From Pirellulales bacterium (GTDB lineage Bacteria; Planctomycetota; Planctomycetia; Pirellulales; Lacipirellulaceae): 64,000 nt of DNA. The position numbers and the translations under genes are program-made. The notes below the pieces were generated by a model. It worked only from the letters and a program-made list of their open reading frames with translations. It searched no databases and was not told the DNA's origin. Positions 1 to 64,000 of this stretch are shown here, piece after piece; positions within the stretch are counted from its first letter, which is position 1; every line of letters starts with the position of its first letter. The stretch spans positions 558,001 to 622,000 of the forward strand of contig JAHBXQ010000003.1 in assembly GCA_019636345.1 (NCBI GenBank). The letters are read 5' to 3'.

Positions 1-321
1 GGACTCGCCGCGCGGTTCCGGCAGCGGCGTTTGGGCAATTGTTTGCGCGACCTGTGCGTCGATTTCCTGAAGCTGCTGCGGGGACAGCAGCCCCGTGTTC
101 TGCAGGTGCTGCCGCAGCGAGACGCTGCCGTACAGCGACCAATTGGCGAGCGTCTCGGCGACTTGCCGCTCGGTGAGCGCACCGCACGACAGCAATTCAG
201 TGGCCAGGGCGACGTCGTTTGCCAGTCGTCGCCCCGAATCGTCGTCGCTGGGCAGGAAGACCGTCTCCGCGACGGACTGGGGCGTCGTCGGCTGCAACGG
301 CTGAAACGAGGAGTCCGCCAT
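1..321 (-). CDS. N-terminal part of an unidentified protein (cut by window edge)
   Basis: An open frame runs from an ATG at 319-321 leftward to the window edge without a stop, giving 107 residues of N-terminus. The sequence starts MADSSFQPLQPTTPQSV and is acidic and glutamine-rich, then helical (around LTERQVAETLANWSLYGSVS, followed by LSPQQLQEIDAQV). Short helical modules with alternating L/Q, reading like 'tool for deciding whether to continue', are often seen at the N-terminus of planctomycete Ser/Thr kinases, but no kinase motif lies in this fragment, so the product is not named. The 200 bases to the next gene hold no convincing signal. Confidence 0.5.
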   Translation of the reverse strand, partial: MADSSFQPLQPTTPQSVAETVFLPSDDDSGRRLANDVALATELLSCGALTERQVAETLANWSLYGSVSLRQHLQNTGLLSPQQLQEIDAQVAQTIAQTPLPEPRGES

Positions 322-523
322 AGCGAGCGCAGCGGGGGAAAGCGCGGCATGACCGGCGCTGAGAGCCCGGTCCGGCGGGAAGCCGCAGGCCCTTCCGCCT
401 CCTCTATCTTGGTTGGCCGGCGGTCAAAAGCAAGAACGCTCGGCCTGAGCGGTCTGGAAGTCAGCAAGACCTCGCCAGTCGTATTGCGCCGCGGCGCGAG
501 ACGTCCGGGCTCGGGGCGTACAG

Positions 524-1468
524 TTACCGGTCGAGGACCCCCCGCTCGCGGAGCCAGGGTTCCAAGAGCGTCGGCCACCGGTCCGCGGGGCGGTCGCCGC
601 GGAGCATGCCGAAGCCATGACCGCCGCGTTCGTAGAGGTGCAGCTCCGCGGGGATCTTATGCGCCACGAGCGCCCTGTAGAACAACAGCGAGTTCTCGGG
701 AACGACCGCCCCGTCATCGCTGGCGTGGACGAGGAACGTCGGCGGGGTTCGCTCGTTCACTTGCCCGTCGGCCGACCACTTGGCGACGAGCTCGTCCGAC
801 GGGTCGGGCCCCAGCAGGTTAGCGAGCGACCCGCCGTGGGTCGTCCCGGGCTTCATCGAGACGACCGGATAGATGAGCACGAGAAAGTCGGGCCGGCTGC
901 TCTGCCGATCGATCGAGTCGGCGGCAGTCGGATCGCCGCCGTCGTTGAACACGCCAGCGGTCGCGGCGAGATGTCCCCCGGCGGAGAAGCCCCAAATGCC
1001 GACGCGTTCGGGGTCGACGTCCCAATCCTTCGCGTGAGCTCGTACGGTGCGAATCGCGCGCTGGGCATCCTCAAGCGGCACGGGTTGCTTGTTCTTGCCG
1101 CCGCCGCACCGGTAGCGCAGCACGAACGCGACGACTCCCCGCTCGTTGAGCCAGCGGGCGGGCTCGACCCCTTCCTTGTCCATCGAGAGCCCTCCGTAGC
1201 CGCCGCCGGGACAGAGAACGCATGCGGGGCGGCCTTTGCTCTGCGAGGCGGACGGCTCGAGCAGATACGGCAACATCGACGGTCGCGCCACGACGCGCGT
1301 CATCCACTCGGGGGTCTCCCCCTCGGGCTGCGGAGCGGCGGCATTGGCCGGGTGGTCGGCGGGGTAGAGGAGGACCTCGGGATTGTCGGTCGCTGCAGCT
1401 CGGGGCGCCGGCAGGGCGAGGATCATCGCAGTCGTGGCGAGGGTCAGTCGCAGGGTCATCGAGGACAT
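524..1468 (-). CDS. Secreted alpha/beta-hydrolase (BD-FAE / acetyl-xylan-esterase-like)
   Basis: Predicted exported esterase of 314 residues. The N-terminus (MSSMTLRLTLATTAMILALP) is a signal peptide ending near APRAAA. The alpha/beta-hydrolase core shows an oxyanion loop CPGGGYGGLS, the nucleophile elbow GFSAGGH, a late Asp in HASDDGAVVP and the catalytic His in ERGGHGFGM. This layout is typical of the BD-FAE/esterase-lipase family that removes acyl groups from plant polysaccharides; the substrate here is not known. The frame is open further upstream, but that part runs over the rsmD 3' end and is not protein-like, so the ATG at 1468 (or 1459, three codons later) is preferred because it begins the signal peptide. 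Confidence 0.85.
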   Translation of the reverse strand: MSSMTLRLTLATTAMILALPAPRAAATDNPEVLLYPADHPANAAAPQPEGETPEWMTRVVARPSMLPYLLEPSASQSKGRPACVLCPGGGYGGLSMDKEGVEPARWLNERGVVAFVLRYRCGGGKNKQPVPLEDAQRAIRTVRAHAKDWDVDPERVGIWGFSAGGHLAATAGVFNDGGDPTAADSIDRQSSRPDFLVLIYPVVSMKPGTTHGGSLANLLGPDPSDELVAKWSADGQVNERTPPTFLVHASDDGAVVPENSLLFYRALVAHKIPAELHLYERGGHGFGMLRGDRPADRWPTLLEPWLRERGVLDR

Positions 1469-1547
1469 GGCGAGCAACTCGGAAGAAAGGAGAAGGGATG
1501 ACTCGTTGGAAAGCGAACGTGCGTCAGGCGTGCAGCGAGCCGAGCCG

Positions 1548-2243
1548 TTATGTCCGCAGCACGCCGACGACCGCCGGCATGTAGGTGCGCATCTGCCAGC
1601 CTTCGGCGCGACGATCGACGGCGACGCCCCCCGGGAGTTGGGTGAAGTCGAAGCGATCGTCCGCTTCAACGATCACGATGCTCCCCGCGGGCGCATGGTG
1701 GATGACGGCGCCGATCAGTTCAAGCATCTCGTCGCGACGATCGACGAAGAACGCATAGGGGGGACTGCAGAAGACGAGCCAGGGCAAGCCGGCAGGGGGA
1801 ACGAGCGGATCAGGTGCTCCGCATTCCCCCTTCTCCCAGCTCCCATCCCCTTTCGGCAAGTCTCGCTTGCCCCACAAAAACGCGCTCGTGGCGAGCAGTT
1901 CGGACCGGTCCTCGACCCCCAGGTCGGCGATGTTGGCTTGAATGACGCGGGCCGTCGGGACGTGCTTTTCGATGAACGTCGCCCGCAGGGCGCCGCGGCT
2001 GAGCGCTTCGAGCCCCAGCGCCCCGGTCCCGGCGAACAGGTCGAAGGCATGGCGTCCCGCGCACTCGGTGCTGACGAGGTTGAAGATCGCCTCGCGGACC
2101 CGATGTTTCATCGGCCGGGTGACCGGATCGGCGCCGTCCATGAACGGCTCGTACCGCAGTTTGCGCCCGCGCATCGACCCGCCGATGATCCGCAGTTCCG
2201 TAGCTTCGGGGAGATCGGCTTGGCGGCGCTTGGGACGAGGCAT
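1548..2243 (-). CDS. rsmD: 16S rRNA (guanine-N2)-methyltransferase RsmD
   Basis: 231 residues, matching the RsmD/YhhF family that methylates G966 of 16S rRNA during 30S assembly in the cytoplasm. The N-terminal LRIIGGSMRGRKLRY and TRPMKHRVREAIFNLV blocks are family signatures, and the SAM-binding motif I is DLFAGTGALGLEALSRGA (about residues 68-85). The usual catalytic tetrapeptide (N/D)PPY reads SPPY (in VFCSPPYAFF), so the first residue is changed. Residues around GKRDLPKGDGSWEKGECGAP look like an insert relative to E. coli RsmD. The gene lies upstream of the esterase on the same strand with about 80 bp between them. Confidence 0.9.
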   Translation of the reverse strand: MPRPKRRQADLPEATELRIIGGSMRGRKLRYEPFMDGADPVTRPMKHRVREAIFNLVSTECAGRHAFDLFAGTGALGLEALSRGALRATFIEKHVPTARVIQANIADLGVEDRSELLATSAFLWGKRDLPKGDGSWEKGECGAPDPLVPPAGLPWLVFCSPPYAFFVDRRDEMLELIGAVIHHAPAGSIVIVEADDRFDFTQLPGGVAVDRRAEGWQMRTYMPAVVGVLRT

Positions 2244-2395
2244 GAACCGGAGGTGCTAGCTGGGGGAAGAAGCAGTCGGGCGCGGGCTCCGCGATGAAGC
2301 TGCTCCTCGAACGGGCGTCGTGACGGCCCCGCGGGGCGTGTGTTATCCTGATCCTTTTGCCCGCCGATCACCAGACCCGCCGAGGGAGTTTTCGC

Positions 2396-3631
2396 ATGGT
2401 TCGCCGAGAATGGTTGCTTGTCGCCTGCGGTTTGTTTGTCCTGCCGACCGGAGCAGGGCGCACGTTCGCCCAGGAGACTGCGCCGGGCGATGCCCAGGAA
2501 GCCGCCGCCGAACCGGCAGCGCCCGCCGCGACGGAGTCGCCCGAGGCGGTCGCCGCCAAGCAGGCGTTCGACGTCGTCTATCAGCAGTACTCCGGGGTGC
2601 TCCAGGAGATCAACGCGACCCGCCAGCAGCGCGATGCCGCCGGCGGGCCGGACAAGTTGAAGGTCAACGAGCAACTGCTCAAGCTCCGCGCTCAAGCCGA
2701 GAAGATTGTCGACAAGATCGTCGACGCGGGCGTGGCGGTTTACAGAGCGTCCCCCGACGGGTATCCCGAGATCAACAGCACGCTGCTGGCGATGGGACAG
2801 TTTTATCTGATCGGCGACCCCAACACGGGGGACGGCGGCGACCAGTACGAGAAGGCGTTGCCGCTGGCGAAGTCGCTCATCGACGCCGGCGCCGGCCAAA
2901 CTTGGCCGCAGTTGTACCTGTGGGGCGCGGTGGCGGCCTACAGCGTCAACGACTTCCCGCTCGCCAAGGAGTATTTCGCCAAGGCCGACGAGACGCGCGC
3001 CGCGAACGTTTCGGGGACCAGTCCGCGGTTGTTGGACCTCGTCGAGCAGGCCCGCCGCAATCTGCCGCAGTTGGAGCGGAATTGGACGAAGGAGCAGGAG
3101 ATCCGCGCCGCCGAGGAGAAAGCGGACGACTTGCCGCGGGTCAAGCTCGCGACCACGCGCGGCGACGTGGTGATCGAACTGTTCGAGAACGAGGCGCCCG
3201 AGGCGGTCGCGAGCTTCCTGTCGCTGGTCAAGCAGGGGTTCTACGACAACGTCGTTTTCCACCGGGTGCTGCCGGGCTTCATGGCCCAGGGGGGCGATCC
3301 GACGGGCACGGGCACAGGGGGGCCGGGCTACTGCATCAAGTGCGAGTGCTACACGCCCAACTACCGGCGCCACTTCCGCGGCAGCCTGAGCATGGCCCAC
3401 GCTGGGCGCGACACGGGGGGTTCGCAGTTCTTCCTGACGTTTGTCCCTACGTCATTTCTCGACGGCAAGCACACCGTGTTCGGCCGGGTGATCGAGGGGA
3501 TGGACGTGGCGGCGTCGCTACGGCGGCGCGACCCGGACGACCCCTCGACGACCCCCGACATGATCGTGAAGGCCGAGATCGTCCGCGACCGGGGGCATGC
3601 TTACAAGTTTACGAAGCTCCCCGGGCGTTGA
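2396..3631 (+). CDS. Exported cyclophilin-type peptidylprolyl isomerase
   Basis: 411 residues. The start at 2396 follows an AGGGAG site by about 8 bases and begins a signal peptide (MVRREWLLVACGLFVLPTG, cleavage near TFAQ). Residues ~30-235 are an alanine-rich helical region, possibly TPR-like. The C-terminal ~160 residues are a cyclophilin domain with FHRVLPGFMAQGGDPTGTG and SLSMAHAGRDTGGSQFF, containing the family's Arg, Phe, Met and Gln active-site residues. A short cysteine cluster (CIKCECY) sits in the loop between these blocks. Likely role: cis-trans isomerisation of prolyl bonds in exported proteins. A near-perfect palindrome lies ~75 bp downstream. Confidence 0.88.
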   Translation: MVRREWLLVACGLFVLPTGAGRTFAQETAPGDAQEAAAEPAAPAATESPEAVAAKQAFDVVYQQYSGVLQEINATRQQRDAAGGPDKLKVNEQLLKLRAQAEKIVDKIVDAGVAVYRASPDGYPEINSTLLAMGQFYLIGDPNTGDGGDQYEKALPLAKSLIDAGAGQTWPQLYLWGAVAAYSVNDFPLAKEYFAKADETRAANVSGTSPRLLDLVEQARRNLPQLERNWTKEQEIRAAEEKADDLPRVKLATTRGDVVIELFENEAPEAVASFLSLVKQGFYDNVVFHRVLPGFMAQGGDPTGTGTGGPGYCIKCECYTPNYRRHFRGSLSMAHAGRDTGGSQFFLTFVPTSFLDGKHTVFGRVIEGMDVAASLRRRDPDDPSTTPDMIVKAEIVRDRGHAYKFTKLPGR

Positions 3632-3706
3632 GCCGGGCGCTTTCGTGAGGAAATTGCGCCTTCGGGCGAGACTTCGTAGACAGCCGGGGGCCGGGGGGGC
3701 AGGTCG

Positions 3707-3730
3707 GGCGGATTGGGGCCCTAATCCGCC
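3707..3730. repeat. 24 bp near-perfect palindrome after the cyclophilin gene
   Basis: GGCGGATT and AATCCGCC arms close a GGGGCCCT centre, which itself pairs with one G-T wobble. It lies in the 460 bp gap between the cyclophilin gene and the LysR gene. There is no T-run, so an intrinsic terminator is possible but not shown. The rest of the gap (3731-4094) holds no convincing gene; a TGTCGACA palindrome lies near 3783. Confidence 0.5.
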
Positions 3731-4094
3731 TGCTTGACGGAACGGCGAGGCGTGGATAGTCTAATATCGCGATTTTGAATGGTGTCGACACTCTCTATTT
3801 GGAATGTCGATTGAGCACGGAGCGCTCCCCCAGGCGGATCTTCTTGCGGGCCGGGACATAGTCTGGCCACGAGCCGATTCGCGTCGGCAACTTCTTATCG
3901 CCGCAGTGGTTACGTGTTGCCACGCCGAGGTCGCGCTCGGCGTCGGCTTCGCGGTGCGCGCGACGTTTCTGCCGACGCTTTCGCGCACGGCTCAAGCGGT
4001 TTTGCGTGGACGCTGTGCCTCGGCCGTTTGCTGTCGAACCATCGTCCCGTGATTGACCAAGTCCCGCGCTCGCCGGTCCGGCGTTGAATCGCAG

Positions 4095-5060
4095 ATGCAA
4101 ATTCGCACCTTGAAGATCTTCTGTGACGTGGTCGAGCGGCGCAGCATTTCGCGCGCGGCGGAGGAGAACCGCATTTCGCAGGGGAACGCCAGCCATTTGG
4201 TGCAGTCCCTCGAGCAACACCTCGGAGTGCAACTGCTCGATCGCTCGACCCGTCCGTTCGAACTGACCCACGAGGGCCAGCGGTACTACGACGGGGTCCG
4301 GCCGCTGGTGCGGCGGTACTTCGAGGTCGAAGAGGAGGTCAAGACGCTGCACGACGCCGAGGCCCGCCGGTTGGTGGTCGCGTCGATCTACTCGGTGGGA
4401 ATTCCCCACATGAGCGCGTTCCTGCAGCGATTCTCCACGGCTCACCCGCGGGCCGAGGTGCGACTTGAGTATCTCCACCCCCACCGCGTGTACGAGCAGG
4501 TCGAACGGGGCGACGCCGATCTGGGGATCGTGAGCTTTCCCAAGGAGAGCGGCACGCTCGCGGCGATCCCCTGGCGAAACGAACCGATGGCGATCGTTTG
4601 TCATCCGGCGCATCGGTTGGCGGCCGAGTCGACGGCGCCGTTGGCGGCCCTGGAGGGTGAGGCATTCGTCGCGTTCGAGGAGGGGTTGGCGATTCGCGAG
4701 GCGATCGACGAGTCGCTTGAGGCCGCGGGCGCCGACGTGCATGCGACCCTGGCGTTCGACAACATCGAGACGATCAAACGAGCGGTCGAAGCGAACTCGG
4801 GGGTGAGCATTCTCCCCGAGCCGAGCGTGCGACGCGAGACGGCCGCGGGGGACCTGACGAAGGTGGCGATCGAAGGGGCGCGCTTGGTGCGGCCGCTGGC
4901 GATCATCTATCGCCGCGAACGCCCTCCCAGCGAGTTGGCCCGGCACTTCGTCAGCGAGCTGCAGGCCGACGCTGAGTTCGCTGAGGAGACGATCGGCACG
5001 ACCAACGGCTTCGGATCCGGGTCGGCTCGCGGCGAGGTCCCGCGGCCGAACGCCCGGTAG
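4095..5060 (+). CDS. LysR-family transcriptional regulator, probable glutamate synthase regulator
   Basis: 321 residues. The N-terminal helix-turn-helix is typical of LysR proteins: MQIRTLKIFCDVVERRSISR, then the recognition helix region QGNASHLVQSLEQHLGVQLL and DRSTRPFELTHEGQRYY. The C-terminal half is a two-lobed substrate-binding domain (for example ADLGIVSFP and NSGVSILPE). The ATG at 4095 is chosen because it starts directly at the HTH; an in-frame TTG at 4053 would add an unlikely extension. It lies 150 bp upstream of gltB on the same strand. In Bacillus the LysR protein GltC activates gltAB, so control of gltBD is a reasonable inference, but no T-N11-A operator was confidently picked out. 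Confidence 0.9.
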   Translation: MQIRTLKIFCDVVERRSISRAAEENRISQGNASHLVQSLEQHLGVQLLDRSTRPFELTHEGQRYYDGVRPLVRRYFEVEEEVKTLHDAEARRLVVASIYSVGIPHMSAFLQRFSTAHPRAEVRLEYLHPHRVYEQVERGDADLGIVSFPKESGTLAAIPWRNEPMAIVCHPAHRLAAESTAPLAALEGEAFVAFEEGLAIREAIDESLEAAGADVHATLAFDNIETIKRAVEANSGVSILPEPSVRRETAAGDLTKVAIEGARLVRPLAIIYRRERPPSELARHFVSELQADAEFAEETIGTTNGFGSGSARGEVPRPNAR

Positions 5061-5207
5061 GACAGGATTCGGCCGATCGCTACGCGAACCCGGTCGACGC
5101 GTTGAACATCCACGACATCGCGGCCTCGCGCTTCGTCGCCGGGGCCCCGCGACGAGATCAAGCAGAATCACTCCCGGCGCTTGGCGCCCTCCGTCAGACT
5201 TACGGAT

Positions 5208-9887
<4,680 letters not shown>

Positions 9888-9902
9888 GGACTGAGCGAAT
9901 AA

Positions 9903-9929
9903 CCAATGACCAAATCCCAATGACCAATG
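9903..9929. repeat. Left arm of a 27 bp inverted repeat (GGTCATTGG family)
   Basis: The 27-mer built from CCAATGACC units here is repeated in inverted orientation at 10675-10701 with a single mismatch. The arms enclose the four-helix-bundle gene between gltB and gltD. A closely related pair lies at 49349-49423 behind aroC. Confidence 0.85.
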
Positions 9930-10306
9930 ATGCGAGACGAGGAACCTCTGCGACGCGCCTACGATCTCGCTGAACGCACGGCCGCGTTTGGCGAAAGAGT
10001 CGTCAGGTTCGCTCGTCACGTTCCGCGGGACGATGTGACGGGTCCCCTTATTCGCCAACTTGTACGATCTGCGACCAGCATTGGCGCAAATTACGCTGAG
10101 GCCGACGAAGCGGGATCGCCAAAGGAGTTTTGTACCGAATTAGCGTCTGCTGTCGCGAAGCGAGAGAAACGCAATATTGGCTGCGCATGCTCGCTGCCGC
10201 TTCGGAGCGAGAACAGGACGAAGCACGATTGCTCTGGCAAGAAGCCAATGAATTGACGCGGATTTTCGGCGCGATTCACCGCAAATCGAAGGCGCACTTG
10301 AAATAG
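9927..10306 (+). pseudogene. Four-helix-bundle protein (23S rRNA intervening-sequence family), frameshifted
   Basis: The first frame gives LRRAYDLAERTAAFGERVV, LIRQLVRSATSIGANYAEAD and GSPKEF, the hallmark start of the S23/IVS four-helix-bundle family. After GSPKEF the homology leaves this frame and continues in another: YRISVCCREARETQYWLRML, then SEREQDEARLLWQEANELTR up to TAG at 10304-10306. Restoring one T in the T-run at 10128-10131 (giving EFLYRISV) would join the halves into a normal ~125-residue protein. So the gene is either inactive or affected by a one-base sequencing error. Its molecular role is unknown; relatives sit in rRNA intervening sequences and in mobile contexts. It sits between inverted repeats. 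Confidence 0.8.
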
Positions 10307-10674
10307 CGGAGTCGTCGATCAATGAACTGATTGTGGAGCCAGATCTTTCCTGACGTGGTATGCGGATGAAGATGATTGTGGCGGAACTGGAGTTGGGCCA
10401 AGCTGTAATCGGCGGAATCATTGATTTCGGCAGCGGGACGCTGCTTGGGCGGCTGCAAATGCTTCAGGCGAAGAGAAGAGAGCATGTAACGCGAGTCCGC
10501 TCGAACCTTGATCGACTCAAGCTGAAAGTGCCGCCAATGTCGATCGCGAGCGCGAATTGACCGCGGCGTTGCAACGCCTTTGCAGCCCCTCGGTAAGTCG
10601 CAACTCGCCGGACTAACAACATCCTAGTCCTCGGACCTCCACGGAAAAACGGTTGGCTTGGGAAGCCTCATTCC
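10307..10674. other. Gap between the four-helix-bundle remnant and gltD
   Basis: About 370 bases with lower G+C than the flanking genes. Short frames exist on both strands (for example 10360-10560 plus) but none has a recognisable domain or a good ribosome-binding site. It lies inside the segment bounded by the 27 bp inverted repeats and is probably part of that insertion. Confidence 0.4.
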
Positions 10675-10701
10675 CATTGGTCATTGGGACTTGGTCATTG
10701 G
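10675..10701. repeat. Right arm of the 27 bp inverted repeat (GGTCATTGG family)
   Basis: Reverse complement of 9903-9929 with 26 of 27 bases matching. It ends about 50 bp before the gltD start, so any promoter for gltD independent of gltB would have to lie in or near this repeat. Confidence 0.85.
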
Positions 10702-10749
10702 TCATTCCAAGAACACAGAGCTTAGTCATCGCATAAGATTAGGAATGTT

Positions 10750-12324
10750 ATGGGCAAACCGACCGGATTTAAAGAGTACCCGCGCGAGGCTGTGCCGTAT
10801 CGCGATCCGCTTGAGCGGGCCGGGGACTTTCTCGAGATTTTCACCCAAGCCCCCGTCGAGCAACTCATGACGCAGGGCGCCCGGTGCATGGATTGCGGGA
10901 TCCCGTTCTGCCAGTCGAACACCGGCTGCCCGATCGACAACCTGATCCCCGAGTGGAACGACCTGGTCTACCAGGGCCGGTGGCGCGATGCGCTCGAGCG
11001 GCTTCACAAGACCAACAACTTTCCCGAGTTCACCGGCCGGGCCTGCCCCGCGCCGTGCGAAGGGTCGTGCGTGCTGGGGATCACCAATCCCCCGGTGACG
11101 ATCAAGAACATCGAGAACGCGATCATCGACCGCGGTTGGGAAGAAGAGTGGATCGCCCCGCAGCCCCCCGAGTTCGAGACGGGTAAGAAAGCGGCGATCG
11201 TCGGCAGCGGGCCCGCGGGGTTGGCCGCGGCCCAGCAGTTGCGCCGCGCCGGGCACGACGTCACCGTCTATGAGCGGGCCGATCGCATCGGCGGATTGTT
11301 GATGTACGGCATCCCCTGGATGAAGCTCGGCAAAGACGTCGTCGAGCGCCGGCTCGACCAAATGCGGGCCGAGGGGGTCAAGTTCGTCACCTGCGCCCAT
11401 GTTGGCCGCAAGGAAGACTTCCCCGCGGGCCACATGACGCAGATCATGCAGGAGCGCGGCTGCGCGGTGAAGTTCATCGACCCGCAGCATTTGGTCGACG
11501 AGTTCGACGCGGTGCTGCTGGCGACCGGCGCGACGAAGTCGTTCGACCCGACCGGCCGCTGCCCGGGGCGCGATTTGGCCGGGATCCACTTGGCGATGGA
11601 TTTCCTCACCCGCAACACGAAGAGCCTGCTCGATTCGAAACTGGCTGACGAGGCGTACCTGTCGGCCAAGGGGAAGCACGTGGTCGTCATCGGCGGCGGC
11701 GACACGGGCGCCGACTGCATCGGCACGAGCCTGCGGCACGGGGCGGCCAGCATCGTCAACTTCGAATTGCTGGATCGCCCGCCGACGGAGCGCGCCCCGA
11801 ACAACCCCTGGCCCGAGTGGCCGCGGATTTACCGGGTCGACTACTCGCACGCCGAGGTCCAGGCTCGCACCGGCGACGACCCGCGCAAATACAACATCCT
11901 CACCAAGGAGTTCATCGGCGAAAACGGTCGCGTGACCGGCGTAAAGACCGTGGCGGTCGACTGGAGCAAGCCGATCGCCGGCGGGGCGCCGTTCACCGAG
12001 GTTGAAGGGAGCGAGCACGTCTGGCCCGCCGACTTGGTCTTGCTGGCCACCGGGTTCGTCGGCCCGGAACTGGCCGTCGGCGAAATGCTGGGGATCGAGA
12101 CGCACGAACCGCGGCGCGGCTGGCTGACCTTCAAGGCCGAGCATGGTCAGTTCGCCACCAGCGTCCCTGGCGTGTTCGCCGCAGGAGATTGCCGCCGCGG
12201 GCAAAGCCTGGTCGTCTGGGCGATCAACGAAGGCCGCGGCGCGGCCCGCGCGATCGACGAATACCTGATGGGCTTCACGACCCTCTCGGCGCCCGGACTG
12301 AACCTGCCGCAGCAGGTGGTGTGA
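10750..12324 (+). CDS. gltD: Glutamate synthase small (beta) subunit
   Basis: 524 residues. It carries NADPH electrons through FAD and 4Fe-4S clusters to GltB. Cysteine ligands are Cys46, 49, 54 and 60 ([15 protein letters not shown]) and Cys99, 103 and 107 (CPAPCEGSC). The FAD site is [11 protein letters not shown] near residue 150 and the NADPH site is [12 protein letters not shown] near residue 315; LLATGF with [17 protein letters not shown] is the conserved C-terminal end of the family. The ATG at 10750 gives the standard N-terminus (MGKPTGF). It belongs functionally with gltB, though an insertion separates them. It converges on rlmN over a GCCCCCGGTC hairpin. Confidence 0.96.
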
Positions 12325-12332
12325 ACCATTTA

Positions 12333-12355
12333 GCCCCCGGTCATTGACCGGGGGC
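12333..12355. terminator. GCCCCCGGTC hairpin between convergent gltD and rlmN
   Basis: A perfect 10 bp stem (GCCCCCGGTC / GACCGGGGGC) with an ATT loop, 8 bases after the gltD stop and overlapping the rlmN 3' end. It could stop transcription from both sides, but lacks a T-run. Related hairpins occur at 24775-24810 and 48116-48143, and the preceding bases CCATTTAGCC are shared with the latter, so it is also a dispersed repeat. Confidence 0.6.
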
Positions 12356-13420
12356 CAGCTCAAGCGGCTGCTGCGACCTGCGCAATTGCCCGCACGCGGC
12401 GTCGATGCGGTTGCCTTTGCGGTGGCGGAATTTCACCGTCACGCCGGCTCGCTCCAAGATCGCGCGGAACGCGTGCTGCCGCTCGGGGGTCGGCGTGCCG
12501 TACGGCAATCCCGCCACGGGGTTGTAGGGGATGACGTTTAGCATCGCCTCGCGCCCTGCGAGCAGTCGGGCGAGTTGGCCGGCGTGTTCAGGACGGTCGT
12601 TCAGGTCGGCCAGCAGGACGTACTCGTAGGTGATCCGCCGGCCGCTCACCGCGAAATACCGATCCGCGGCCGCCAGAATCGCGTCGATGCCGATGTTCTT
12701 GTTGACCGGCACGAGCTGGTTTCGCAGTTCGTCGTTGGGGGCGTGCAGCGAAACGGCCAAGCGGTAATTCGCCTCGTGTCGGGCGAGCCGATCCATCGCA
12801 GGGGGGAGGCCGACGGTCGAGATCGTGATCCGCCGAGCGCTGATCCCCAATCCGTCGGGTCGGCGGGCCTCGTCGAGCGCGGGGAGGAGCCGATCGAGAT
12901 TCGCCAGCGGCTCGCCCATGCCCATCACCACGATGTGGCTGAGCCGTTCTTCAGGGGCGAGCAACCGCTGCAGTTGCAGCATCTCTTCGACGATCTCGCC
13001 GGTGGCGAGATTGCGATCGACCCCGTCGAGCCCGCTGGCGCAAAAGACGCACCCCATGCCGCAGCCGACTTGGGTGCTAATGCAAATCGTGCGGCGCACC
13101 TCGTCGCGCAACAGGACGCACTCGATTTGTCCCCCGTCGGCCAGCCCCAAGAGCAGCTTCTCGGTGCCGTCGTCGGCGGTCGTGTGCTTGGCGATCGTCG
13201 CGGTCCAAAGCCGGAATGCGTCGGCCAATTGCTCGCGGGCCCCCTTGGGAAGATCGGACATCGCGTCCCAATCGCCGGCCCGCTTTTCAAACAACCAGCG
13301 GCGAATTTGCTTCGCGCGAAACGAGGGCAGGCCGTGGGCCGCGGTCCACTCGGCGAGAGTCCGATCCAGCGAGTCGAGCAAGCGAGGGCGCTCCGCCGGA
13401 GCGACGAGTCTATTTGACAT
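12341..13420 (-). CDS. rlmN: Dual-specificity 23S rRNA/tRNA adenine-C2 methyltransferase RlmN
   Basis: 359 residues. A radical SAM enzyme that methylates C2 of A2503 in 23S rRNA and A37 in some tRNAs. The cluster ligands are Cys120, 124 and 127 (CGMGCVFCASG). Family blocks include FRAKQIRRWLF, VVMGMGEPLANLD and the C-terminal Cys in NRIDAACGQL that forms the RNA-protein intermediate. The start at 13420 (MSNRLVAPAE) gives the usual length; a longer frame runs into the upstream toxin gene. It overlaps the end of the toxin frame by 11 bases, which suggests cotranscription with the toxin-antitoxin genes. Confidence 0.93.
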   Translation of the reverse strand: MSNRLVAPAERPRLLDSLDRTLAEWTAAHGLPSFRAKQIRRWLFEKRAGDWDAMSDLPKGAREQLADAFRLWTATIAKHTTADDGTEKLLLGLADGGQIECVLLRDEVRRTICISTQVGCGMGCVFCASGLDGVDRNLATGEIVEEMLQLQRLLAPEERLSHIVVMGMGEPLANLDRLLPALDEARRPDGLGISARRITISTVGLPPAMDRLARHEANYRLAVSLHAPNDELRNQLVPVNKNIGIDAILAAADRYFAVSGRRITYEYVLLADLNDRPEHAGQLARLLAGREAMLNVIPYNPVAGLPYGTPTPERQHAFRAILERAGVTVKFRHRKGNRIDAACGQLRRSQQPLELAPGQ

Positions 13421-13825
13421 CAAACACATCCAGCATTTGTCGAACGGTGACGATTGCGCATGCTTGCCCGCTCGGCAAAGCAAGCAAGTGACGTTTGTCG
13501 CCCGTGACGAGATATTCCGCCCCGCCGGCGACGGCAGTCGCCAGGATCACGTTGTCAGCAGGGTCGCTCGCCACGTTCATTGTCGGCAATTGCTCGGCAA
13601 ATACAGCGAAATCGCGGATCTGGATCAACAGGTCTGCGGCAGCTCCGGGCGGCAGATAGCGTGCAGCTTGGGATACTGGAGCACGCGCTCCAGTTCTTCC
13701 AACTGCTGAAGCGATGTCACCAGTTCATAATCGCCTGCGGCGCAGCGCTCCCAAAGCTGGTGAGATGCGCCGCTCGGGACGATCAAGGCCGACACCAGCA
13801 CGTTCGTGTCAAGGACGATCCGCAC
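13410..13825 (-). pseudogene. PIN-domain toxin, frameshifted
   Basis: A PIN-type ribonuclease toxin split over two frames. The first half, MRIVLDTNVLVSALIVPSG to LEELERVLQYPKL, contains the first metal-binding Asp (LDTN) and conserved Glu. The second half, DFAVFAEQLPTMNVASDPAD and NVILATAVAGGAEYLVTGD, contains the other acidic residues (DPAD, TGDKRHLL). They would join through ARYLPPGAAADLLIQIRDF if one base were added near 13655-13670 (in the CCCAAGCTGC stretch). The second frame could start at a TTG overlapping the first stop, but separate halves of one PIN domain are unlikely to be functional. The antitoxin lies 5 bp upstream. Confidence 0.8.
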
Positions 13826-13830
13826 GGCGG

Positions 13831-14058
13831 TTATTCTCGGCGGTCGGCCCGAACGTCGTCGACGACTTCGTCGATCGCTTGCTCGATGACCGCGGGATCA
13901 ATCGTCGCGTTGTGCTGTTTGATGCGGCGCGCCGTCTCCAGGAACAGCGTTCGCCGCATGGTTTGGTTGACGAACGTTCCGACGTCGACAGCGGCGCCTT
14001 GTGCAGCGAGCAGCGCCTGCAACTCACGGTACGTATTGTCTGAGAGTTCTATCTGCAT
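13831..14058 (-). CDS. Antitoxin of the PIN toxin pair
   Basis: 75 residues beginning MQIELSDNTYRELQALLAAQ. Small, acidic-helical protein with a short N-terminal beta-strand, as in many VapB/ribbon-helix-helix-like antitoxins. It ends 5 bases before the PIN toxin start, the usual antitoxin-then-toxin order. It should bind and block the toxin and repress its own promoter; both are family inference. The antitoxin is intact although the toxin frame is broken. Confidence 0.7.
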   Translation of the reverse strand: MQIELSDNTYRELQALLAAQGAAVDVGTFVNQTMRRTLFLETARRIKQHNATIDPAVIEQAIDEVVDDVRADRRE

Positions 14059-14118
14059 CGCGGACTCCTGGACCGACTGCTTCCCATTATCGCACGAACT
14101 CGGCGCTTGGCCAACTGC

Positions 14119-15183
14119 TCACCGCCCCTCCCCCAACAGCGACGGCAGCCACGTGCACAGGTAGAACGCCCGGGGAGCGGTCAGGTCCAAGAGTTGCGCC
14201 AGATCGAACCGCGCCGCGGGTCGCAGCGACCCGCCGTCGGCCGACAGCAGCGAACTGAGCGTGGTCGGCGGCTGATCGTACTTGATCGCGCGGACCGATT
14301 TCACGTCGCGGCCGGCGAGTTCGGCGGCTCGAGCGATTGCCTCGTCGAGGAAGCCGATTCGATCGACTAGCCCCAACGCCTTCGCCTGATCGGCCGAAAA
14401 GATTTGCCCCGTGGTCGCTTGTTCAAGCCTCGCGTCGTCCTTGGCCAGCTTCGGTCGGCCGGACCGGACGATGTTCTTGAACCGCTCAAAGCTTTCGTCG
14501 ACCAACGTCTGCAGCAACTCGCGTTCGGCGGCTCGTTCTTCGGGTTTCAGTTCGCGGGTGGGGCTCCCCATGAGCTTGTTCGGGTGGCTGGCGACCGAGT
14601 CGTCGCGGACGTTGTACTGGGCCAACAGGCCCGACAGGTCGTAATGCGGGATCACGACGCCGATCGAACCGGTCCAGGTGCTCGGCTCGGCGAAGACGAC
14701 GTCGGGGGCGTCTCCCGCGGCCATGGCCAAGTAGTAGCCGCCGCTGGCGCAGATGCTGCCCATGCTGACGACCAGCGGCAGTTCGCGCTCGTCGGCGAGC
14801 TTGCGGAGCGCGTGGTAGAGGTAGTCGCTGGCCGTCACGGTGCCGCCGGGGGAGTCGATTCGCAGGACGACCGCCTTGACCGCGTCGTCCTCGCGGATGC
14901 GGTCGATCTGCTGCTTGACGAATCCGTCGGAGTCGAGGATCGCCCCCTCGATCCGCAGTACGGCGATTTTGTCCTTCGCCTCGCGGTCGAGCGAGTGGTA
15001 CTTTTCCTGGGGCCCGCCGGGGGGGCTGAAGTAGCTGCGATAACTCGCCGCCTGCCCCAGAATGATCATCACGGCCGCGCCCAGTGCTAGCAGCAGGTAT
15101 CGGCCGTACTTGCCCAACGCAGGGGTCGGGGCCTGCTGCACGACGATCTGCGGGTTGCCGGCGGGGCTGTTCTCGGACGACAT
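14119..15183 (-). CDS. sppA: Signal peptide peptidase SppA (S49 family)
   Basis: 354 residues, the short SppA form with one membrane anchor (residues ~28-46). It cuts cleaved signal peptides in or near the membrane. The Ser-Lys dyad is visible: Ser147 in GSICASGGYYLAMA and Lys203 in HPNKLMGSPTRELKPEE. The Gly-rich strand LRIDSPGGTVTASD is also typical. The ATG at 15183 follows an AGGAG site by about 10 bases; an upstream in-frame ATG at 15228 has no such site. The gene is divergent from the TIM-barrel gene at 15527. Confidence 0.92.
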   Translation of the reverse strand: MSSENSPAGNPQIVVQQAPTPALGKYGRYLLLALGAAVMIILGQAASYRSYFSPPGGPQEKYHSLDREAKDKIAVLRIEGAILDSDGFVKQQIDRIREDDAVKAVVLRIDSPGGTVTASDYLYHALRKLADERELPLVVSMGSICASGGYYLAMAAGDAPDVVFAEPSTWTGSIGVVIPHYDLSGLLAQYNVRDDSVASHPNKLMGSPTRELKPEERAAERELLQTLVDESFERFKNIVRSGRPKLAKDDARLEQATTGQIFSADQAKALGLVDRIGFLDEAIARAAELAGRDVKSVRAIKYDQPPTTLSSLLSADGGSLRPAARFDLAQLLDLTAPRAFYLCTWLPSLLGEGR

Positions 15184-15253
15184 GACGGGGGCGCTCCTGA
15201 AGGCGACGCGGCGGATCGGGCGAACCAAGCCATTCTACCCGCTCGCCGCGATT

Positions 15254-15409
15254 GTTTCACCACGGGGAACGGGGAACGCGGAAGGCGCGACACGGCATAC
15301 GCGAGCCGTAAGGAGGCTGAGGTCGAAGCACGGCCCACGCCGCCTCTTGCACTCGTCCGCGAGATCAGTATTCCGACTCCCCCCGTGTTCCATGCCTCCG
15401 TGGTGAAAC
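15254..15409. repeat. Inverted repeat pair GTTTCACCACGG in the sppA upstream gap
   Basis: GTTTCACCACGG at 15254-15265 is perfectly inverted at 15398-15409, in the 343 bp gap between the divergent sppA and TIM-barrel genes. The spacer has no gene. It is probably a dispersed repeat, but no second copy is present in the window. Confidence 0.6.
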
Positions 15410-15526
15410 CTGCCGAAAGCCCCGGCCCCGGCGGGTGTTGCCCCTGGGGCCCGGACCCGGCTAAAGTACCCCTTGCGGCGGCCGGTACGGCGCGCCGGCG
15501 TCGGTTCGAGGCAAAGGAGTTTGGTT

Positions 15527-16279
15527 GTGTTTGTTTGCGCCGCTGCAGAGTGTTTTCCCAATCTGCCCACAGACGAGGTGCTGCCCACGCTGGTCGATTT
15601 GCAGTTCACGGCGATCGAACTGCGGCTTGGCGAGGACTCGGCCGCGTGGTGCCGCCCGTCGCTGGCACTGGAGGATCTGGACCGGGCGATCGACATGTTT
15701 CGCGACACGCATCGGCTGACGATCGCGGCGCTTTCGTTCGATCTGCCGCCAAGCGATCCCCAATACCAGCAGAAGTTCGCCGCATGCTGCAAGCTGGCCA
15801 AGGCGCTGCGCGTCGTGCCGTTGGCGGTCCCCGCCGCCGAACTGGGCACCCCCTTCAACGAGGAGATCGAGCGCCTGCGCGGGATGGTCAAGTCGGCCTC
15901 GCTCGAAGGGTGTCAGGTCGCCATGAAGACGACCATCGGCTGCATGACCGAGGACCCCGATACGGCGGTCGTGCTGTGCGACACGGTCAAGGGGCTGGGG
16001 CTCACCCTCGACCCCAGCCATTACGTCGCCGGACCGCGGCAAGGGCGCGACTTCTCGAAGGTCCTTCCCTACGTATACCACGTCCATCTGCGCGACTCGA
16101 CCAAGAGCAAGCTTTACGTCCGCGTCGGCCAAGGGGAAATCGACTACGGCAAGCTGATCGGCCAGTTGGAAAAAGTCGGCTACAACCGCGCACTGACCAT
16201 CGACATGACCCCGCTTGAGGGGTTCGAGCACAAAGCAGAAATGCGCAAGATGCGGCTGCTGCTCGACAGTTTGCTGTAA
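15527..16279 (+). CDS. Xylose-isomerase-like TIM-barrel protein
   Basis: 250 residues, starting at GTG 15527, 8 bases after an AAAGGAG site; this decides the start over an upstream ATG. The fold signature is that of the AP endonuclease family 2 / sugar isomerase group: FTAIELRLGED early, LGLTLDPSHYV in the middle, YVYHVHLRDSTKSKLYVRVG and GEIDYGKLIGQLEKVGYNRA late. The His, Asp and Glu residues in these blocks are the usual metal ligands. The substrate cannot be told from sequence; sugar epimerisation or isomerisation is likely. The ECF sigma gene follows about 200 bp later. Confidence 0.8.
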   Translation: MFVCAAAECFPNLPTDEVLPTLVDLQFTAIELRLGEDSAAWCRPSLALEDLDRAIDMFRDTHRLTIAALSFDLPPSDPQYQQKFAACCKLAKALRVVPLAVPAAELGTPFNEEIERLRGMVKSASLEGCQVAMKTTIGCMTEDPDTAVVLCDTVKGLGLTLDPSHYVAGPRQGRDFSKVLPYVYHVHLRDSTKSKLYVRVGQGEIDYGKLIGQLEKVGYNRALTIDMTPLEGFEHKAEMRKMRLLLDSLL

Positions 16280-16478
16280 GCGACGTTCCGGCTCGGCGGG
16301 GCCTCGCACTCCCGTCTCAGGGCGAGGGCCGAAAGCTCGGCGACGTTTTCCGCAAAGCTCCGCCGTGGCGCCAAGCGAAACTTCGCCCTCCGCTCGGGGT
16401 TTGTATACTGACAGCCGGGGCTCGGGCCGGGACCGTCGGCCGACGCGCCCTGGCAGCAACCTCGCGAGGCCCGCTGGA

Positions 16479-17141
16479 GTGTCGATCACCGATTCCACCG
16501 CGCTGCGTTACACGGCTCAGGATCCTGACGTCCGGCTCATGCTGCGCGTGCGGGACGGCGATGCGCAGGCGTTCGAGGAGTTGATGTTGCGGTACCAGGG
16601 ACGGGTGGCGTCGCTGATGACCCACCTCGTCGGCCGGCGCGACTTGGCCGAGGACCTGACCCAGGACGTGTTTCTGCGGGTCTACCGAGCTCGCGGTCGG
16701 TATGTGCCGGGGTCGAAGTTTTCGACCTGGTTGTTCACGATCGCTCACAACGTGGCGGCCAACTCGCGGCGGTCGGCGGCTCGACGGCGCGAGATCAATC
16801 TCGCCCCGGCCCCCGGCGGCGACTCGGCGGCCAACTCGCTGGAAGCCCACGCCCTCGACGCCAGCGGCATGATGCCGACCCGACTGGCCGACAAAGCCGA
16901 ACTGCGGCAGATTGTCGAACTGGCCGTCGGCACGCTCAACGAGCGACAGCGCGAGGCGATGTTGCTCAACAAATTCGAACACCTCAGCTACGAAGAGATT
17001 GCCGAGGTTATGCAATTGACCCCCTCGGCCGTCAAGTCGCTGCTGTCCCGCGCGCGGGTCAATCTGCGCGACGTCCTGGAACCGTACCTGCAACAAGGCG
17101 TCCGTGTCGACGGGTTGGGAGGACTCGATGACCGCTCCTGA
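16479..17141 (+). CDS. ECF-type RNA polymerase sigma factor
   Basis: 220 residues. Region 2 is VRDGDAQAFEELMLRYQGRV with DLAEDLTQDVFLRVYRARGR and FSTWLFTIAHNVAAN; region 4 is LNERQREAMLLNKFEHLSYE followed by LTPSAVKSLLSRARVNLRDV. It directs RNA polymerase to a specific promoter set. GTG 16479 is taken as the start because it gives the usual length; the first ATG (16540) would remove part of region 2. Its stop overlaps the start of the next gene by 14 bases, so the two are translationally coupled. Confidence 0.9.
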   Translation: MSITDSTALRYTAQDPDVRLMLRVRDGDAQAFEELMLRYQGRVASLMTHLVGRRDLAEDLTQDVFLRVYRARGRYVPGSKFSTWLFTIAHNVAANSRRSAARRREINLAPAPGGDSAANSLEAHALDASGMMPTRLADKAELRQIVELAVGTLNERQREAMLLNKFEHLSYEEIAEVMQLTPSAVKSLLSRARVNLRDVLEPYLQQGVRVDGLGGLDDRS

Positions 17142-18711
17142 ATCCAACGCCGATCGCGAGCGGATGCTCGAACAGATTGTGGCCTATCTCGACGGCGAGC
17201 TTTCGCCCTCCGAGAGCGCCGAGATCGAGCGCCGGCTCGCGCGCGACGAAGAGTTCCGGCAGGAGATGCAGGGGATTGAGCGCGCATGGGCGGCGCTCGA
17301 CGATCTGCCGCGGACGACGCTCGACGATCGGTTCGCCCGGACGACGATGGAGATGGTCGTGTCGGAGGCCGCCAACGAAGTGGCGGCGCTCACCGCGGCG
17401 CTGCCGGTGGTACGGCGCAAGCGGCAGTGGTCGCGGTTGCTGGCCGGGGCGGCGGCGGGGCTGTTGGCGTTTCTGGCCGTGCGGATCGTCCGCGACGCGC
17501 CCAATCGGGCCTTGCTCGCCGATCTGCCGGTCGTTCGCAACGTCGACAGTTACTCGCAGCTCCCTGGCGTCGACGGATCGGCCGCTGTGAAGTTCTTGAC
17601 GTTGCTGGGAACCGATTACGGCGCCGAGTTGCGTGCAGCCACGGTCAGCGGCGGCGATCTGAGCGAGGAAGCCGCCGAACTCGCACGGCTGGGCCAACCG
17701 ACCGAGCGCCGGGCTTGGCTCGCGGGGCTCTCCCCCGAGGCGTCGGCGACGTTGGCTGCACAGGCCGACCGTTTTGCCGCGCTGGCGCCCAAGGAGCAAC
17801 AGCGGCTGCGAGCGATCAACGACGCCGTGTTCGCCCCTGAGGCGCCGACCGAGGAGCTGTTCGAGACGCTGGTCCTTTACCGCCGCTGGCTGTCGCTGCT
17901 GCCGGCGAGCAAGCAGTTCGAGCTGCGCAAGCTGCCGGACGACGAGCGGCTGGCGGAGATCGGGATCGAGCTGGCGCAGCGCACAATCGACGAAGCGCTA
18001 GAACTGAACGAGGAGGAGCTTCGGCGCCTCAACGACGCTCTGCGAAGAGCGTTCGCCGACTTGGGCCCCGGCCGAGGAGGACCGAACAACCGTTCCTCGC
18101 AGCGCTGGCAACGGTCGATTCTCAGCATTGACGATCGCAACGGCGACTTGGCGAAGGAACTTGTGGCCAAGTACGCGCAGGTCAAGGATGCGCTTCCTGA
18201 ACGAACAAAGGAAGTCTTCGAGAATCTTGAACCGTGGGAGCAGCGCAACCAACTGGCCAAGTGGGCCCGGCAGTGGATTTCGATGCAGGGGGAGGTCAGC
18301 CGACAAGACCTCGAGGAGTTTTTCGTCGAGCATCTCGACGACGCCGAGCGGACGCGGTTGTTGGCCCTGCCGGCGGACGAGATGGAGACGCAACTCGAGC
18401 AGTTGTATCGCGGGACGACCCAGCGTCGCGGGTTCGGTCCCGGACCGCAGGGGGGGCCCGGCGATCCGCGCGGCGGGCGTCGCGGGGGGCCGCCGTGGCG
18501 CCCCGGCGAGGGATTTGGCGACGGCCCGGATCGCCCCGGCGGTCCCGGCGGCCCTCCGCCTCCCGAGGACTTCGAGGAGTGGGCCGGAAGAGGCTTCGGC
18601 CGCGGCCCTGGGTCGGGTCCAGGACCAGGTCGGCGCAGCAGGTCCGACGAGCTGGATCGTGATCCTCGCGAATCGCGCCCCGCGCCTCCTCCTCCTCCTC
18701 CGACGGATTGA
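17128..18711 (+). CDS. Membrane-anchored putative anti-sigma factor with long periplasmic domain
   Basis: 527 residues. The start ATG 17128 follows a GGGAGG site. The N-terminal ~80 residues (LEQIVAYLDGELSPSESAEI and the following helices) match anti-sigma N-terminal domains but lack the zinc-binding HxxxCxxC. One membrane helix (~110-127, RLLAGAAAGLLAFLAV) leads to a large helical region, with repeats such as LSPEASATLAAQADRFAALA resembling DUF3106, and then a Gly/Pro/Arg-rich tail (around residues 420-527). Overlap with the sigma gene and this layout indicate sigma control by an extracytoplasmic signal; the signal is unknown. The low-complexity tail is unusual for anti-sigma factors. Confidence 0.75.
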   Translation: MTAPESNADRERMLEQIVAYLDGELSPSESAEIERRLARDEEFRQEMQGIERAWAALDDLPRTTLDDRFARTTMEMVVSEAANEVAALTAALPVVRRKRQWSRLLAGAAAGLLAFLAVRIVRDAPNRALLADLPVVRNVDSYSQLPGVDGSAAVKFLTLLGTDYGAELRAATVSGGDLSEEAAELARLGQPTERRAWLAGLSPEASATLAAQADRFAALAPKEQQRLRAINDAVFAPEAPTEELFETLVLYRRWLSLLPASKQFELRKLPDDERLAEIGIELAQRTIDEALELNEEELRRLNDALRRAFADLGPGRGGPNNRSSQRWQRSILSIDDRNGDLAKELVAKYAQVKDALPERTKEVFENLEPWEQRNQLAKWARQWISMQGEVSRQDLEEFFVEHLDDAERTRLLALPADEMETQLEQLYRGTTQRRGFGPGPQGGPGDPRGGRRGGPPWRPGEGFGDGPDRPGGPGGPPPPEDFEEWAGRGFGRGPGSGPGPGRRSRSDELDRDPRESRPAPPPPPPTD

Positions 18712-18759
18712 GTTCGGCTGGCGGACCGGCGCTGATCGCCCGGGCGGGACGACGTTGTT

Positions 18760-19929
18760 TCAGTCCAGAATGCCGCCCCGAGTCGGCGCATGCGAGCACT
18801 GGCGGATGATGCGCCCCGCCGCGAGCGCGACGACGTCGCTGCGGGTCCGGCAGATCGTCTCGAATTGCTCCCACGCGCCGCTCCGCGAGGCCAGTTCCAC
18901 GAGCGTCGGCGCCAGCGGCGACAACACGGCGTCGGTCGGCACGAGCTCGGCGTACGCCTCGAGCGCCGCCCCCGCGTCGCCGATTCGATCGAGCAGCATG
19001 ACGTACGCCTCGACCGGCGCGAGATCGCCCGGCGTCGTCGACAATCGGCGCGCCTGCTCGGCAAAGTACTCCCGCGCTGCGTCGACTTGTTCGCCGAGCG
19101 TCGCGGCAAGGAACAGCCCGTGGGCCCGATACGTCTCCTCGAACGGCGGATCGCCGGGGTACTGCAAGTCGGCCGGCAATCGGCTGCCGTATGCGGCCAT
19201 CTCCAGCGCCTTGCGCACAATTTCCGGATCGGCGGCGACGCGGGCGTGGCGCACGGCGCTGGCCAGATGCGAGGCGTCCAGGTGGTAGTCGCCCGCCGCG
19301 GTGAGCTGCGGGAACTGCTCGACAAGCTCGCCGACCGACAGGTCCGGCGGCGCTTGTCCCGTGAGCCGCTGCAGGTGCCCGCGCAAGTTGCCGCGGAGCT
19401 CGCCGTAGACGTGCCGTACCAGCACCGCGACGCATGCTCGCAGTTCCGCCGGGCCAAGCTGCCCCTGCATGCCGTCGAGGGTCGTGATCGCGCTGCAGGT
19501 TCCCTGTCGCCCGGCGAGCCAGGCGAAGCCGCGCTCGGGATCGACTCCCTCGAACAGCGCCACCTCAATCAGTTCGTCGACGGCATCCTCGTCCGGAGTC
19601 GTGCGGGCGAGCCGATCGCGGAGAAGTCGCTTTTCGCCGGTGGGACGCAGATACAACCACGCCTCGCGGACGCGTCCCGCCTCTGCCAACAGGGCGCCGA
19701 CCTCGCGGCAGGCGTCCAGATAGCTCGCTTCGAGCTGCGCGCGGAGCGACTCGTCGACCTCGTCGAAACCCGTGCGCCGTCCGATCGGCAGTCCCAAGGC
19801 GTGCTGCCGCTCGACGAGCCGTAGATCGAACAGCCGGTGAAAGTTCCCCGCCGCGACGAGCTCTCGCGCCGCTTGGGCGAAGATCTCCGCCGCGGCGGCC
19901 GTTGTCGAGGATGCGGGGTCAAGCGTCAT
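18760..19929 (-). CDS. Conserved-looking hypothetical helical protein
   Basis: 389 residues, almost entirely predicted helix and without a signal peptide or membrane segment. Sections such as EVGALLAEAGRVREAWLYLR and ALEAYAELVPTDAVLSPLAP resemble TPR or other helical-repeat proteins. Codon use is like the neighbours and the frame is long and undisturbed, so it is a real gene. I do not recognise the family. It converges on the anti-sigma gene with 48 bp between them. Confidence 0.6.
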   Translation of the reverse strand: MTLDPASSTTAAAAEIFAQAARELVAAGNFHRLFDLRLVERQHALGLPIGRRTGFDEVDESLRAQLEASYLDACREVGALLAEAGRVREAWLYLRPTGEKRLLRDRLARTTPDEDAVDELIEVALFEGVDPERGFAWLAGRQGTCSAITTLDGMQGQLGPAELRACVAVLVRHVYGELRGNLRGHLQRLTGQAPPDLSVGELVEQFPQLTAAGDYHLDASHLASAVRHARVAADPEIVRKALEMAAYGSRLPADLQYPGDPPFEETYRAHGLFLAATLGEQVDAAREYFAEQARRLSTTPGDLAPVEAYVMLLDRIGDAGAALEAYAELVPTDAVLSPLAPTLVELASRSGAWEQFETICRTRSDVVALAAGRIIRQCSHAPTRGGILD

Positions 19930-20056
19930 GGGGGCGGCACAAGGCGGCGGGACGATGGGGAGTTGTCAGGAGTTGATTCAGGGCTGGCCGCCGCTCGGTC
20001 GTCGTGACGTCAGATGGTCATCGGGTCCCATGGTCTCCTGGTCCCCCCCAAATGTC

Positions 20057-20086
20057 CGAGCCCCGAGGCGTTCGCCCCGGGGCTCG
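20057..20086 (-). terminator. Hairpin downstream of the Gfo/Idh/MocA gene
   Basis: CGAGCCCCG (20057-20065) pairs with CGGGGCTCG (20078-20086), a perfect 9 bp stem with a self-complementary loop. It lies 55 bp after the oxidoreductase stop on the minus strand. No clear T-run follows, so the call is moderate. The rest of the gap 19930-20140 has no gene. Confidence 0.55.
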
Positions 20087-20140
20087 TGGTGCTAAGATCG
20101 AATCAAGCGACGACAACGCCGCAGCGCTCGATCGCTGCGC

Positions 20141-21499
20141 TTACAGTTCGTAACCGTAGCGGTACTCGGTCTTGACGATCTTCATCAACTCGGGGTCGGG
20201 GGTGGTCAGCGCCTTGGCGTCCCACGCGACCTTGCCCGGCTTCCACACGGCCAGATTGCCCAGCAAGATCGTTTCGGTGAGCGGCCCGCCGTAGTCGACG
20301 ATGTTCGACACGGGTTTCTTCGAGCGGTCGTGGATCGCCTCGTAGAACTCCTGGACATGGCCCAACTCGGGCTCGCCCGGGGGCTTCGGGTAGTCGACGT
20401 CGAGCCACGGGTCGTCCGTGCTCAACTCGATCCCCGCTTCGGCGTAGTCCCCTCCGGCGTACATCGTCCCCTTGTCCCCCACCAGAAGACAACCGCTCGC
20501 GTTGAGCGTCTTGGGCTGCCCTTCGCTGGTGGTCCCTTCGATGAATTTGGCGTACAACTCAGCGGGCGGCTTTTTCGTGCCGTCGTACCAGTAGAGATTG
20601 AACGCCGCGCGGCCGTCGAGTTCGGGGAATTCGAATTTGATCGACGACCACTCGGGATAACTGTCTTGGTTATGGCCCGAGGTCTCGGCCTCGACGCTTA
20701 ACGGGTCGCGCATGTTGAGAGCCATGAACGGCAAATTGCATGTGTGGCACGCCATGTCGCCCAGGGCGCCGGTGCCGAAATCCCACCAGCCGCGCCACTT
20801 GAACGTGTGGTACCCCTCGCCGTAGGGCCGATAAGGCGCCGGGCCGAGCCAGGCTTCCCAGTTCAGTTCGTTGGGGATCGGCTTCGGCTCAGGCCGCGCC
20901 TCGCCTTGCGGCCAGACCGGGCGATTGGTCCAAACGTGCACTTCCTTGACCGTTCCAATTTGCCCCGCCTTGATCTGATAGGCCGCCTTGCGCATCGGCT
21001 CGAACGCGGTGTACTGGTTGCCCATCTGGGTCGTCACGCCCGTCTCCTTGGCGATCCGCTGCAACTCGCGGGCTTCCCAGATCGTCTTGGTCAGCGGCTT
21101 CTGGCAGTAGACGTGCTTGCCCATCTTCATCGCCTTGGAGGCGATGACGGCGTGCGTGTGGTCGGGGGTGCTGATCGTTACGACGTCGATCTTGTCCCCC
21201 AGCCGGTCGAGCATCTCGCGATAGTCGGTGAACTTGTTCTCGGTCTTGTAGACTTTGGCCGACTGGTCGAGGAAGGTCCGATCGGCGTCGCAAACGGCGA
21301 AGATCTTGCCGAACCGCGACGCGTTCTTCACGTCGCCGCGCCCCTTGCCGTTGACGCCGCAGGAGGCGATCTGCAGTTGTTCGTTGGGCGACGTGCTCGC
21401 CCGGGCGGCGATTCCTCCCGCCACCCAGAACCCGACGCCGGCGGCGGCCGTCGTCTTCAGAAAATCGCGCCGCGAAGCGCCGTGGTCTTGTGAACCCAT
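20141..21499 (-). CDS. TAT-exported Gfo/Idh/MocA-family oxidoreductase
   Basis: 452 residues. Starts at ATG 21499 with a twin-arginine signal (ASRRDFLKTTAAA). The Rossmann domain reads CGVNGKGRGDVKN and KIFAVCDADRTF; the family block is TISTPDHTHAVIASKAMKMG plus VYCQKPLTKTIWEARELQRI (the catalytic-lysine EKP motif reads QKP here). The C-terminal part matches planctomycete dehydrogenases (WRGWWDFGTGALGDMACH). NAD(P)-dependent oxidation of a sugar or cyclitol outside the cytoplasm is likely; the substrate is unknown. The frame upstream of 21499 is not protein-like. Confidence 0.88.
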   Translation of the reverse strand: MGSQDHGASRRDFLKTTAAAGVGFWVAGGIAARASTSPNEQLQIASCGVNGKGRGDVKNASRFGKIFAVCDADRTFLDQSAKVYKTENKFTDYREMLDRLGDKIDVVTISTPDHTHAVIASKAMKMGKHVYCQKPLTKTIWEARELQRIAKETGVTTQMGNQYTAFEPMRKAAYQIKAGQIGTVKEVHVWTNRPVWPQGEARPEPKPIPNELNWEAWLGPAPYRPYGEGYHTFKWRGWWDFGTGALGDMACHTCNLPFMALNMRDPLSVEAETSGHNQDSYPEWSSIKFEFPELDGRAAFNLYWYDGTKKPPAELYAKFIEGTTSEGQPKTLNASGCLLVGDKGTMYAGGDYAEAGIELSTDDPWLDVDYPKPPGEPELGHVQEFYEAIHDRSKKPVSNIVDYGGPLTETILLGNLAVWKPGKVAWDAKALTTPDPELMKIVKTEYRYGYEL

Positions 21500-22099
21500 C
21501 GTGGTTGCCCCTGTGAAAATCGGTGATTGGCTGTCGGCCGCGGGTTGCACGGCGGCGTGCCGGACGCCGCCGGCCGCAGCGGCCGAACGCTGCGATGTCG
21601 AACTCGCCAAGCGGTCCTCGGCGTGCACAAACGCTCCGTGCAGACGGCGATGCAACCGCTTGACCGGACAAGGGGCTGCGCCGCCGCCCCCCATTGAAGC
21701 GACAGCCGAGAGCAAAGCGCAAGGATTCGGGGAAGGTACGACCGGCACGTCGCCGGACGCGAGACCGCCGGTCGCAGAACGCCGGGGCTTTCGCCCGAGC
21801 TTAACAATGTAGCCCGACGGGCGCGGGGGGGCAAGAAACGCATGCCCCCGCCAAATTCCCGCAAAGCGGCCAGATTCACCCCGAAACGGGCCCAGCGACG
21901 CTCCTCCGGCTGAACAGCGCGACGCGCGGCCAGCCGGCTGTTCCCTTTGTCCCGGCGCCGGGTCCAGAATCCTCTCAGGGGGTACGGCGTCGTGGATTTC
22001 AACTACAATACACCGACCTGCGAAACCCCGCCGATCCGGCGTCGGGCGGGTTCCGTCTCTTGCCCGTCTCTCATCCTTCCTTGGAGCAGAAGAAGCCGA
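21500..22099. other. 600 bp divergent intergenic region
   Basis: Lies between the minus-strand oxidoreductase and the plus-strand PEP-CTERM gene, so it should contain both promoters. I see no RNA gene, repeat or clear operator in it. Open frames here are non-protein-like shadows of high G+C. Confidence 0.4.
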
Positions 22100-22693
22100 A
22101 TGTTGCGCAACACCCTGAGACACATCGCTTGGACCCTTCTTGTCACGTTCGCCGCAACCGCCCAAGTGCGCGCCGCCACGTACGACGAAGCGATCGACGG
22201 CGACCTGTCGGGCAATCCGGCGGCCCCGACGCCCTTCGTCCTGGAACCCGGCTCGAACCGGCTCTTCGGCGCCGCAGGGCAGACCGATTACGACCTCCTC
22301 GCGGTGACGATCCCGGCCGGGCATGTGCTCGATTCCTTGGTGCTCGACGCATTCGTTCTCGATTTCACGTTTTCGTCGTTCATCGCCGTCGCCAACGGTC
22401 CTACCTGGCCGACCGGGCTGGGAGGGAGCGTCTCCCCGGCTCAACTGATCGGCTGGGAACTGTTCGACGACTCGCAGATCGGACTCGATCTTCTGCCGGG
22501 CATTGCGTCGAACATCGGAGCGTTCACGCCTCCGCTCGCCAGCGGCGTGTATTCGATCTTGCTGCAGGACACATCCAGCCCGTTCACGTACGCATTCACC
22601 TTCAACGTGACGGCCGTGCCGGAGCCGGCGGCGGCGGGATTAGCGCTTGTCGGATTGTTCGCGCTGGGGCGCCGACGGTTCCGGGTCGCGTAA
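22100..22693 (+). CDS. Secreted PEP-CTERM protein
   Basis: 197 residues. Starts MLRNTLRHIAWTLLVTFAAT, a signal peptide with cleavage after AQVRA. The C-terminus has the sorting signal VPEPAAAGLALVGLFALGRR: the VPEP motif, a hydrophobic helix and a basic end. Exosortase should cut it and anchor or release it with exopolysaccharide. The body is beta-rich with no enzyme motif, so a structural or adhesive role is possible. The ATG has a weak GGAG site 13 bases upstream. Confidence 0.85.
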   Translation: MLRNTLRHIAWTLLVTFAATAQVRAATYDEAIDGDLSGNPAAPTPFVLEPGSNRLFGAAGQTDYDLLAVTIPAGHVLDSLVLDAFVLDFTFSSFIAVANGPTWPTGLGGSVSPAQLIGWELFDDSQIGLDLLPGIASNIGAFTPPLASGVYSILLQDTSSPFTYAFTFNVTAVPEPAAAGLALVGLFALGRRRFRVA

Positions 22694-22772
22694 CGCCGGC
22701 CGACCGAACGTCGAACGATTCAAGCAGCATGCGCCGCTGCGTAGCCACGACGGGGCGCCAGGGTACGCCGCC

Positions 22773-23699
22773 GTGACTGCGCGCAATCCAGCATTGATCC
22801 AAGGAATCGCCGCGGTGCTGCTGTTCGGCAGCGTGCCGGCCTGCATCCGCGCCGTCGGGCTCGACGCCGTCGCCCTGGGAATCGCTCGGCTGGCGCTGGG
22901 GGCGCTCGGCATGGCGGCGATCATGGCATTGCGCGGTCGGCCCCCGCTGGCGACCCCGGCTGGTCGCTCGGCCGAACGACTTGCGCCGTTGGCGGCCATC
23001 GGCGGCTGCTTCGGGCTCCATTGGCTGCTGTATTTTCTCAGCATCAAGCTGGCGAGCGCCTCGATCGGCGCCATCGGCTTCTCGACCTACGGCGTGCAGT
23101 TGTCGCTGATGGGCTGGGCCGCAGGGCATCCCCGCCCCGGGCTGCGGGCAATCCTTGGGGTCGCCCTGGCCATGCTGGGGAGCTGGCTCTGTCTGCCCCC
23201 GATTGGCGTCGGGACTGCGGGCGACGGCCTGCTCCTGGGTATGATTGTCGGCGTCGCCAGCGGCACGGCTTACGCCGTGTTGCCGCTCTTGCACCAGCGT
23301 TACGCGACGATCGAGCACGATGAACGGACCTGGGGGCAGTTCGCCTTCGGGTTGTGCGTGTTCTTGGCGTGCGCCCCGGCGGCTCGCGAGTGGGGCGGCC
23401 GGCCCGCCGACGTGTGGCTGGCCGTCCACCTGGGGATCGTGGTGACGCTGGTCGGCCACTTGCTGTGGGTCCGCGCCTCGACGGACTTGCCGATCCGCAT
23501 CACCGCGGTGCTGGCGTATCTGCAGTTGCCGACGGCGCTGGCCGTGAATCACTTGGTCCTCGGCGAGCATCTGACGCCAAGAATGCTCGTCGGTGCGGGG
23601 TGCATCGTCGCTGCGAACGCGCTCGCGCTGGGGGGACGCCGCTCTGCGACCGCCGACGCCAATTCCACAAGCAGCGTCGAACCGGCGCCGGAGCTTTGA
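22773..23699 (+). CDS. EamA/DMT-family transporter
   Basis: 308 residues, about ten predicted membrane helices in two repeats of five, as in the EamA (DMT) family: ALIQGIAAVLLFGSVPACIR, then YFLSIKLASASIGAIGFSTY in the first half, and GMIVGVASGTAYAVLPLLHQ and ITAVLAYLQLPTALAVNHLV in the second. It exports or imports a small metabolite; the substrate is unknown. GTG 22773 is preferred over the longer frame because it has AGGG 8 bases upstream and avoids overlap with the PEP-CTERM gene. Confidence 0.85.
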   Translation: MTARNPALIQGIAAVLLFGSVPACIRAVGLDAVALGIARLALGALGMAAIMALRGRPPLATPAGRSAERLAPLAAIGGCFGLHWLLYFLSIKLASASIGAIGFSTYGVQLSLMGWAAGHPRPGLRAILGVALAMLGSWLCLPPIGVGTAGDGLLLGMIVGVASGTAYAVLPLLHQRYATIEHDERTWGQFAFGLCVFLACAPAAREWGGRPADVWLAVHLGIVVTLVGHLLWVRASTDLPIRITAVLAYLQLPTALAVNHLVLGEHLTPRMLVGAGCIVAANALALGGRRSATADANSTSSVEPAPEL

Positions 23700-23910
23700 A
23701 TGAGCCGTTCGCGTCCCCGGTTGGCTCGCTGCCGTTCACGTCGGCGACGATCTTGCACCACGCTCCGATTCGCGGATCGCGCTCGCCAATGAGATTCGAC
23801 GAGCTGCGTTTCAATCCACGACCGACCGAGCGAGCGCCGCTCCCTGCGTTCGAAGAAGACCTTCAACGTCAGCAAGGTCCTTGCGACGAAACAACTGCGA
23901 TCGCCCAGGG

Positions 23911-24591
23911 CTATCGGACCACGGCGATCGCGAAGCCGTCGTAACCCTTGCTGCCGACGGTTTGCAACGCCGTGGCGTCGACGCGCGGCTCGGCGGCGAG
24001 CAGCTCGTTGAGGCGGCGCACCCCGTGGACGCTCGCATCGTCGCCGTCGGCGTCGATCACCGCCCCTTCGCGCACGACGTTGTCGACGACGATCATGCTC
24101 CCCGGGCGGCTTAGCCGCAGCGCCCACATGAAGTAGTCCGGGTTGCGCGGCTTGTCGGCGTCGATGAACACGAGGTCGAATGGTCCGCGACCTTCCGCGG
24201 CAAGCCGGGGCAAGACGTCAAGCGCGGGGCCGCGTCGCAATTCAATCGCTTCGGCCATGCCGGCGCGAACGAAATTCGCCTCCGCGACCTCGGCGTGCTT
24301 GGCGTCGATCTCCAGGGTCGTCACCCGGCCTCCGGGCGCTAGGCCGCGGGCGAGCCAAATCGTGCTGTACCCGCCGAGCGTGCCGACTTCCAGAATCGAC
24401 CGGGCGCCGATTGCACGCGCCATGAGCATCAGGAACTTCCCCTGATTCGGCGACACGCTGATCGGCGGCAAGCCCGCCTCGTGACACGCGGCCAGCGCCG
24501 CGTCCAGCACGGGATCCGACGCCCCCAGCGCCGCGACGAGGTAATCCTCGACGGCCGTCCAACGCTCTTGCGAGTCGGCAAAGTCGCTCAT
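23911..24591 (-). CDS. SAM-dependent O-methyltransferase (class I, catechol-type)
   Basis: 226 residues. The family block is PNQGKFLMLMARAIGARSIL, then EVGTLGGYSTIWLARGL (SAM motif I) and FDLVFIDADKPRNPDYFMW, with VVDNVVREGAV as the metal-binding DN. These are hallmarks of O-methyltransferase family 3 (caffeoyl-CoA/catechol type), a cytoplasmic, divalent-metal enzyme. ATG 24591 is taken as start; the longer frame has no site. It lies downstream of nrdJ on the same strand across a hairpin at 24775-24810. Confidence 0.88.
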   Translation of the reverse strand: MSDFADSQERWTAVEDYLVAALGASDPVLDAALAACHEAGLPPISVSPNQGKFLMLMARAIGARSILEVGTLGGYSTIWLARGLAPGGRVTTLEIDAKHAEVAEANFVRAGMAEAIELRRGPALDVLPRLAAEGRGPFDLVFIDADKPRNPDYFMWALRLSRPGSMIVVDNVVREGAVIDADGDDASVHGVRRLNELLAAEPRVDATALQTVGSKGYDGFAIAVVR

Positions 24592-24774
24592 CGCTTGTCC
24601 GTCCCGAAACGGGCCTCGCTCATCGACCGACCACGCCAAAAAAACGCCGCCGAGATCGCCTTTCGGCGAACCCGGCGACGATTGTCCGTTGGCGTTCGAA
24701 TGGAAAAAAACAGCTGCTCGCGGGCGTCAATGCCCTGGGCGTCCTGCGACGAGCAGCCATGGAAGGAATTGAGT

Positions 24775-24810
24775 CCCCCGGTCAATGATCGGAGGCTCAA
24801 TGACCGGGGG
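24775..24810. repeat. CCCCCGGTCA hairpin repeat behind nrdJ
   Basis: CCCCCGGTCA (24775-24784) is inverted at 24801-24810 with a 16-base loop that contains a decayed second copy (TCAATGATCGGAGGCTCAATG). It lies just after the nrdJ stop at 24835 and could act as its terminator, though no T-run follows. It belongs to the same family as 12333-12355 and 48116-48143. Confidence 0.6.
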
Positions 24811-24834
24811 CTAAGCGGCCCGTGGTCGAATGCG

Positions 24835-27800
24835 TCATGAACACCCCATGCTGTTGCCGCAATTGTGGCACAGATAGCAGTTGCCGTTGCGAACGGTGAT
24901 CGCCCCGCAGTTGTCGCACGCGGGGGCGTCGGTCTGGAAGCCGGCGAACTGCTCGCTGCGAGCGTTGCCGCCGGCGCCATCGGTCTTCACCATCACGCCG
25001 GCCCGTTCGAGCAGCTTGCTGGAATAGATCGACTTGACCTCGGCCAGCTTGGCATGGGCGCCGTTGCCGTTCGAGCCATGACCGTTTGAGCCGTTGCCGT
25101 TGGTTCCATGACCGTTCTTGGCGTGGGCGCCGTTGGTCGGGGCGGACGCCTTGGCCGCGGATTGGGGCCCTTCCGACTTCTGACCGCTGACTTCTTGTCC
25201 CTTCACAGGCCCGCCGTCCTTCTTGGCGACGGGCTTCGACTCAGAGAGGCCGGAGTCCTCCGTGGTCGGGCTCGGGGACGAGCCGGAGCCCTCGGGGTCG
25301 ATCCCCAGGCTCGCCTCCTTGTAGCCGGGGAGGAACTGCATCCCCAGCCACCGAAAGATGTAATCGATCAGGCTCTTGGCGATGCGGATGTCCGGGTTCT
25401 TGGTGAAGCCCTGCGGCTCGAACCGCATGTGGCTGAACTTGCGGACGTAATCCTGCAGCGGCACGCCGTACTGCAGACTCATCGACACGGCTGTGCCGAA
25501 GGCGTCCATCAGCCCGCCTACGGTCGAGCCTTCCTTGGCCATCGTGATGAACAACTCGCCGGGACGTCCGTCGGGGTACAGACCCACGGTGACGTATCCC
25601 TCGTGGCCGGCCACGTTGAACTTGTGGGTGAGCGACGAGCGGGTGTCGGGGAGTCGTTCACGGCGCGGCTTGGCGGCGGCGGCCTCTTTGTCTTTGGCCT
25701 TGTCTCCCTCGGTGCTCGTGGACAGCGGTTGGCTTTCCTTCGAGCCGTCGCGGTAGATCGCCAAGGCCTTGAGCCCCAGCTTCCAACCGTCCGTGTACGC
25801 CTCGGCGATCTCCTCGGGGGTCGTGTCCCGCGGCATGTTGACCGTCTTCGAGATGGCGCCCGACAGGAACGGCTGGGCGGCGGCCATCATCGTGACGTGG
25901 GCCTTCCACGGGATGCTGCGCGTGCCGTTGCGCGGCTGGAACGCACAGTCGAACACGTTGAGATGCTCGGGCTTGAGATCCGCGGCGCCTTCGATCGTGT
26001 CTTCCTTCTCGATGTCGTCGAGAATTCCCTCGATCTGCGGCTGATCGTAGCCCAGATTCTTCAGCGCCGCGGGCACGGTGCGGTTGACGATCTTCAGCAT
26101 GCCGCCGCCGGCGAGCTGCTTGTACTTCACCAGGGCGATGTCCGGCTCAATGCCGGTCGTGTCGCAATCCATCATGAAGCTGATCGTGCCGGTCGGGGCG
26201 AGCACAGTCGCCTGGGCGTTGCGGAAGCCGTGCACGGCGCCGGCGGCCAGCACCTCGTCCCACAGGCCGCGGGCCGCGTCGACCAGATACGCCGGGCACT
26301 CGGGCTTGATCGCCTCGACGGCATCGCGATGCATCTTCATCACCCGCAGCATCGGGTCGCGGTTCTCCTGATACCGAGCAAACGGGCCGACCGCCTCGGC
26401 CAGTTCGGCGCTGGTCAGATTGGCGGCGCCGTGGAGCAAGGCGGTGATCGCCCCGCACATGCCGCGGCCGGCGTCGCTGTCGTAGGCGACGCCGTTGGAC
26501 ATCAGCAGGCTGCCCAGGTTCGAGTAGCCCAGCCCCAGCGGGCGGAACAGGTGGCTGTTCCGCGCGATGTCGGGGGTCGGGTAGCTGGCGTGATCGACCA
26601 GAATTTCCTGGGCGATGAAGAACACCCGGCAGGCGGCCGTAAATCTCTTGGAGTCGAACGCGCCGTCCCCTTTGCGGAACTTCATCAAGTTGATGCTCGA
26701 CAAGTTGCACGCCGTGTCGTCGAGGAACATGTACTCGCTGCACGGGTTGCTGGCGTTGATCCGGCCGCTGTTGGGGCAGGTGTGCCAGTTGTTGATCGTC
26801 GTGTCGTACTGCACGCCGGGGTCGCCGCAGTGCCATGCGCAGTCGGCCATCCGGCTGAGCACCTCGCGGGCCGGGTAGGTCGGCCCTTCGCGGTTCGGGT
26901 CGGTCACCCAGCGGGTCGTCCAGTTTTCGTCCCGCTGGACCGCCTGCATGAAGTCGTCGGTGACGCGAACCGAGAGATTCGCGTTTTGGAACATGATCGA
27001 GCTGTAGGCTTCGCCGTTGAAGTTGGCCTCGTAGCCCCCTTTTTCAATCAGCACGCGGGCCTTTTGCTCTTCCTTCCACTTGCACTCGATGAATTCCATG
27101 ACGTCGGGGTGCCAGACCTTGATCGACTGCATCTTGGCGGCGCGGCGAGTCTTGCCCCCCGACTTCACCACCGCGGCGATCTGGTCGTAGACCCGCATAA
27201 ACGACAACGGGCCGCTGGGCCGTCCGCCGCCCGAAAGCTTCTCGCGATGCGACCGCAGCGTCGACAGGTCGGTTCCCGTGCCGCTGCCGAACTTGAACAG
27301 CATCGCCTCGGCCCGGGCCAACTCCATGATGTCTTCCATGTTGTCATCCACGTGTTGGATGAAACAGGCCGACCCCTGGGGATATTCATACGGGTTCTCG
27401 GGCTGCACGACCTCCTGCTGCCGCTCGTCCCACCGCCAGTTGCACTTGTCGCCGCTGACGCCGTACTGGTGATACAAGCCCACGTTGAACCACACGGGCG
27501 AGTTGAACGCCCCGTGCTGGTGGAGGCACAGCCACGCCAGATCGCGGTAGAACCGCTCGCCGTCCTCGGCGCTGGCGAAGTAGCCGTCCTCGAGCCCCCA
27601 GTCGGCGATCGTCCGCGCGACGCGGTGGACCAGTTGCCGTACGCTGTGTTCGCGTTCCGGCGAGCCGACTTCGCCGTAGAAGTACTTGCTGCAGATGACG
27701 TTCGTGGCGAGCTGCGACCAGAACGAAGGGACCTCGCAGTTGGTCTGCTCGAACAGCACCTCGCCGTTCTCCCCCTTGATGGCGGAGGTGCGAGTCTCCC

Positions 27801-27930
27801 ACTCGACCGTCGAGAAGGGATCGGCGACCCCCTCGGGACAGAAGGTGCGGTCGATCTTCACCCGGCCGTGGAACTTCTTGGGGCCAGGGGCGGCTTGACG
27901 CTCAATCGAAGTCTCGGCAACAGCGGCCAT
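24835..27930 (-). CDS. nrdJ: Adenosylcobalamin-dependent (class II) ribonucleotide reductase
   Basis: 1031 residues. Makes deoxyribonucleotides from ribonucleotides with or without oxygen, using B12 to make the thiyl radical. Active-site region: NPCSEYMFLDDTACNLSSIN, and FGSGTGTDLSTLRS earlier. The C-terminus has the zinc-like CDNCGAITVRNGNCYLCHNC ending in CGNSMGCS. Before it runs a low-complexity linker rich in Asn-Gly-His (around residues 930-965, NGHGTNGNGSNGHG). The ATG at 27930 has an AGGAGG site at 27938-27943, 7 bases upstream. Two NrdR boxes lie 150-230 bp upstream. Confidence 0.95.
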   Translation of the reverse strand: MAAVAETSIERQAAPGPKKFHGRVKIDRTFCPEGVADPFSTVEWETRTSAIKGENGEVLFEQTNCEVPSFWSQLATNVICSKYFYGEVGSPEREHSVRQLVHRVARTIADWGLEDGYFASAEDGERFYRDLAWLCLHQHGAFNSPVWFNVGLYHQYGVSGDKCNWRWDERQQEVVQPENPYEYPQGSACFIQHVDDNMEDIMELARAEAMLFKFGSGTGTDLSTLRSHREKLSGGGRPSGPLSFMRVYDQIAAVVKSGGKTRRAAKMQSIKVWHPDVMEFIECKWKEEQKARVLIEKGGYEANFNGEAYSSIMFQNANLSVRVTDDFMQAVQRDENWTTRWVTDPNREGPTYPAREVLSRMADCAWHCGDPGVQYDTTINNWHTCPNSGRINASNPCSEYMFLDDTACNLSSINLMKFRKGDGAFDSKRFTAACRVFFIAQEILVDHASYPTPDIARNSHLFRPLGLGYSNLGSLLMSNGVAYDSDAGRGMCGAITALLHGAANLTSAELAEAVGPFARYQENRDPMLRVMKMHRDAVEAIKPECPAYLVDAARGLWDEVLAAGAVHGFRNAQATVLAPTGTISFMMDCDTTGIEPDIALVKYKQLAGGGMLKIVNRTVPAALKNLGYDQPQIEGILDDIEKEDTIEGAADLKPEHLNVFDCAFQPRNGTRSIPWKAHVTMMAAAQPFLSGAISKTVNMPRDTTPEEIAEAYTDGWKLGLKALAIYRDGSKESQPLSTSTEGDKAKDKEAAAAKPRRERLPDTRSSLTHKFNVAGHEGYVTVGLYPDGRPGELFITMAKEGSTVGGLMDAFGTAVSMSLQYGVPLQDYVRKFSHMRFEPQGFTKNPDIRIAKSLIDYIFRWLGMQFLPGYKEASLGIDPEGSGSSPSPTTEDSGLSESKPVAKKDGGPVKGQEVSGQKSEGPQSAAKASAPTNGAHAKNGHGTNGNGSNGHGSNGNGAHAKLAEVKSIYSSKLLERAGVMVKTDGAGGNARSEQFAGFQTDAPACDNCGAITVRNGNCYLCHNCGNSMGCS

Positions 27931-28080
27931 GACAGAACCTCCTGTCGAAAAGGACGGGCATCCTTACCAATGTACACACGTACACATCTAACGCAATCAC
28001 GATCGGCTTCGTCGCCAGGTCGTCTGAAGTCAGTCTCCAGGGGCGCTTGGGCCTTTCCTGTCAAACAGAAAGCGGCCCAG

Positions 28081-28096
28081 GCACTAGATTTTGTTG
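28081..28096 (-). promoter_or_regulatory. NrdR box, proximal
   Basis: Minus-strand reading CAACAAAATCTAGTGC matches the NrdR consensus ACACWATATCTAGTGT in the conserved right half (ATCTAGTG) with changes at the left end. It lies ~150 bp upstream of nrdJ, 63 bp from the distal box. NrdR is the Zn-ATP-cone repressor of ribonucleotide reductase genes. Confidence 0.65.
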
Positions 28097-28143
28097 GCGT
28101 TATCTGAAAACCCCGGGATCGGCGGAGTCGGGAAGCGATAAAA

Positions 28144-28159
28144 CCACTAGATATTGTGT
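28144..28159 (-). promoter_or_regulatory. NrdR box, distal
   Basis: Minus-strand reading ACACAATATCTAGTGG differs from the NrdR consensus at the final base only. It pairs with the box at 28081-28096; start-to-start spacing is 63 bp, close to six helical turns, so both faces would line up, as NrdR binding needs. Confidence 0.8.
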
Positions 28160-28257
28160 TCGATGCCCATCAAAACAACTATATCCGGTGACTCGCGGGG
28201 TGTGATGATACCCTGATCGGTTCGGCCGTCAAACCAAGTTTTGTGTTTTTTATAAGT

Positions 28258-28299
28258 CGCTAGCACACAACAGGTTGTGGAGAGTGTTAACTGCTAGCG
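28258..28299. other. Nested hairpin element upstream of nrdJ
   Basis: Outer arms CGCTAGCA (28258-28265) and TGCTAGCG (28292-28299) pair over 8 bp; inside the left half CACAAC (28266-28271) pairs with GTTGTG (28274-28279). It lies ~330 bp upstream of nrdJ and just above the NrdR boxes. Function unknown: a structured leader, a small RNA or an operator are all possible. A 31-codon frame at 28319-28414 follows it but lacks support. Confidence 0.5.
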
Positions 28300-28525
28300 T
28301 GGAGGGCGCGAAGGAATTATGAAGACACGTAACTTCTTCGCCAGAAATGGTTTGGGGAAATCAATCGCGTCTGATGCGGGATTGTCCTCAAAGAAGTCAA
28401 GAAGTCTCCGTTGAAGGCAACATGCAGCCCCCTATGTGATGCAGACTGCGTAGACTCGCGCAGGGTGAGGCGCCGGCGGCCGCATCAGGGGGCCGTTTGC
28501 ACGAGCAGGGCTGGCATGCCCCCCC

Positions 28526-28568
28526 AAAAAAACTCCGCAGGGAATGCGCGCTGGCATTCCCTGCGGAG
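28526..28568 (-). terminator. Intrinsic terminator of the PEP-CTERM gene
   Basis: On the minus strand a perfect 15 bp stem (CTCCGCAGGGAATGC / GCATTCCCTGCGGAG, at 28533-28547 and 28554-28568) with a 6-base loop is followed by seven Ts (plus-strand A run 28526-28532). It is 40 bp after the stop of the gene at 28609. This is the clearest rho-independent terminator in the window. Confidence 0.9.
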
Positions 28569-28608
28569 CAGGTGCATCGAGGCATAAAAATTCTACGGCG
28601 AAAACTGA

Positions 28609-29616
28609 CTAGGCGCAGCGTCCGCGGCGTCGGACGCTCCAAAGGCTGGCAAGGACGAGCCCCGCCAGGACCGCCGACGTCGGCTCGGGGACCGGGGCCG
28701 TGAAGCTGAAGTCATCGAAGTAGTTCTTGCCGCCCGTGCCCGCGAACAGGCCGTCTTCGAGCTGCCAACGAAGGATCGTCAGATCGTTCAGGGGCGAACC
28801 GAGCGAAGTGCCCGTCGGGACGAGGTTGTTCCACGTATTCGCCGAGACGTCGAAATAGTCGAGCGAGAACGTGTCGTTGGTCAAGTCAATCGTCGTCCGT
28901 ACGCCGTCCCAGTCGGCGGCATCGGCGATGAAGGGAGTCGCGTTCCAGGGGTCGGTGGGGTTTTTGCGCCAAGTGACCGCGTTGTCGCGGGCATAGCCCC
29001 ACTCGAAGCCGACGTTCCCCAGGCTGTCCTTGAACGACAACGTGAATTTGTCCTTCGAGGGGGCGCCCGACGGATCAGGCGTATCGCCCGGGTTGGGGCA
29101 GAAGTAGAACTCGACGTCGACCGTACCCGCGACGACCGACGCCGGGGCGATGCCGCCAAAGTCGTACGAGTCAATCGAGTACTCGTAGATCATTGGCCCG
29201 GTCCCCAGCGGGGTGTCGTTGCGGATGGCCAAGTTCTGCCCGTCGCCGTTGCGTCCGGGGAAGTGGCCGCCGAGCAGATAGGCGCCGACGCCGTTGGCGC
29301 CGCTGGAAAGCGGATAGGGGGGGCCGCCGGAAAGATAGGCGGCGCGGTCTACAGGATTGGTGAACGTGGCGCCGACGGGACTGATCAGCTTCCACAGCCC
29401 GGTGTCGGCGGGAAGTTGAGTGAACGAGCCGCCGCCCGCGTTAGCGCCGTACTGACCGGCGTTGTGGTGCGAGACCTCGCCCCAGGCGGATCCGTAAAAA
29501 GCTTGATAGCCGTCGTTCGCGGTGAAGCTGCCCAAGTAAGCCTGCGCAGCGGGAGCAGCGCCGACGCCGACGACAAACGCCGTCAGCGCGCACCTAGCCA
29601 AGTTGTGTCGTTTCAT
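28609..29616 (-). CDS. Secreted PEP-CTERM protein
   Basis: 335 residues. Starts MKRHNLARCALTAFVVGVG, a signal peptide cleaved near AAQA. The C-terminus is VPEPTSAVLAGLVLASLWSV followed by a basic end, the PEP-CTERM sorting signal. The body (YLGSFTANDGYQAFYGSAWG and the following) is beta-rich and Gly/Asn-rich and has no enzyme motif. The gene has its own terminator. The frame runs further upstream, but that stretch is not protein-like and the ATG at 29616 has a GAGG site ~9 bases away. Confidence 0.85.
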   Translation of the reverse strand: MKRHNLARCALTAFVVGVGAAPAAQAYLGSFTANDGYQAFYGSAWGEVSHHNAGQYGANAGGGSFTQLPADTGLWKLISPVGATFTNPVDRAAYLSGGPPYPLSSGANGVGAYLLGGHFPGRNGDGQNLAIRNDTPLGTGPMIYEYSIDSYDFGGIAPASVVAGTVDVEFYFCPNPGDTPDPSGAPSKDKFTLSFKDSLGNVGFEWGYARDNAVTWRKNPTDPWNATPFIADAADWDGVRTTIDLTNDTFSLDYFDVSANTWNNLVPTGTSLGSPLNDLTILRWQLEDGLFAGTGGKNYFDDFSFTAPVPEPTSAVLAGLVLASLWSVRRRGRCA

Positions 29617-29851
29617 GAGCCGCGACCTCGAAGAAGTTGGAGCACCGCTTGGGGATAAGCCGAGAGTGAACGGCAGAGGAGTTCTCCGAACCGCGGCGAT
29701 GCGAGCGCGTTTCGGTTCGTACGTCAGACTAAATCCCCTGTCGCCGAACGCAAGCGTTGGCCGCGCAATTCTCCTTCGAATCAACGCAGGTTGCCGCCAA
29801 GAGTCGATTGCCGTCGTGTACAGCTTCTGGACATCGGCGCCTGGGAAGGAA

Positions 29852-31540
29852 TTACCGCCCCAAACGCAGTCGTGCGAACAAGATCGAAAGCGCGATTCCA
29901 AGCAACGAGATCGCCGTCGGTTCAGGCGCGGCGAACGACGTCGTACTCTCAAGGGACGGGGGCTGCGAAAGGTCGAGACTGAAATTGAACTGCCATGCTG
30001 GCAGATCGAACCGGTCGACCTTTCCGTCGCGGTTGGCGTCGCCGACGGGAGTCGAGGTGAAGCTGAACGTGCCGAACTCGCGCTGCCAAGCGAGGAAGTC
30101 GCCGCCATCGACGCGGAGGTCGCCGTCGACGTCGCCGAGGAAAGAGGTCGCCGTGCGGCGATCGACTAGCAGTTCGACCTCGCTCGCTCCGGGAACGGCG
30201 AACTCCTGGCGTCCGGCAGCAAGCTCGACAGCGGCGATCTCGGTCCACTGCGGGGCCGTCCCCAGTCGGGCCACGACCCGATACCGCCCGGGGTTCGTCA
30301 CCTCGACTTCCCAGGCGCCTGGGTTCCCGGCGACTGCGGCGGCAACCGTCGGCAGGGGGCGATGATCGGCCGCGAAGTAGGGATTCGCCGCGTGCCCCGT
30401 CGTTGCTACGTCGTAGAAGGCCGTCAGTTGCGGTCCGTACAAGTCGCGGACTCCCGCGCTGTACCACAGGCTGTGTCCTGCAGCCCCCTCGGTCCGCGAG
30501 CGCTCGATCATTTGCTGCAGATCGGCGTACGGGGTGGCGGACGAGGACGGGTTGATCCGCAGTCCGAATACCAACTTGTCGAGACCGTCAGGTTTGAACG
30601 GGTTTACCTGAGCATTGGCGATCGAATTGAACGCCGAAATCGTCTCGCGATACATCTGCACGGCGAACTCGTCGAAGACGCCTTGCGTCTCCCACGCCGG
30701 CCAATCGGCGTTGTAGTTGGTCGTCGAGAACGTCGTGATCGACGGCGAGATCGAAACCATCAACTCCGGTCGGGCGGTTTTCACGGCTTGGTACAACTCG
30801 GCCGCGAACGAGGTCACTTGCTGGCGTCGCCACTGATTGAACTGGGAGTTCGACGAGGTCGGCGCAGGGTTCCCGGTTTGCGCCGTGTAGAGCCCGATCG
30901 TCGTCGCGTCGAACCCGAAGTTCGCCGGCCATGCCATGTGATCGTCGAACTGAATGCCGTCGAAGTCGTATCGCCGGACGGCTTCAAGCGTCATGTCGAT
31001 GACGAACTGCCGCACCTCGGGGATCGCAACGTTCATGTAGGCGAACCCGCCGTTCGTGCCGTCGGCGTATTGGCCCGACTGGTTCTGCAACAGCCAGCCG
31101 CGCTCCTTCATGTAGCTTGAGAGCGGGTTGTTGGGATTGCCCCCCGTGCCGATGAATTGGGTCATCACGCCGTACTCGAACCAACCGTAGTACGCCATCC
31201 CGTTGCGATGGGCCTGAATGAGCGTCTCTTGCACCAAGTCGCGCGACGCACCGATGGTCGGGTTGCGGTCGGTCGTGCCGATCAGGTTCCGCAGCGTTTG
31301 CGAGGGGAAATTCGTATAGCCGTTTTTCCAGGTCTCGACGTACACGGTGTTGAGCCCGATGGCGCGCAGGTCGCGCATCACCGTCGCCGTGTTGACCCCG
31401 GTGCGAATGTGGTCCTCGTTGGTCGTGGTGAGCCATGTGCCGCGGACCTCCGGCGGGGACGCCGGAGCCGGGACTGTTCCCGCGAACAGCGTCGCGGTGC
31501 AGACTGCCGCGCAGAGCGTTCGACTCGTCATGGAGTGCAT
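29852..31540 (-). CDS. Secreted GHL10 (glycosyl hydrolase-like) protein with dockerin repeats and PEP-CTERM tail
   Basis: 562 residues. Signal peptide (start MHSMTSRTLCAAVCTATLFA), then a GHL10 (PF02638-like) TIM barrel: RGTWLTTTNEDHIRTG, GLNTVYVETWKNGYTNFPSQ and YDFDGIQFDDHMAWP. After a linker come two calcium-binding dockerin-like loops, GDVDGDLRVDGGDFLAWQRE and GDANRDGKVDRFDLPAWQF, then APEPTAISLLGIALSILFAR as a PEP-CTERM tail. Likely acts on a polysaccharide at the cell surface; substrate unknown. The start may be ATG 31540 or the ATG three codons later. Both the family architecture and the tail are planctomycete-typical. Confidence 0.85.
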   Translation of the reverse strand: MHSMTSRTLCAAVCTATLFAGTVPAPASPPEVRGTWLTTTNEDHIRTGVNTATVMRDLRAIGLNTVYVETWKNGYTNFPSQTLRNLIGTTDRNPTIGASRDLVQETLIQAHRNGMAYYGWFEYGVMTQFIGTGGNPNNPLSSYMKERGWLLQNQSGQYADGTNGGFAYMNVAIPEVRQFVIDMTLEAVRRYDFDGIQFDDHMAWPANFGFDATTIGLYTAQTGNPAPTSSNSQFNQWRRQQVTSFAAELYQAVKTARPELMVSISPSITTFSTTNYNADWPAWETQGVFDEFAVQMYRETISAFNSIANAQVNPFKPDGLDKLVFGLRINPSSSATPYADLQQMIERSRTEGAAGHSLWYSAGVRDLYGPQLTAFYDVATTGHAANPYFAADHRPLPTVAAAVAGNPGAWEVEVTNPGRYRVVARLGTAPQWTEIAAVELAAGRQEFAVPGASEVELLVDRRTATSFLGDVDGDLRVDGGDFLAWQREFGTFSFTSTPVGDANRDGKVDRFDLPAWQFNFSLDLSQPPSLESTTSFAAPEPTAISLLGIALSILFARLRLGR

Positions 31541-31799
31541 CGGACCGGCCGGGGGGAGAGTGCGGCGACAGGAATCGAGCGGGGCCTCGGATCAGGCGCC
31601 CGCGCCCCGCGAACAGACCAGCGGTGCGACCGAAGTCTCAGACGCGGAATGTTTCAGCCTAACACGATTCTGAGCGAAGCTTGGTCTGTCGACCGTCTGG
31701 CTGAAAAGGTTTTGCGCGAACGCTCGATCCACGTGCGCGTTCAGTGGACTGAATGCGCACGCTTGAGCGAGAACGCTAAAAGCGCAGCCTGACGCGAAG

Positions 31800-33302
31800 T
31801 CACTCGGCAATCACCAGCGGAGTCGACTCTGCGGAACTCCGGGGCCGAGCTCCGCGGCTAGCGGATCGTCCGGCGACCGTTTCGACGTCGCTGAGCAGAT
31901 GCTCGACGACCTCTTCGGCTGAGTAGCTCCCGTCGCCGGTCGCGATGAGCGGGGCGATCGCGTCGATCCCGTCGCCGCAGGTCACTAGCGGGAGCTCCGC
32001 GCTTCCGTCGCCGCGAAGTTGCGCCAGCCCCACGTTCGCCAACAGCGCGTTGCAGATGCACTTGCGACCCGCGGTCTCTCCGGGGGCGCCTCCTTTGCGG
32101 ACAAAGGCGTCGACGTCCTCGGCAGGGCAACGCCACCCGACGCCGCCGTCCTCGCGTCGGTAGGCGCGCCGCAGGTAGCCAAGGTCGCAGGTCAGTCGGC
32201 GTTGAGCGGCCAACTCGGCATCGGAAAGCGAACCTTCCAACTGCAGCACCTTGAACGGAAAGCCCGTGGGCGAGGCGAGCGGATCGGTCACCACGTCGGC
32301 GGCCCCGCGGCGGACCAACTCGATCGTCTGCCGTTTGAGTTCGTCCGTGAGCCCCGACTCGCGGCAGAACGCGAACAGGGTCCCCGCCTGAATTCCCGCG
32401 GCGCCCTCGTCGAGCGCCCGGGCGAGCCCTGCGGGGGTTCCCCAACTGCCTGCCAGCCAGAACGGGGCGCCGAGCGCGCGAAACGCCGCGAGGTCGGCGT
32501 TGTCGCGCTGGCCGTAAATCGGCTCGCCGCGGGCGTTAAGCTGCAGAGGGCCGCGCGGCGGGGCGTTGTGTCCGCCGGCCGTTGGGCCTTCGATGACGAA
32601 GCCGTCGACGCGCCCCGTCGACTTCTTGAGGAGCATCGACGCGAGCGTGGCCGAGGAGACGATCGCCAGGAATTCCGGCCGCGCAAGCGTCGGCGGTTGA
32701 GCTTCGAGAAACTCCGCCGGATCGAACGCCAGCGCGAACTCCTCTTCGGGCGTTTTGTCGGCGACGTCGAGCGCGAGCTCGGCCGCGTCGCCGCGGGCGA
32801 GCCGGTCGAGAATGCCGGGGATGGTGCGCGGAATGCCGGCGCCCATGAGCACGACGTCGACTCCGGCAAGCATCGCCCCGTACAGCGCGGGGATCGTCGG
32901 GGCTTGGACCTTTTCCAACAGATTGACGCCGACGGCGCCGCCGTGTCCTTCCTTAGCCAGCCAGACTTCGACGAAGTTGGCCGTGACGACCAGTTCCAGT
33001 TGATCGCGCTTCGGCGGGAAGCTTGCCATGGGGATGGCGCGGAACGGGACGTCGGCCGCTTTGCCGCCGGGGATGAAGTATCGCTCGAGCACGCGGCCGG
33101 CGATCGCAGGGGCGGGAAACGCGGCGAGCGCGCGGCGGAGATCGCCCGCGGGATCGCCGAGCTGCAATCGCCGCGCGAAGACGGCGTCGAGCGCCGTCCC
33201 CGACACGACCCCCAATTGGCCGGTGCGCGACACGGCCCGAGCGAGCCGCCACGACGACACGGCGACTCCCATCCCCCCTTGGATCACGAGCGGCGCCAAC
33301 AT
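31800..33302 (-). CDS. Nitronate-monooxygenase-like FMN TIM-barrel protein
   Basis: 500 residues. Starts MLAPLVIQGGMGVAVSSW, the classic N-terminus of nitronate monooxygenase / NAD(P)H-dependent flavin oxidoreductases, followed by SRTGQLGVVSGTALDA. Later GFVIEGPTAGGHNAPP carries the conserved His that acts as base, and AAGIQAGTLFAFCRESGL binds FMN phosphate. At 500 residues it is longer than typical NMOs (320-370); the C-terminal ~110 residues (from RRLTCDLGYLRR on) contain CICNALLANVGLA, shared with a long subgroup that also resembles the PfaD-type enoyl reductase. The exact substrate is unknown. Confidence 0.75.
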   Translation of the reverse strand: MLAPLVIQGGMGVAVSSWRLARAVSRTGQLGVVSGTALDAVFARRLQLGDPAGDLRRALAAFPAPAIAGRVLERYFIPGGKAADVPFRAIPMASFPPKRDQLELVVTANFVEVWLAKEGHGGAVGVNLLEKVQAPTIPALYGAMLAGVDVVLMGAGIPRTIPGILDRLARGDAAELALDVADKTPEEEFALAFDPAEFLEAQPPTLARPEFLAIVSSATLASMLLKKSTGRVDGFVIEGPTAGGHNAPPRGPLQLNARGEPIYGQRDNADLAAFRALGAPFWLAGSWGTPAGLARALDEGAAGIQAGTLFAFCRESGLTDELKRQTIELVRRGAADVVTDPLASPTGFPFKVLQLEGSLSDAELAAQRRLTCDLGYLRRAYRREDGGVGWRCPAEDVDAFVRKGGAPGETAGRKCICNALLANVGLAQLRGDGSAELPLVTCGDGIDAIAPLIATGDGSYSAEEVVEHLLSDVETVAGRSASRGARPRSSAESTPLVIAE

Positions 33303-33713
33303 GATCAGGACTTCCTTGAATCGAACGACGACGGACAGGCGACGACCTCAGGCCGTCGCCCGTGCAAGGACAAACCGACAGAGATACTCAATCCTAGCGC
33401 CGCGCGAGCCATCCAGGGAGTGAGCCTGTTCGCACTGGCAGTCGACCAAGATCGGGCGAATCCGCACACAGGCGACGCTGCTTGACCAAACTGCCAAAAA
33501 CGCCAAGGCATGAACCACGACGTCACGACGGACACGACTCGAGACAGGAATTCTTCGGACGTCGTGCTCATCGGGGTTCTGCGATTTCCCCCTTGGCGAT
33601 CTTGGCGTCCTTGGCGGCAGCATTTCTTTTGCAGGCACGCGGAATGCAGCACGTTGGCAAACTGCGCAACCGGTCTGCGCCCCGCCCCCATCGCTTTGTC
33701 CCGTGGTCTTGCC
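33303..33713. other. 410 bp intergenic region before the radical SAM gene
   Basis: Divergent region between the nitronate-monooxygenase-like gene and the radical SAM gene. I see no structured repeat or RNA. The frames here are short shadows; a promoter for each side is expected. Confidence 0.35.
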
Positions 33714-35108
33714 ATGCCGCGCCCGCGACTGTTGCTGGTCAACCCCGTCAATCAGCGCCGCACCGGGTTTGCGGCGTCGATCAGTTCGCGGTTTCCGCCG
33801 CTGAACCTGGGACTCTTGGCCTCCGCCGCGACGCCCCAATGGGACGTCGAGTTGATCGACGAGAACTTCGAGACCTATGCCCCGCGGGAGGCCGATCTCG
33901 CGGCGATCACGGCGTTCACCTCAAGCGTCAACCGGGGCTACGAAATCGCCGGCGAGTTGCGTTCGCGCGGCATTCCCGTGGTGATGGGAGGAATTCACGT
34001 CTCGATGCGTCCCGACGAGGCGCGGCAATTCGCCGACGCGGTCGTCGTGGGCGAGGCCGAAGCGGTCTTTCCGCAGGTGCTCGCCGACGCCCGTGCAGGC
34101 CGATTGCAGGGGCTGTACCAGGGGACGCCGATCCCGTTCTGCGACCGCCCGGCGGCGCGGCGCGATGTGTATCATCCTGGTTACATGTTCTCGTCGATTC
34201 AGACCTCGCGGGGGTGTCCGCTCGATTGCGACTTCTGCTCGGTCACCGTCTTCAACGGTCGCCGTTATCGCCGCCGCCCCAACGCCGAGGTGCTCGACGA
34301 ATTGGAAACGATTCCCCAGGAACTGCTTTTCATCGTCGACGACAATATCATCGGCTACGGGACTGCGGACCGCGAGCAGACGCTGGCGCTGTTCCGCGGG
34401 ATGGTCGAGCGAGGGATGAAGAAGAAGTGGTTCTGCCAAGCGTCGGTCAACGTCGCCGACGACCCCGAGGTGCTCGACTGGGCCGCCCGCGCCGGGTGCA
34501 AAATGATCTTCCTGGGGATCGAGGCCGAGGATCCCGACGCGCTGGGGGCGGTCAACAAACGGCTCAACGCGAAACGGGGAACCGACGCCTACGCATCGAT
34601 TTTTCAGCGGATCCATGCCGCGGGGATCGCCGTATTGGGGGCGTTCATCTTCGGCATCGACGGCGACACTCCCGAGAAGTTGTTGCGGCGGGCCGAGTAC
34701 ATCGTCCACAGCGAGGTCGACGTCGTGCAAATGACCGCGATGACCCCGCTCCCCGGGACCCGGCTATTCCATCAGTTCGAGCGCGAGGGACGCCTGCTCT
34801 ACACCGACTTTCCCCGCGACTGGGATCGGTACAATCTGACCGAGGTCGTGTTTCATCCCCGCAACATGTCGGCCGGCGAGTTCACGCACGCCATGCGCGA
34901 GTGTCTCGATCGGGTGTACGATCTCAAGGTGCTCAAAGCGAAGGCGAAGCACACTCTCGCCGCAACGGGGCAGTGGGACGCAGCCGAGTTCGCCTGGACG
35001 TCGAACCTCAGCTATCGCGAGATCGGATTGTCCAAGAGCACGTTTGCGCTCGTGGAGAACGGCGCGCCCGACGACGTCGGCAAGCTCACGCCCCAAGCTG
35101 CGACTTGA
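33714..35108 (+). CDS. B12-binding-domain radical SAM protein
   Basis: 464 residues. N-terminal cobalamin-binding-like Rossmann domain (MPRPRLLLVNPVNQRRTGFA, VVMGGIHVSMRPDEA), then a radical SAM core with Cys168, 172 and 175 (SRGCPLDCDFCSVT) and FLGIEAEDPDALGAVNK. This combination is typical of the methylthiotransferase/methyltransferase-like Class B radical SAM group, such as those acting on hopanoids, bacteriochlorophyll or lipid precursors; the reaction here is unknown. ATG 33714 starts directly at the domain. Its 3' end overlaps the convergent YceH gene by 23 bp. Confidence 0.85.
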   Translation: MPRPRLLLVNPVNQRRTGFAASISSRFPPLNLGLLASAATPQWDVELIDENFETYAPREADLAAITAFTSSVNRGYEIAGELRSRGIPVVMGGIHVSMRPDEARQFADAVVVGEAEAVFPQVLADARAGRLQGLYQGTPIPFCDRPAARRDVYHPGYMFSSIQTSRGCPLDCDFCSVTVFNGRRYRRRPNAEVLDELETIPQELLFIVDDNIIGYGTADREQTLALFRGMVERGMKKKWFCQASVNVADDPEVLDWAARAGCKMIFLGIEAEDPDALGAVNKRLNAKRGTDAYASIFQRIHAAGIAVLGAFIFGIDGDTPEKLLRRAEYIVHSEVDVVQMTAMTPLPGTRLFHQFEREGRLLYTDFPRDWDRYNLTEVVFHPRNMSAGEFTHAMRECLDRVYDLKVLKAKAKHTLAATGQWDAAEFAWTSNLSYREIGLSKSTFALVENGAPDDVGKLTPQAAT

Positions 35109-35916
35109 GATCGTCCAGTTCGCGCTGCAGGGCGCCGGTCGTCGTCTCGAGCTCGTCGCGCAACTCCGCTAGCTCCTGCCGCAGCGTCGCGATCTGCTCG
35201 GCGAGCGCGCCCGTCGCGTCGTTCGCGGGACTGGGCGCGGCCGAGCGCGACGGCGAGACGGACGGCGCGGGCGCCGACGGGGAAGGCGCGAAGACGCTTG
35301 GCGAGGGGGAAGGCGCCGACCGCAGCGTCGCGGTTCCCCTGCCGACCGCGCGATCCTCGAACCCGCCGTGTTCGCTGCGCAGCTTGGCCAGTTCCTGCGG
35401 CTGGTACAAATTGTGGGTGACGATGCACCCGCGACCCGGCGGGGTGAGATAGACGAGCAGCCCCTTGGCGTGCAGGCCGTCGACGATCGGCTGCAGGTCG
35501 TGCTGGCCCTGGATCGGCTCCATCCGTGCGGCGCGGGCCCGCAAGTCGCCGAGCGTTTGGGCCCCCCGCAGGAGCAACTCCCCCATCACCGCGATCTCGA
35601 CTTTGTCGACCCCCAGCCATTCGTACAGCAGGTGGCGATACTTCTCGGCCCGTCCGTCCCCCTGGACGATCGCCACGGCGCCCATGCGGGCGAGCGATTC
35701 GACCGCCTCGGAGACATGATCCTCCTCAAGCTCCATCTGCGGGAAGCGGTTGCTTTTTTGATTCGATCCGGTGCGGAGCGAGTTGAGCGTCAGCGGATAC
35801 GCGTCGGGGGTCGTCTTGGCCTTCTCGATGAGGACCCCGGCGACGCGGCGCTCGATCTTTTCCAGCGGCCGCCACTTGCGAGCGGCGGAGGAGTCGGCGA
35901 CGGGGGAGTCGGTCAT
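35086..35916 (-). CDS. YceH/DUF480 family protein
   Basis: 276 residues. The N-terminal ~170 residues (LEKIERRVAGVLIEKAKTTP, DAYPLTLNSLRTGSNQKSNR, VAIVQGDGRAEKYRHLLYEW) match the YceH/DUF480 family, a winged-helix type protein of unknown function. The C-terminal ~90 residues are a Ser/Pro-rich linker and a coiled coil (LAEQIATLRQELAELRDELE), which are extra relative to E. coli YceH. Overlaps the radical SAM 3' end on the other strand. Confidence 0.85.
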   Translation of the reverse strand: MTDSPVADSSAARKWRPLEKIERRVAGVLIEKAKTTPDAYPLTLNSLRTGSNQKSNRFPQMELEEDHVSEAVESLARMGAVAIVQGDGRAEKYRHLLYEWLGVDKVEIAVMGELLLRGAQTLGDLRARAARMEPIQGQHDLQPIVDGLHAKGLLVYLTPPGRGCIVTHNLYQPQELAKLRSEHGGFEDRAVGRGTATLRSAPSPSPSVFAPSPSAPAPSVSPSRSAAPSPANDATGALAEQIATLRQELAELRDELETTTGALQRELDDLKSQLGA

Positions 35917-36164
35917 GGGTGCGGTCTCGCGGCGTGATTCGCAGCCGTACCAGCGGCCGCGCGAGCAGGTTTCGGGCCCCTGAGTCTATCGCGAGGGCCC
36001 GACCCGTTACATCCCCGTTGCGCACCGCGGCCCCGCTGCGGCTAGAATCGACAGGGACGCCGCTGCGATCGAAATTGCCGCGAACTGGGACGTGGTCGCG
36101 ATGAGGATCGCCTCTCCTGACCCCTGACCTCCGACATCTTCCACGGGACAACTTCCCCCCCGCC

Positions 36165-36851
36165 ATGCCCATCGTGCTTACGATCGAAGACGACGCGGCG
36201 ATTCGACGGGGGATCGCCGACGCGCTCATCTACGCCGGCCACGAGGTCGTCGAGGCGGCCGACGGCGACGCCGGGTGTGCGGCTGCGGTGCGCCGGCAGG
36301 TCGACTTGGTGCTCTTGGACATGGTGCTCCCCGGGAAGACCGGGCTGGAGATCCTCCGCGAGATCCGCAACGCCCGGCCCACGTTGCCGGTGATCATCCT
36401 CAGCGCCCGGGGCGAGGAGCAGGACCGCGTCGCGGGGCTGCGACTCGGCGCGGACGATTACGTCGTGAAGCCGTTCAGCGTCAGCGAGCTCTTGGCGCGG
36501 GTCGACGCGGTGCTGCGCCGCTCGCCGAGCCGCCCCAGCGACGTCGCCGAGTGGCCGCTTCCCGCGGGACAAGTCGACTTCCAGCGGTGCGAGGCGGCGT
36601 TCGCCGACGGGTCGCGGGTCGAGCTCTCGCAGCGCGAGTTGGAACTGCTTCGCTACTTGGCCCGCCACGTCGGCCGCACCGTGCCGCGCGAGGAACTGCT
36701 GGAAAACGTCTGGCAGATCGACGCCCGCGGCGTCAGCACGCGCACGATCGACATGCACGTCGCCCGGCTGCGCGAAAAACTGCGCGACGACGCCCACGAG
36801 CCGCAGGTGCTGGTCACGGTCCGCGGGCGAGGATACATGCTGCGCAAGTGA
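36165..36851 (+). CDS. OmpR-family response regulator
   Basis: 228 residues. Receiver domain with acidic pocket (IEDD), the phosphorylated Asp at about residue 52 (LVLLDMVLPGKTG) and a conserved Lys (DDYVVKPFSV). The C-terminal winged helix ends in VTVRGRGYMLRK, typical of OmpR/PhoB proteins. Pairs with the histidine kinase at 36968 downstream. Target genes are unknown. Confidence 0.93.
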   Translation: MPIVLTIEDDAAIRRGIADALIYAGHEVVEAADGDAGCAAAVRRQVDLVLLDMVLPGKTGLEILREIRNARPTLPVIILSARGEEQDRVAGLRLGADDYVVKPFSVSELLARVDAVLRRSPSRPSDVAEWPLPAGQVDFQRCEAAFADGSRVELSQRELELLRYLARHVGRTVPREELLENVWQIDARGVSTRTIDMHVARLREKLRDDAHEPQVLVTVRGRGYMLRK

Positions 36852-36967
36852 CTGATGGTTGACGCCGGATTTGTGATGTTCGAGCGGCACTGACCGTGAC
36901 CGACGGTATTCCCCATTTCTGCGCACTGCTTGCGATCACCAAGCCCAATCGCAAATCACCCTCCCTC

Positions 36968-38965
36968 ATGCATCGCCCCTGGCAAATCTGGCTCGCACTG
37001 GCGATCGTCGCGACGCTTGGCGTCGCGGCGATGGCGCGGCTCACTCGCGAGGCGATCCGCGCGGACCTGGCACGGACCGAGGCGACCCGGCGCGAGGAGC
37101 TGGCCCAGCGAATCAGCCTCGCCCTGTGGCGGATGGACACCAAGCTCGCCCCGCTCGTGGCCGAGGAGATCGCCCGGCCGGCCGAGGCGTTTTCGTCGTT
37201 CACGGGGGGCTCGACGAGCGACGGCACACAGCCAAACGGCGTTGCGACCCCTTCGCCATTGCTCGCCGGATCGCAGGCTCAAGTGATGCTCAACTTCACC
37301 TGCAGTCCGGCGAGCGGCGCCTGGACTTCGCCGCAGGTCCCCGAGGACCAGTGGGGCGAGTTGGCGGCCTTCAACGGCCTCGCGCCGAACGAACAACACC
37401 GCAACAGAGAATTGCTGGCCGAGCTGTCGCAGCGCGTCGACCCACGGCTCCTGCTCGATGAGTTGCCGGTGCAGCAATTGCCGCAATCGCGACGGTCGAG
37501 TTCGTTGCGGTCGACGGAGCACGCGGGCTCGTCGGAATCAAGCCGCGAGGATGCAGGCGGCATCCCCTTTTACGGCAATTATTCGGCGCTCGAGGGGGCG
37601 GCGGAGATCAACGAATCCTCGCCATCGCGGCGGTCTGGGGTCGAAACGTCCTCAGCGTCCGGCGCCAAGGGGCAAGCGGCGCCGGTTCAGCAGCCGTCCA
37701 CGTTCAATCGCGCCGCGAACGATTTACAGCACCGGTCGAATCGTTACCAAGCGATCGCCCAGCAGGAATTCGTCAAGCAACGCGGCGGCGCGGAAACGCT
37801 GGAGCGAGCGGCCCGGATGCCTCAGATTGCGCTTCAGGGACGACTGCCGGTTGCGACCGTCGAGAGCGTCAGCCGGCCGCTGTGGATCGGCGGCGAACTG
37901 TTGCTCGCCCGCCGCGTCGAACGGAACGGCGAGGTGCTCGTGCAAGGGAGCTGGCTCGATTGGCCGGCGATTCGCGACGACTTGCTCGGCGAAGTGCGCG
38001 ACCTGCTCCCTTCGGCCCAACTCGTGCCGGCGACCAATCTGGCCGACGCCGACCCCTCGCGACTGCTGGCCGGACTGCCGGTGATGCTCGAACCGCGGGA
38101 GAAGATGCTGGTTCTCGAAATCTCGCCCGCGATGACGTGGGCCTTGTCGATCGGTTGGGGGGCGCTTGCGGTGGCGCTGGCCGCGGTGACGGTCTTGCTG
38201 GCCGGGGTGCTTGCGCTCTCCGAACGCCGAGCCGCGTTTGTCTCGGCCGTGACTCACGAGCTGCGCACCCCGCTGACTACGTTTCGGATGTACGCCGAGA
38301 TGCTCGCCGGCGACATGGTCCCCAGCGACCAGCGGCGACGCGAGTATCTGGCGACGCTCAAGACCGAGGCGGAGCGGCTGACGCGGCTCGTGGAGAACGT
38401 GCTCAGCTATGCCCGACTCGAACGGGGACGCGGACCGCGACGGACGGATCGTACGACGCTGGGCGAGCTTGTCGACCGCTTCGCCCCGCGGTTGCGCGAA
38501 CGGGCCGAGCAAGCGGGCATGGAACTGACGCTGGAGCTCGACGACGCGGCGGCCGAGACCAAGCTGCTGACCGACGCGGGCGTGTGCGAGCAGATCATTT
38601 TCAACCTTGTCGACAACGCCGCGAAGTACGCGGCCCGGGCGACTGATCGACGGATCCTGTTGCATGCGAAGGTCGCGGCCGATACGGCGATCCTCAGCGT
38701 CCGCGACTTCGGTCCGGGGTTCTCGCCGGCGGCGCTTGCCCGCGGGAGCCGGCCGTTCCGCAAGAGCGCCCAGGAGGCGGCCGAATCGGCCCCCGGCGTG
38801 GGGCTAGGGCTGTCGCTGTGCAAGCGGCTGGCCGGCGAGTTGGGGGGGCGATTGGAAGTCGCGTCCGACGCCGGGGGGACGACGGCGACGCTCGCATTAC
38901 CGCGAGAAAAGAAGTCCTTTCCCGGCAGTTGCGATCGTTTGGCGACGAGAGTCCGGCTAGAATGA
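36968..38965 (+). CDS. Membrane sensor histidine kinase
   Basis: 665 residues. Starts MHRPWQIWLALAIVATLGVA, a membrane helix, then a large periplasmic region of ~360 residues with a Ser-rich low-complexity stretch, a second membrane helix (~390-412), and the kinase core. The phosphorylated His (about residue 429) lies in SAVTHELRTPLTTFRMY. The ATP-binding domain shows NLVDNAAKYA, DFGPGF and GVGLGLSLCKRLAGELGG. It phosphorylates the upstream regulator. A GTG at 36896 could give 24 extra residues but has a poor site; ATG 36968 is preferred. Confidence 0.9.
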   Translation: MHRPWQIWLALAIVATLGVAAMARLTREAIRADLARTEATRREELAQRISLALWRMDTKLAPLVAEEIARPAEAFSSFTGGSTSDGTQPNGVATPSPLLAGSQAQVMLNFTCSPASGAWTSPQVPEDQWGELAAFNGLAPNEQHRNRELLAELSQRVDPRLLLDELPVQQLPQSRRSSSLRSTEHAGSSESSREDAGGIPFYGNYSALEGAAEINESSPSRRSGVETSSASGAKGQAAPVQQPSTFNRAANDLQHRSNRYQAIAQQEFVKQRGGAETLERAARMPQIALQGRLPVATVESVSRPLWIGGELLLARRVERNGEVLVQGSWLDWPAIRDDLLGEVRDLLPSAQLVPATNLADADPSRLLAGLPVMLEPREKMLVLEISPAMTWALSIGWGALAVALAAVTVLLAGVLALSERRAAFVSAVTHELRTPLTTFRMYAEMLAGDMVPSDQRRREYLATLKTEAERLTRLVENVLSYARLERGRGPRRTDRTTLGELVDRFAPRLRERAEQAGMELTLELDDAAAETKLLTDAGVCEQIIFNLVDNAAKYAARATDRRILLHAKVAADTAILSVRDFGPGFSPAALARGSRPFRKSAQEAAESAPGVGLGLSLCKRLAGELGGRLEVASDAGGTTATLALPREKKSFPGSCDRLATRVRLE

Positions 38966-39016
38966 GTGAGGTCCGATTCTTCGATCCGTCGATCCGTTCC
39001 CGCCCGCTCAACTGGC

Positions 39017-39594
39017 ATGTCAGCAATCCCCGACTCGAATTGGATAAGCCCCGAGAACTATCTCGACCGCGAGCGATCATCACGCGTGCGTCACGAGTAT
39101 TATCGCGGCGAGGCGTTCGCAATGGGGGCGCCTCGCGCGAACAGAATCTCATCTCGGTGAATACGACGGCGGGATTGCATCAGGCGCTCGCGGCCACCGC
39201 CTGCGAAGTCTACTCTGCCGACATGCGCGTGAAGGTTTCGGCAACCGGGCTCTACACTTACCCGGACGTGGTCGTCACCTGCGAGCAGCCGCGATTTGAG
39301 GACGACAAGCTCGACACGTTGGTGAATCCGCAGTTGATCGTCGAGGTGCTCTCCGAGTCTACCGAACAATACGATCGCGGTAAGAAATTCGAGCAGTACC
39401 GGCACATCGACTCGCTGCGGGAATACGTGCTGGTAGCACAGGATCGCCCGTACGTCGAGCGATATCTCAAAAATGCCGAAGGGCAATGGGTGTTATCCGA
39501 CGCGACAGGGCTGGACGCGATGATTGAATTGTCGTCCGTCGGCTGTGCTCTGGCGTTGCGAGAAGTGTATGCGAAGGTCCTGCTGACTGAGTGA
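39017..39594 (+). pseudogene. Uma2-family (DUF820) endonuclease-like protein, frameshifted
   Basis: A Uma2 gene broken by one base. Frame one gives MSAIPDSNWISPENYLDRER, then EYYRGEAFAM; from the GGGGG run near 39123 the homology continues in another frame: GGASREQNLISVNTTAG, then CEVYSADMRVKVSATGLYTY and PDVVVTCEQPRFEDD, IVEVLSESTEQYDRGKKFEQ. Adding one G to the run restores MGGASREQNLISV and a normal ~190-residue protein. The catalytic PD-(D/E)xK-like residues (Asp in YPDVVV, Glu-x-Ser-like VEVLS) are intact. Function of the family is unknown. It overlaps the following small gene by one base. Confidence 0.8.
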
Positions 39595-39938
39595 TGCGCA
39601 TGATGGTGACGTGCAATCCATGCCGAACCGTGAGGTTGTTCGGCATTTCAATATCCCTGCTTGACTTCATGGCAGCCAATTCCATTTTGGCGCTGATGAT
39701 CGCCCTCTCGCTGCCAGGATGGGTTGATCCTCGCGAAGGATTATTGCCAACTTGGCCGGGCGGTCCTGCAACGTCCTGCCCTGAAAATCAATCAGGCGCC
39801 ATGGGGGTGATGTTGACTGCCCATCGGTATGGGTGGACGGCATGTTTTGTCATCGCGATTGTCGTGGGATGCGGATTGGGAGTGGCCGAGTACGCCATGC
39901 TCAGATTTCTGCTCGGATCGCCCCCCAATTGCGAATGA
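39594..39938 (+). CDS. Small putative membrane protein
   Basis: 114 residues beginning MRMMVTCNPCRTVRLFGISI. Two hydrophobic stretches, LDFMAANSILALMIALSLPG and YGWTACFVIAIVVGCGLGVA, suggest two membrane helices. ATG 39594 overlaps the stop of the Uma2 frame, so it may be coexpressed with it. No family recognised and no clear ribosome-binding site, so it may be a chance frame. Confidence 0.35.
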   Translation: MRMMVTCNPCRTVRLFGISISLLDFMAANSILALMIALSLPGWVDPREGLLPTWPGGPATSCPENQSGAMGVMLTAHRYGWTACFVIAIVVGCGLGVAEYAMLRFLLGSPPNCE

Positions 39939-40108
39939 GACCCCAGCCGAATCGCCGGCAAGCCGTTCTCTCTGCAATTCCGCAGGCTTGCCGACTGCGG
40001 TATATTGCCGGGTTCTGGCGACTTTGCGGGGGCCGCTCGGGGACGAGCAGGCTCGCTAGCGCGAATCGCCCCTGACCTCCGACCTCTCCCCCTTTGCCCT
40101 CTGCGCCG

Positions 40109-42928
40109 ATGCAAACCAACGAACTCCGCGAAAAGTACCTCGCTTTCTTCGAGTCCAAGGGGCATCGCCGCGTGGCGAGCGACGTGCTCGTGCCCACGTG
40201 GGACCCCAGCGTGTTGTTCACCCCCGCCGGGATGAACCAGTTCAAGGATCACTTTCTGGGGAAAGTGAAGCTCGAGTTCACCCGGGCGACGACCTGCCAG
40301 AAGTGTCTCCGCACGGGCGACATCGACAACGTGGGCCGTACGGCGTACCACCACACCTTCTTCGAGATGCTGGGGAACTTCAGCTTCGGCGACTACTTCA
40401 AGCGCGAAGCGATCAACTGGGCCTGGGAATTCCTCACCGACAAGAAGTGGCTGGGAATCGATCCCGCGCGGCTCACCGTGACCGTCTACAAGGACGACGA
40501 CGAGGCGGCGGGGATCTGGGCCAAGGACGTCGGGCTGCGCGTCGATCGGATCGAGCGGTGCGAGGAGGACGAAAATTTCTGGCCCGCCAGCGCCCCCAGC
40601 CAGGGGCCCGACGGCGTGTGCGGGCCGTGCAGCGAGATCTATTTCCATCCCGACCAAGGCAAGAGTGTCGAGATCTGGAACCTGGTCTTCACGCAGTTCA
40701 ATCGGGTGGGGGACCCGCCGGACAACCTGCGGCCGCTGCCGTCGAAGAACATCGACACGGGGATGGGACTTGAGCGGACCGCCGCCACCTTGCAGGGCGT
40801 GCCGACGAACTACCACATCGACAGCCTGTTTCCCATCGTCCAGGCCGCGGCCGACGTGTGCGGCGTGAAGTACGCGCTGGAGAGCGAAGACGGCCGGCGC
40901 CTACGGCGAATCACCGACCACGTGCGGGCCTGCACCTTCGCGGTGCACGAGAACGTTTATCCCGGGGCCAACAAGGAGAAGTACGTCGTCAAACGGCTCC
41001 TGCGCCGGGCGGTGCTCGACGGCCACCAGATGGGGCTCCGCGAGCCGTTCCTCTGCAAGTTGGTTCCCGCGGTCGTCGCGGCGATGAAAGGCCCGTACCC
41101 CGAGCTGACCGAAACCGCCAAACGCGTGGCCGACGTCATTGCCAAGGAGGAAGCCAACTTCTTCGGCACGATCGACGCGGGGCTCAACCGCATCGATCGC
41201 GTGTTCGACGACATGCGCACCGGGAACCGCACCAAGGTCGACGGCGGCGTCGCGGCTGAGCTCTACCAAACGTTCGGCGTCCCCCCCGAGCTGTTTGAAA
41301 ACCTCGCGGCCGAGCACGGGTTGGCGTTCGATTGGGACGGCTACTTCCAGGCGATGGAGGAGCACGGCGAGGTCTCGGGCAAGGTGCAGCACACGGTGAT
41401 GGGCGCTCGCGGCCCGATCGACTCGCTCAAGCATGCCCTCCACAGCACCGAATTCGTCGGGTACGAACAGACCGACGTCGCCGCAGTCGTCAAGGGAATC
41501 GTCGTCGGCCAAGCGCCCGACGACAAGCTGGTCGAAAGCTTCGACGGCGTCGGCTCGAAGTCCGCGGTCCGAATCGTGCTCGATCGCACCCCGTTTTACG
41601 GCGAGAGCGGCGGCCAAGTGGGAGATACGGGCCGACTGATCGGCAAGGACTTCGAGTTCGAGGTGACTGACGCCCAGAAGGACGGCGCGCTGGTGATCCA
41701 TCACGGCCGGCTGCTCAAGGGGACGATCCACGAAGGCGCGCCCGTCAAGGCGGTCGTCGACGAGGGTCGCCGCGGCGGCATCCGCCGGGCCCACTCGGCG
41801 ACCCACATTCTCCACTACGCATTGCAGAAGAACCTCGGCTCGCACGCCCAGCAGCAGGGGTCGAAGGTCGACGACGACTGGTTGCGGTTCGATTTCACGA
41901 ACCTTAGCCCCGTCGAGGCTGGACAATTGGCCGCGATCACGGCCGACGTCGAGGCGAAGGTCGCCGCCGGCGATCCGGTGACATGGGAGACCGTCCCCTT
42001 GGCCGACGCCCGCAAGGCCGGGGCGATGATGCTGTTCGGCGAGAAGTACCCCGACCCGGTGCGGATGGTCTCGATGGGCGCTTTCAGCAAGGAGTTGTGC
42101 GGCGGCACGCACCTGACCAACACGCAGGACGTCGGCGAGTTCGAACTGCTGGGCGAGGAGGGGGTCTCGGCAGGCACGCGACGCATCACGGCCCTCACCG
42201 GCAAACGGGCCGCCGATCACCGCGCCGCGCTCGAGGCCGCCTTAGCGACGACGGCCAAGTCGCTCCACACCAAGGACTCGGGCGTCGTCGACGCCGTCGC
42301 GGCGCTGCTTGCCAAGCAGAAGTCGCTCAAGAAGCAACTCGCCGGCGCAGGGGGGGGCGGCGCCGAGACGGCGACTCTCGCGACCAAGACTGCCGGGGCG
42401 CTCTCCGGATACGCGGCCCAGAAGGCTGCGCTGGCCGAGGCGGGACGGTTGTTGTCGCTCGCCCCGCTGGCGGTCCCCGAGCGGGTTGCGGCGCTCGTGG
42501 CCGAGGTCGCTCAGCTTGAGAAGCAGCTCGCCGAGCGCGCCGCGGCCGGGCCGCTCACCGGCGAAGCCCTCCTCGAGAAGTCGGCCAAGGTGGGGGACGT
42601 GACGGTCCTGTGCCTTGAGCTTCCCGGAGTCGATCCCAATCTCATGCGGCAATTGATCGACCAGGTGCGTCAGAAGGCCTCTCCCGCGGCGGTGTTGTTG
42701 GCTTCGCGGCAGGGAGAGGACAAGGTGACCCTCGTGGCGGGCATTTCCAAGGACCTGCAAGAGCGCGGCCTGAGCGCCGGCAAGTGGATCGGCCCGGTCG
42801 CTCAAGCGGTCGGCGGCGGCGGGGGAGGGCGGCCCGATCTGGCCCAAGCCGGCGGCAAGGAGCCGGCCAAGTTGCCCGCAGCCCTCGAGATCGCTCGCAC
42901 CACGATCGCCGCGATGCTGGCCGGGTGA
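40109..42928 (+). CDS. alaS: Alanyl-tRNA synthetase
   Basis: 939 residues. Charges tRNA-Ala in the cytoplasm. The class II catalytic core starts LREKYLAFFESKGHRRV and includes FTPAGMNQFKDHFLG and GNFSFGDYFKREAI. The editing domain has the zinc-binding HSATHILHYAL and CGGTHLTNT motifs. The C-terminal domain is long, with a Gly-rich part (GGGGGGRPDLAQAGG) typical of AlaS. ATG 40109 begins the protein at its conserved start; a longer frame would add five residues. Confidence 0.96.
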   Translation: MQTNELREKYLAFFESKGHRRVASDVLVPTWDPSVLFTPAGMNQFKDHFLGKVKLEFTRATTCQKCLRTGDIDNVGRTAYHHTFFEMLGNFSFGDYFKREAINWAWEFLTDKKWLGIDPARLTVTVYKDDDEAAGIWAKDVGLRVDRIERCEEDENFWPASAPSQGPDGVCGPCSEIYFHPDQGKSVEIWNLVFTQFNRVGDPPDNLRPLPSKNIDTGMGLERTAATLQGVPTNYHIDSLFPIVQAAADVCGVKYALESEDGRRLRRITDHVRACTFAVHENVYPGANKEKYVVKRLLRRAVLDGHQMGLREPFLCKLVPAVVAAMKGPYPELTETAKRVADVIAKEEANFFGTIDAGLNRIDRVFDDMRTGNRTKVDGGVAAELYQTFGVPPELFENLAAEHGLAFDWDGYFQAMEEHGEVSGKVQHTVMGARGPIDSLKHALHSTEFVGYEQTDVAAVVKGIVVGQAPDDKLVESFDGVGSKSAVRIVLDRTPFYGESGGQVGDTGRLIGKDFEFEVTDAQKDGALVIHHGRLLKGTIHEGAPVKAVVDEGRRGGIRRAHSATHILHYALQKNLGSHAQQQGSKVDDDWLRFDFTNLSPVEAGQLAAITADVEAKVAAGDPVTWETVPLADARKAGAMMLFGEKYPDPVRMVSMGAFSKELCGGTHLTNTQDVGEFELLGEEGVSAGTRRITALTGKRAADHRAALEAALATTAKSLHTKDSGVVDAVAALLAKQKSLKKQLAGAGGGGAETATLATKTAGALSGYAAQKAALAEAGRLLSLAPLAVPERVAALVAEVAQLEKQLAERAAAGPLTGEALLEKSAKVGDVTVLCLELPGVDPNLMRQLIDQVRQKASPAAVLLASRQGEDKVTLVAGISKDLQERGLSAGKWIGPVAQAVGGGGGGRPDLAQAGGKEPAKLPAALEIARTTIAAMLAG

Positions 42929-43215
42929 GCCTCCAGGGACTGCTAGCACTGATGGGTTGACGCCAGTCCGGCGTCACGTCGGGGTTCACGCGCGGCAAAC
43001 CGGGAGGTTCACGCCGAGTTGAACGCCGCGCAATTCATTCGGTTCGAATTGCGGCTTTCCCAACAGAGCTTGGCGAGGGACGCCCCGAGGCGTTACAGTG
43101 AAGTCACGGAACTTCTCCTCGCGGAACGGAATATTCACCTTGCGGCAAGGCGCGCCCCTTTGGTCCGCGCGTCGTGGCCATTGTCCTGGCCTTGCCCTCA
43201 CGGAGTGACGTGGTC

Positions 43216-43620
43216 ATGGCTGACGTCAAGAAGAAGGCGGCAGAGGATTGGGGCGTCGAAGTCGATCGCGGCCCCGATTGGTTGTTCGTGAAGCTGCATC
43301 CTGGCAAGAAAGATCCGGGGGAGGTGGCCGACAAGCTCTGGTCGCTCGCCGACCGGCATTTCATCTATCGCATGGTGCTGGAACTCGACGAGCTCGAAGT
43401 GATTCCCAGTCGATTGATCGGCCAGTTGGTGATGCTCCAGAAGCGGGTTCTGCAGCGCAATGGCGCCCTGCGGCTCTGCCACCTCAAAGACCAGTGCGCC
43501 GAGGCGATTCACCAGTGCCGGCTCGACGGAGCGCTCCCCAACTACGGCTCGCGCGAAGACGCCGTGCTGGGTCGCGCGGTCCGCGTGCTGAGCGACGCCG
43601 GGGTTGGGCTGCGGGCGTAA
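43216..43620 (+). CDS. STAS-domain protein (anti-anti-sigma-factor-like)
   Basis: 134 residues. STAS-like: WLFVKLHPGKKDPGEVADKL, the strand YRMVLELDELEVIPSRLIGQ, then LVMLQKRVLQRNGALRLCHL, matching anti-sigma-factor antagonist proteins. The usual phosphorylated Ser would lie in EVIPSRLIG. It may bind an anti-sigma factor or a kinase; its partner is not in the neighbourhood. ATG 43216 has GGAG about 10 bases upstream. Preceded by a 250 bp gap without a gene. Confidence 0.75.
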   Translation: MADVKKKAAEDWGVEVDRGPDWLFVKLHPGKKDPGEVADKLWSLADRHFIYRMVLELDELEVIPSRLIGQLVMLQKRVLQRNGALRLCHLKDQCAEAIHQCRLDGALPNYGSREDAVLGRAVRVLSDAGVGLRA

Positions 43621-43763
43621 GCGGCCCTAGCCTGCGAAGCTCGAACTGCGAAGCAGATCCGAATCTCGAAGGACTGAAATCGGGCAGCGGCTTCCGCCGG
43701 CGCCGTTTCGAGTTTGGCGATTCGAGTCTGTTTCGGATTTCGTAATTCGAGGATCGAGTTTTC
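43621..43763. repeat. TTCGA/TCGAA-rich convergent gap
   Basis: 140 bp between the convergent STAS and PNPOx genes with many short TTCGA and TCGAA words (GAAGCTCGAACTGCGAAGC, CGATTCGAGTC, TAATTCGAGGATCGAG). The words are partly inverted, so several hairpins can form. It may be a dispersed repeat or terminator region. Confidence 0.35.
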
Positions 43764-44309
43764 CTAGACGTCCAGCGCCGGCAAGCCGTCGATGCTCACG
43801 CGGTTGTTCTTGCGCTGATATTCGGCCAGTCCCGCGGGCCCTTTCTGCTCGGCCCAGGCCGTGAGTTGCCTGCGGTTCTCGACGTACTCGTACCGCGGCA
43901 CGCCAAAGCCGCACGAGAAGCTGATCCGCTGGCAGTGCACGCGAATGATCGCGCGAATCCCGGGCAGCGCCGGCAATCGCTCGGCCAACGCCGCGTACTC
44001 CGTCGAACCGGGGAAGATTGCTTCGCCGGTCCCCTGCATCCGCAAGATGTTCGGCGGGCCCTCGAACGCGCAGAACATGAGCGTGATCCGCCCGTTTTCG
44101 CGCAGGTGGGCGATCGTCTCGGCCCCGCTGCCGTTGAGATCGAGATACGCGACGGTCAGTTCGTCGAGCACTCGCAACGAATCGAGCCCCTTGGGCGACA
44201 AATTCACCCGCCCCGCAGCCGCCAGCGGCGCGGTTGCTACGAAAAACACGTTCTGCCGCTCGATGAATCGAGCGACGTCGTCGGTGATGCATTCGCAAGC
44301 GTCGCCCAT
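43764..44309 (-). CDS. Pyridoxamine 5'-phosphate oxidase-fold protein
   Basis: 181 residues. Split-barrel FMN-binding fold: FFVATAPLAAAGRVNLSPKG, LTVAYLDLNGSGAETIAHLR and RITLMFCAFEGPPNILRMQG match the PNPOx-like family. Such proteins use FMN or F420 in reductions; the substrate is unknown and no function is claimed beyond the fold. Confidence 0.82.
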   Translation of the reverse strand: MGDACECITDDVARFIERQNVFFVATAPLAAAGRVNLSPKGLDSLRVLDELTVAYLDLNGSGAETIAHLRENGRITLMFCAFEGPPNILRMQGTGEAIFPGSTEYAALAERLPALPGIRAIIRVHCQRISFSCGFGVPRYEYVENRRQLTAWAEQKGPAGLAEYQRKNNRVSIDGLPALDV

Positions 44310-44383
44310 CGGTCGGCCTCGCTGTCGCTGGCGTTAAACTCGCGACGTTGCGCGAGGTTCGTGAATCGTTCCGTCCGCGCCCG

Positions 44384-45877
44384 TCACGCCGAGCAGTTCT
44401 TGCGAAGTTCCCGCAGCAAGGCGAGCGTCGGTTTCTCCTTGCCGTGCGAGTCGACGATCCCGCCGTGGGCGAACTCGTGCGGTTCGGCGTCGGAGAGTTG
44501 GTTCCACAACACGACTTGCACGCTGTTGCGGGCCAACAGCAACGGCAGTACGGCCGATGCCCAGGCGTATTGCGGGTCGATATGCCCCGCCTTGTCCGGA
44601 CCTTCGGTGAGCCCCAAGGGTTCGGCTCGAATCTTGGGCGAGGCCCGCTTGTCGGGCCCGCCGGCGCTGGGGGCCGACAGCATCATCATCAGCGGCAGCC
44701 CCAGCAGACTCCATTGGTCGATCAGCCGGCCGTACTCGAACGCGGGCCGGTGGGTGCAGCCGCCGGGCCAGTAGCCGGCGTTCACCTCGAGCCCGATCCC
44801 GGCGATCCCCAGGTCGGCCCGCACGAGCGCGTCGGCGTAGTGCCAGGGCGCCAAATCTTCGTCCCCGCCGGCGAGATACTCGCCCCAGGGCTGGTCGAAC
44901 GACACGACGGTCGGCGTCCGCGGATCGAGTTGCCGCACCGTTTGCACCGCCTGAGCGACGAGGTTGAGCTTTCGCTCCTCGTCGAGCGACAGCACCCGGC
45001 CGCTGCTCACTCGCGAGGCGACGTGCCACAAGTGCACTCGCCCCACGTACCGCGACACGACCGCCCGCACGTGATCCAAGAGGACTCGATCGAGCGTTTC
45101 GTCGTTCCCCTCCCACAGCACCATCCAGTCGGGGATGCCGCGGTCGTCCATCTGCAGGAGCGGTCCCGCGGCCACCTTGAGCCCCGCGGTCTGGCACCAT
45201 GAGAGTTGTTCGTCGGTGACGCGCCAGTCGCGGCGCCCCTCGGCCAGTTCGATTTGCCGCCACGCGACCGGCAGTTGAGCGATTGTGCAGGCGTCGACGA
45301 CCTGCCGGCGCGTCTTCACGCTGGGAGTCGTCGTGCCGAGCGTCACCCCCAGCAAGGTCCCCGCGGGGGTTTGCCGTTGGCGGGCTGCGAGGGTTTGCTC
45401 GGCGTAGCTCTTGACCAGTTCGACCGACACGGCGAGCGCTTCGGCAATTGCGGCGTTGGCGGCCAGGCTGGCGGCGGGGTCGCGCTGATTGGTGGCGGCA
45501 AGGCCGAATTGCCGCGTCGCGGACCGCAGCCGCTGCAGCATGTCGGGCGGGGGGACCAGCCCCATGAACTCCCAGATGAACAGCCGACTGCGGAGCCGGT
45601 GGATGAGCCCGCGGGCGAGTTCGACCTCGAGCAGGTACGGCTCGCTCCGTTCCATGAGCGTGCTGGTCGACAGCAACCGGCGTCCCGCGCCGGTCACTTC
45701 CCAGGGGACGTACACGTAGCCCGACTCGTCGACCGCTCGCTCGACGACCAGTACGTCCCCCTCGAACCGGGCGTGGGTGGCCCAGGGGATGTCGTCCCCC
45801 CCCGCGACGAAGATGCGCGCCAGCGATTCCGGCGCAAGACGGTTCCGGTCGTGCAGACGAAACCGCAATTGTCCCAT
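44384..45877 (-). CDS. GH10-like protein, possibly without the normal catalytic residues
   Basis: 497 residues, without a signal peptide. The C-terminal half resembles GH10 barrels: GVTLGTTTPSVKTRRQVVDA and VHLWHVASRVSSGRVLSLDE, where the usual acid/base region reads LWHVASRV in place of WDVVNE. A candidate nucleophile region, AGIGLEVNAGYWPGG, has a Glu. The N-terminal ~150 residues (MGQLRFRLHDRNRLAPESLA) are a beta-rich unknown domain. It may bind rather than cleave polysaccharide. Confidence 0.65.
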   Translation of the reverse strand: MGQLRFRLHDRNRLAPESLARIFVAGGDDIPWATHARFEGDVLVVERAVDESGYVYVPWEVTGAGRRLLSTSTLMERSEPYLLEVELARGLIHRLRSRLFIWEFMGLVPPPDMLQRLRSATRQFGLAATNQRDPAASLAANAAIAEALAVSVELVKSYAEQTLAARQRQTPAGTLLGVTLGTTTPSVKTRRQVVDACTIAQLPVAWRQIELAEGRRDWRVTDEQLSWCQTAGLKVAAGPLLQMDDRGIPDWMVLWEGNDETLDRVLLDHVRAVVSRYVGRVHLWHVASRVSSGRVLSLDEERKLNLVAQAVQTVRQLDPRTPTVVSFDQPWGEYLAGGDEDLAPWHYADALVRADLGIAGIGLEVNAGYWPGGCTHRPAFEYGRLIDQWSLLGLPLMMMLSAPSAGGPDKRASPKIRAEPLGLTEGPDKAGHIDPQYAWASAVLPLLLARNSVQVVLWNQLSDAEPHEFAHGGIVDSHGKEKPTLALLRELRKNCSA

Positions 45878-46009
45878 CGGGGCGCCTCGCCGAAGATCGG
45901 GGTCGCAGCCGGGCGTCAGCGCCCCACTGTCGCCCGCCGCCGCAAAAACCTCTGGCCCTGAGGCGATTTTAGCGGCCTCAAGGACCGCTCACAAGCGCGC
46001 CGCCGGGCC

Positions 46010-46142
46010 GGTAGTGATACACCTTTTGCGGTCTTGGAAGGGTGCCTGGGGTCGCAGCGCAGCGGAGCCCCCAGGGGATCCCCTGGGGGCTCACTTCGTT
46101 CGACCCCAGCCACCCATCAATTTGGCGAATGGTATCACTACC
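46010..46142. mobile_element. MITE-like palindromic element with target duplication
   Basis: 133 bp with ends GGTAGTGATAC (46010) and GTATCACTACC (to 46142) that are perfect inverted repeats over 11 bp. Inside is GGGTGCCTGGGGTCG (46040-46054) inverted at 46101-46115 (14 of 15), and a perfect 28 bp palindrome at 46065-46092. The element is flanked by GCCGGGCC on both sides (46002-46009 and 46143-46150), as expected for an 8 bp target duplication. It has no gene. It lies in the 515 bp gap between the GH10-like gene and purC. Confidence 0.8.
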
Positions 46143-46392
46143 GCCGGGCCCCTGCGTACGGGACTCCAAAGCGAGCGGGGCGCAAGCCCCTGCTTGAGGA
46201 GCCGGAGACTCCACACCGTCGAACGGATTTCCTGAGCGAACTGTTCTGCTGAACGGGAGGCTCGCTCCCCCCGCTCGCCGGGTGCGTTGCGCAGGGCCTG
46301 CTGGCGACGGCCGGGGTGCGGTATATTCGGCCCCCAGAGGCGCGCCGCCTCGATTGCTTCTGTGAACCAGTGACTGCCGACGACGCCTGCTC

Positions 46393-47328
46393 ATGCTTGT
46401 CTCCACGACCAACCTGCCGAATCTCCCCTGTCGTCGCGGCAAGGTGCGCGACGTGTACGACCTGGGGAACGAGCTGCTCTTGGTGAGCACCGACCGCATC
46501 AGCGCGTTCGATTGGGTGCTCCCCACCCCCATTCCCGACAAGGGGCGGGTCCTGACCACGCTGAGCAACTGGTGGTTTACGCACTTGGGCGTGCCGCACC
46601 ATCTGGTGGAGACCGACGTCGCCCGCATGCGGCTTCCCGCGGAGGGGGATCGCGAGGTCCTCGCCGGGCGGAGCGTGTTGGTCAAGAAGACCCGCGTCGT
46701 GCCGATCGAGTGCGTTGCGCGCGGCTATCTCGCCGGCAGCGGATGGAAGGAGTACCAGCAGTCGGGCACGGTGTGCGGCGTCGCGTTGCCCCCGGGGTTG
46801 CGCGAGTGCGAGAGGCTGCCCGAGCCGATCTTCACCCCGGCCACGAAGGCGGAGCAGGGCGAGCACGACGAGAACATCTCGTTCGATCGCATGTGCGAGA
46901 TCGTCGGCGGGTCGCTGGCCGAGGAGCTGCGCAGCCGCACGCTCGATCTCTACCGTCGCGGCGCCGCGCACGCCGAGAGCGTGGGGATCTTGCTGGCGGA
47001 CACGAAGTTCGAGTTCGGCTTGCTTTCCGACCCCGAGCACGAACCGGCGGAGCGAGCCGGCTCGTCCCCGAGCACGGCGGACTTCGCCAATCTCATCCTG
47101 ATCGACGAGGCGATGACCCCCGACAGCTCGCGATTCTGGCCCGCCGCCGGCTACGCCCCGGGTCGCAGCCAACCGTCGTTCGACAAGCAGTTCGTCCGCG
47201 ACTGGCTCAGCACGTGCGGCTGGGACAAGAACAGCCCTCCGCCCGAGCTTCCCGCGGAGATCGTCGCCGGGACGCGGGCCAAGTACGTCGAAGCATGCGA
47301 GCGGATCACGGGGCTGCCGTTCGCATGA
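46393..47328 (+). CDS. purC: Phosphoribosylaminoimidazole-succinocarboxamide synthase
   Basis: 311 residues, the long (eukaryote-like) form. SAICAR synthetase in purine biosynthesis. Conserved blocks: CRRGKVRDVYDLGNELLLVS, TDRISAFDWVLPTPIPDKGR, VLVKKTRVVPIECVARGYL, GSGWKEYQQSG, FTPATKAEQGEHDENISF and LADTKFEFG. The ATG at 46393 gives the standard N-terminus (MLVSTTNLPNLP). Confidence 0.96.
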   Translation: MLVSTTNLPNLPCRRGKVRDVYDLGNELLLVSTDRISAFDWVLPTPIPDKGRVLTTLSNWWFTHLGVPHHLVETDVARMRLPAEGDREVLAGRSVLVKKTRVVPIECVARGYLAGSGWKEYQQSGTVCGVALPPGLRECERLPEPIFTPATKAEQGEHDENISFDRMCEIVGGSLAEELRSRTLDLYRRGAAHAESVGILLADTKFEFGLLSDPEHEPAERAGSSPSTADFANLILIDEAMTPDSSRFWPAAGYAPGRSQPSFDKQFVRDWLSTCGWDKNSPPPELPAEIVAGTRAKYVEACERITGLPFA

Positions 47329-47500
47329 ACATCAGGTCCATGATCGCGTGGAATCGCGAAACTCGCCTTCGGCGATTTGTTTTCTTGCTGCTGGGATACT
47401 GCGGGTTCTTGCTCTCGAGCAATTCCGCATGGTTATTCGCCTTGAATTGGAGACTCTAGGCAATAGCAAAACAATCAACGTGGCTTTCGCGGCGTCTCAC

Positions 47501-47665
47501 CTAACGCCAGCCGAAGTTGTCGAGCGAGTCGCCGCCGCCATGTTTGCACGTGATGATGCGCTCAATTTGCAATCGAGCCACCAGCGAGTCAGCCTCGGCG
47601 AGTTGGCAATACTCGCATCGCAAGCCGGCCCGTTCGCGCACGATCCGGCGCGTCGCTTCGTTCAT
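47501..47665 (-). pseudogene. Truncated HNH endonuclease remnant
   Basis: 54 residues: MNEATRRIVRERAGLRCEYC, then LARLQIERIITCKHGGG and DSLDNFGWR, then a stop. This matches the N-terminal part of the HNH nucleases found in this group (RCEYC... IEHIIA...HGGG...DNLALAC), but the metal-binding His reads Arg (IER for IEH), and the second Cys pair and C-terminal part are missing. It starts 4 bases inside the upstream gene (ATGA overlap). Probably a decayed gene. Confidence 0.65.
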
Positions 47666-47937
47666 GGCGAAGGCGAAGCTGGATCGGAGAGCCTGCGAAC
47701 GCCTGCTTTAAGCACGGCCAGGAAGCGATTCGCTTGGGCGTAGCCTTCGTACTCGGCCTGCTCTTCGGGCGTCAGATCGCCGTTGTTCGCCTTCACAGCC
47801 AATTCGGCAATCCGAGCTTGAAGCCGAGTATCGCCGTGGAAGTTGGCGATCTGGTCGGCCTGCTCGGGACTGAGCAGGCTGAGGATGGGATCGACGGTGC
47901 GATGAAAGGCATCGGCGGCGACGAGGGATGCGTCCAT
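47662..47937 (-). CDS. Small conserved protein paired with an HNH nuclease gene
   Basis: 91 residues: MDASLVAADAFHRTVDPILS, then LLSPEQADQIANFHGDTRLQ and LTPEEQAEYEGYAQANRFLA. Helical and acidic. Its stop overlaps the start of the HNH remnant by 4 bases, the pairing usually seen for this family. Function unknown; it may be the partner of the nuclease. Confidence 0.65.
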   Translation of the reverse strand: MDASLVAADAFHRTVDPILSLLSPEQADQIANFHGDTRLQARIAELAVKANNGDLTPEEQAEYEGYAQANRFLAVLKAGVRRLSDPASPSP

Positions 47938-48115
47938 GGCCGAATTCTAGGGCGTCTCGAACGGCTGCGGCAAGGTTATCAGACCGGCGAAGCAAGGCTT
48001 TGCCTATTCCGCCTCGGCCTCCTAGAGTAAACTCAAGGTTTGCTCGCCTTGCGGCGGCCGGGAGGGGGGCGTACTCTTCCGGCCCGTTGTCGATTCGGCC
48101 GCTTGCGCGCCCATT

Positions 48116-48143
48116 TAGCCCTGGGTCCAATGACCCGGGGCTA
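48116..48143. repeat. TAGCCC hairpin upstream of aroC
   Basis: TAGCCCTGGGTC (48116-48127) pairs with GACCCGGGGCTA (48132-48143) over 12 bp, with one G-T pair and a CAAT loop, 57 bp before the aroC start. Shares CCATTTAGCC with the hairpin at 12333-12355. Confidence 0.6.
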
Positions 48144-48200
48144 GGTGACCCTTCGTCGTTTCATCCGCCATTCCCCCCTCCGCCTTCCCCCTTTGCGTTG

Positions 48201-49340
48201 ATGCTTCGTTACTGGACCGCCGGCGAATCCCACGGCAAGACACTGCTGGCCCTCATCGATGGCTTCCCCGCTGGGGTGACTGTCGACGAGGCGCCGATCA
48301 ACGTCGAGCTGCGCCGACGCCAGGGGGGGTACGGTCGCGGCGGGCGGCAGCGGATCGAAACCGACACGGTCGACGTGCGGACCGGCGTCTGGCACGGCGT
48401 GACCCTCGGCAGCCCGATCGCGCTGGAGGTCGTTAATCGCGACTACAAGCTTGAGCGACTGGAGGACCTCCCGCGCCCCCGCCCTGGGCACGGCGATCTC
48501 ACCGGCGCGGTGAAGTACCTCGGCAGCATCCGCGGCATTCTCGAACGAGCCAGCGCCCGCGAGACGGCCGTGCGCGTCGCCGCAGGGGCGCTCGCCAAGC
48601 AGTTGCTCGCGCCGTTTGGGATCGAGGTGTTCGGCTTCGTTGCCGAAGTGGGGCCCGAGAAGATCGAGCCGATCGCCGGCACGCTGGCCGAGTGGCGCGC
48701 GATCCGCGACGCCAGTTCCGTCTACGGCCTCAACCCGGCGCGCGACAAGCCGATCGAACAGCTCATCGACCAAGTCGGCAAGGAGGGGGACACCCTCGGC
48801 GGGGTCGTCGAGGTGCAGGTCCACGGCTTGCCGTTCGGCCTGGGGACCCACGCCCAGTGGGATCGCAAGCTCGACGGCAGGCTCGCCCAGGCGGTCATGG
48901 CGGTGCAGGCGATCAAGGGGGTCGAGATCGGGCTGGGGTTCGAGGCGGCCCGCCGCCGCGGCTCGCAGGTGCACGACCCCATTCACTACGACGAGTCGAA
49001 AAAGCACACCCCTACGCTTGGCTACCAGCGGCCCACCAACAACGCCGGCGGGCTGGAAGCGGGCATGACCAACGGCCAGCCGCTGGTGATCCGCGCCGCG
49101 AAAAAGCCGATCAGCACGCTCCGCAAGCCGCTCGCGTCGATCAATCTCGATACGAAGGAAAGCGAAGAGGCGAGTTACGAGCGAAGCGACGTCTGCGCGA
49201 TCTCCGCGGCGAGCGTGATCGTCGAGAACGTCGTGGCGTTTGAGATCGCCGTCGCGCTGGTCGACAAGTTCGGCGGCGACAGCCTCGCAGAGATGCAAGC
49301 GCGGTACAAGCTGTTCCTGGAAATGGCGGCGGAGCGATGA
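48201..49340 (+). CDS. aroC: Chorismate synthase
   Basis: 379 residues. Makes chorismate from EPSP in the last common step of aromatic biosynthesis, using reduced FMN. Signature blocks: GESHGKTLLALIDGFPAG, RRRQGGYGRGGRQRIETD, GSIRGILERASARETAVRVA, and GMTNGQPLVIRAAKKPISTL. The ATG at 48201 starts the conserved MLRYWTAGESHG. Confidence 0.96.
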   Translation: MLRYWTAGESHGKTLLALIDGFPAGVTVDEAPINVELRRRQGGYGRGGRQRIETDTVDVRTGVWHGVTLGSPIALEVVNRDYKLERLEDLPRPRPGHGDLTGAVKYLGSIRGILERASARETAVRVAAGALAKQLLAPFGIEVFGFVAEVGPEKIEPIAGTLAEWRAIRDASSVYGLNPARDKPIEQLIDQVGKEGDTLGGVVEVQVHGLPFGLGTHAQWDRKLDGRLAQAVMAVQAIKGVEIGLGFEAARRRGSQVHDPIHYDESKKHTPTLGYQRPTNNAGGLEAGMTNGQPLVIRAAKKPISTLRKPLASINLDTKESEEASYERSDVCAISAASVIVENVVAFEIAVALVDKFGGDSLAEMQARYKLFLEMAAER

Positions 49341-49348
49341 GGAAATGA

Positions 49349-49423
49349 CCAATGATCAATTCCCAATGACCAATGCAGAAGAGTTTATCTTCAAATCCTT
49401 GGTCATTGGGATTTGGTCATTGG
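49349..49423. repeat. Compact GGTCATTGG inverted repeat after aroC
   Basis: A 27-base arm (49349-49375) two bases different from 9903-9929 is inverted at 49397-49423, with a 21-base spacer. It looks like an empty form of the inverted-repeat unit that holds the four-helix-bundle gene between gltB and gltD. It lies directly behind the aroC stop. Confidence 0.8.
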
Positions 49424-49507
49424 TCATTCCCGATCGACTTTGAAAAAAGTTTGACTTTGAAACGTTCGCAAGACGCGGACGAGTAATTCGTATCACGCGA
49501 AACACGG

Positions 49508-50875
49508 ATGTTCTCGCTTCACGAAACCGACCGCAAACGGATTTGCCGCGGCGCGTTCTTCGCGCTCTGCGTGGCGCCGACGTGCGTCGTCGCGGCGTGG
49601 ATCGGGGCCAAGCTGCGGCCCGGCGGCGACGGGCGCACGGCGGCGATGGTCGAAGCGCGGCTGCTCACTCCGACGGTTGTTGACGCCGCCGACGAGCCGC
49701 GGCCGGGTGTGACCCGCTGCGGCTCGCTCGCGCTGTCCGACGGGACGACCGGTGCGACGCTCGCCTCCCTGGAGCGGCTCCTCACGCAGCGTCTTGCGGG
49801 GCGGCAGTCGCTCCATGTCGCGCGGCTCGAACTTCCCGTCCCTGGCTTGGCCGCTTTGGCAACGGCCGCGGAACGCTGGTTGGCCGACGAAACGCTCGTC
49901 GGCGACGCGGCGATCGACGAACTGACGATCGTCGGCGGGGGCGAACCCGTCGCCAACCCGGACTCGATCCGGCGTCCAAGCACGAGCGCTGAGCGGCCTT
50001 CAGAGCGGGCGGCGTCGCATGCGCTTGCGTGGTCCTTGCAGGACGTGCGAGTGCGGTTGGATTGCAGCGAGAGCGACGGCGCGCCGCAGCGGCGGCTGAC
50101 CATCCTCGGCCGCGTCGCCGACGACGGTCGCGTCGCCGCCGACGCGGCCATCGTGAAGCTCACGGTCGTGCGACGCATCGATGTGGCAGGCCAAGCTGCG
50201 ATTGTGCTGGCCCTCGACGCCCCGGCGGGCGAACTCCCCGGGTGGGTCGTGGCCGACGTGCGCTGGCCGCTGGCAAGCTGGCCGGCGGCCCGGCTGAGCG
50301 GCGTGTGGAACTGGAACGTCGTCGATGGACGGTTGCAGTCGGGCACGTTTGCCGGATCGGCGGGTCCGCTCGACGTGCGGCGCATCGTGCCGGCGACTTC
50401 GGTTCATCGCTGTTCGGGAACGGTTCGGCTCTCCGATGCGACGTTGCGATGGAGCGCCGCCGGGGTCGAATCGCTCGCCGGCGCCGTCGAATCGGACGAT
50501 CTTGCGGCAAGCGTCTCGATTCTCCGCGCGGCGCTTCAATCGCTCTCGTGCACTTTGGCAGCGGGAGCGACGATTGGCGACGCGGGCGACGACGACGGCG
50601 CGTTGATCGAGTTCGATCGCTTCGAGTGCATCTTTCAGTTCGACGAGACGGGGCTCACTGCGTGGGGCGGGCGGTCTCCGGACGCGACGCGCAGCCGGGC
50701 CCTCGCCACGCGCGACGGCCGGCCTTGGCTCATGGAGCCGATGTACGAGCAGGTCTTCGCCGGCTCGTGGGTGCAGTTTCTGTTGCCGCCAGGGGGGAGT
50801 TGGCTCCCCGCGACTCGCGAGGCGATCGACGCGGCCGCCCGCTTGCCGCTCCCAGCCGCGGCGGAACCACGGTGA
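49508..50875 (+). CDS. Hypothetical membrane-anchored protein
   Basis: 455 residues. One membrane helix near the N-terminus (ICRGAFFALCVAPTCVVAAW), the rest outside the cytoplasm: beta-rich, with repeats of short strands (RVRLDCSESDGA, LTILGRVADDGRVAADAAIV, LSGVWNWNVVDGRLQSGTFA). No family recognised. The codon pattern matches neighbours and the frame is long, so it is likely real. Followed by the adenylate cyclase, convergent, ~90 bp away. Confidence 0.6.
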   Translation: MFSLHETDRKRICRGAFFALCVAPTCVVAAWIGAKLRPGGDGRTAAMVEARLLTPTVVDAADEPRPGVTRCGSLALSDGTTGATLASLERLLTQRLAGRQSLHVARLELPVPGLAALATAAERWLADETLVGDAAIDELTIVGGGEPVANPDSIRRPSTSAERPSERAASHALAWSLQDVRVRLDCSESDGAPQRRLTILGRVADDGRVAADAAIVKLTVVRRIDVAGQAAIVLALDAPAGELPGWVVADVRWPLASWPAARLSGVWNWNVVDGRLQSGTFAGSAGPLDVRRIVPATSVHRCSGTVRLSDATLRWSAAGVESLAGAVESDDLAASVSILRAALQSLSCTLAAGATIGDAGDDDGALIEFDRFECIFQFDETGLTAWGGRSPDATRSRALATRDGRPWLMEPMYEQVFAGSWVQFLLPPGGSWLPATREAIDAAARLPLPAAAEPR

Positions 50876-50967
50876 CGTTCGGAGCGTGTCGTTTGGTCGC
50901 GAGCTGATGTGCGTCAGAGCGACGGCGCTGGACGTCGGCAATCAAACGGCCGACTTCTCGCAGCGCT

Positions 50968-51897
50968 CTACTTCGACAGGATCTCGACGACCCCGTCGCC
51001 GGGGCGAAAGGTGTCGCCGGCGCGGCGGCCGAGTTGGTTGCCGCGGACGGCGGCGGCTTGGGCGGCCAGAAATCTCGCGGCGGGCGAAGCGCCGCGGGCG
51101 ATCAGGTCGGCAAGTCCGCGCTCGGCCGCGTCGAGATCGCCTCGCTCGAACGCAGCCAGCGCCGCGGCGTAGCGTTCGATGTCGTCACGCACCCGCTGCT
51201 CGTCGGCGGCCCGTTGCACCGCGATCAGCTCCAGCGGTTGTTCCAGCCCGGGGAGCCGCGCCGTGCAGAGGCGGTGGGTGGTGAACTCCCCCGTGAGTCG
51301 CTGTCGCACGGCCGCGGTCGCCACCAGCGGAACGTCGAGCTGCTTGCTGGCCGACTGCACACGGCTGGCGATGTTCATCGCGCTGCCGCGGGGGCCGTAC
51401 TTGAAGCGGCGTCGCGTCCCGGCGTTGCCGACCTGAACGACTCCGGTGTGGATCCCCACGCTCAGTTCCAACGGCAGGCCGATCCGCTCAGTCCAGGTGG
51501 CGGCGATCGCCGGCATCTCTTCGAGCATGGCCAGCCCGGCGCCGCAGGCGAGATCGGCGTGGTGCGGCTGTTCGAGGGGCGCATTCCACATCGCGGCCAG
51601 ACCGTCGCCGTAGTAGTCGACGACCACCCCCTCGTGCCGCAGTACCGCGTCGGAGAGGAGTTCCATAACGTCCCCCAACAGCGCAAAGGCGGTTTCGGGG
51701 GGGAGGCCCTCGGCGATTGCCGTGAACCCGCGCAAGTCGGCGAACAGCATCGTCGCCTCGCACGACCGGCCGGCCAGCAGCTCGGGCTCGCGCAGCAGCC
51801 GCTCGACCGTCGCGGGAGCGAAGGTTTGCTCCAGCAGCACGCGCCAATCGTCGTCGGCGCTACGCAGAACGCGGTTGCGGATGGTCGCGGCGGACAT
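50968..51897 (-). CDS. Class III adenylate/guanylate cyclase
   Basis: 309 residues. Cyclase homology domain with metal-binding Asp54 (ATMLFADLRGFTAIAEGLPP) and Asp98 (VVDYYGDGLAAMWNAPLEQP), followed by GPRGSAMNIASRVQSASKQL with the conserved Asn. It converts ATP (or GTP) to a cyclic nucleotide. ATG 51897 is preferred; the frame stays open to 52209 and could add ~104 Arg-rich residues, which look unlike a domain. It is divergent to the redox genes below, one of which carries cyclic-nucleotide-binding domains. Confidence 0.88.
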   Translation of the reverse strand: MSAATIRNRVLRSADDDWRVLLEQTFAPATVERLLREPELLAGRSCEATMLFADLRGFTAIAEGLPPETAFALLGDVMELLSDAVLRHEGVVVDYYGDGLAAMWNAPLEQPHHADLACGAGLAMLEEMPAIAATWTERIGLPLELSVGIHTGVVQVGNAGTRRRFKYGPRGSAMNIASRVQSASKQLDVPLVATAAVRQRLTGEFTTHRLCTARLPGLEQPLELIAVQRAADEQRVRDDIERYAAALAAFERGDLDAAERGLADLIARGASPAARFLAAQAAAVRGNQLGRRAGDTFRPGDGVVEILSK

Positions 51898-52231
51898 AGT
51901 GCGTGGCAATTCCAGGGAGCGATTCCAGGAATACCGGCGAGCCCAGGCGTCCTCGTCCGGGGCGACTCGACCGTTTCCAACCAAGTATCCGTCGCCCCTG
52001 TCGGCCACGGGGGCGGAACCCGACGGCCGGCGCCCAGAAGCCCGGCGCGGCGCCGGCAACGTCGACGCGACCCGCACCATCGGAACAGGGCGAGCGAGAC
52101 CGGGGCCAAGGGGCCGGCGCGGTCGATGGGGGCGAGAGACGGACGGTGCGGCCGCCGTTGCGAGCATTGCGCTGCTGCGATCCTTTCGCCGTCTCCTTGG
52201 CGCCCACAATCAAACGACCCCCGTCCCTGCG

Positions 52232-53491
52232 ATGTCCCTCGACGCCTCGACTGTGAGCATGCTGACCGGCGCCGCGATGCTCGGCGGGGCGACGCTTCGC
52301 GTCGCCGGCGAGGCGACGAAGCTCTGGCTCCGCGAACGGAGCGCCGCGGCGTCGACCGAACAGCGGCGCGATCGGTTCGCCGACCGACTGGATGCCGCGC
52401 TGGCCGTCGCTCGGGCGGGCAACCCCGCGTTCAAGGCGTGGGTCGGCACGCGCAGCTTTCGCGTCTCGGCGGTCGTCGAGGAGACCCGCGACTGTCGCAG
52501 CTACTACCTGATTCCTGAGGACGGTCGGTCCTTGCCGCGGTTCGCCCCGGGACAGTACCTGACGTTCCATCTGCCGACGTCGCCGCACGAGCCGCCGACG
52601 GTGCGGTGTTACTCGCTCTCCGAGCGGCCGCGGGACGACTACTACCGCGTAACGGTGCGACGCGTGCCGGCGCCCGCCGACCGGCCGGATCTGTCGCCGG
52701 GGCGGGCGAGTTGTTATTTTCACCGCGAGGTCCACGCCGGCTCGCGGCTTGAGGTCGAGGCCCCGCAGGGCGCGTTCTTTCTCGACCCCGCCGACGAGGC
52801 GCCGGTGGTGCTCGTCGGCGCGGGAATCGGCGTGACGCCGGTGCTCAGCATGGCCGCGGCGCTGGCGTACGCGCAGGACCCGCGGGAGGCGTATGTTTTC
52901 GCCGGCTTTCGCAACAGCCGCGAGCATCCGTTTCGCACGCGGCTGGCCGACTTGGCTCGGCAGTCCCCCCGATTGCGGCTCCACACGGTCTACTCGCGCC
53001 CGCTGCCGGTCGATCGTCGCGGACAAGACTTCGACGCCCTGGGGCGGATCGATTTGGCCTGCCTGCAGCGGAATCTGCCGTCGAACAACTTTCGCTATTA
53101 CCTGTGCGGCCCCGGGCCGTTGATGGAGGAGCTCGTCCCCGCGCTCGTCGCCTGGGGCGTGCCGATCGAGCACATCCGCTACGAGGCGTTCGGCCCGGCG
53201 AGCATCCGCGGCTTGGGTTCCGCCACGGCGACCGATCCTTGCACCGTCGAGTTCGTGCGGAGCGGCCGAACTCTGCGGTGGCAGGGCGCCGAGCCGTCGC
53301 TCCTTGCGCTCGCGGAGCAGGGGGGGGTGCGGCTTGAGTCCGGGTGCCGTGCGGGGAGCTGCGGGCAGTGCCGCGTCGCGCTGTTGGCGGGGCGGGTCGA
53401 ACATGCCAAACCGCCGGGCGTCGAACTGCTCGACGGCGAATGCCTCGCCTGCATCGCCCGCCCGGCCGGGGACGTCACGATCGACGCGTGA
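52232..53491 (+). CDS. FAD/2Fe-2S oxidoreductase (ferredoxin-NAD(P) reductase type)
   Basis: 419 residues. FAD motif RCYSLSERP (residues 125-133), NAD(P) motif VGAGIGVTPVLSMAAALAY (195-213), and CGPGPLMEELVPALVAWG (292-309). The C-terminal plant-type ferredoxin domain has Cys372, 377, 380 and 407 (GCRAGSCGQCR and GECLACIARP). It should pass electrons between NAD(P)H and a one-electron partner. The first ~40 residues are hydrophobic-leaning (TVSMLTGAAMLGGATLRVAG) and may touch the membrane. It starts the row of redox genes to 59388. Confidence 0.88.
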   Translation: MSLDASTVSMLTGAAMLGGATLRVAGEATKLWLRERSAAASTEQRRDRFADRLDAALAVARAGNPAFKAWVGTRSFRVSAVVEETRDCRSYYLIPEDGRSLPRFAPGQYLTFHLPTSPHEPPTVRCYSLSERPRDDYYRVTVRRVPAPADRPDLSPGRASCYFHREVHAGSRLEVEAPQGAFFLDPADEAPVVLVGAGIGVTPVLSMAAALAYAQDPREAYVFAGFRNSREHPFRTRLADLARQSPRLRLHTVYSRPLPVDRRGQDFDALGRIDLACLQRNLPSNNFRYYLCGPGPLMEELVPALVAWGVPIEHIRYEAFGPASIRGLGSATATDPCTVEFVRSGRTLRWQGAEPSLLALAEQGGVRLESGCRAGSCGQCRVALLAGRVEHAKPPGVELLDGECLACIARPAGDVTIDA

Positions 53492-53567
53492 GCGGACGCC
53501 GCCCGAGCGCGCACCGTGACCTAAGCTTGCAAAACTCTCTGCGCGCTGGTTCGTCGGAGCGACCCCT

Positions 53568-54635
53568 ATGACCCGCAAGATCAAACCGTTTCGCGTGATC
53601 GGGGCGATGGCCGCGATTGCGCTGTTGGCGCTGGTGTGCGCGGTCGCCTCCCACGGGGCCGAAGGGGCCTTTCAGGACGAGCAAGGATTCGTCCGTTGCG
53701 ACCCGGCGAAGACCGTGGGCGCCGAGGCCTGTGCGAAGTGCCATCAGAACGAAGTGAACGTGTGGCAGACGACGCCCCACTTCGCCACGTTCGATTCGCT
53801 CCATCGCAAGCCCGAAGCGAAGGCGATCGCCGACAAACTGGGGCTTCGCAGCGTCAAACGCAACGACGTCTGCACGAAGTGCCATTACACATGCCAAGAG
53901 GAAGACGGCCGGCAGCGGATCGTCGCGGGGGTCTCGTGCGAGTCGTGCCACGGCGGGGCCCGTGATTGGATCGACCTCCACGCCGACTACGGCGGACCGA
54001 ACGTGACCAAAGCGATGGAATCGACCGAGCATCGCCAGCAGCGGCTCGCGGCCAGCGTCGCCGCGGGGATGAACAACCCGGCGAATCTGTACCTCGTCGC
54101 CCGGCAGTGCCTGGCGTGCCACACATCGCCGGACGAGAAGCTGGTGAACGTTGGGGGCCACGCCGCGGGGACCAAAGACTTCGAACTGGTCGCGTGGTCG
54201 CAGGGGATGATCCACCACAACTTCCTGGCGAGCGACGGAAAGTCGCTCGTGCCATCGACTCCCGAGCGATTGCGGGTGATGTTCGTCGTCGGCGTGTTGG
54301 CGGACTTGGAAGCGAGTCTGCGCGCCACCGCCGCGGCCACCGAGAAGGCGACCTACGGCGTGACCGCCGCCCAGCGAGCCGCTGCGCAAAAAAAACGCCT
54401 GTACCAAATTGCCGAATTGACCGACAATCCGCAGATCGAGGCGGCCTTGGCGGCGGCCTTGGAGGTGCAGTTGAAGTTGAACAACGGCCCCGCGCTCGTC
54501 GCCGCGGCCGAGACGATCTCGCAAGCTGCGCTCCAGTTCGCCGCGACCGCCGACGGCACGACGCTCGCCGCGCTCGACCCGCTGCTGCCCCCGCCGGCGG
54601 CGTACAAGCGGCAGGCCACGACCGGGAGCCGATGA
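53568..54635 (+). CDS. Tetraheme cytochrome c (cytochrome c554-like)
   Basis: 355 residues. Signal peptide or anchor (VIGAMAAIALLALVCAVASH). Four heme motifs: CAKCH (Cys55-His59), CTKCH, CESCH and CLACH. The spacing and the text around them (VGAEACAKCHQNEVNVWQTT, VSCESCHGGARDWIDLHADY) match the c554 family (PF13435-like). Periplasmic electron carrier. It follows the FAD/2Fe-2S gene by 76 bp. Confidence 0.9.
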   Translation: MTRKIKPFRVIGAMAAIALLALVCAVASHGAEGAFQDEQGFVRCDPAKTVGAEACAKCHQNEVNVWQTTPHFATFDSLHRKPEAKAIADKLGLRSVKRNDVCTKCHYTCQEEDGRQRIVAGVSCESCHGGARDWIDLHADYGGPNVTKAMESTEHRQQRLAASVAAGMNNPANLYLVARQCLACHTSPDEKLVNVGGHAAGTKDFELVAWSQGMIHHNFLASDGKSLVPSTPERLRVMFVVGVLADLEASLRATAAATEKATYGVTAAQRAAAQKKRLYQIAELTDNPQIEAALAAALEVQLKLNNGPALVAAAETISQAALQFAATADGTTLAALDPLLPPPAAYKRQATTGSR

Positions 54636-54761
54636 GCGGACCGCGCGAGCCGCCGGCGCCGCACGCGACGGGCCTCAAGCAATCAACCTTCCTTGCTCGC
54701 CGGGATTGAGTGCGCCGCCAAGCGCTCGCTGCCCGTCGCCGCACACTCCTCCCTCCCGGCC

Positions 54762-56480
54762 ATGGAAGTCGCCGTCGCTCGCCCGCAGCGTTGGGATCAG
54801 CCGTTCGGAGCCGGGCTGCGCGAGACGGACGTCGAGCACCTGCTCGAGGTCGAGCCGTTCCGTCGGATCGACCCGACCGCATTTCCCCCGTCGTTGCCGC
54901 TCAGCGAGATCCTGCGCAACGACTGCCGGCTCGTTCGCTGCCAGCCGGGGGACGTCGTCGTTCGCGAGGGGGACTACGGCCACAGCGCCTTCGCCGTGCT
55001 TCGCGGCCAGGTTCGGGTGATCGTCGCGGGGCTGGGGAAAGCGCTGCTCGAACGCACGCCGCCTCCTGCGCCGAATTGGCGTTCGTTGCTCGCCGCGGCG
55101 TGGCGCCGACCGCGGCTGCCTGAGATGCGCGACTCGCCCGGGATTTCCCCCAACGACGTCCGCTTGCGGCGCTCCGCGGACGACGCCTCTGCGCCTCTCC
55201 GCGTGTTCGTGCAGGACTTGCCGCGAATCCTCCAGGGAACCAACTCGGTCGTTTTGGGCGTCGGCGAGATGTTCGGCGAGCTCGCCGCCTTGACCCGCAG
55301 CCAGCGGACCGCCACGGTGATCGCCGAGGACGACGCGGTTCTGTTGGAGATTCGCTGGCAAGGGCTCCGCGACCTCATGCGGCGGACCGACGAACTGCGG
55401 CGGCACGTCGAGCGGCTGTACCGCGAGAACAGCCTGCGGGTCCACCTGCGCGAAACGCCGCTGTTGGCCGATCTCTCTCCCGAGCAACTCGAGCGCGTCG
55501 CCGACGCGACGGCGTTCGAGACGCACGGCGAGTTCGACTGGCAGAGCACGTACCAAGCGACCGTCGCCCGCCGATTCGGCGACGCGATTGTCGACGAGCC
55601 GTTGATCGCCGAGGAGGGGTTGCCGTGCGACGGGCTCATCCTGATCCGCAACGGTTTCGCTCGGCAGAGCCGCAGCTACGGGGCCGGACACCGCACGACG
55701 GCGTACCTGGGGCGCGGGCAAGCGTTCGGCCTGGGCGAAGCACTCGAAACCGCCGCCGGCCTGCCGACTGCGTGGGACTCCTCGCTTCGGGCGTTGGGCT
55801 ACGTCGACGTGCTGCGGATCCCGGCGTCGGCGCTTGCGCAACTGGTGCTTCCGTTCGTCTCCTCGGCAAGGGTCGAGACGCTGCTGGCCGAGGCCCAGCA
55901 GAATCGCCGCGCCGCCAGTTGGACCGCGACCCCGGCCGAGCGAGTCGATCAGGGGCTGTTGGAACTGCTCGTCGATCGGCGACTCGTGAACGGTCAGCAC
56001 GCCATGCTGATCGATCTCGACCGCTGCACGCGATGCGACGATTGCGTCCGAGCCTGTGCGGCGACCCACGACAACAACCCGCGATTCGTGCGGCAGGGGG
56101 TTCGCCAGGGTCCGTTCATGGCGGCCAACGCGTGCATGCATTGCGTCGACCCGGTCTGCATGATCGGCTGCCCCACCGCGGCCATCCATCGGGATCCGGC
56201 GACCGGCGTGGTGCGGATCGACGACCCGACCTGCATCGGCTGCGCGACGTGCGCCAACAGTTGCCCCTACGAGAACATCCGCATGGTCGAGATCCGCGAC
56301 CGCCGCGGGGCGCTGTACACCGACGAGCAAACGGGCCAGCCGCTCGCCAAAGCGACCAAGTGCGATCTCTGCACGGGTCTGCCCGGCGGCCCGGCGTGCC
56401 AGCGCGCTTGCCCGCACGATGCGCTCCTGCGGTTGGATTTGGGCAACCTGGGCGAACTGTCGCGGTGGGCCTCGCGCTGA
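54762..56480 (+). CDS. Double cyclic-nucleotide-binding domain fused to a four-cluster ferredoxin
   Basis: 572 residues. The first cNBD (residues ~30-210) has the phosphate-binding cassette GEMFGELAALTRSQRTATV with the conserved Glu and Arg, and a ~60-residue insert. A second cNBD-like part (~230-365) is degenerate (GQAFGLGEALE). Residues ~415-555 hold four cluster sites: Cys422-425-428-432, Cys458-461-466-470, Cys491-494-497-501 and Cys534-537-546-550, the DmsB/HybA/NrfC pattern. No signal peptide is seen. ATG 54762 is chosen because an upstream TTG frame lacks support. It suggests a redox subunit controlled by cAMP or a related molecule. Confidence 0.9.
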   Translation: MEVAVARPQRWDQPFGAGLRETDVEHLLEVEPFRRIDPTAFPPSLPLSEILRNDCRLVRCQPGDVVVREGDYGHSAFAVLRGQVRVIVAGLGKALLERTPPPAPNWRSLLAAAWRRPRLPEMRDSPGISPNDVRLRRSADDASAPLRVFVQDLPRILQGTNSVVLGVGEMFGELAALTRSQRTATVIAEDDAVLLEIRWQGLRDLMRRTDELRRHVERLYRENSLRVHLRETPLLADLSPEQLERVADATAFETHGEFDWQSTYQATVARRFGDAIVDEPLIAEEGLPCDGLILIRNGFARQSRSYGAGHRTTAYLGRGQAFGLGEALETAAGLPTAWDSSLRALGYVDVLRIPASALAQLVLPFVSSARVETLLAEAQQNRRAASWTATPAERVDQGLLELLVDRRLVNGQHAMLIDLDRCTRCDDCVRACAATHDNNPRFVRQGVRQGPFMAANACMHCVDPVCMIGCPTAAIHRDPATGVVRIDDPTCIGCATCANSCPYENIRMVEIRDRRGALYTDEQTGQPLAKATKCDLCTGLPGGPACQRACPHDALLRLDLGNLGELSRWASR

Positions 56481-56556
56481 AGTTCGCCGTGCGGCCTGCG
56501 CACCGCGACTCGCTGCCGCCCTCGCCTTCGCCGCGGCGGCAAAAACCGGTACGCTA

Positions 56557-56581
56557 GCGACCCGCGGTTCGGGCGGGTCGC
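56557..56581 (+). promoter_or_regulatory. Hairpin over the start region of the cytochrome b gene
   Basis: GCGACCCGC (56557-56565) pairs perfectly with GCGGGTCGC (56573-56581), ending 3 bases before GTG 56585. It would hide a ribosome-binding site there. Either it regulates translation or the true start is ATG 56639. Confidence 0.45.
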
Positions 56582-56584
56582 GCG

Positions 56585-57463
56585 GTGACGACCACGGCGC
56601 TCGAACCTTGTCGCGCCTGCGCCCCGCCGTTGCCCCCGATGCGCTACTTCGTTCGCCGCCGATTGACCAACGCCGCCGTGACGCTGGCGGCGCTGGGGCT
56701 CGTGACGTGGCAAACCCGCCGGCTGGAATTGGCGCTGCGCCCCTCGGCGTTCTTCACGGGTTGGATCCTGCTGGCGATCGTGGCGTTCTGTGCGCTCTAC
56801 AACATACGCAAACGGTTCCCTGCGCTTCCGATCGGCTCGAGCGCCGCGTGGTTGCAGGGGCACGTCTATGCGGCGCTGGCGTCGGCCGGCGTGCTGGCGC
56901 TGCACGCCCCGCTGCGTTGGCCGAACGGCTGGCTCGAGGGGACGCTGTTCGCCCTCTACGCGGCGACCATGCTCAGCGGCGCGGTCGGCCTGTACTGGAC
57001 CCGCACGTTGCCCCGCCGCTTGAGCCGCGTCAGCGAGGAAGTGATCTACGAACGCATCCCGATGCTTCGCGGGCAACTGCGCGACCGCGCCCACAACGCG
57101 GTTCTTACGGCCGTAAAGACCGCCGGGGCGACGACCCTGGGCGAGTTCTACCGCGATCGGCTGCACGACTTTTTCGAGCGCCGCCGCGGGTGGGGATACC
57201 GGCTCTATCCCACGATGACCCGCCGCAAGCTGCTGTTGGCCGAGCTGACCGAGGCGACCCGCTACTTCACCGACGCCGAGCGCGAGATCGCCGAGCACCT
57301 GTTCTCGCTGGTGCGGCGGCGCGACGAACTCGACTTTCACGAATCGCTGCAGTGGCGCCTGCGAGCGTGGTTGTTCGTCCACATCGGCCTGACGTTGCCG
57401 CTGCTGCTGACCGCGGCGCTGCATGCCTGGCTGGCCCACGCGTACGACGGGAGCGGCGCGTGA
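56585..57463 (+). CDS. Predicted diheme cytochrome b membrane protein
   Basis: 292 residues with about five membrane helices (~29-47, 57-75, 90-108, 118-138, 262-286). Two helices carry H-x13-H: His93 and His107 (GHVYAALASAGVLALH) and His266 and His280 (VHIGLTLPLLLTAALH), the pattern for two b-type hemes stacked across the membrane. Between helices 4 and 5 is a ~120-residue soluble part. Starts at GTG 56585, or ATG 56639 (residue 19). It overlaps the decaheme gene by 4 bases. Likely passes electrons across the membrane. Confidence 0.8.
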   Translation: MTTTALEPCRACAPPLPPMRYFVRRRLTNAAVTLAALGLVTWQTRRLELALRPSAFFTGWILLAIVAFCALYNIRKRFPALPIGSSAAWLQGHVYAALASAGVLALHAPLRWPNGWLEGTLFALYAATMLSGAVGLYWTRTLPRRLSRVSEEVIYERIPMLRGQLRDRAHNAVLTAVKTAGATTLGEFYRDRLHDFFERRRGWGYRLYPTMTRRKLLLAELTEATRYFTDAEREIAEHLFSLVRRRDELDFHESLQWRLRAWLFVHIGLTLPLLLTAALHAWLAHAYDGSGA

Positions 57464-59388
57464 GGTTCACGCTCAACAACCTCGAAGACTCGCCGTACGA
57501 TCGGCCGCATCAGCCGTGGCGGTGCGGGCTGTCGCACGAAGGAGAGCCGTGCCCGGCGGGCCCGACGGACCGCGGGGCGTGCCCCGGCGCCTCGGCCTGC
57601 CGGCCCGTGCGCGACGGCGATCGGTGGCTCTGCAATCGCAGCCCCCTGCGCGGCGGGCCGTGTTCCGAGGGCCCCGGCCCGCAGGGGGAGTGCGCGATCG
57701 CGTATCGCTGCACCCCGTTTCGCTCGCTCCGTTCGCGACGAGGGCAGCTCGTCTCCGCGGCGGCCGTGGCGGCGCTGGGGGCGCTCTTGATCCTGCTGGC
57801 GGCCGACTGGCGGCGCGAGGCGATCGCCCCCGGGCCGTTGTCGGTTCATCACGCCCAGTTGCTCACAGGCGCGCGTGCGGCCGAGCGGTGCGCGGCATGC
57901 CACGCTGCCGGCGGGGGGCTGATCGTGCCGGCGTCGGCCGCGGCGGGGATCGCCGGAGCGGCCGCCGCGCCGACGCAAACCGCGCTCTGCATGGCGTGTC
58001 ACGACAAGCGCCTCGCCCCGCAGCACGCAACCGCGGCCCATACGCTCGACCCGGTCTCGCTGCCGCGGGCTGTCGGCGGCGCCCCGCGCCGCGATCCCGA
58101 CGAGCCGATCGCCTGCAGCGCATGCCACCGCGAACACCAAGGGCGCGATCACGACCTGAGGGCGATCGCCGGCGCCGCCTGCCAAGCATGTCATGCCGTG
58201 CGCTACGACAGCTTCGCCGGCGCCCACCCCGAGTTCGCCGATTGGCCCTACAGGCGTCGCACGCGGATCGCGTTCGACCACGGCTCGCACCACGCGAAGC
58301 ACTATCCCGAACAGCGGCGCGAGTTCGCCTGCGCCGCCTGCCACCAGCTCGACTCCGCCGGCGGTCGGATGACGACTCACGGTTACGACGCTGCCTGCCG
58401 CGAGTGCCACGACGCGGGGATCGCCACGAGCCTGGCGCCGGGGATCGCCGTGTTCGCCCTGCCGACGCTCGACGTCGACGCCTTGGCCGAAGCGGGGCAC
58501 GACGTCGGCGATTGGCCCGACGACGCCCAGGGCGATTTCGACGGCCCGCTCTCCCCGGCGGCCAAGCTGCTCGTCGCGGCCGACCCCCAAGGGGCGGCCG
58601 GGTTGGCCGTGTTGGGGCCGCGGTTCGATTTCTACGACCTCGATCCCGAGGACGACAAGCAACTCGCCGCGGCGGCGCAGGTCGTCGGGGCGTACAAGCG
58701 AGCGCTCGGCCAGATGGCGGCAGGCGGCACGGTCGAAGCCCTCGTCCCCGGCTTGGCGCCCGCAGCCGCGCGGGCTTGGCTCGCGCGACTTCTTCCTGAC
58801 GCCGTCGCGCCCGACTCCGTCCCTGCGGCCGCGACCTCTGCGACCGACCTCCCGGCCGCGCGCGCCCTCGGCCCGCTCGGCGCCTGGGAGTTCGACGACG
58901 CGGCGCTCGTCATCCGCTACCGCGCGAGCGGCCATGCCGACGCCGCGCTCGTCGCGTGGTTCGAGGCCCTCGCGGCCGCCGCCAGCGACGACCGCGCTGC
59001 GCTGGCCGACCCGCTTCTCCGTGATCTCGTCAAGCCGACCGCCCCGGGCCAATGCGGCAGTTGCCATAGTCTGGAGCGCGACCCCGCGGGCAGGCTGGCG
59101 GTGCAGTGGCGAGCCGACCAGGGCCAGCGCACCGGCGCCGCGTCCCTCACCCGCTTCTCGCACGCTCCCCACATGACCCAACCCGAGCTGCGCGATTGCC
59201 AAGCCTGCCATCAACTCGCCGCCGGCGTCGCGACGACCAGCTACGCCCACGACGACCCGACGGCCTTCACCCCCGGCTTCGCCCCGCTCGCCAAGGCCGA
59301 CTGCGCCGCCTGCCATCGCCCCCAAGCCGCAGGCAGCAGTTGCACGCAGTGCCATCGATATCACGGCAGCGCGAGTCGGTCACCGTGA
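57460..59388 (+). CDS. Membrane-anchored decaheme cytochrome c with duplicated four-Cys N-terminal motif
   Basis: 642 residues, starting at GTG 57460 with GGGAG about 6 bases upstream and a 4-base overlap with the cytochrome b gene. Residues 1-90 hold eight Cys in two copies of W-x-C-x8/9-C-x2-G-P-x3-G-x-C-x5-C (Cys22, 31, 41, 47 and Cys58, 68, 78, 84). A membrane helix (~96-115) follows. Outside, ten CxxCH motifs are present (CAACH, CMACH, CSACH, CQACH, CAACH, CRECH, CGSCH, CQACH, CAACH, CTQCH), so ten c hemes. Predicted to pass electrons between the membrane b hemes and periplasm. Confidence 0.88.
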   Translation: MRFTLNNLEDSPYDRPHQPWRCGLSHEGEPCPAGPTDRGACPGASACRPVRDGDRWLCNRSPLRGGPCSEGPGPQGECAIAYRCTPFRSLRSRRGQLVSAAAVAALGALLILLAADWRREAIAPGPLSVHHAQLLTGARAAERCAACHAAGGGLIVPASAAAGIAGAAAAPTQTALCMACHDKRLAPQHATAAHTLDPVSLPRAVGGAPRRDPDEPIACSACHREHQGRDHDLRAIAGAACQACHAVRYDSFAGAHPEFADWPYRRRTRIAFDHGSHHAKHYPEQRREFACAACHQLDSAGGRMTTHGYDAACRECHDAGIATSLAPGIAVFALPTLDVDALAEAGHDVGDWPDDAQGDFDGPLSPAAKLLVAADPQGAAGLAVLGPRFDFYDLDPEDDKQLAAAAQVVGAYKRALGQMAAGGTVEALVPGLAPAAARAWLARLLPDAVAPDSVPAAATSATDLPAARALGPLGAWEFDDAALVIRYRASGHADAALVAWFEALAAAASDDRAALADPLLRDLVKPTAPGQCGSCHSLERDPAGRLAVQWRADQGQRTGAASLTRFSHAPHMTQPELRDCQACHQLAAGVATTSYAHDDPTAFTPGFAPLAKADCAACHRPQAAGSSCTQCHRYHGSASRSP

Positions 59389-59432
59389 GCGGTGCGCCAG
59401 CAGTGAGCGGCCGAGGGACGGGGAGCGTGTCG

Positions 59433-59600
59433 TCATTTTGCCGGCGAGCAAAACTCCATCATTATCTCGTGCAAAACTCCGGGCAGCGGGGCGGGGGAGA
59501 CTTTGCCGAACGTGTTGGGGGCCAACGTCTTGCGCGCCGGGACGCCGATCGCGGGGCGGCTGATTTTGCTGGCAAAACTCGCGGCGGGCGAGCAAAACTC
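59433..59600. repeat. GCAAAACTC short repeat cluster
   Basis: GCAAAACTC at 59447, 59471, 59572 and 59592. Two copies are preceded by TTTTGC, forming palindromes (ATTTTGCCGGCGAGCAAAAC near 59433, and TTTTGCTGGCAAAA near 59564). No gene lies in the cluster. Confidence 0.65.
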
Positions 59601-59772
59601 GCGCCCCGTCGCGGGTCGTCGCGGGTCGTTTTCCACGCGCGACGGCGTCGTGGGCGACGGCGAATCGCGCGGCTGGCAGGATCTGTTCTACGCGATGCGG
59701 CGGCCCATTTTCTAGCGGAATCCTGCGGGGAATTGAGGGGACGATTCCGGCCTTGTCGCGCCCCCCAGGGTA

Positions 59773-59796
59773 GCACCGGTTGTCCTCAACCGGTGC
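59773..59796. repeat. GCACCGGTTG hairpin repeat
   Basis: GCACCGGTTG and CAACCGGTGC (10 bp) with a TCCT loop. The right half and the following bases, to about 59815, recur at 61996-62034 with about three differences. Confidence 0.7.
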
Positions 59797-59946
59797 GCAA
59801 CCAAGAAGCATCCCTCACCCCCGGCCGGTTCCAACATCACGCGACTGGCCGGTTTTGAAATGCTCGGTGACATCCAAGGAATCCCCTTCAAAGACGGAAT
59901 CCAACTCGAACAAGACGCCGCCTGATTCACGAGCCGTCCACAACTA

Positions 59947-60071
59947 TTGACGCGGCGGCAAAAAGTCCTCTGCGCAGAGGCTAGGCATATGATCTTGTGG
60001 TGTGCTCGAACAGTATGACTCAACATCAAGTGGTGATCGATCGTTGCAACTACTTTTTGCCGCCGCGTCAA
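59947..60071. mobile_element. Perfect 20 bp inverted repeat pair, MITE-like
   Basis: A 20-base arm at 59947-59966 (TTGACGCGGCGGC then AAAAAGT) is perfectly inverted at 60052-60071, 85 bp apart. AACTATTGAC is directly repeated at 59942-59951 and 60070-60079, overlapping the arm ends. The interior has no gene. It may be a small non-autonomous transposon or another palindromic element at the border of the A+T-richer region. Confidence 0.65.
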
Positions 60072-60116
60072 CTATTGACAATATCTCTGGAAAATTGTGG
60101 AGACAGTAATCCACAT

Positions 60117-60674
60117 TCAAGGAATCACGGCCTCGTTGAGCACTTGTGGAATTATCGTCCGCTGATGCCTTGCCTCACTTTCAGCCTCGATGTGCGTCCA
60201 CAGCTCAATCAGGCAACGACATTCCGAGACGGCAATTCTCTCAATTCGGTTCAATAGCCGATTATCTGCGGTGTGGCCGTAAATGAGATAGATGGCCCGC
60301 TGGTATCTAACGTCGACTACGAACCGTGACAGTGTCCTAATATCCTTCCGAATATGCTTGGCCTTAAGCCCCTTGGAGACCTTTACTTCAATGATTGCGG
60401 CATTGCCCCGCATGTCGCCGGGGGTATGCACCAACAAATCGGGTATGCATCTGTCGGCCTCAAGGTCCTTAAGTATCGGGTGGTTCCGCTTGTCTACTTC
60501 ACCGCCTAGGCTGTAGTCACACCCCTCCGGCCATCGCAGCCGCAATTGGTGATATAGCTCATAGCAGTAAACCCGTTCGCGGGACACCGCTGGCCCGCCA
60601 TCAATGGGGAGTAGAAAATAATCAGCGTGGATTGCCTCCGTGGCCGCCGCCAGAATGTCATTTAACTCCCTCAT
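60117..60674 (-). CDS. PD-(D/E)xK nuclease-like protein
   Basis: 185 residues. The core IPDLLVHTPGDMRGNAAIIE followed by VKVSKGLKAKHI has the Asp and E-x-K layout of PD-(D/E)xK nucleases. Codon use is more A+T-rich than upstream genes. The ATG at 60674 has AGGA about 10 bases away. Possibly a restriction-type or mobile-element nuclease. It is divergent to the DUF6602-like gene, 32 bp apart. Confidence 0.65.
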   Translation of the reverse strand: MRELNDILAAATEAIHADYFLLPIDGGPAVSRERVYCYELYHQLRLRWPEGCDYSLGGEVDKRNHPILKDLEADRCIPDLLVHTPGDMRGNAAIIEVKVSKGLKAKHIRKDIRTLSRFVVDVRYQRAIYLIYGHTADNRLLNRIERIAVSECRCLIELWTHIEAESEARHQRTIIPQVLNEAVIP

Positions 60675-60706
60675 GACCACAGTCCTGCAATTCAAGGAGC
60701 GGTAAC

Positions 60707-61207
60707 TTGCCTATCGAAGCCAACGTGCATGCGTACTTCCGCTCGATTTCCTCTGAATTGGCAAGCAAGGCCGACAGAATCCGCCAGTTGATAGGAGATT
60801 CTCATTTTCTATCTGACGGGCACCACAAGGAATACCTACTTCAAAGCGTCTTTGAGCGGTTTCTTCCGGCTGGCTACCTATGCTCCAGAGGGTTCGTCGT
60901 TCGTGACAGCCAATTGAAGATGCGGAGCAAAGAACAGGACTTGCTAATTGTCGATACCAGGAGGCACGCACCGCTGTTCAGAGAATCGGGTGTGATCGTA
61001 ACCTTCCCGGAAAACGTCCGGGCGGTAGTCTCTGTGAAGAGCACCCTTACTTCAGCCGCAGTCGACGACGCACTACAGGGCTTGGCGTCGATCCCAAACA
61101 TTCCTTCGGCAACTCCCTTCTGGCGTGGCGTATTCGGATTCCGATTGGATTCAGCGTGGGAAGCCAAGCCATACATCTTTATTGCACCACGCGCATCCAC
61201 GCTATAG
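60707..61207 (+). CDS. DUF6602-like protein
   Basis: 166 residues, TTG start at 60707 with AAGGAG about 8 bases upstream. Blocks GHHKEYLLQSVFERFLPAGY, SKEQDLLIVDTRRHAPLFRE and ENVRAVVSVKSTLTSAAVDD match the DUF6602 family, nuclease-like. The usual acidic residue before K appears to be Ser (VVSVKS). Function unknown; context suggests defence or mobility. Confidence 0.6.
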   Translation: MPIEANVHAYFRSISSELASKADRIRQLIGDSHFLSDGHHKEYLLQSVFERFLPAGYLCSRGFVVRDSQLKMRSKEQDLLIVDTRRHAPLFRESGVIVTFPENVRAVVSVKSTLTSAAVDDALQGLASIPNIPSATPFWRGVFGFRLDSAWEAKPYIFIAPRASTL

Positions 61208-61535
61208 TGACGAATACAAGATTGATGCCAAACGCGATGGAAATCCAAACTGCCGCCAGCTCGACATGCCGGAATGCCTGAGCCCCTAAGAAATCTGGAA
61301 TCTGCGTCCATTCTCCGGCAAATCTGCCATTGTCAAACTGATCGACTGCTTCGCGATTGATCAATCCGTTCAAGTCGAACTCTCGGTAATGGCTTAGAAT
61401 GGCGAGTTTTCCTAGGCCGGTGGCAAAAGAACAAAGTGGATACGTACCAAGCATCCCGCATAGATTTGATACGAACAGCAAAGCCAACAGGAAATCTAAT
61501 CTGGACGGACGTTGTGATTGATTCACTGTTTGCAT
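61179..61535 (-). CDS. Small two-helix membrane protein
   Basis: 118 residues, with hydrophobic segments LDFLLALLFVSNLCGMLGTY and AAVWISIAFGINLVFVTIAW. Overlaps the DUF6602 gene end by 29 bp on the other strand. No family recognised. It may be part of the acquired cluster. Confidence 0.45.
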   Translation of the reverse strand: MQTVNQSQRPSRLDFLLALLFVSNLCGMLGTYPLCSFATGLGKLAILSHYREFDLNGLINREAVDQFDNGRFAGEWTQIPDFLGAQAFRHVELAAVWISIAFGINLVFVTIAWMRVVQ

Positions 61536-61638
61536 CCTTCACGCATGGCCTTGCGATCGCGCATGACTTTCGGACAGCGGCGGGGCTTGAGTTTACGCGG
61601 CAAAGGGGACAATCGACGATGTTGATTGACTCCGCCCA

Positions 61639-61708
61639 GTCGGGTGGCGCCGACGTGACGCCCGTGCGACTTGCCACGTGCCTCGGTCTTGGTCTATCGC
61701 CACCCGAC
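61639..61708. repeat. GTCGGGTGGCG inverted repeat
   Basis: GTCGGGTGGCG at 61639-61649 is inverted at 61698-61708 (11 bp). Part of a 760 bp gap (61536-62300) that I read as repeat debris; no protein in it has support. Confidence 0.55.
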
Positions 61709-61995
61709 CGGCGCCTCCGCATTGTACCACTCGCCTCCGCGGGATTCTGCCGAAAACGTGGGCCGCGGCATCGTCGAGAATGAACGCAAGGGGCGGCGCG
61801 GCGCCATGAGCGGACGGCGCTAGCCGCCGGTGGACGGTTGGCGCGGCTTGGTGCTTTGACGCGGTCCAGAATGCTTGAGTTGACGTAGCGCGTGATTGCG
61901 CTTCATCGGGGGCTAGCGCCCAATGCCACTCACGTTGGGCTTTGGGACTGCGCGGGGGGGCGGGCTCCGTGCACTCTGCGATTCACAGCCCGTGA

Positions 61996-62104
61996 GTCCT
62001 CAACCGGTGCGCAAGCAAGAAGCATCCCCCCACCGTCGCCCCAACCTGGAGCGCCGCGTGGCAACGGGATGCCTCTTGCGGCTGCGCCGTGGGAGGTTGA
62101 GGAC
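61996..62104. repeat. Large imperfect hairpin of the AACCGGTGC family
   Basis: GTCCTCAACC (61996) is inverted as GGTTGAGGAC (62095-62104), and CAAGAAGCATCCC pairs 12 of 13 with GGGATGCCTCTTG. The left arm is the second copy of the 59782-59815 sequence. Confidence 0.65.
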
Positions 62105-62300
62105 AACCTGGGCTACCCCTGGATCGCCTGGCGCAACGCCTCGGCGACCAGCGTTGCCCATATGTTGCGTAGGGGATTGCCCCCTGAAATTATCAATTCC
62201 CTTGCTTCAACGGGGCTAGCTCTCTCAAAATACGGGGATTGCTTTACGGCCGCAGCGATTGTCGGGTAGGTTCACGCACGGAACACTTGGAGGGCTTCTC

Positions 62301-62900
62301 ATGCGATGGTTACTGGTTGTGTTCGCTATAGCAGCAGGTTGGTCACAAGTTAACGCCGAGGAGACAGAGTCGGTAACGATCCCATTGGAGAAGGTTTGGG
62401 GATTACGCATTCCGAACACTCGCGACTTGACCAGCCTCAATGAGGCAAAAAACAACACGCCCATAATGCTGCCGCTCCTGAAGCACATCCGCGATTCATG
62501 GCAGGATGATCCCGGAGTCGCCGTCAACGGAGTTGACACCGTAGCGTTTCATCAATTCAACAAACACGAATTGGGCAACGAGAAACAGCCCGAACTAACC
62601 AGCGACGCTCCGGTTTCTCTTGTCGTCTTCACTCGTTTTCTTGGTGGTAGCTTGGAACTGGTGGAAATCAATCAACAAGGGCGCACATTCGTAGTCAAGT
62701 ACCGCTTCACTCCGCACGAAGCGGCGGAATCAACTCAACACATCGCGATCATTCCCGTGGGCAAGCTGGGCAAAGGAGAATATTTGGTATGTATCGAACG
62801 GTTGCCAATCGAACGTAAGCTGCGCGAAGCTGGATTCCGAGAACCACCTAAGGAATGGGATAAGCGGATTAGCCGCTCTTTTCGATTCACGGTCAAATGA
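62301..62900 (+). CDS. Secreted protein of unknown function
   Basis: 199 residues. Signal peptide MRWLLVVFAIAAGWSQVNA. ATG 62301 follows GGAGGG. No domain recognised; the body has few Cys and a basic C-terminal part (REPPKEWDKRISRSFRFTVK). The next gene starts 12 bp after, so the two are probably cotranscribed. Confidence 0.7.
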   Translation: MRWLLVVFAIAAGWSQVNAEETESVTIPLEKVWGLRIPNTRDLTSLNEAKNNTPIMLPLLKHIRDSWQDDPGVAVNGVDTVAFHQFNKHELGNEKQPELTSDAPVSLVVFTRFLGGSLELVEINQQGRTFVVKYRFTPHEAAESTQHIAIIPVGKLGKGEYLVCIERLPIERKLREAGFREPPKEWDKRISRSFRFTVK

Positions 62901-62912
62901 CGGAGCGTAGTA

Positions 62913-64000
62913 ATGAGAACCTTGGTTTGCGTGCTTGCATTGCTGATCGGCGCACAAAATCACGCAGAAGCAAGCTCAGAAAGCGTTGGCCCCAATGGTA
63001 TCAAATCGATCGGGCTCATGCGGCCCGACGGCGAAGTATTGACGGGTGCGGGGGTCAATATCGGCCAAGTTGAACCTGATCGGGTGCCGTTGCGGGGTAC
63101 CGATGACGATGACGAGTCAAATCAATTTGTAGCCCCAACAACGACCGTCACGAAGGCGGGTATCGCGCCAACGCCGAACCTCGATATTTCCACGCTTATG
63201 TACCATTCGCTTTCTGTGGCGGGGGTAATGATCGGGAAAGACGACGCACCGAAAAGCGTGTCGTCAAATGCCGGCTTGCATTCCTCTGGTTTTGTGGATC
63301 CAGGAATCTCGCCTGGGTATAGCGAAGTGATTATCACTACGCAATACCTAGCCAAACTGTTTCCACAAGGAACGCAGCAACAGATTCGAGCCATTAACCA
63401 TAGTTGGGGGAAATTACCCCTCAACGCAAACGTTGCACCTGATGGCAATTCGTTGGTGACTCTCGGACTAGATTGGATTGCTCAAAGATTCGATGTTCTT
63501 AATGTTGTCGCAGGCGTTCAGGACTCTACCGGGCAACGACTCCCCTCTGATAATTTCAATGGCGTTACAGTCGCCCGCTCGGAACAAGTGAACGGCGTAT
63601 TTCTTCAGGTCGAATCCGGAAACGACAACGAGGGGTATGATGACGCCGAAGGCAGTAGAGTGTCGGTGGACCTCCTGGCGCCTGGGGTTGACATTGCTGT
63701 GCCAAGCAACGGCGCGACAAACCCCAACACTACCAGAACTGGCACTAGTTTTGCTGCTCCGCACGTTACCGGCGTTGTCGCACTGCTTCACGAATTTGCT
63801 AATTTCCAAATCGACGATGCTCCCCGCTGGGATTCTTCAAATGCTCGACGACACGAAGTGATTAAGGCTGTTTTGCTAAACTCTGCGGACAAACTTGCGG
63901 GCGTTCATGGATCAGCCAGGACAGTTCTGGACAATCTGGGAAGAAACTGGACAGAGACTGATGCGTTCTCGAATGATCAGATGTCGCTGGACAGTCAGAT
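62913..64000 (+). CDS. Subtilase (S8)-like secreted protein, cut by window end
   Basis: At least 362 residues. Signal peptide MRTLVCVLALLIGAQNHAEA. The serine motif is GTSFAAPHVTG, in a clear S8 context (VDLLAPGVDIAVPSNGATNP). The His motif may be YHSLSVAGVMIG. The Asp motif seems to be GVNIGQVEPDR, with Glu at the catalytic position. It may be a diverged or inactive protease. GGAG lies ~8 bases before ATG 62913. Confidence 0.75.
   Translation, partial: MRTLVCVLALLIGAQNHAEASSESVGPNGIKSIGLMRPDGEVLTGAGVNIGQVEPDRVPLRGTDDDDESNQFVAPTTTVTKAGIAPTPNLDISTLMYHSLSVAGVMIGKDDAPKSVSSNAGLHSSGFVDPGISPGYSEVIITTQYLAKLFPQGTQQQIRAINHSWGKLPLNANVAPDGNSLVTLGLDWIAQRFDVLNVVAGVQDSTGQRLPSDNFNGVTVARSEQVNGVFLQVESGNDNEGYDDAEGSRVSVDLLAPGVDIAVPSNGATNPNTTRTGTSFAAPHVTGVVALLHEFANFQIDDAPRWDSSNARRHEVIKAVLLNSADKLAGVHGSARTVLDNLGRNWTETDAFSNDQMSLDSQ

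Follow-up and report, generated by a model that had tools for sequence, protein, structure and literature searches.

A conserved locus of planctomycetes and other bacteria: a candidate NAD(P)H-fed electron conduit of the cell envelope with a predicted cyclic-nucleotide gate

A set of redox genes that includes a ferredoxin fused to cyclic-nucleotide-binding domains (cNBDs) is kept together in many unrelated bacteria. We analysed this locus in a 64,000-nucleotide stretch of DNA from a Pirellulales bacterium (the window) and in its relatives. We read it as a trans-envelope electron conduit with NAD(P)H as its electron source and a cyclic nucleotide as its gating ligand, and we put the probability of this reading at about 0.55. 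From gene content, co-occurrence, ligand conservation, and predicted folds we infer electron order, direction, gating, acceptor, and physiological role. NAD(P)H would reduce the FAD and 2Fe-2S centers of a reductase (RED); electrons would pass to the four [4Fe-4S] clusters of the cNBD-ferredoxin fusion (CNBFS), which would sit at the membrane's inner face, and from there to the two b hemes of a membrane protein (MEMB), an inner heme at H93/H266 and an outer heme at H107/H280. The path would continue through the periplasmic decaheme of C10 and then the tetraheme C4 to a pentaheme cytochrome located at an outer-membrane barrel; the final acceptor would be extracellular or periplasmic. Binding of a cyclic nucleotide to the first cNBD of CNBFS would open (or close) the path; in many planctomycetes, this nucleotide would be made by a divergently encoded cyclase. 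Such a route would move electrons out of the negative side of the membrane to its positive side and would bypass quinone. The system would therefore fit a switchable valve, for redox overflow or for reduction of an acceptor, better than a respiratory complex that conserves energy.

Domain searches and heme or ligand motifs recovered all 6 genes of an earlier note on this DNA, with the content that it had given them (Table 1).

Table 1. Features of the locus in window coordinates; the last two lie beyond the window in the same genome.
Feature	Position	Strand	Evidence
Class III nucleotide cyclase, probable true gene	50968..51897	-	PF00211 (Guanylate_cyc), 62 bits vs 21.9
RED, FAD/NAD(P)H reductase, C-terminal 2Fe-2S, N-terminal hydrophobic segment	52232..53491	+	PF00970, PF00175, PF00111
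C4, periplasmic tetraheme c, c554-like	53568..54635	+	PF13435 (Cytochrome_C554), E 1.3e-16
CNBFS, cNBD-cNBD-4x[4Fe-4S] ferredoxin	54762..56480	+	PF00027 and Fer4 families
Phosphate-binding cassette, first cNBD, residues 168-188	55263..55325	+	G172 80/80, E173 80/80, R182 78/80
HydN/DmsB-type four-cluster ferredoxin domain, residues 412-560	55995..56441	+	Domain matches, Cys conservation
MEMB, predicted diheme b membrane protein	56585..57463	+	H93, H107, H266, H280 in 77/77
C10, decaheme c: N-terminal 8-Cys part, one TM, ten CXXCH	57460..59388	+	Cys/CXXCH conservation
8-Cys double repeat before TM of C10	57496..57741	+	Cys conservation; presumed cytoplasmic
Low-GC island (mostly) with DUF6602 and subtilase genes; runs past the window and parts C10 from the porin gene	59389..64000	.	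GC and gene content
Porin gene, predicted outer-membrane barrel	window-equivalent 65320-67047	-	Beyond window, same genome
Pentaheme cytochrome gene	window-equivalent 67100-69739	-	Beyond window, same genome

The neighborhood is widely conserved. Among 80 named loci, the best 80 of at least 500 relatives and thus biased to close ones, MEMB is present in 76, C10 in 74, C4 in 71, and RED in 63; these loci span 8 phylum-level groups by database names, where odd labels may reflect mis-binned MAGs. A further 40 loci (the phylum set) were hand-chosen among 71 listed places, and the 120 loci represent 117 distinct places (duplicates L038/L095, L040/L141, and L042/L087). Presence was called by blastp (E 1e-4, ORFs of at least 90 aa) in the sequence stretch available per locus, with the window's proteins or those of one Gimesia-type relative as queries; the 36 loci that extend 9 kb or more in both directions were also counted apart, and transmembrane counts come from a crude hydropathy scan. 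For the redox genes, the co-occurrence across planctomycetes and other phyla that the earlier note had asked to see is present in most of these loci, and chance adjacency is ruled out by this recurrence together with co-occurrence at the genome level. The set is not always complete: Bythopirellula polymerisocia (L080) has RED, C4, CNBFS, and a cyclase, with no MEMB or C10 in about 10 kb on both sides. No relative was confirmed in viral contigs.

CNBFS is the candidate switch. Its first cNBD matches PF00027 at 83.6 bits (cut-off 27.5) and carries the cassette Glu and Arg in a pattern, FGE..R-T-A-T, that we take to be the PKG/CRP signature; this assignment applies to the first domain only, as the second has no cassette Arg in the 80-sequence alignment. 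The predicted switch probably responds to cAMP or cGMP. The ferredoxin part holds 16 cluster Cys in 4 motifs, each in at least 78 of the 80 sequences, and its best NCBIfam match is HydN at 61.6 bits, where all NCBIfam scores shown fall far under their cut-offs. CNBFS shares the 16-Cys four-cluster pattern with HydN/DmsB-type ferredoxins and the cassette signature with PKG/CRP cNBDs; unlike either, it joins both in 1 protein.

The neighboring cyclase has the two metal Asp, the Asn, and the Arg of class III enzymes, sites that we take to be represented by the motifs FADLRGFT, YYGDG, and MNIASR; an Asp occupies the usual substrate-Lys position, so presumably the sequence does not distinguish a cAMP from a cGMP product. 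Its ORF reaches TTG 52209, and ATG 51897 gives 309 aa. Homology to 5 compared relatives sets in only at ORF residue 123-126, and nothing in the window convincingly matches the 224-345 aa at their N-termini; a start at ATG 51897, with the relatives' N-terminal part missing, is therefore more likely. Cyclases recur near the locus: of the 120 loci (three duplicate places), 18 have one divergently upstream and 8 have one in another nearby position; a cyclase never found near the redox genes, the case named in the earlier note as one that would refute it, is thus not what the loci show. Across the order, 29 genomes are MEMB-positive, and 6 of them have a cyclase no more than 8 kb from MEMB, against about 0.2 expected from each genome's own cyclase count and size. 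Partner domains, scanned in ten of the 26 cyclase ORFs and one more (L104, L147, L150, and others were left out), include FHA (L045, L044), CHASE2 (L132, L143, L146), and 7TMR-DISM (L083).

How far does this support control by a nucleotide made next door, as first proposed? The intact signature across 80 sequences and the recurrent cyclases argue for it; against it, only 20 of the 80 named loci (best 80 of at least 500) have a cyclase in the stretch examined, and we did not adopt the cyclase as a universal partner. Of the 11 strong MEMB carriers of the order, 6 have no cyclase at a distance of 8 kb or less from MEMB. The same conduit could instead use its cNBD as a structural or docking domain or as a sensor of another ligand, with the neighboring cyclase serving other targets. 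The 60 loci of these best 80 with no cyclase in the stretch examined, the degenerate second cNBD, and a locus (L064) whose RED-MEMB fusion carries an FHA domain with no cNBD gene nearby would fit such a reading, yet the (near-)invariant Glu and Arg of the first cassette over 80 sequences are unexpected for a relic and cyclases with varied partner domains recur nearby; we consider it unlikely.

The donor end is of NAD(P)H type in 2 unrelated ways. In RED, R125-C126-Y127-S128 and the 2Fe-2S Cys 372/377/380/407 are conserved in 64/64 sequences. Two loci (L057 and L060) have a NuoEF/NuoG module in place of RED, where a fused NuoE-NuoF adjoins a CNBFS bearing a NuoG-like N-terminus. The donor, which had been left open along with the acceptor, can be narrowed on these sequences to 2 unrelated candidate NAD(P)H modules in different lineages. 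In L064, RED is fused to MEMB, and a protein kinase gene is adjacent; the same genome has a normal locus elsewhere.

MEMB belongs to a family with no Pfam or NCBIfam match at E 0.1, and ATG 56639 is its more likely start because of the alignment consensus. The AF2 model (pLDDT 93.8) is all helical, with His pairs 14 apart in each of 2 helices (86-107, 230-286), as in a diheme b protein. Foldseek gave no match to the model at E 0.001 or better, the top rows of a further fold search (VIA) were sensor-domain helical bundles with no b-type cytochrome among them, and the best hit of a PDB sequence search had E 0.31. MEMB might trade electrons with the quinone pool, RED and CNBFS being just one of several inputs. 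A 96% complete genome (G278) has C10, MEMB, C4, the porin, and the pentaheme with CNBFS and RED undetectable, an example of the outer part occurring on its own; 4 Rhodopirellula-type loci (L108, L115, L145, L151) have CNBFS, MEMB, and C10 with no RED nearby. The RED-MEMB fusion nonetheless favors direct transfer, as does the finding that 76 of the 80 named loci (best 80 of at least 500) have MEMB next to CNBFS; a quinone-coupled MEMB seems improbable to us.

On the periplasmic side, the GTG start of C10 overlaps the MEMB stop. C10 has no PDB sequence match at E 1; its Cys 22, 31, 41, 47, 58, 68, 78, and 84 are conserved in 56-60 of 63 sequences, and each of its ten CXXCH is found in 62 or 63 of them. 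C4 retains its four CXXCH in 67-70 of 70 and His 71, 138, 198, and 217 in 61-70 of 70. Distal His equal the hemes in number: C10 has ten that are well conserved, and C4 has four. The cytoplasm-to-periplasm path put forward in the earlier note is well supported by these conserved cofactor ligands, and it suggests roles for 2 families: the 8-Cys decaheme proteins and a diheme b family that lacks a Pfam or NCBIfam entry.

The outer end lies past the window. Genes for a pentaheme cytochrome and a predicted barrel stand about 6-10 kb downstream of the redox genes, beyond the low-GC island; they rule out a locus with no acceptor side, and the earlier failure to see a terminal enzyme was in part an effect of the window edge at 64000. 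The acceptor side is thereby narrowed to a path that would end in this cytochrome and barrel. In 97 genomes of the order, a pentaheme match above 300 bits occurs in 11/11 strong-MEMB genomes (1e-50) and 1/86 others (Fisher 1.2e-13), lines that were set after the results were known; at a looser E 1e-10, the counts are 11/11 and 18/86 (3.5e-7), and neither statistic takes account of relatedness. The association holds even where the genes are about 29 and about 194 kb apart. The pentaheme family also has weaker members in 17 further genomes of the order that lack a strong MEMB, and so is not confined to this system.

Does the pentaheme pass electrons outward or reduce a substrate in the periplasm? 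With its five hemes and a profile similar to cytochrome c552 (5ze8, 3.2e-16, profile positions 101-302; MccSep, 7.4e-5), it is of c552 type; a simple pattern found no lipobox in 29 sequences. The barrel, modeled on the Ferruginivarius homologue rather than the own-genome protein, has a predicted OprD/OccK fold (Z 28.4, rmsd 2.9 over 325 residues), with OprD/OccK, MOMP, and AlgE porins as best matches. As in porin-cytochrome systems, a predicted outer-membrane beta-barrel is thus encoded together with multiheme c. MtrB-type barrels are much larger; this one looks like an OprD-type porin and may not hold a cytochrome. The porin could admit a small solute, such as an oxyanion, for the pentaheme to reduce in the periplasm with no export. 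The OprD/OccK-like model and the kinship to c552, and more weakly to MccSep, point that way, as does the Geobacter protein ExtI, encoded near the pentaheme ExtKL, whose loss impairs selenite and tellurite reduction (PMC5877670). Five extra invariant His, equal to the heme count in 26 sequences, suggest instead that no heme is open, and we rate periplasmic reduction as unlikely, though with an appreciable chance.

The flow could also run inward, with Fe(II) or another external donor supplying electrons to NAD(P)+ or ferredoxin. The locus occurs in one Mariprofundus MAG and one Acidiferrobacter MAG, names linked with iron oxidation; however, by our reasoning, electrons moving inward to NAD(P)+ would have to climb in energy and oppose the membrane potential, and no driving force is visible; many carriers presumably belong to heterotrophic lineages. 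We regard import as very unlikely.

The proposed conduit resembles several known systems in part. NADPH oxidases and bacterial NOX carry electrons from NAD(P)H through flavin to two b hemes across the membrane, some with a regulatory domain. The RED-MEMB fusion in L064 recalls this path, but here the flavin would pass electrons to the heme by way of Fe-S clusters, with a multiheme chain after it, and MEMB has no convincing structural match to NOX (SpNOX 8qt6: Z 6.7, rmsd 5.0, 145 aligned, within background). Mtr/Pcc conduits likewise combine an outer-membrane barrel with multiheme cytochromes; they have a quinol-fed inner-membrane step, a large barrel, and an outer-surface cytochrome, whereas we identified no quinol module or surface cytochrome here. 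The Geobacter extHIJKL(MNOPQS) cluster encodes a porin, pentaheme c, decaheme c, b-type cytochrome, and four-heme c together, as does the present genome; the available parts of its accounts (PMC5877670, PMC6148476) describe a Rieske protein and cytochrome b, and no NAD(P)H module, cNBD, or cyclase. The ExtKL model NF040886 scores the own-genome pentaheme at 27.7 bits and that of L045 at 22.5, both below its equivalog cut-off of 250. Porin and multiheme c are also paired in freshwater Verrucomicrobia, Opitutus included, where the portion of the report available (PMC5615132) gives porins of at least 20 predicted transmembrane motifs and an octaheme c, and describes no cNBD ferredoxin. Searches of open-licence main texts found no description of a cNBD, multiheme, and cyclase set, in line with the statement of the earlier note that it knew of none.

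More tentatively, at somewhat less than even odds, we propose a ligand-gated wire: cAMP or cGMP on the ferredoxin-subunit cNBD would switch on quinone-independent NAD(P)H electron export across the whole envelope. Both the donor module of this wire (FAD reductase or NuoEF/G) and its signaling module (cNBD with cyclase, or, as in L064, FHA with an adjacent protein kinase gene) would be interchangeable. To our knowledge, the extracellular electron pathways described so far take electrons from quinol and are regulated mainly through expression; if the proposal is true, this conduit draws on NAD(P)H directly and has a second messenger as its allosteric switch, in lineages where electron export has received little study. 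The switch is directly testable, since named carriers such as Lacipirellula limnantheis, Adhaeretor mobilis, Ferruginivarius sediminum, and Hwanghaeella grinnelliae hold the main parts in 1 locus.

The five consecutive redox genes and the divergent class III cyclase gene that an earlier note described are all present in the source genome, a 5.18-Mb planctomycete draft (G000:C3:558001-622000), and the set extends past the window. RED (a reductase), C4 (a tetraheme c), CNBFS (two cNBDs and a 4x[4Fe-4S] ferredoxin), MEMB (a predicted diheme b membrane protein), and C10 (a decaheme c) follow one another in operon-like spacing, given gaps of 76, 126, and 104 bases from RED to MEMB and a 4-base overlap of MEMB with C10. 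The earlier note read them as a cytoplasm-to-periplasm electron path switched by a cyclic nucleotide. Sequence comparison supports this reading in part: the chain as such, a conserved electron conduit that is linked to NAD(P)H and crosses the envelope, is likely (probability about 0.7); direct cyclic-nucleotide gating is plausible, with odds a little better than even.

Features of the locus and of related loci (coordinates of the window unless a locus is named)
Feature	Position	Strand	Remark
Class III cyclase	50968-52209	divergent	ORF, upstream of RED
RED, reductase	52232-53491	+	FAD-NAD-2Fe-2S domains
C4, tetraheme c	53568-54635	+	
CNBFS, cNBD-ferredoxin	54762-56480	+	
MEMB, membrane protein	56585-57463	+	
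C10, decaheme c	57460-59388	+	
PORIN, predicted outer-membrane barrel	65320-67047 (window-equivalent)	-	own genome, beyond window
PENT, pentaheme c	67100-69739 (window-equivalent)	-	own genome, beyond window
NuoE-NuoF fusion and NuoG-like/cNBD/ferredoxin fusion	L057:5748-9646		
NuoE-NuoF fusion and NuoG-like/cNBD/ferredoxin fusion	L060:10286-14182		
FHA-reductase-diheme b fusion with decaheme, protein kinase, porin, and tetraheme genes	L064:7678-18797		

The neighborhood is widely kept. Searching one genome per species with a CNBFS alignment turned up at least 500 relatives; the best 80 were retained, many from MAGs. Lacipirellula, Adhaeretor, and Bythopirellula are the closest named relatives at this locus. 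In these 80 loci MEMB is present in 76, C10 in 74, C4 in 71, and RED in 63, which bears out the co-occurrence across planctomycetes and other phyla that the earlier note had proposed to check; PENT, PORIN, and a cyclase are found in 36, 35, and 20, respectively. Where at least 9 kb is covered on both sides (n=36), the counts are RED 32, C4 32, MEMB 35, C10 35, and cyclase 10, and PENT (18) and PORIN (18) are both within the stretch in half of the loci (18/36). Three of the four loci that lack MEMB stop at or near a contig end; in the fourth, L080 of Bythopirellula polymerisocia, the absence is genuine. The groups given in the record titles are Planctomycetota, Verrucomicrobiota, Alpha-, Gamma-, and Zetaproteobacteria, Nitrospinota, Acidobacteria, SAR324, Poribacteria, and Armatimonadetes. 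Across the phylum, 66 of 392 genomes have a MEMB match, in many cases a weak and partial one.

Candidate cofactor ligands are conserved throughout the core. MEMB has exactly four invariant histidines in all 77 sequences, two on each of two helices at a spacing of 14; its AlphaFold2 model is all-helical (mean pLDDT 93.8), and a fold search with it gave no convincing match. Judged by charge and helix order, the H93/H266 heme would face the cytoplasm and the H107/H280 heme the periplasm. In CNBFS, each of 16 cysteines is kept in at least 78 of 80 sequences; the first cNBD retains G172 (80/80), E173 (80/80), and R182 (78/80), and the second is without the cassette arginine. C10 carries ten CXXCH motifs (all in at least 62 of 63), ten further histidines (131, 194, 226, 256, 274, 277, 492, 568, 571, and 635; 57-63 of 63), and, ahead of the membrane segment, eight cysteines as two repeats (56-60 of 63). 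These four-cysteine repeats, C-x8/9-C-x9-C-x5-C, lie at 57496-57741 in the window and are kept across phyla as a putative metal or cluster site.

On the donor side, RED is nearest to flavohemoprotein and PaaE/Hcr-type reductases but misses the cut-off of each NCBIfam family listed. In L057 and L060, which are related loci, CNBFS has a NuoG-like N-terminus and adjoins a fused NuoE-NuoF gene in RED's stead, a putative different NADH input onto the same core. The strongest evidence for electron exchange between the cytoplasmic end and NAD(P)H is this substitution of one NAD(P)H module by another, unrelated to it. Of the donor and acceptor that the earlier note left open, the former is probably NAD(P)H.

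No terminal enzyme is seen inside the window, as had been noted, but the PENT and PORIN genes lie just downstream, at window-equivalent 65320-69739. A low-GC island separates C10 from the porin gene, spanning 59389-64000 and continuing to about 65300 (L161:5001-10000, own genome). Because GC falls to 52-58% in five 1-kb blocks against 66-74% in both flanks, and because the island carries DUF6602 and subtilase genes, an insertion probably split the locus and pushed this end outside the window. In 97 genomes of the order, PENT matches above 300 bits occur in 11/11 genomes with strong MEMB (E below 1e-50) versus 1/86 others (Fisher 1.2e-13), and PENT matches taken at a looser E of 1e-10 in 11/11 versus 18/86 (3.5e-7); 10 of the 11 belong to one family, so that 11/11 is no count of independent events. 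Of the family's sampled members, G475 alone has no MEMB, and it lacks PENT too, and two genomes (G397 and G412) retain PENT about 29 and 194 kb from MEMB. A weaker pentaheme relative occurs in 17 genomes without strong MEMB, some being long proteins matched in two pieces.

PENT has five CXXCH motifs and five other invariant histidines (110, 234, 319, 330, and 451; n=26), a pattern suggestive of six-coordinate hemes and of a wire, not an active site. Its N-terminal part carries acidic DDLL/GDLL-like repeats in several phyla (L161:12101-14740; L140, L099, L128). PORIN hit no Pfam family in five sequences scanned, two of them also against NCBIfam. The Ferruginivarius homologue is a predicted barrel (pLDDT 85) of OprD/OccK fold (Z 28.4, rmsd 2.9, 325 aligned); its own-genome homologue shares just 24-26% identity with the Gimesia-type query. 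Given the OprD type, a soluble acceptor entering the periplasm through the barrel is a live alternative to the conduit.

Also counted against the conduit are loci where parts occur without one another. Bythopirellula polymerisocia (L080) has RED, C4, CNBFS, and cyclase genes together, with MEMB and C10 absent beside CNBFS over about 10 kb on both sides. Genome G278 has C10, MEMB, C4, PORIN, and PENT, with neither CNBFS nor RED detectable in the searches, one of which ran without a positive control. Four Rhodopirellula-type loci (L108, L115, L145, L151) keep CNBFS, MEMB, and C10 and have no RED or C4 in the vicinity. The Bythopirellula locus and the weaker pentaheme relatives slightly lower our overall confidence, which stands somewhat above even.

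Among described systems the Geobacter ext cluster comes closest, with porin, pentaheme, decaheme, cytochrome b, and Rieske proteins (PMC5877670, PMC6148476). By profile similarity PENT is a relative of c552 (3.2e-16) and, less strongly, of MccSep (7.4e-5), and a paper on cable bacteria ties c552 to ExtKL-like and nanowire cytochromes through predicted structure (PMC11976967). The outer end of the locus resembles ext/c552-type conduits and the inner end NADPH oxidase; as classified, it belongs to neither. The open-licence literature, to which the search was confined (subscription papers and preprints being outside it), gave no account of cNBD, multiheme, and cyclase combined.

The cyclase recurs beside the redox genes, but not universally. 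Its ORF occurs in 26 of 120 loci (80 named and 40 from the phylum, three places being in both): in 18 it is encoded on the opposite strand, 1.4-3.4 kb ahead of CNBFS, in two it is opposite but more distant, and in six it is on the same strand. Of 29 MEMB-positive genomes in the order, 6 have a cyclase no more than 8 kb from MEMB, against about 0.2 expected; of the 11 strong carriers, 5 do. The link is therefore real without being general; other loci must rely on a cyclase encoded far away or on none. A quick tree of 80 CNBFS rows puts the 14 with a divergent cyclase to one side of a single branch (among grouped rows; support 81), and on that side 9 of 23 rows have no cyclase in the stretch covered. 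Scanning ten of the 26 ORFs plus one more (L039) found FHA (L045, L044), sub-threshold GAF (L081), CHASE2 (L132 and L143, Verrucomicrobia; L146, planctomycete), and 7TMR-DISM (L083, SAR324) as partner domains. The window cyclase is without the 224-345 aa N-terminal part of five compared divergent relatives. In three family members (G443, G458, G463) a frame of 921-926 aa that includes a cyclase-type domain lies downstream, about 12 kb from MEMB, and the source genome has a 958 aa frame of the same kind at C3:472004.

FHA is carried on RED itself in L038, L042, and L064. In the last, RED is also fused to MEMB, a protein kinase gene is a neighbor, and no cNBD gene was found in the vicinity, which suggests that control modules may be interchangeable; the genome concerned (G071) has a second, normal locus.
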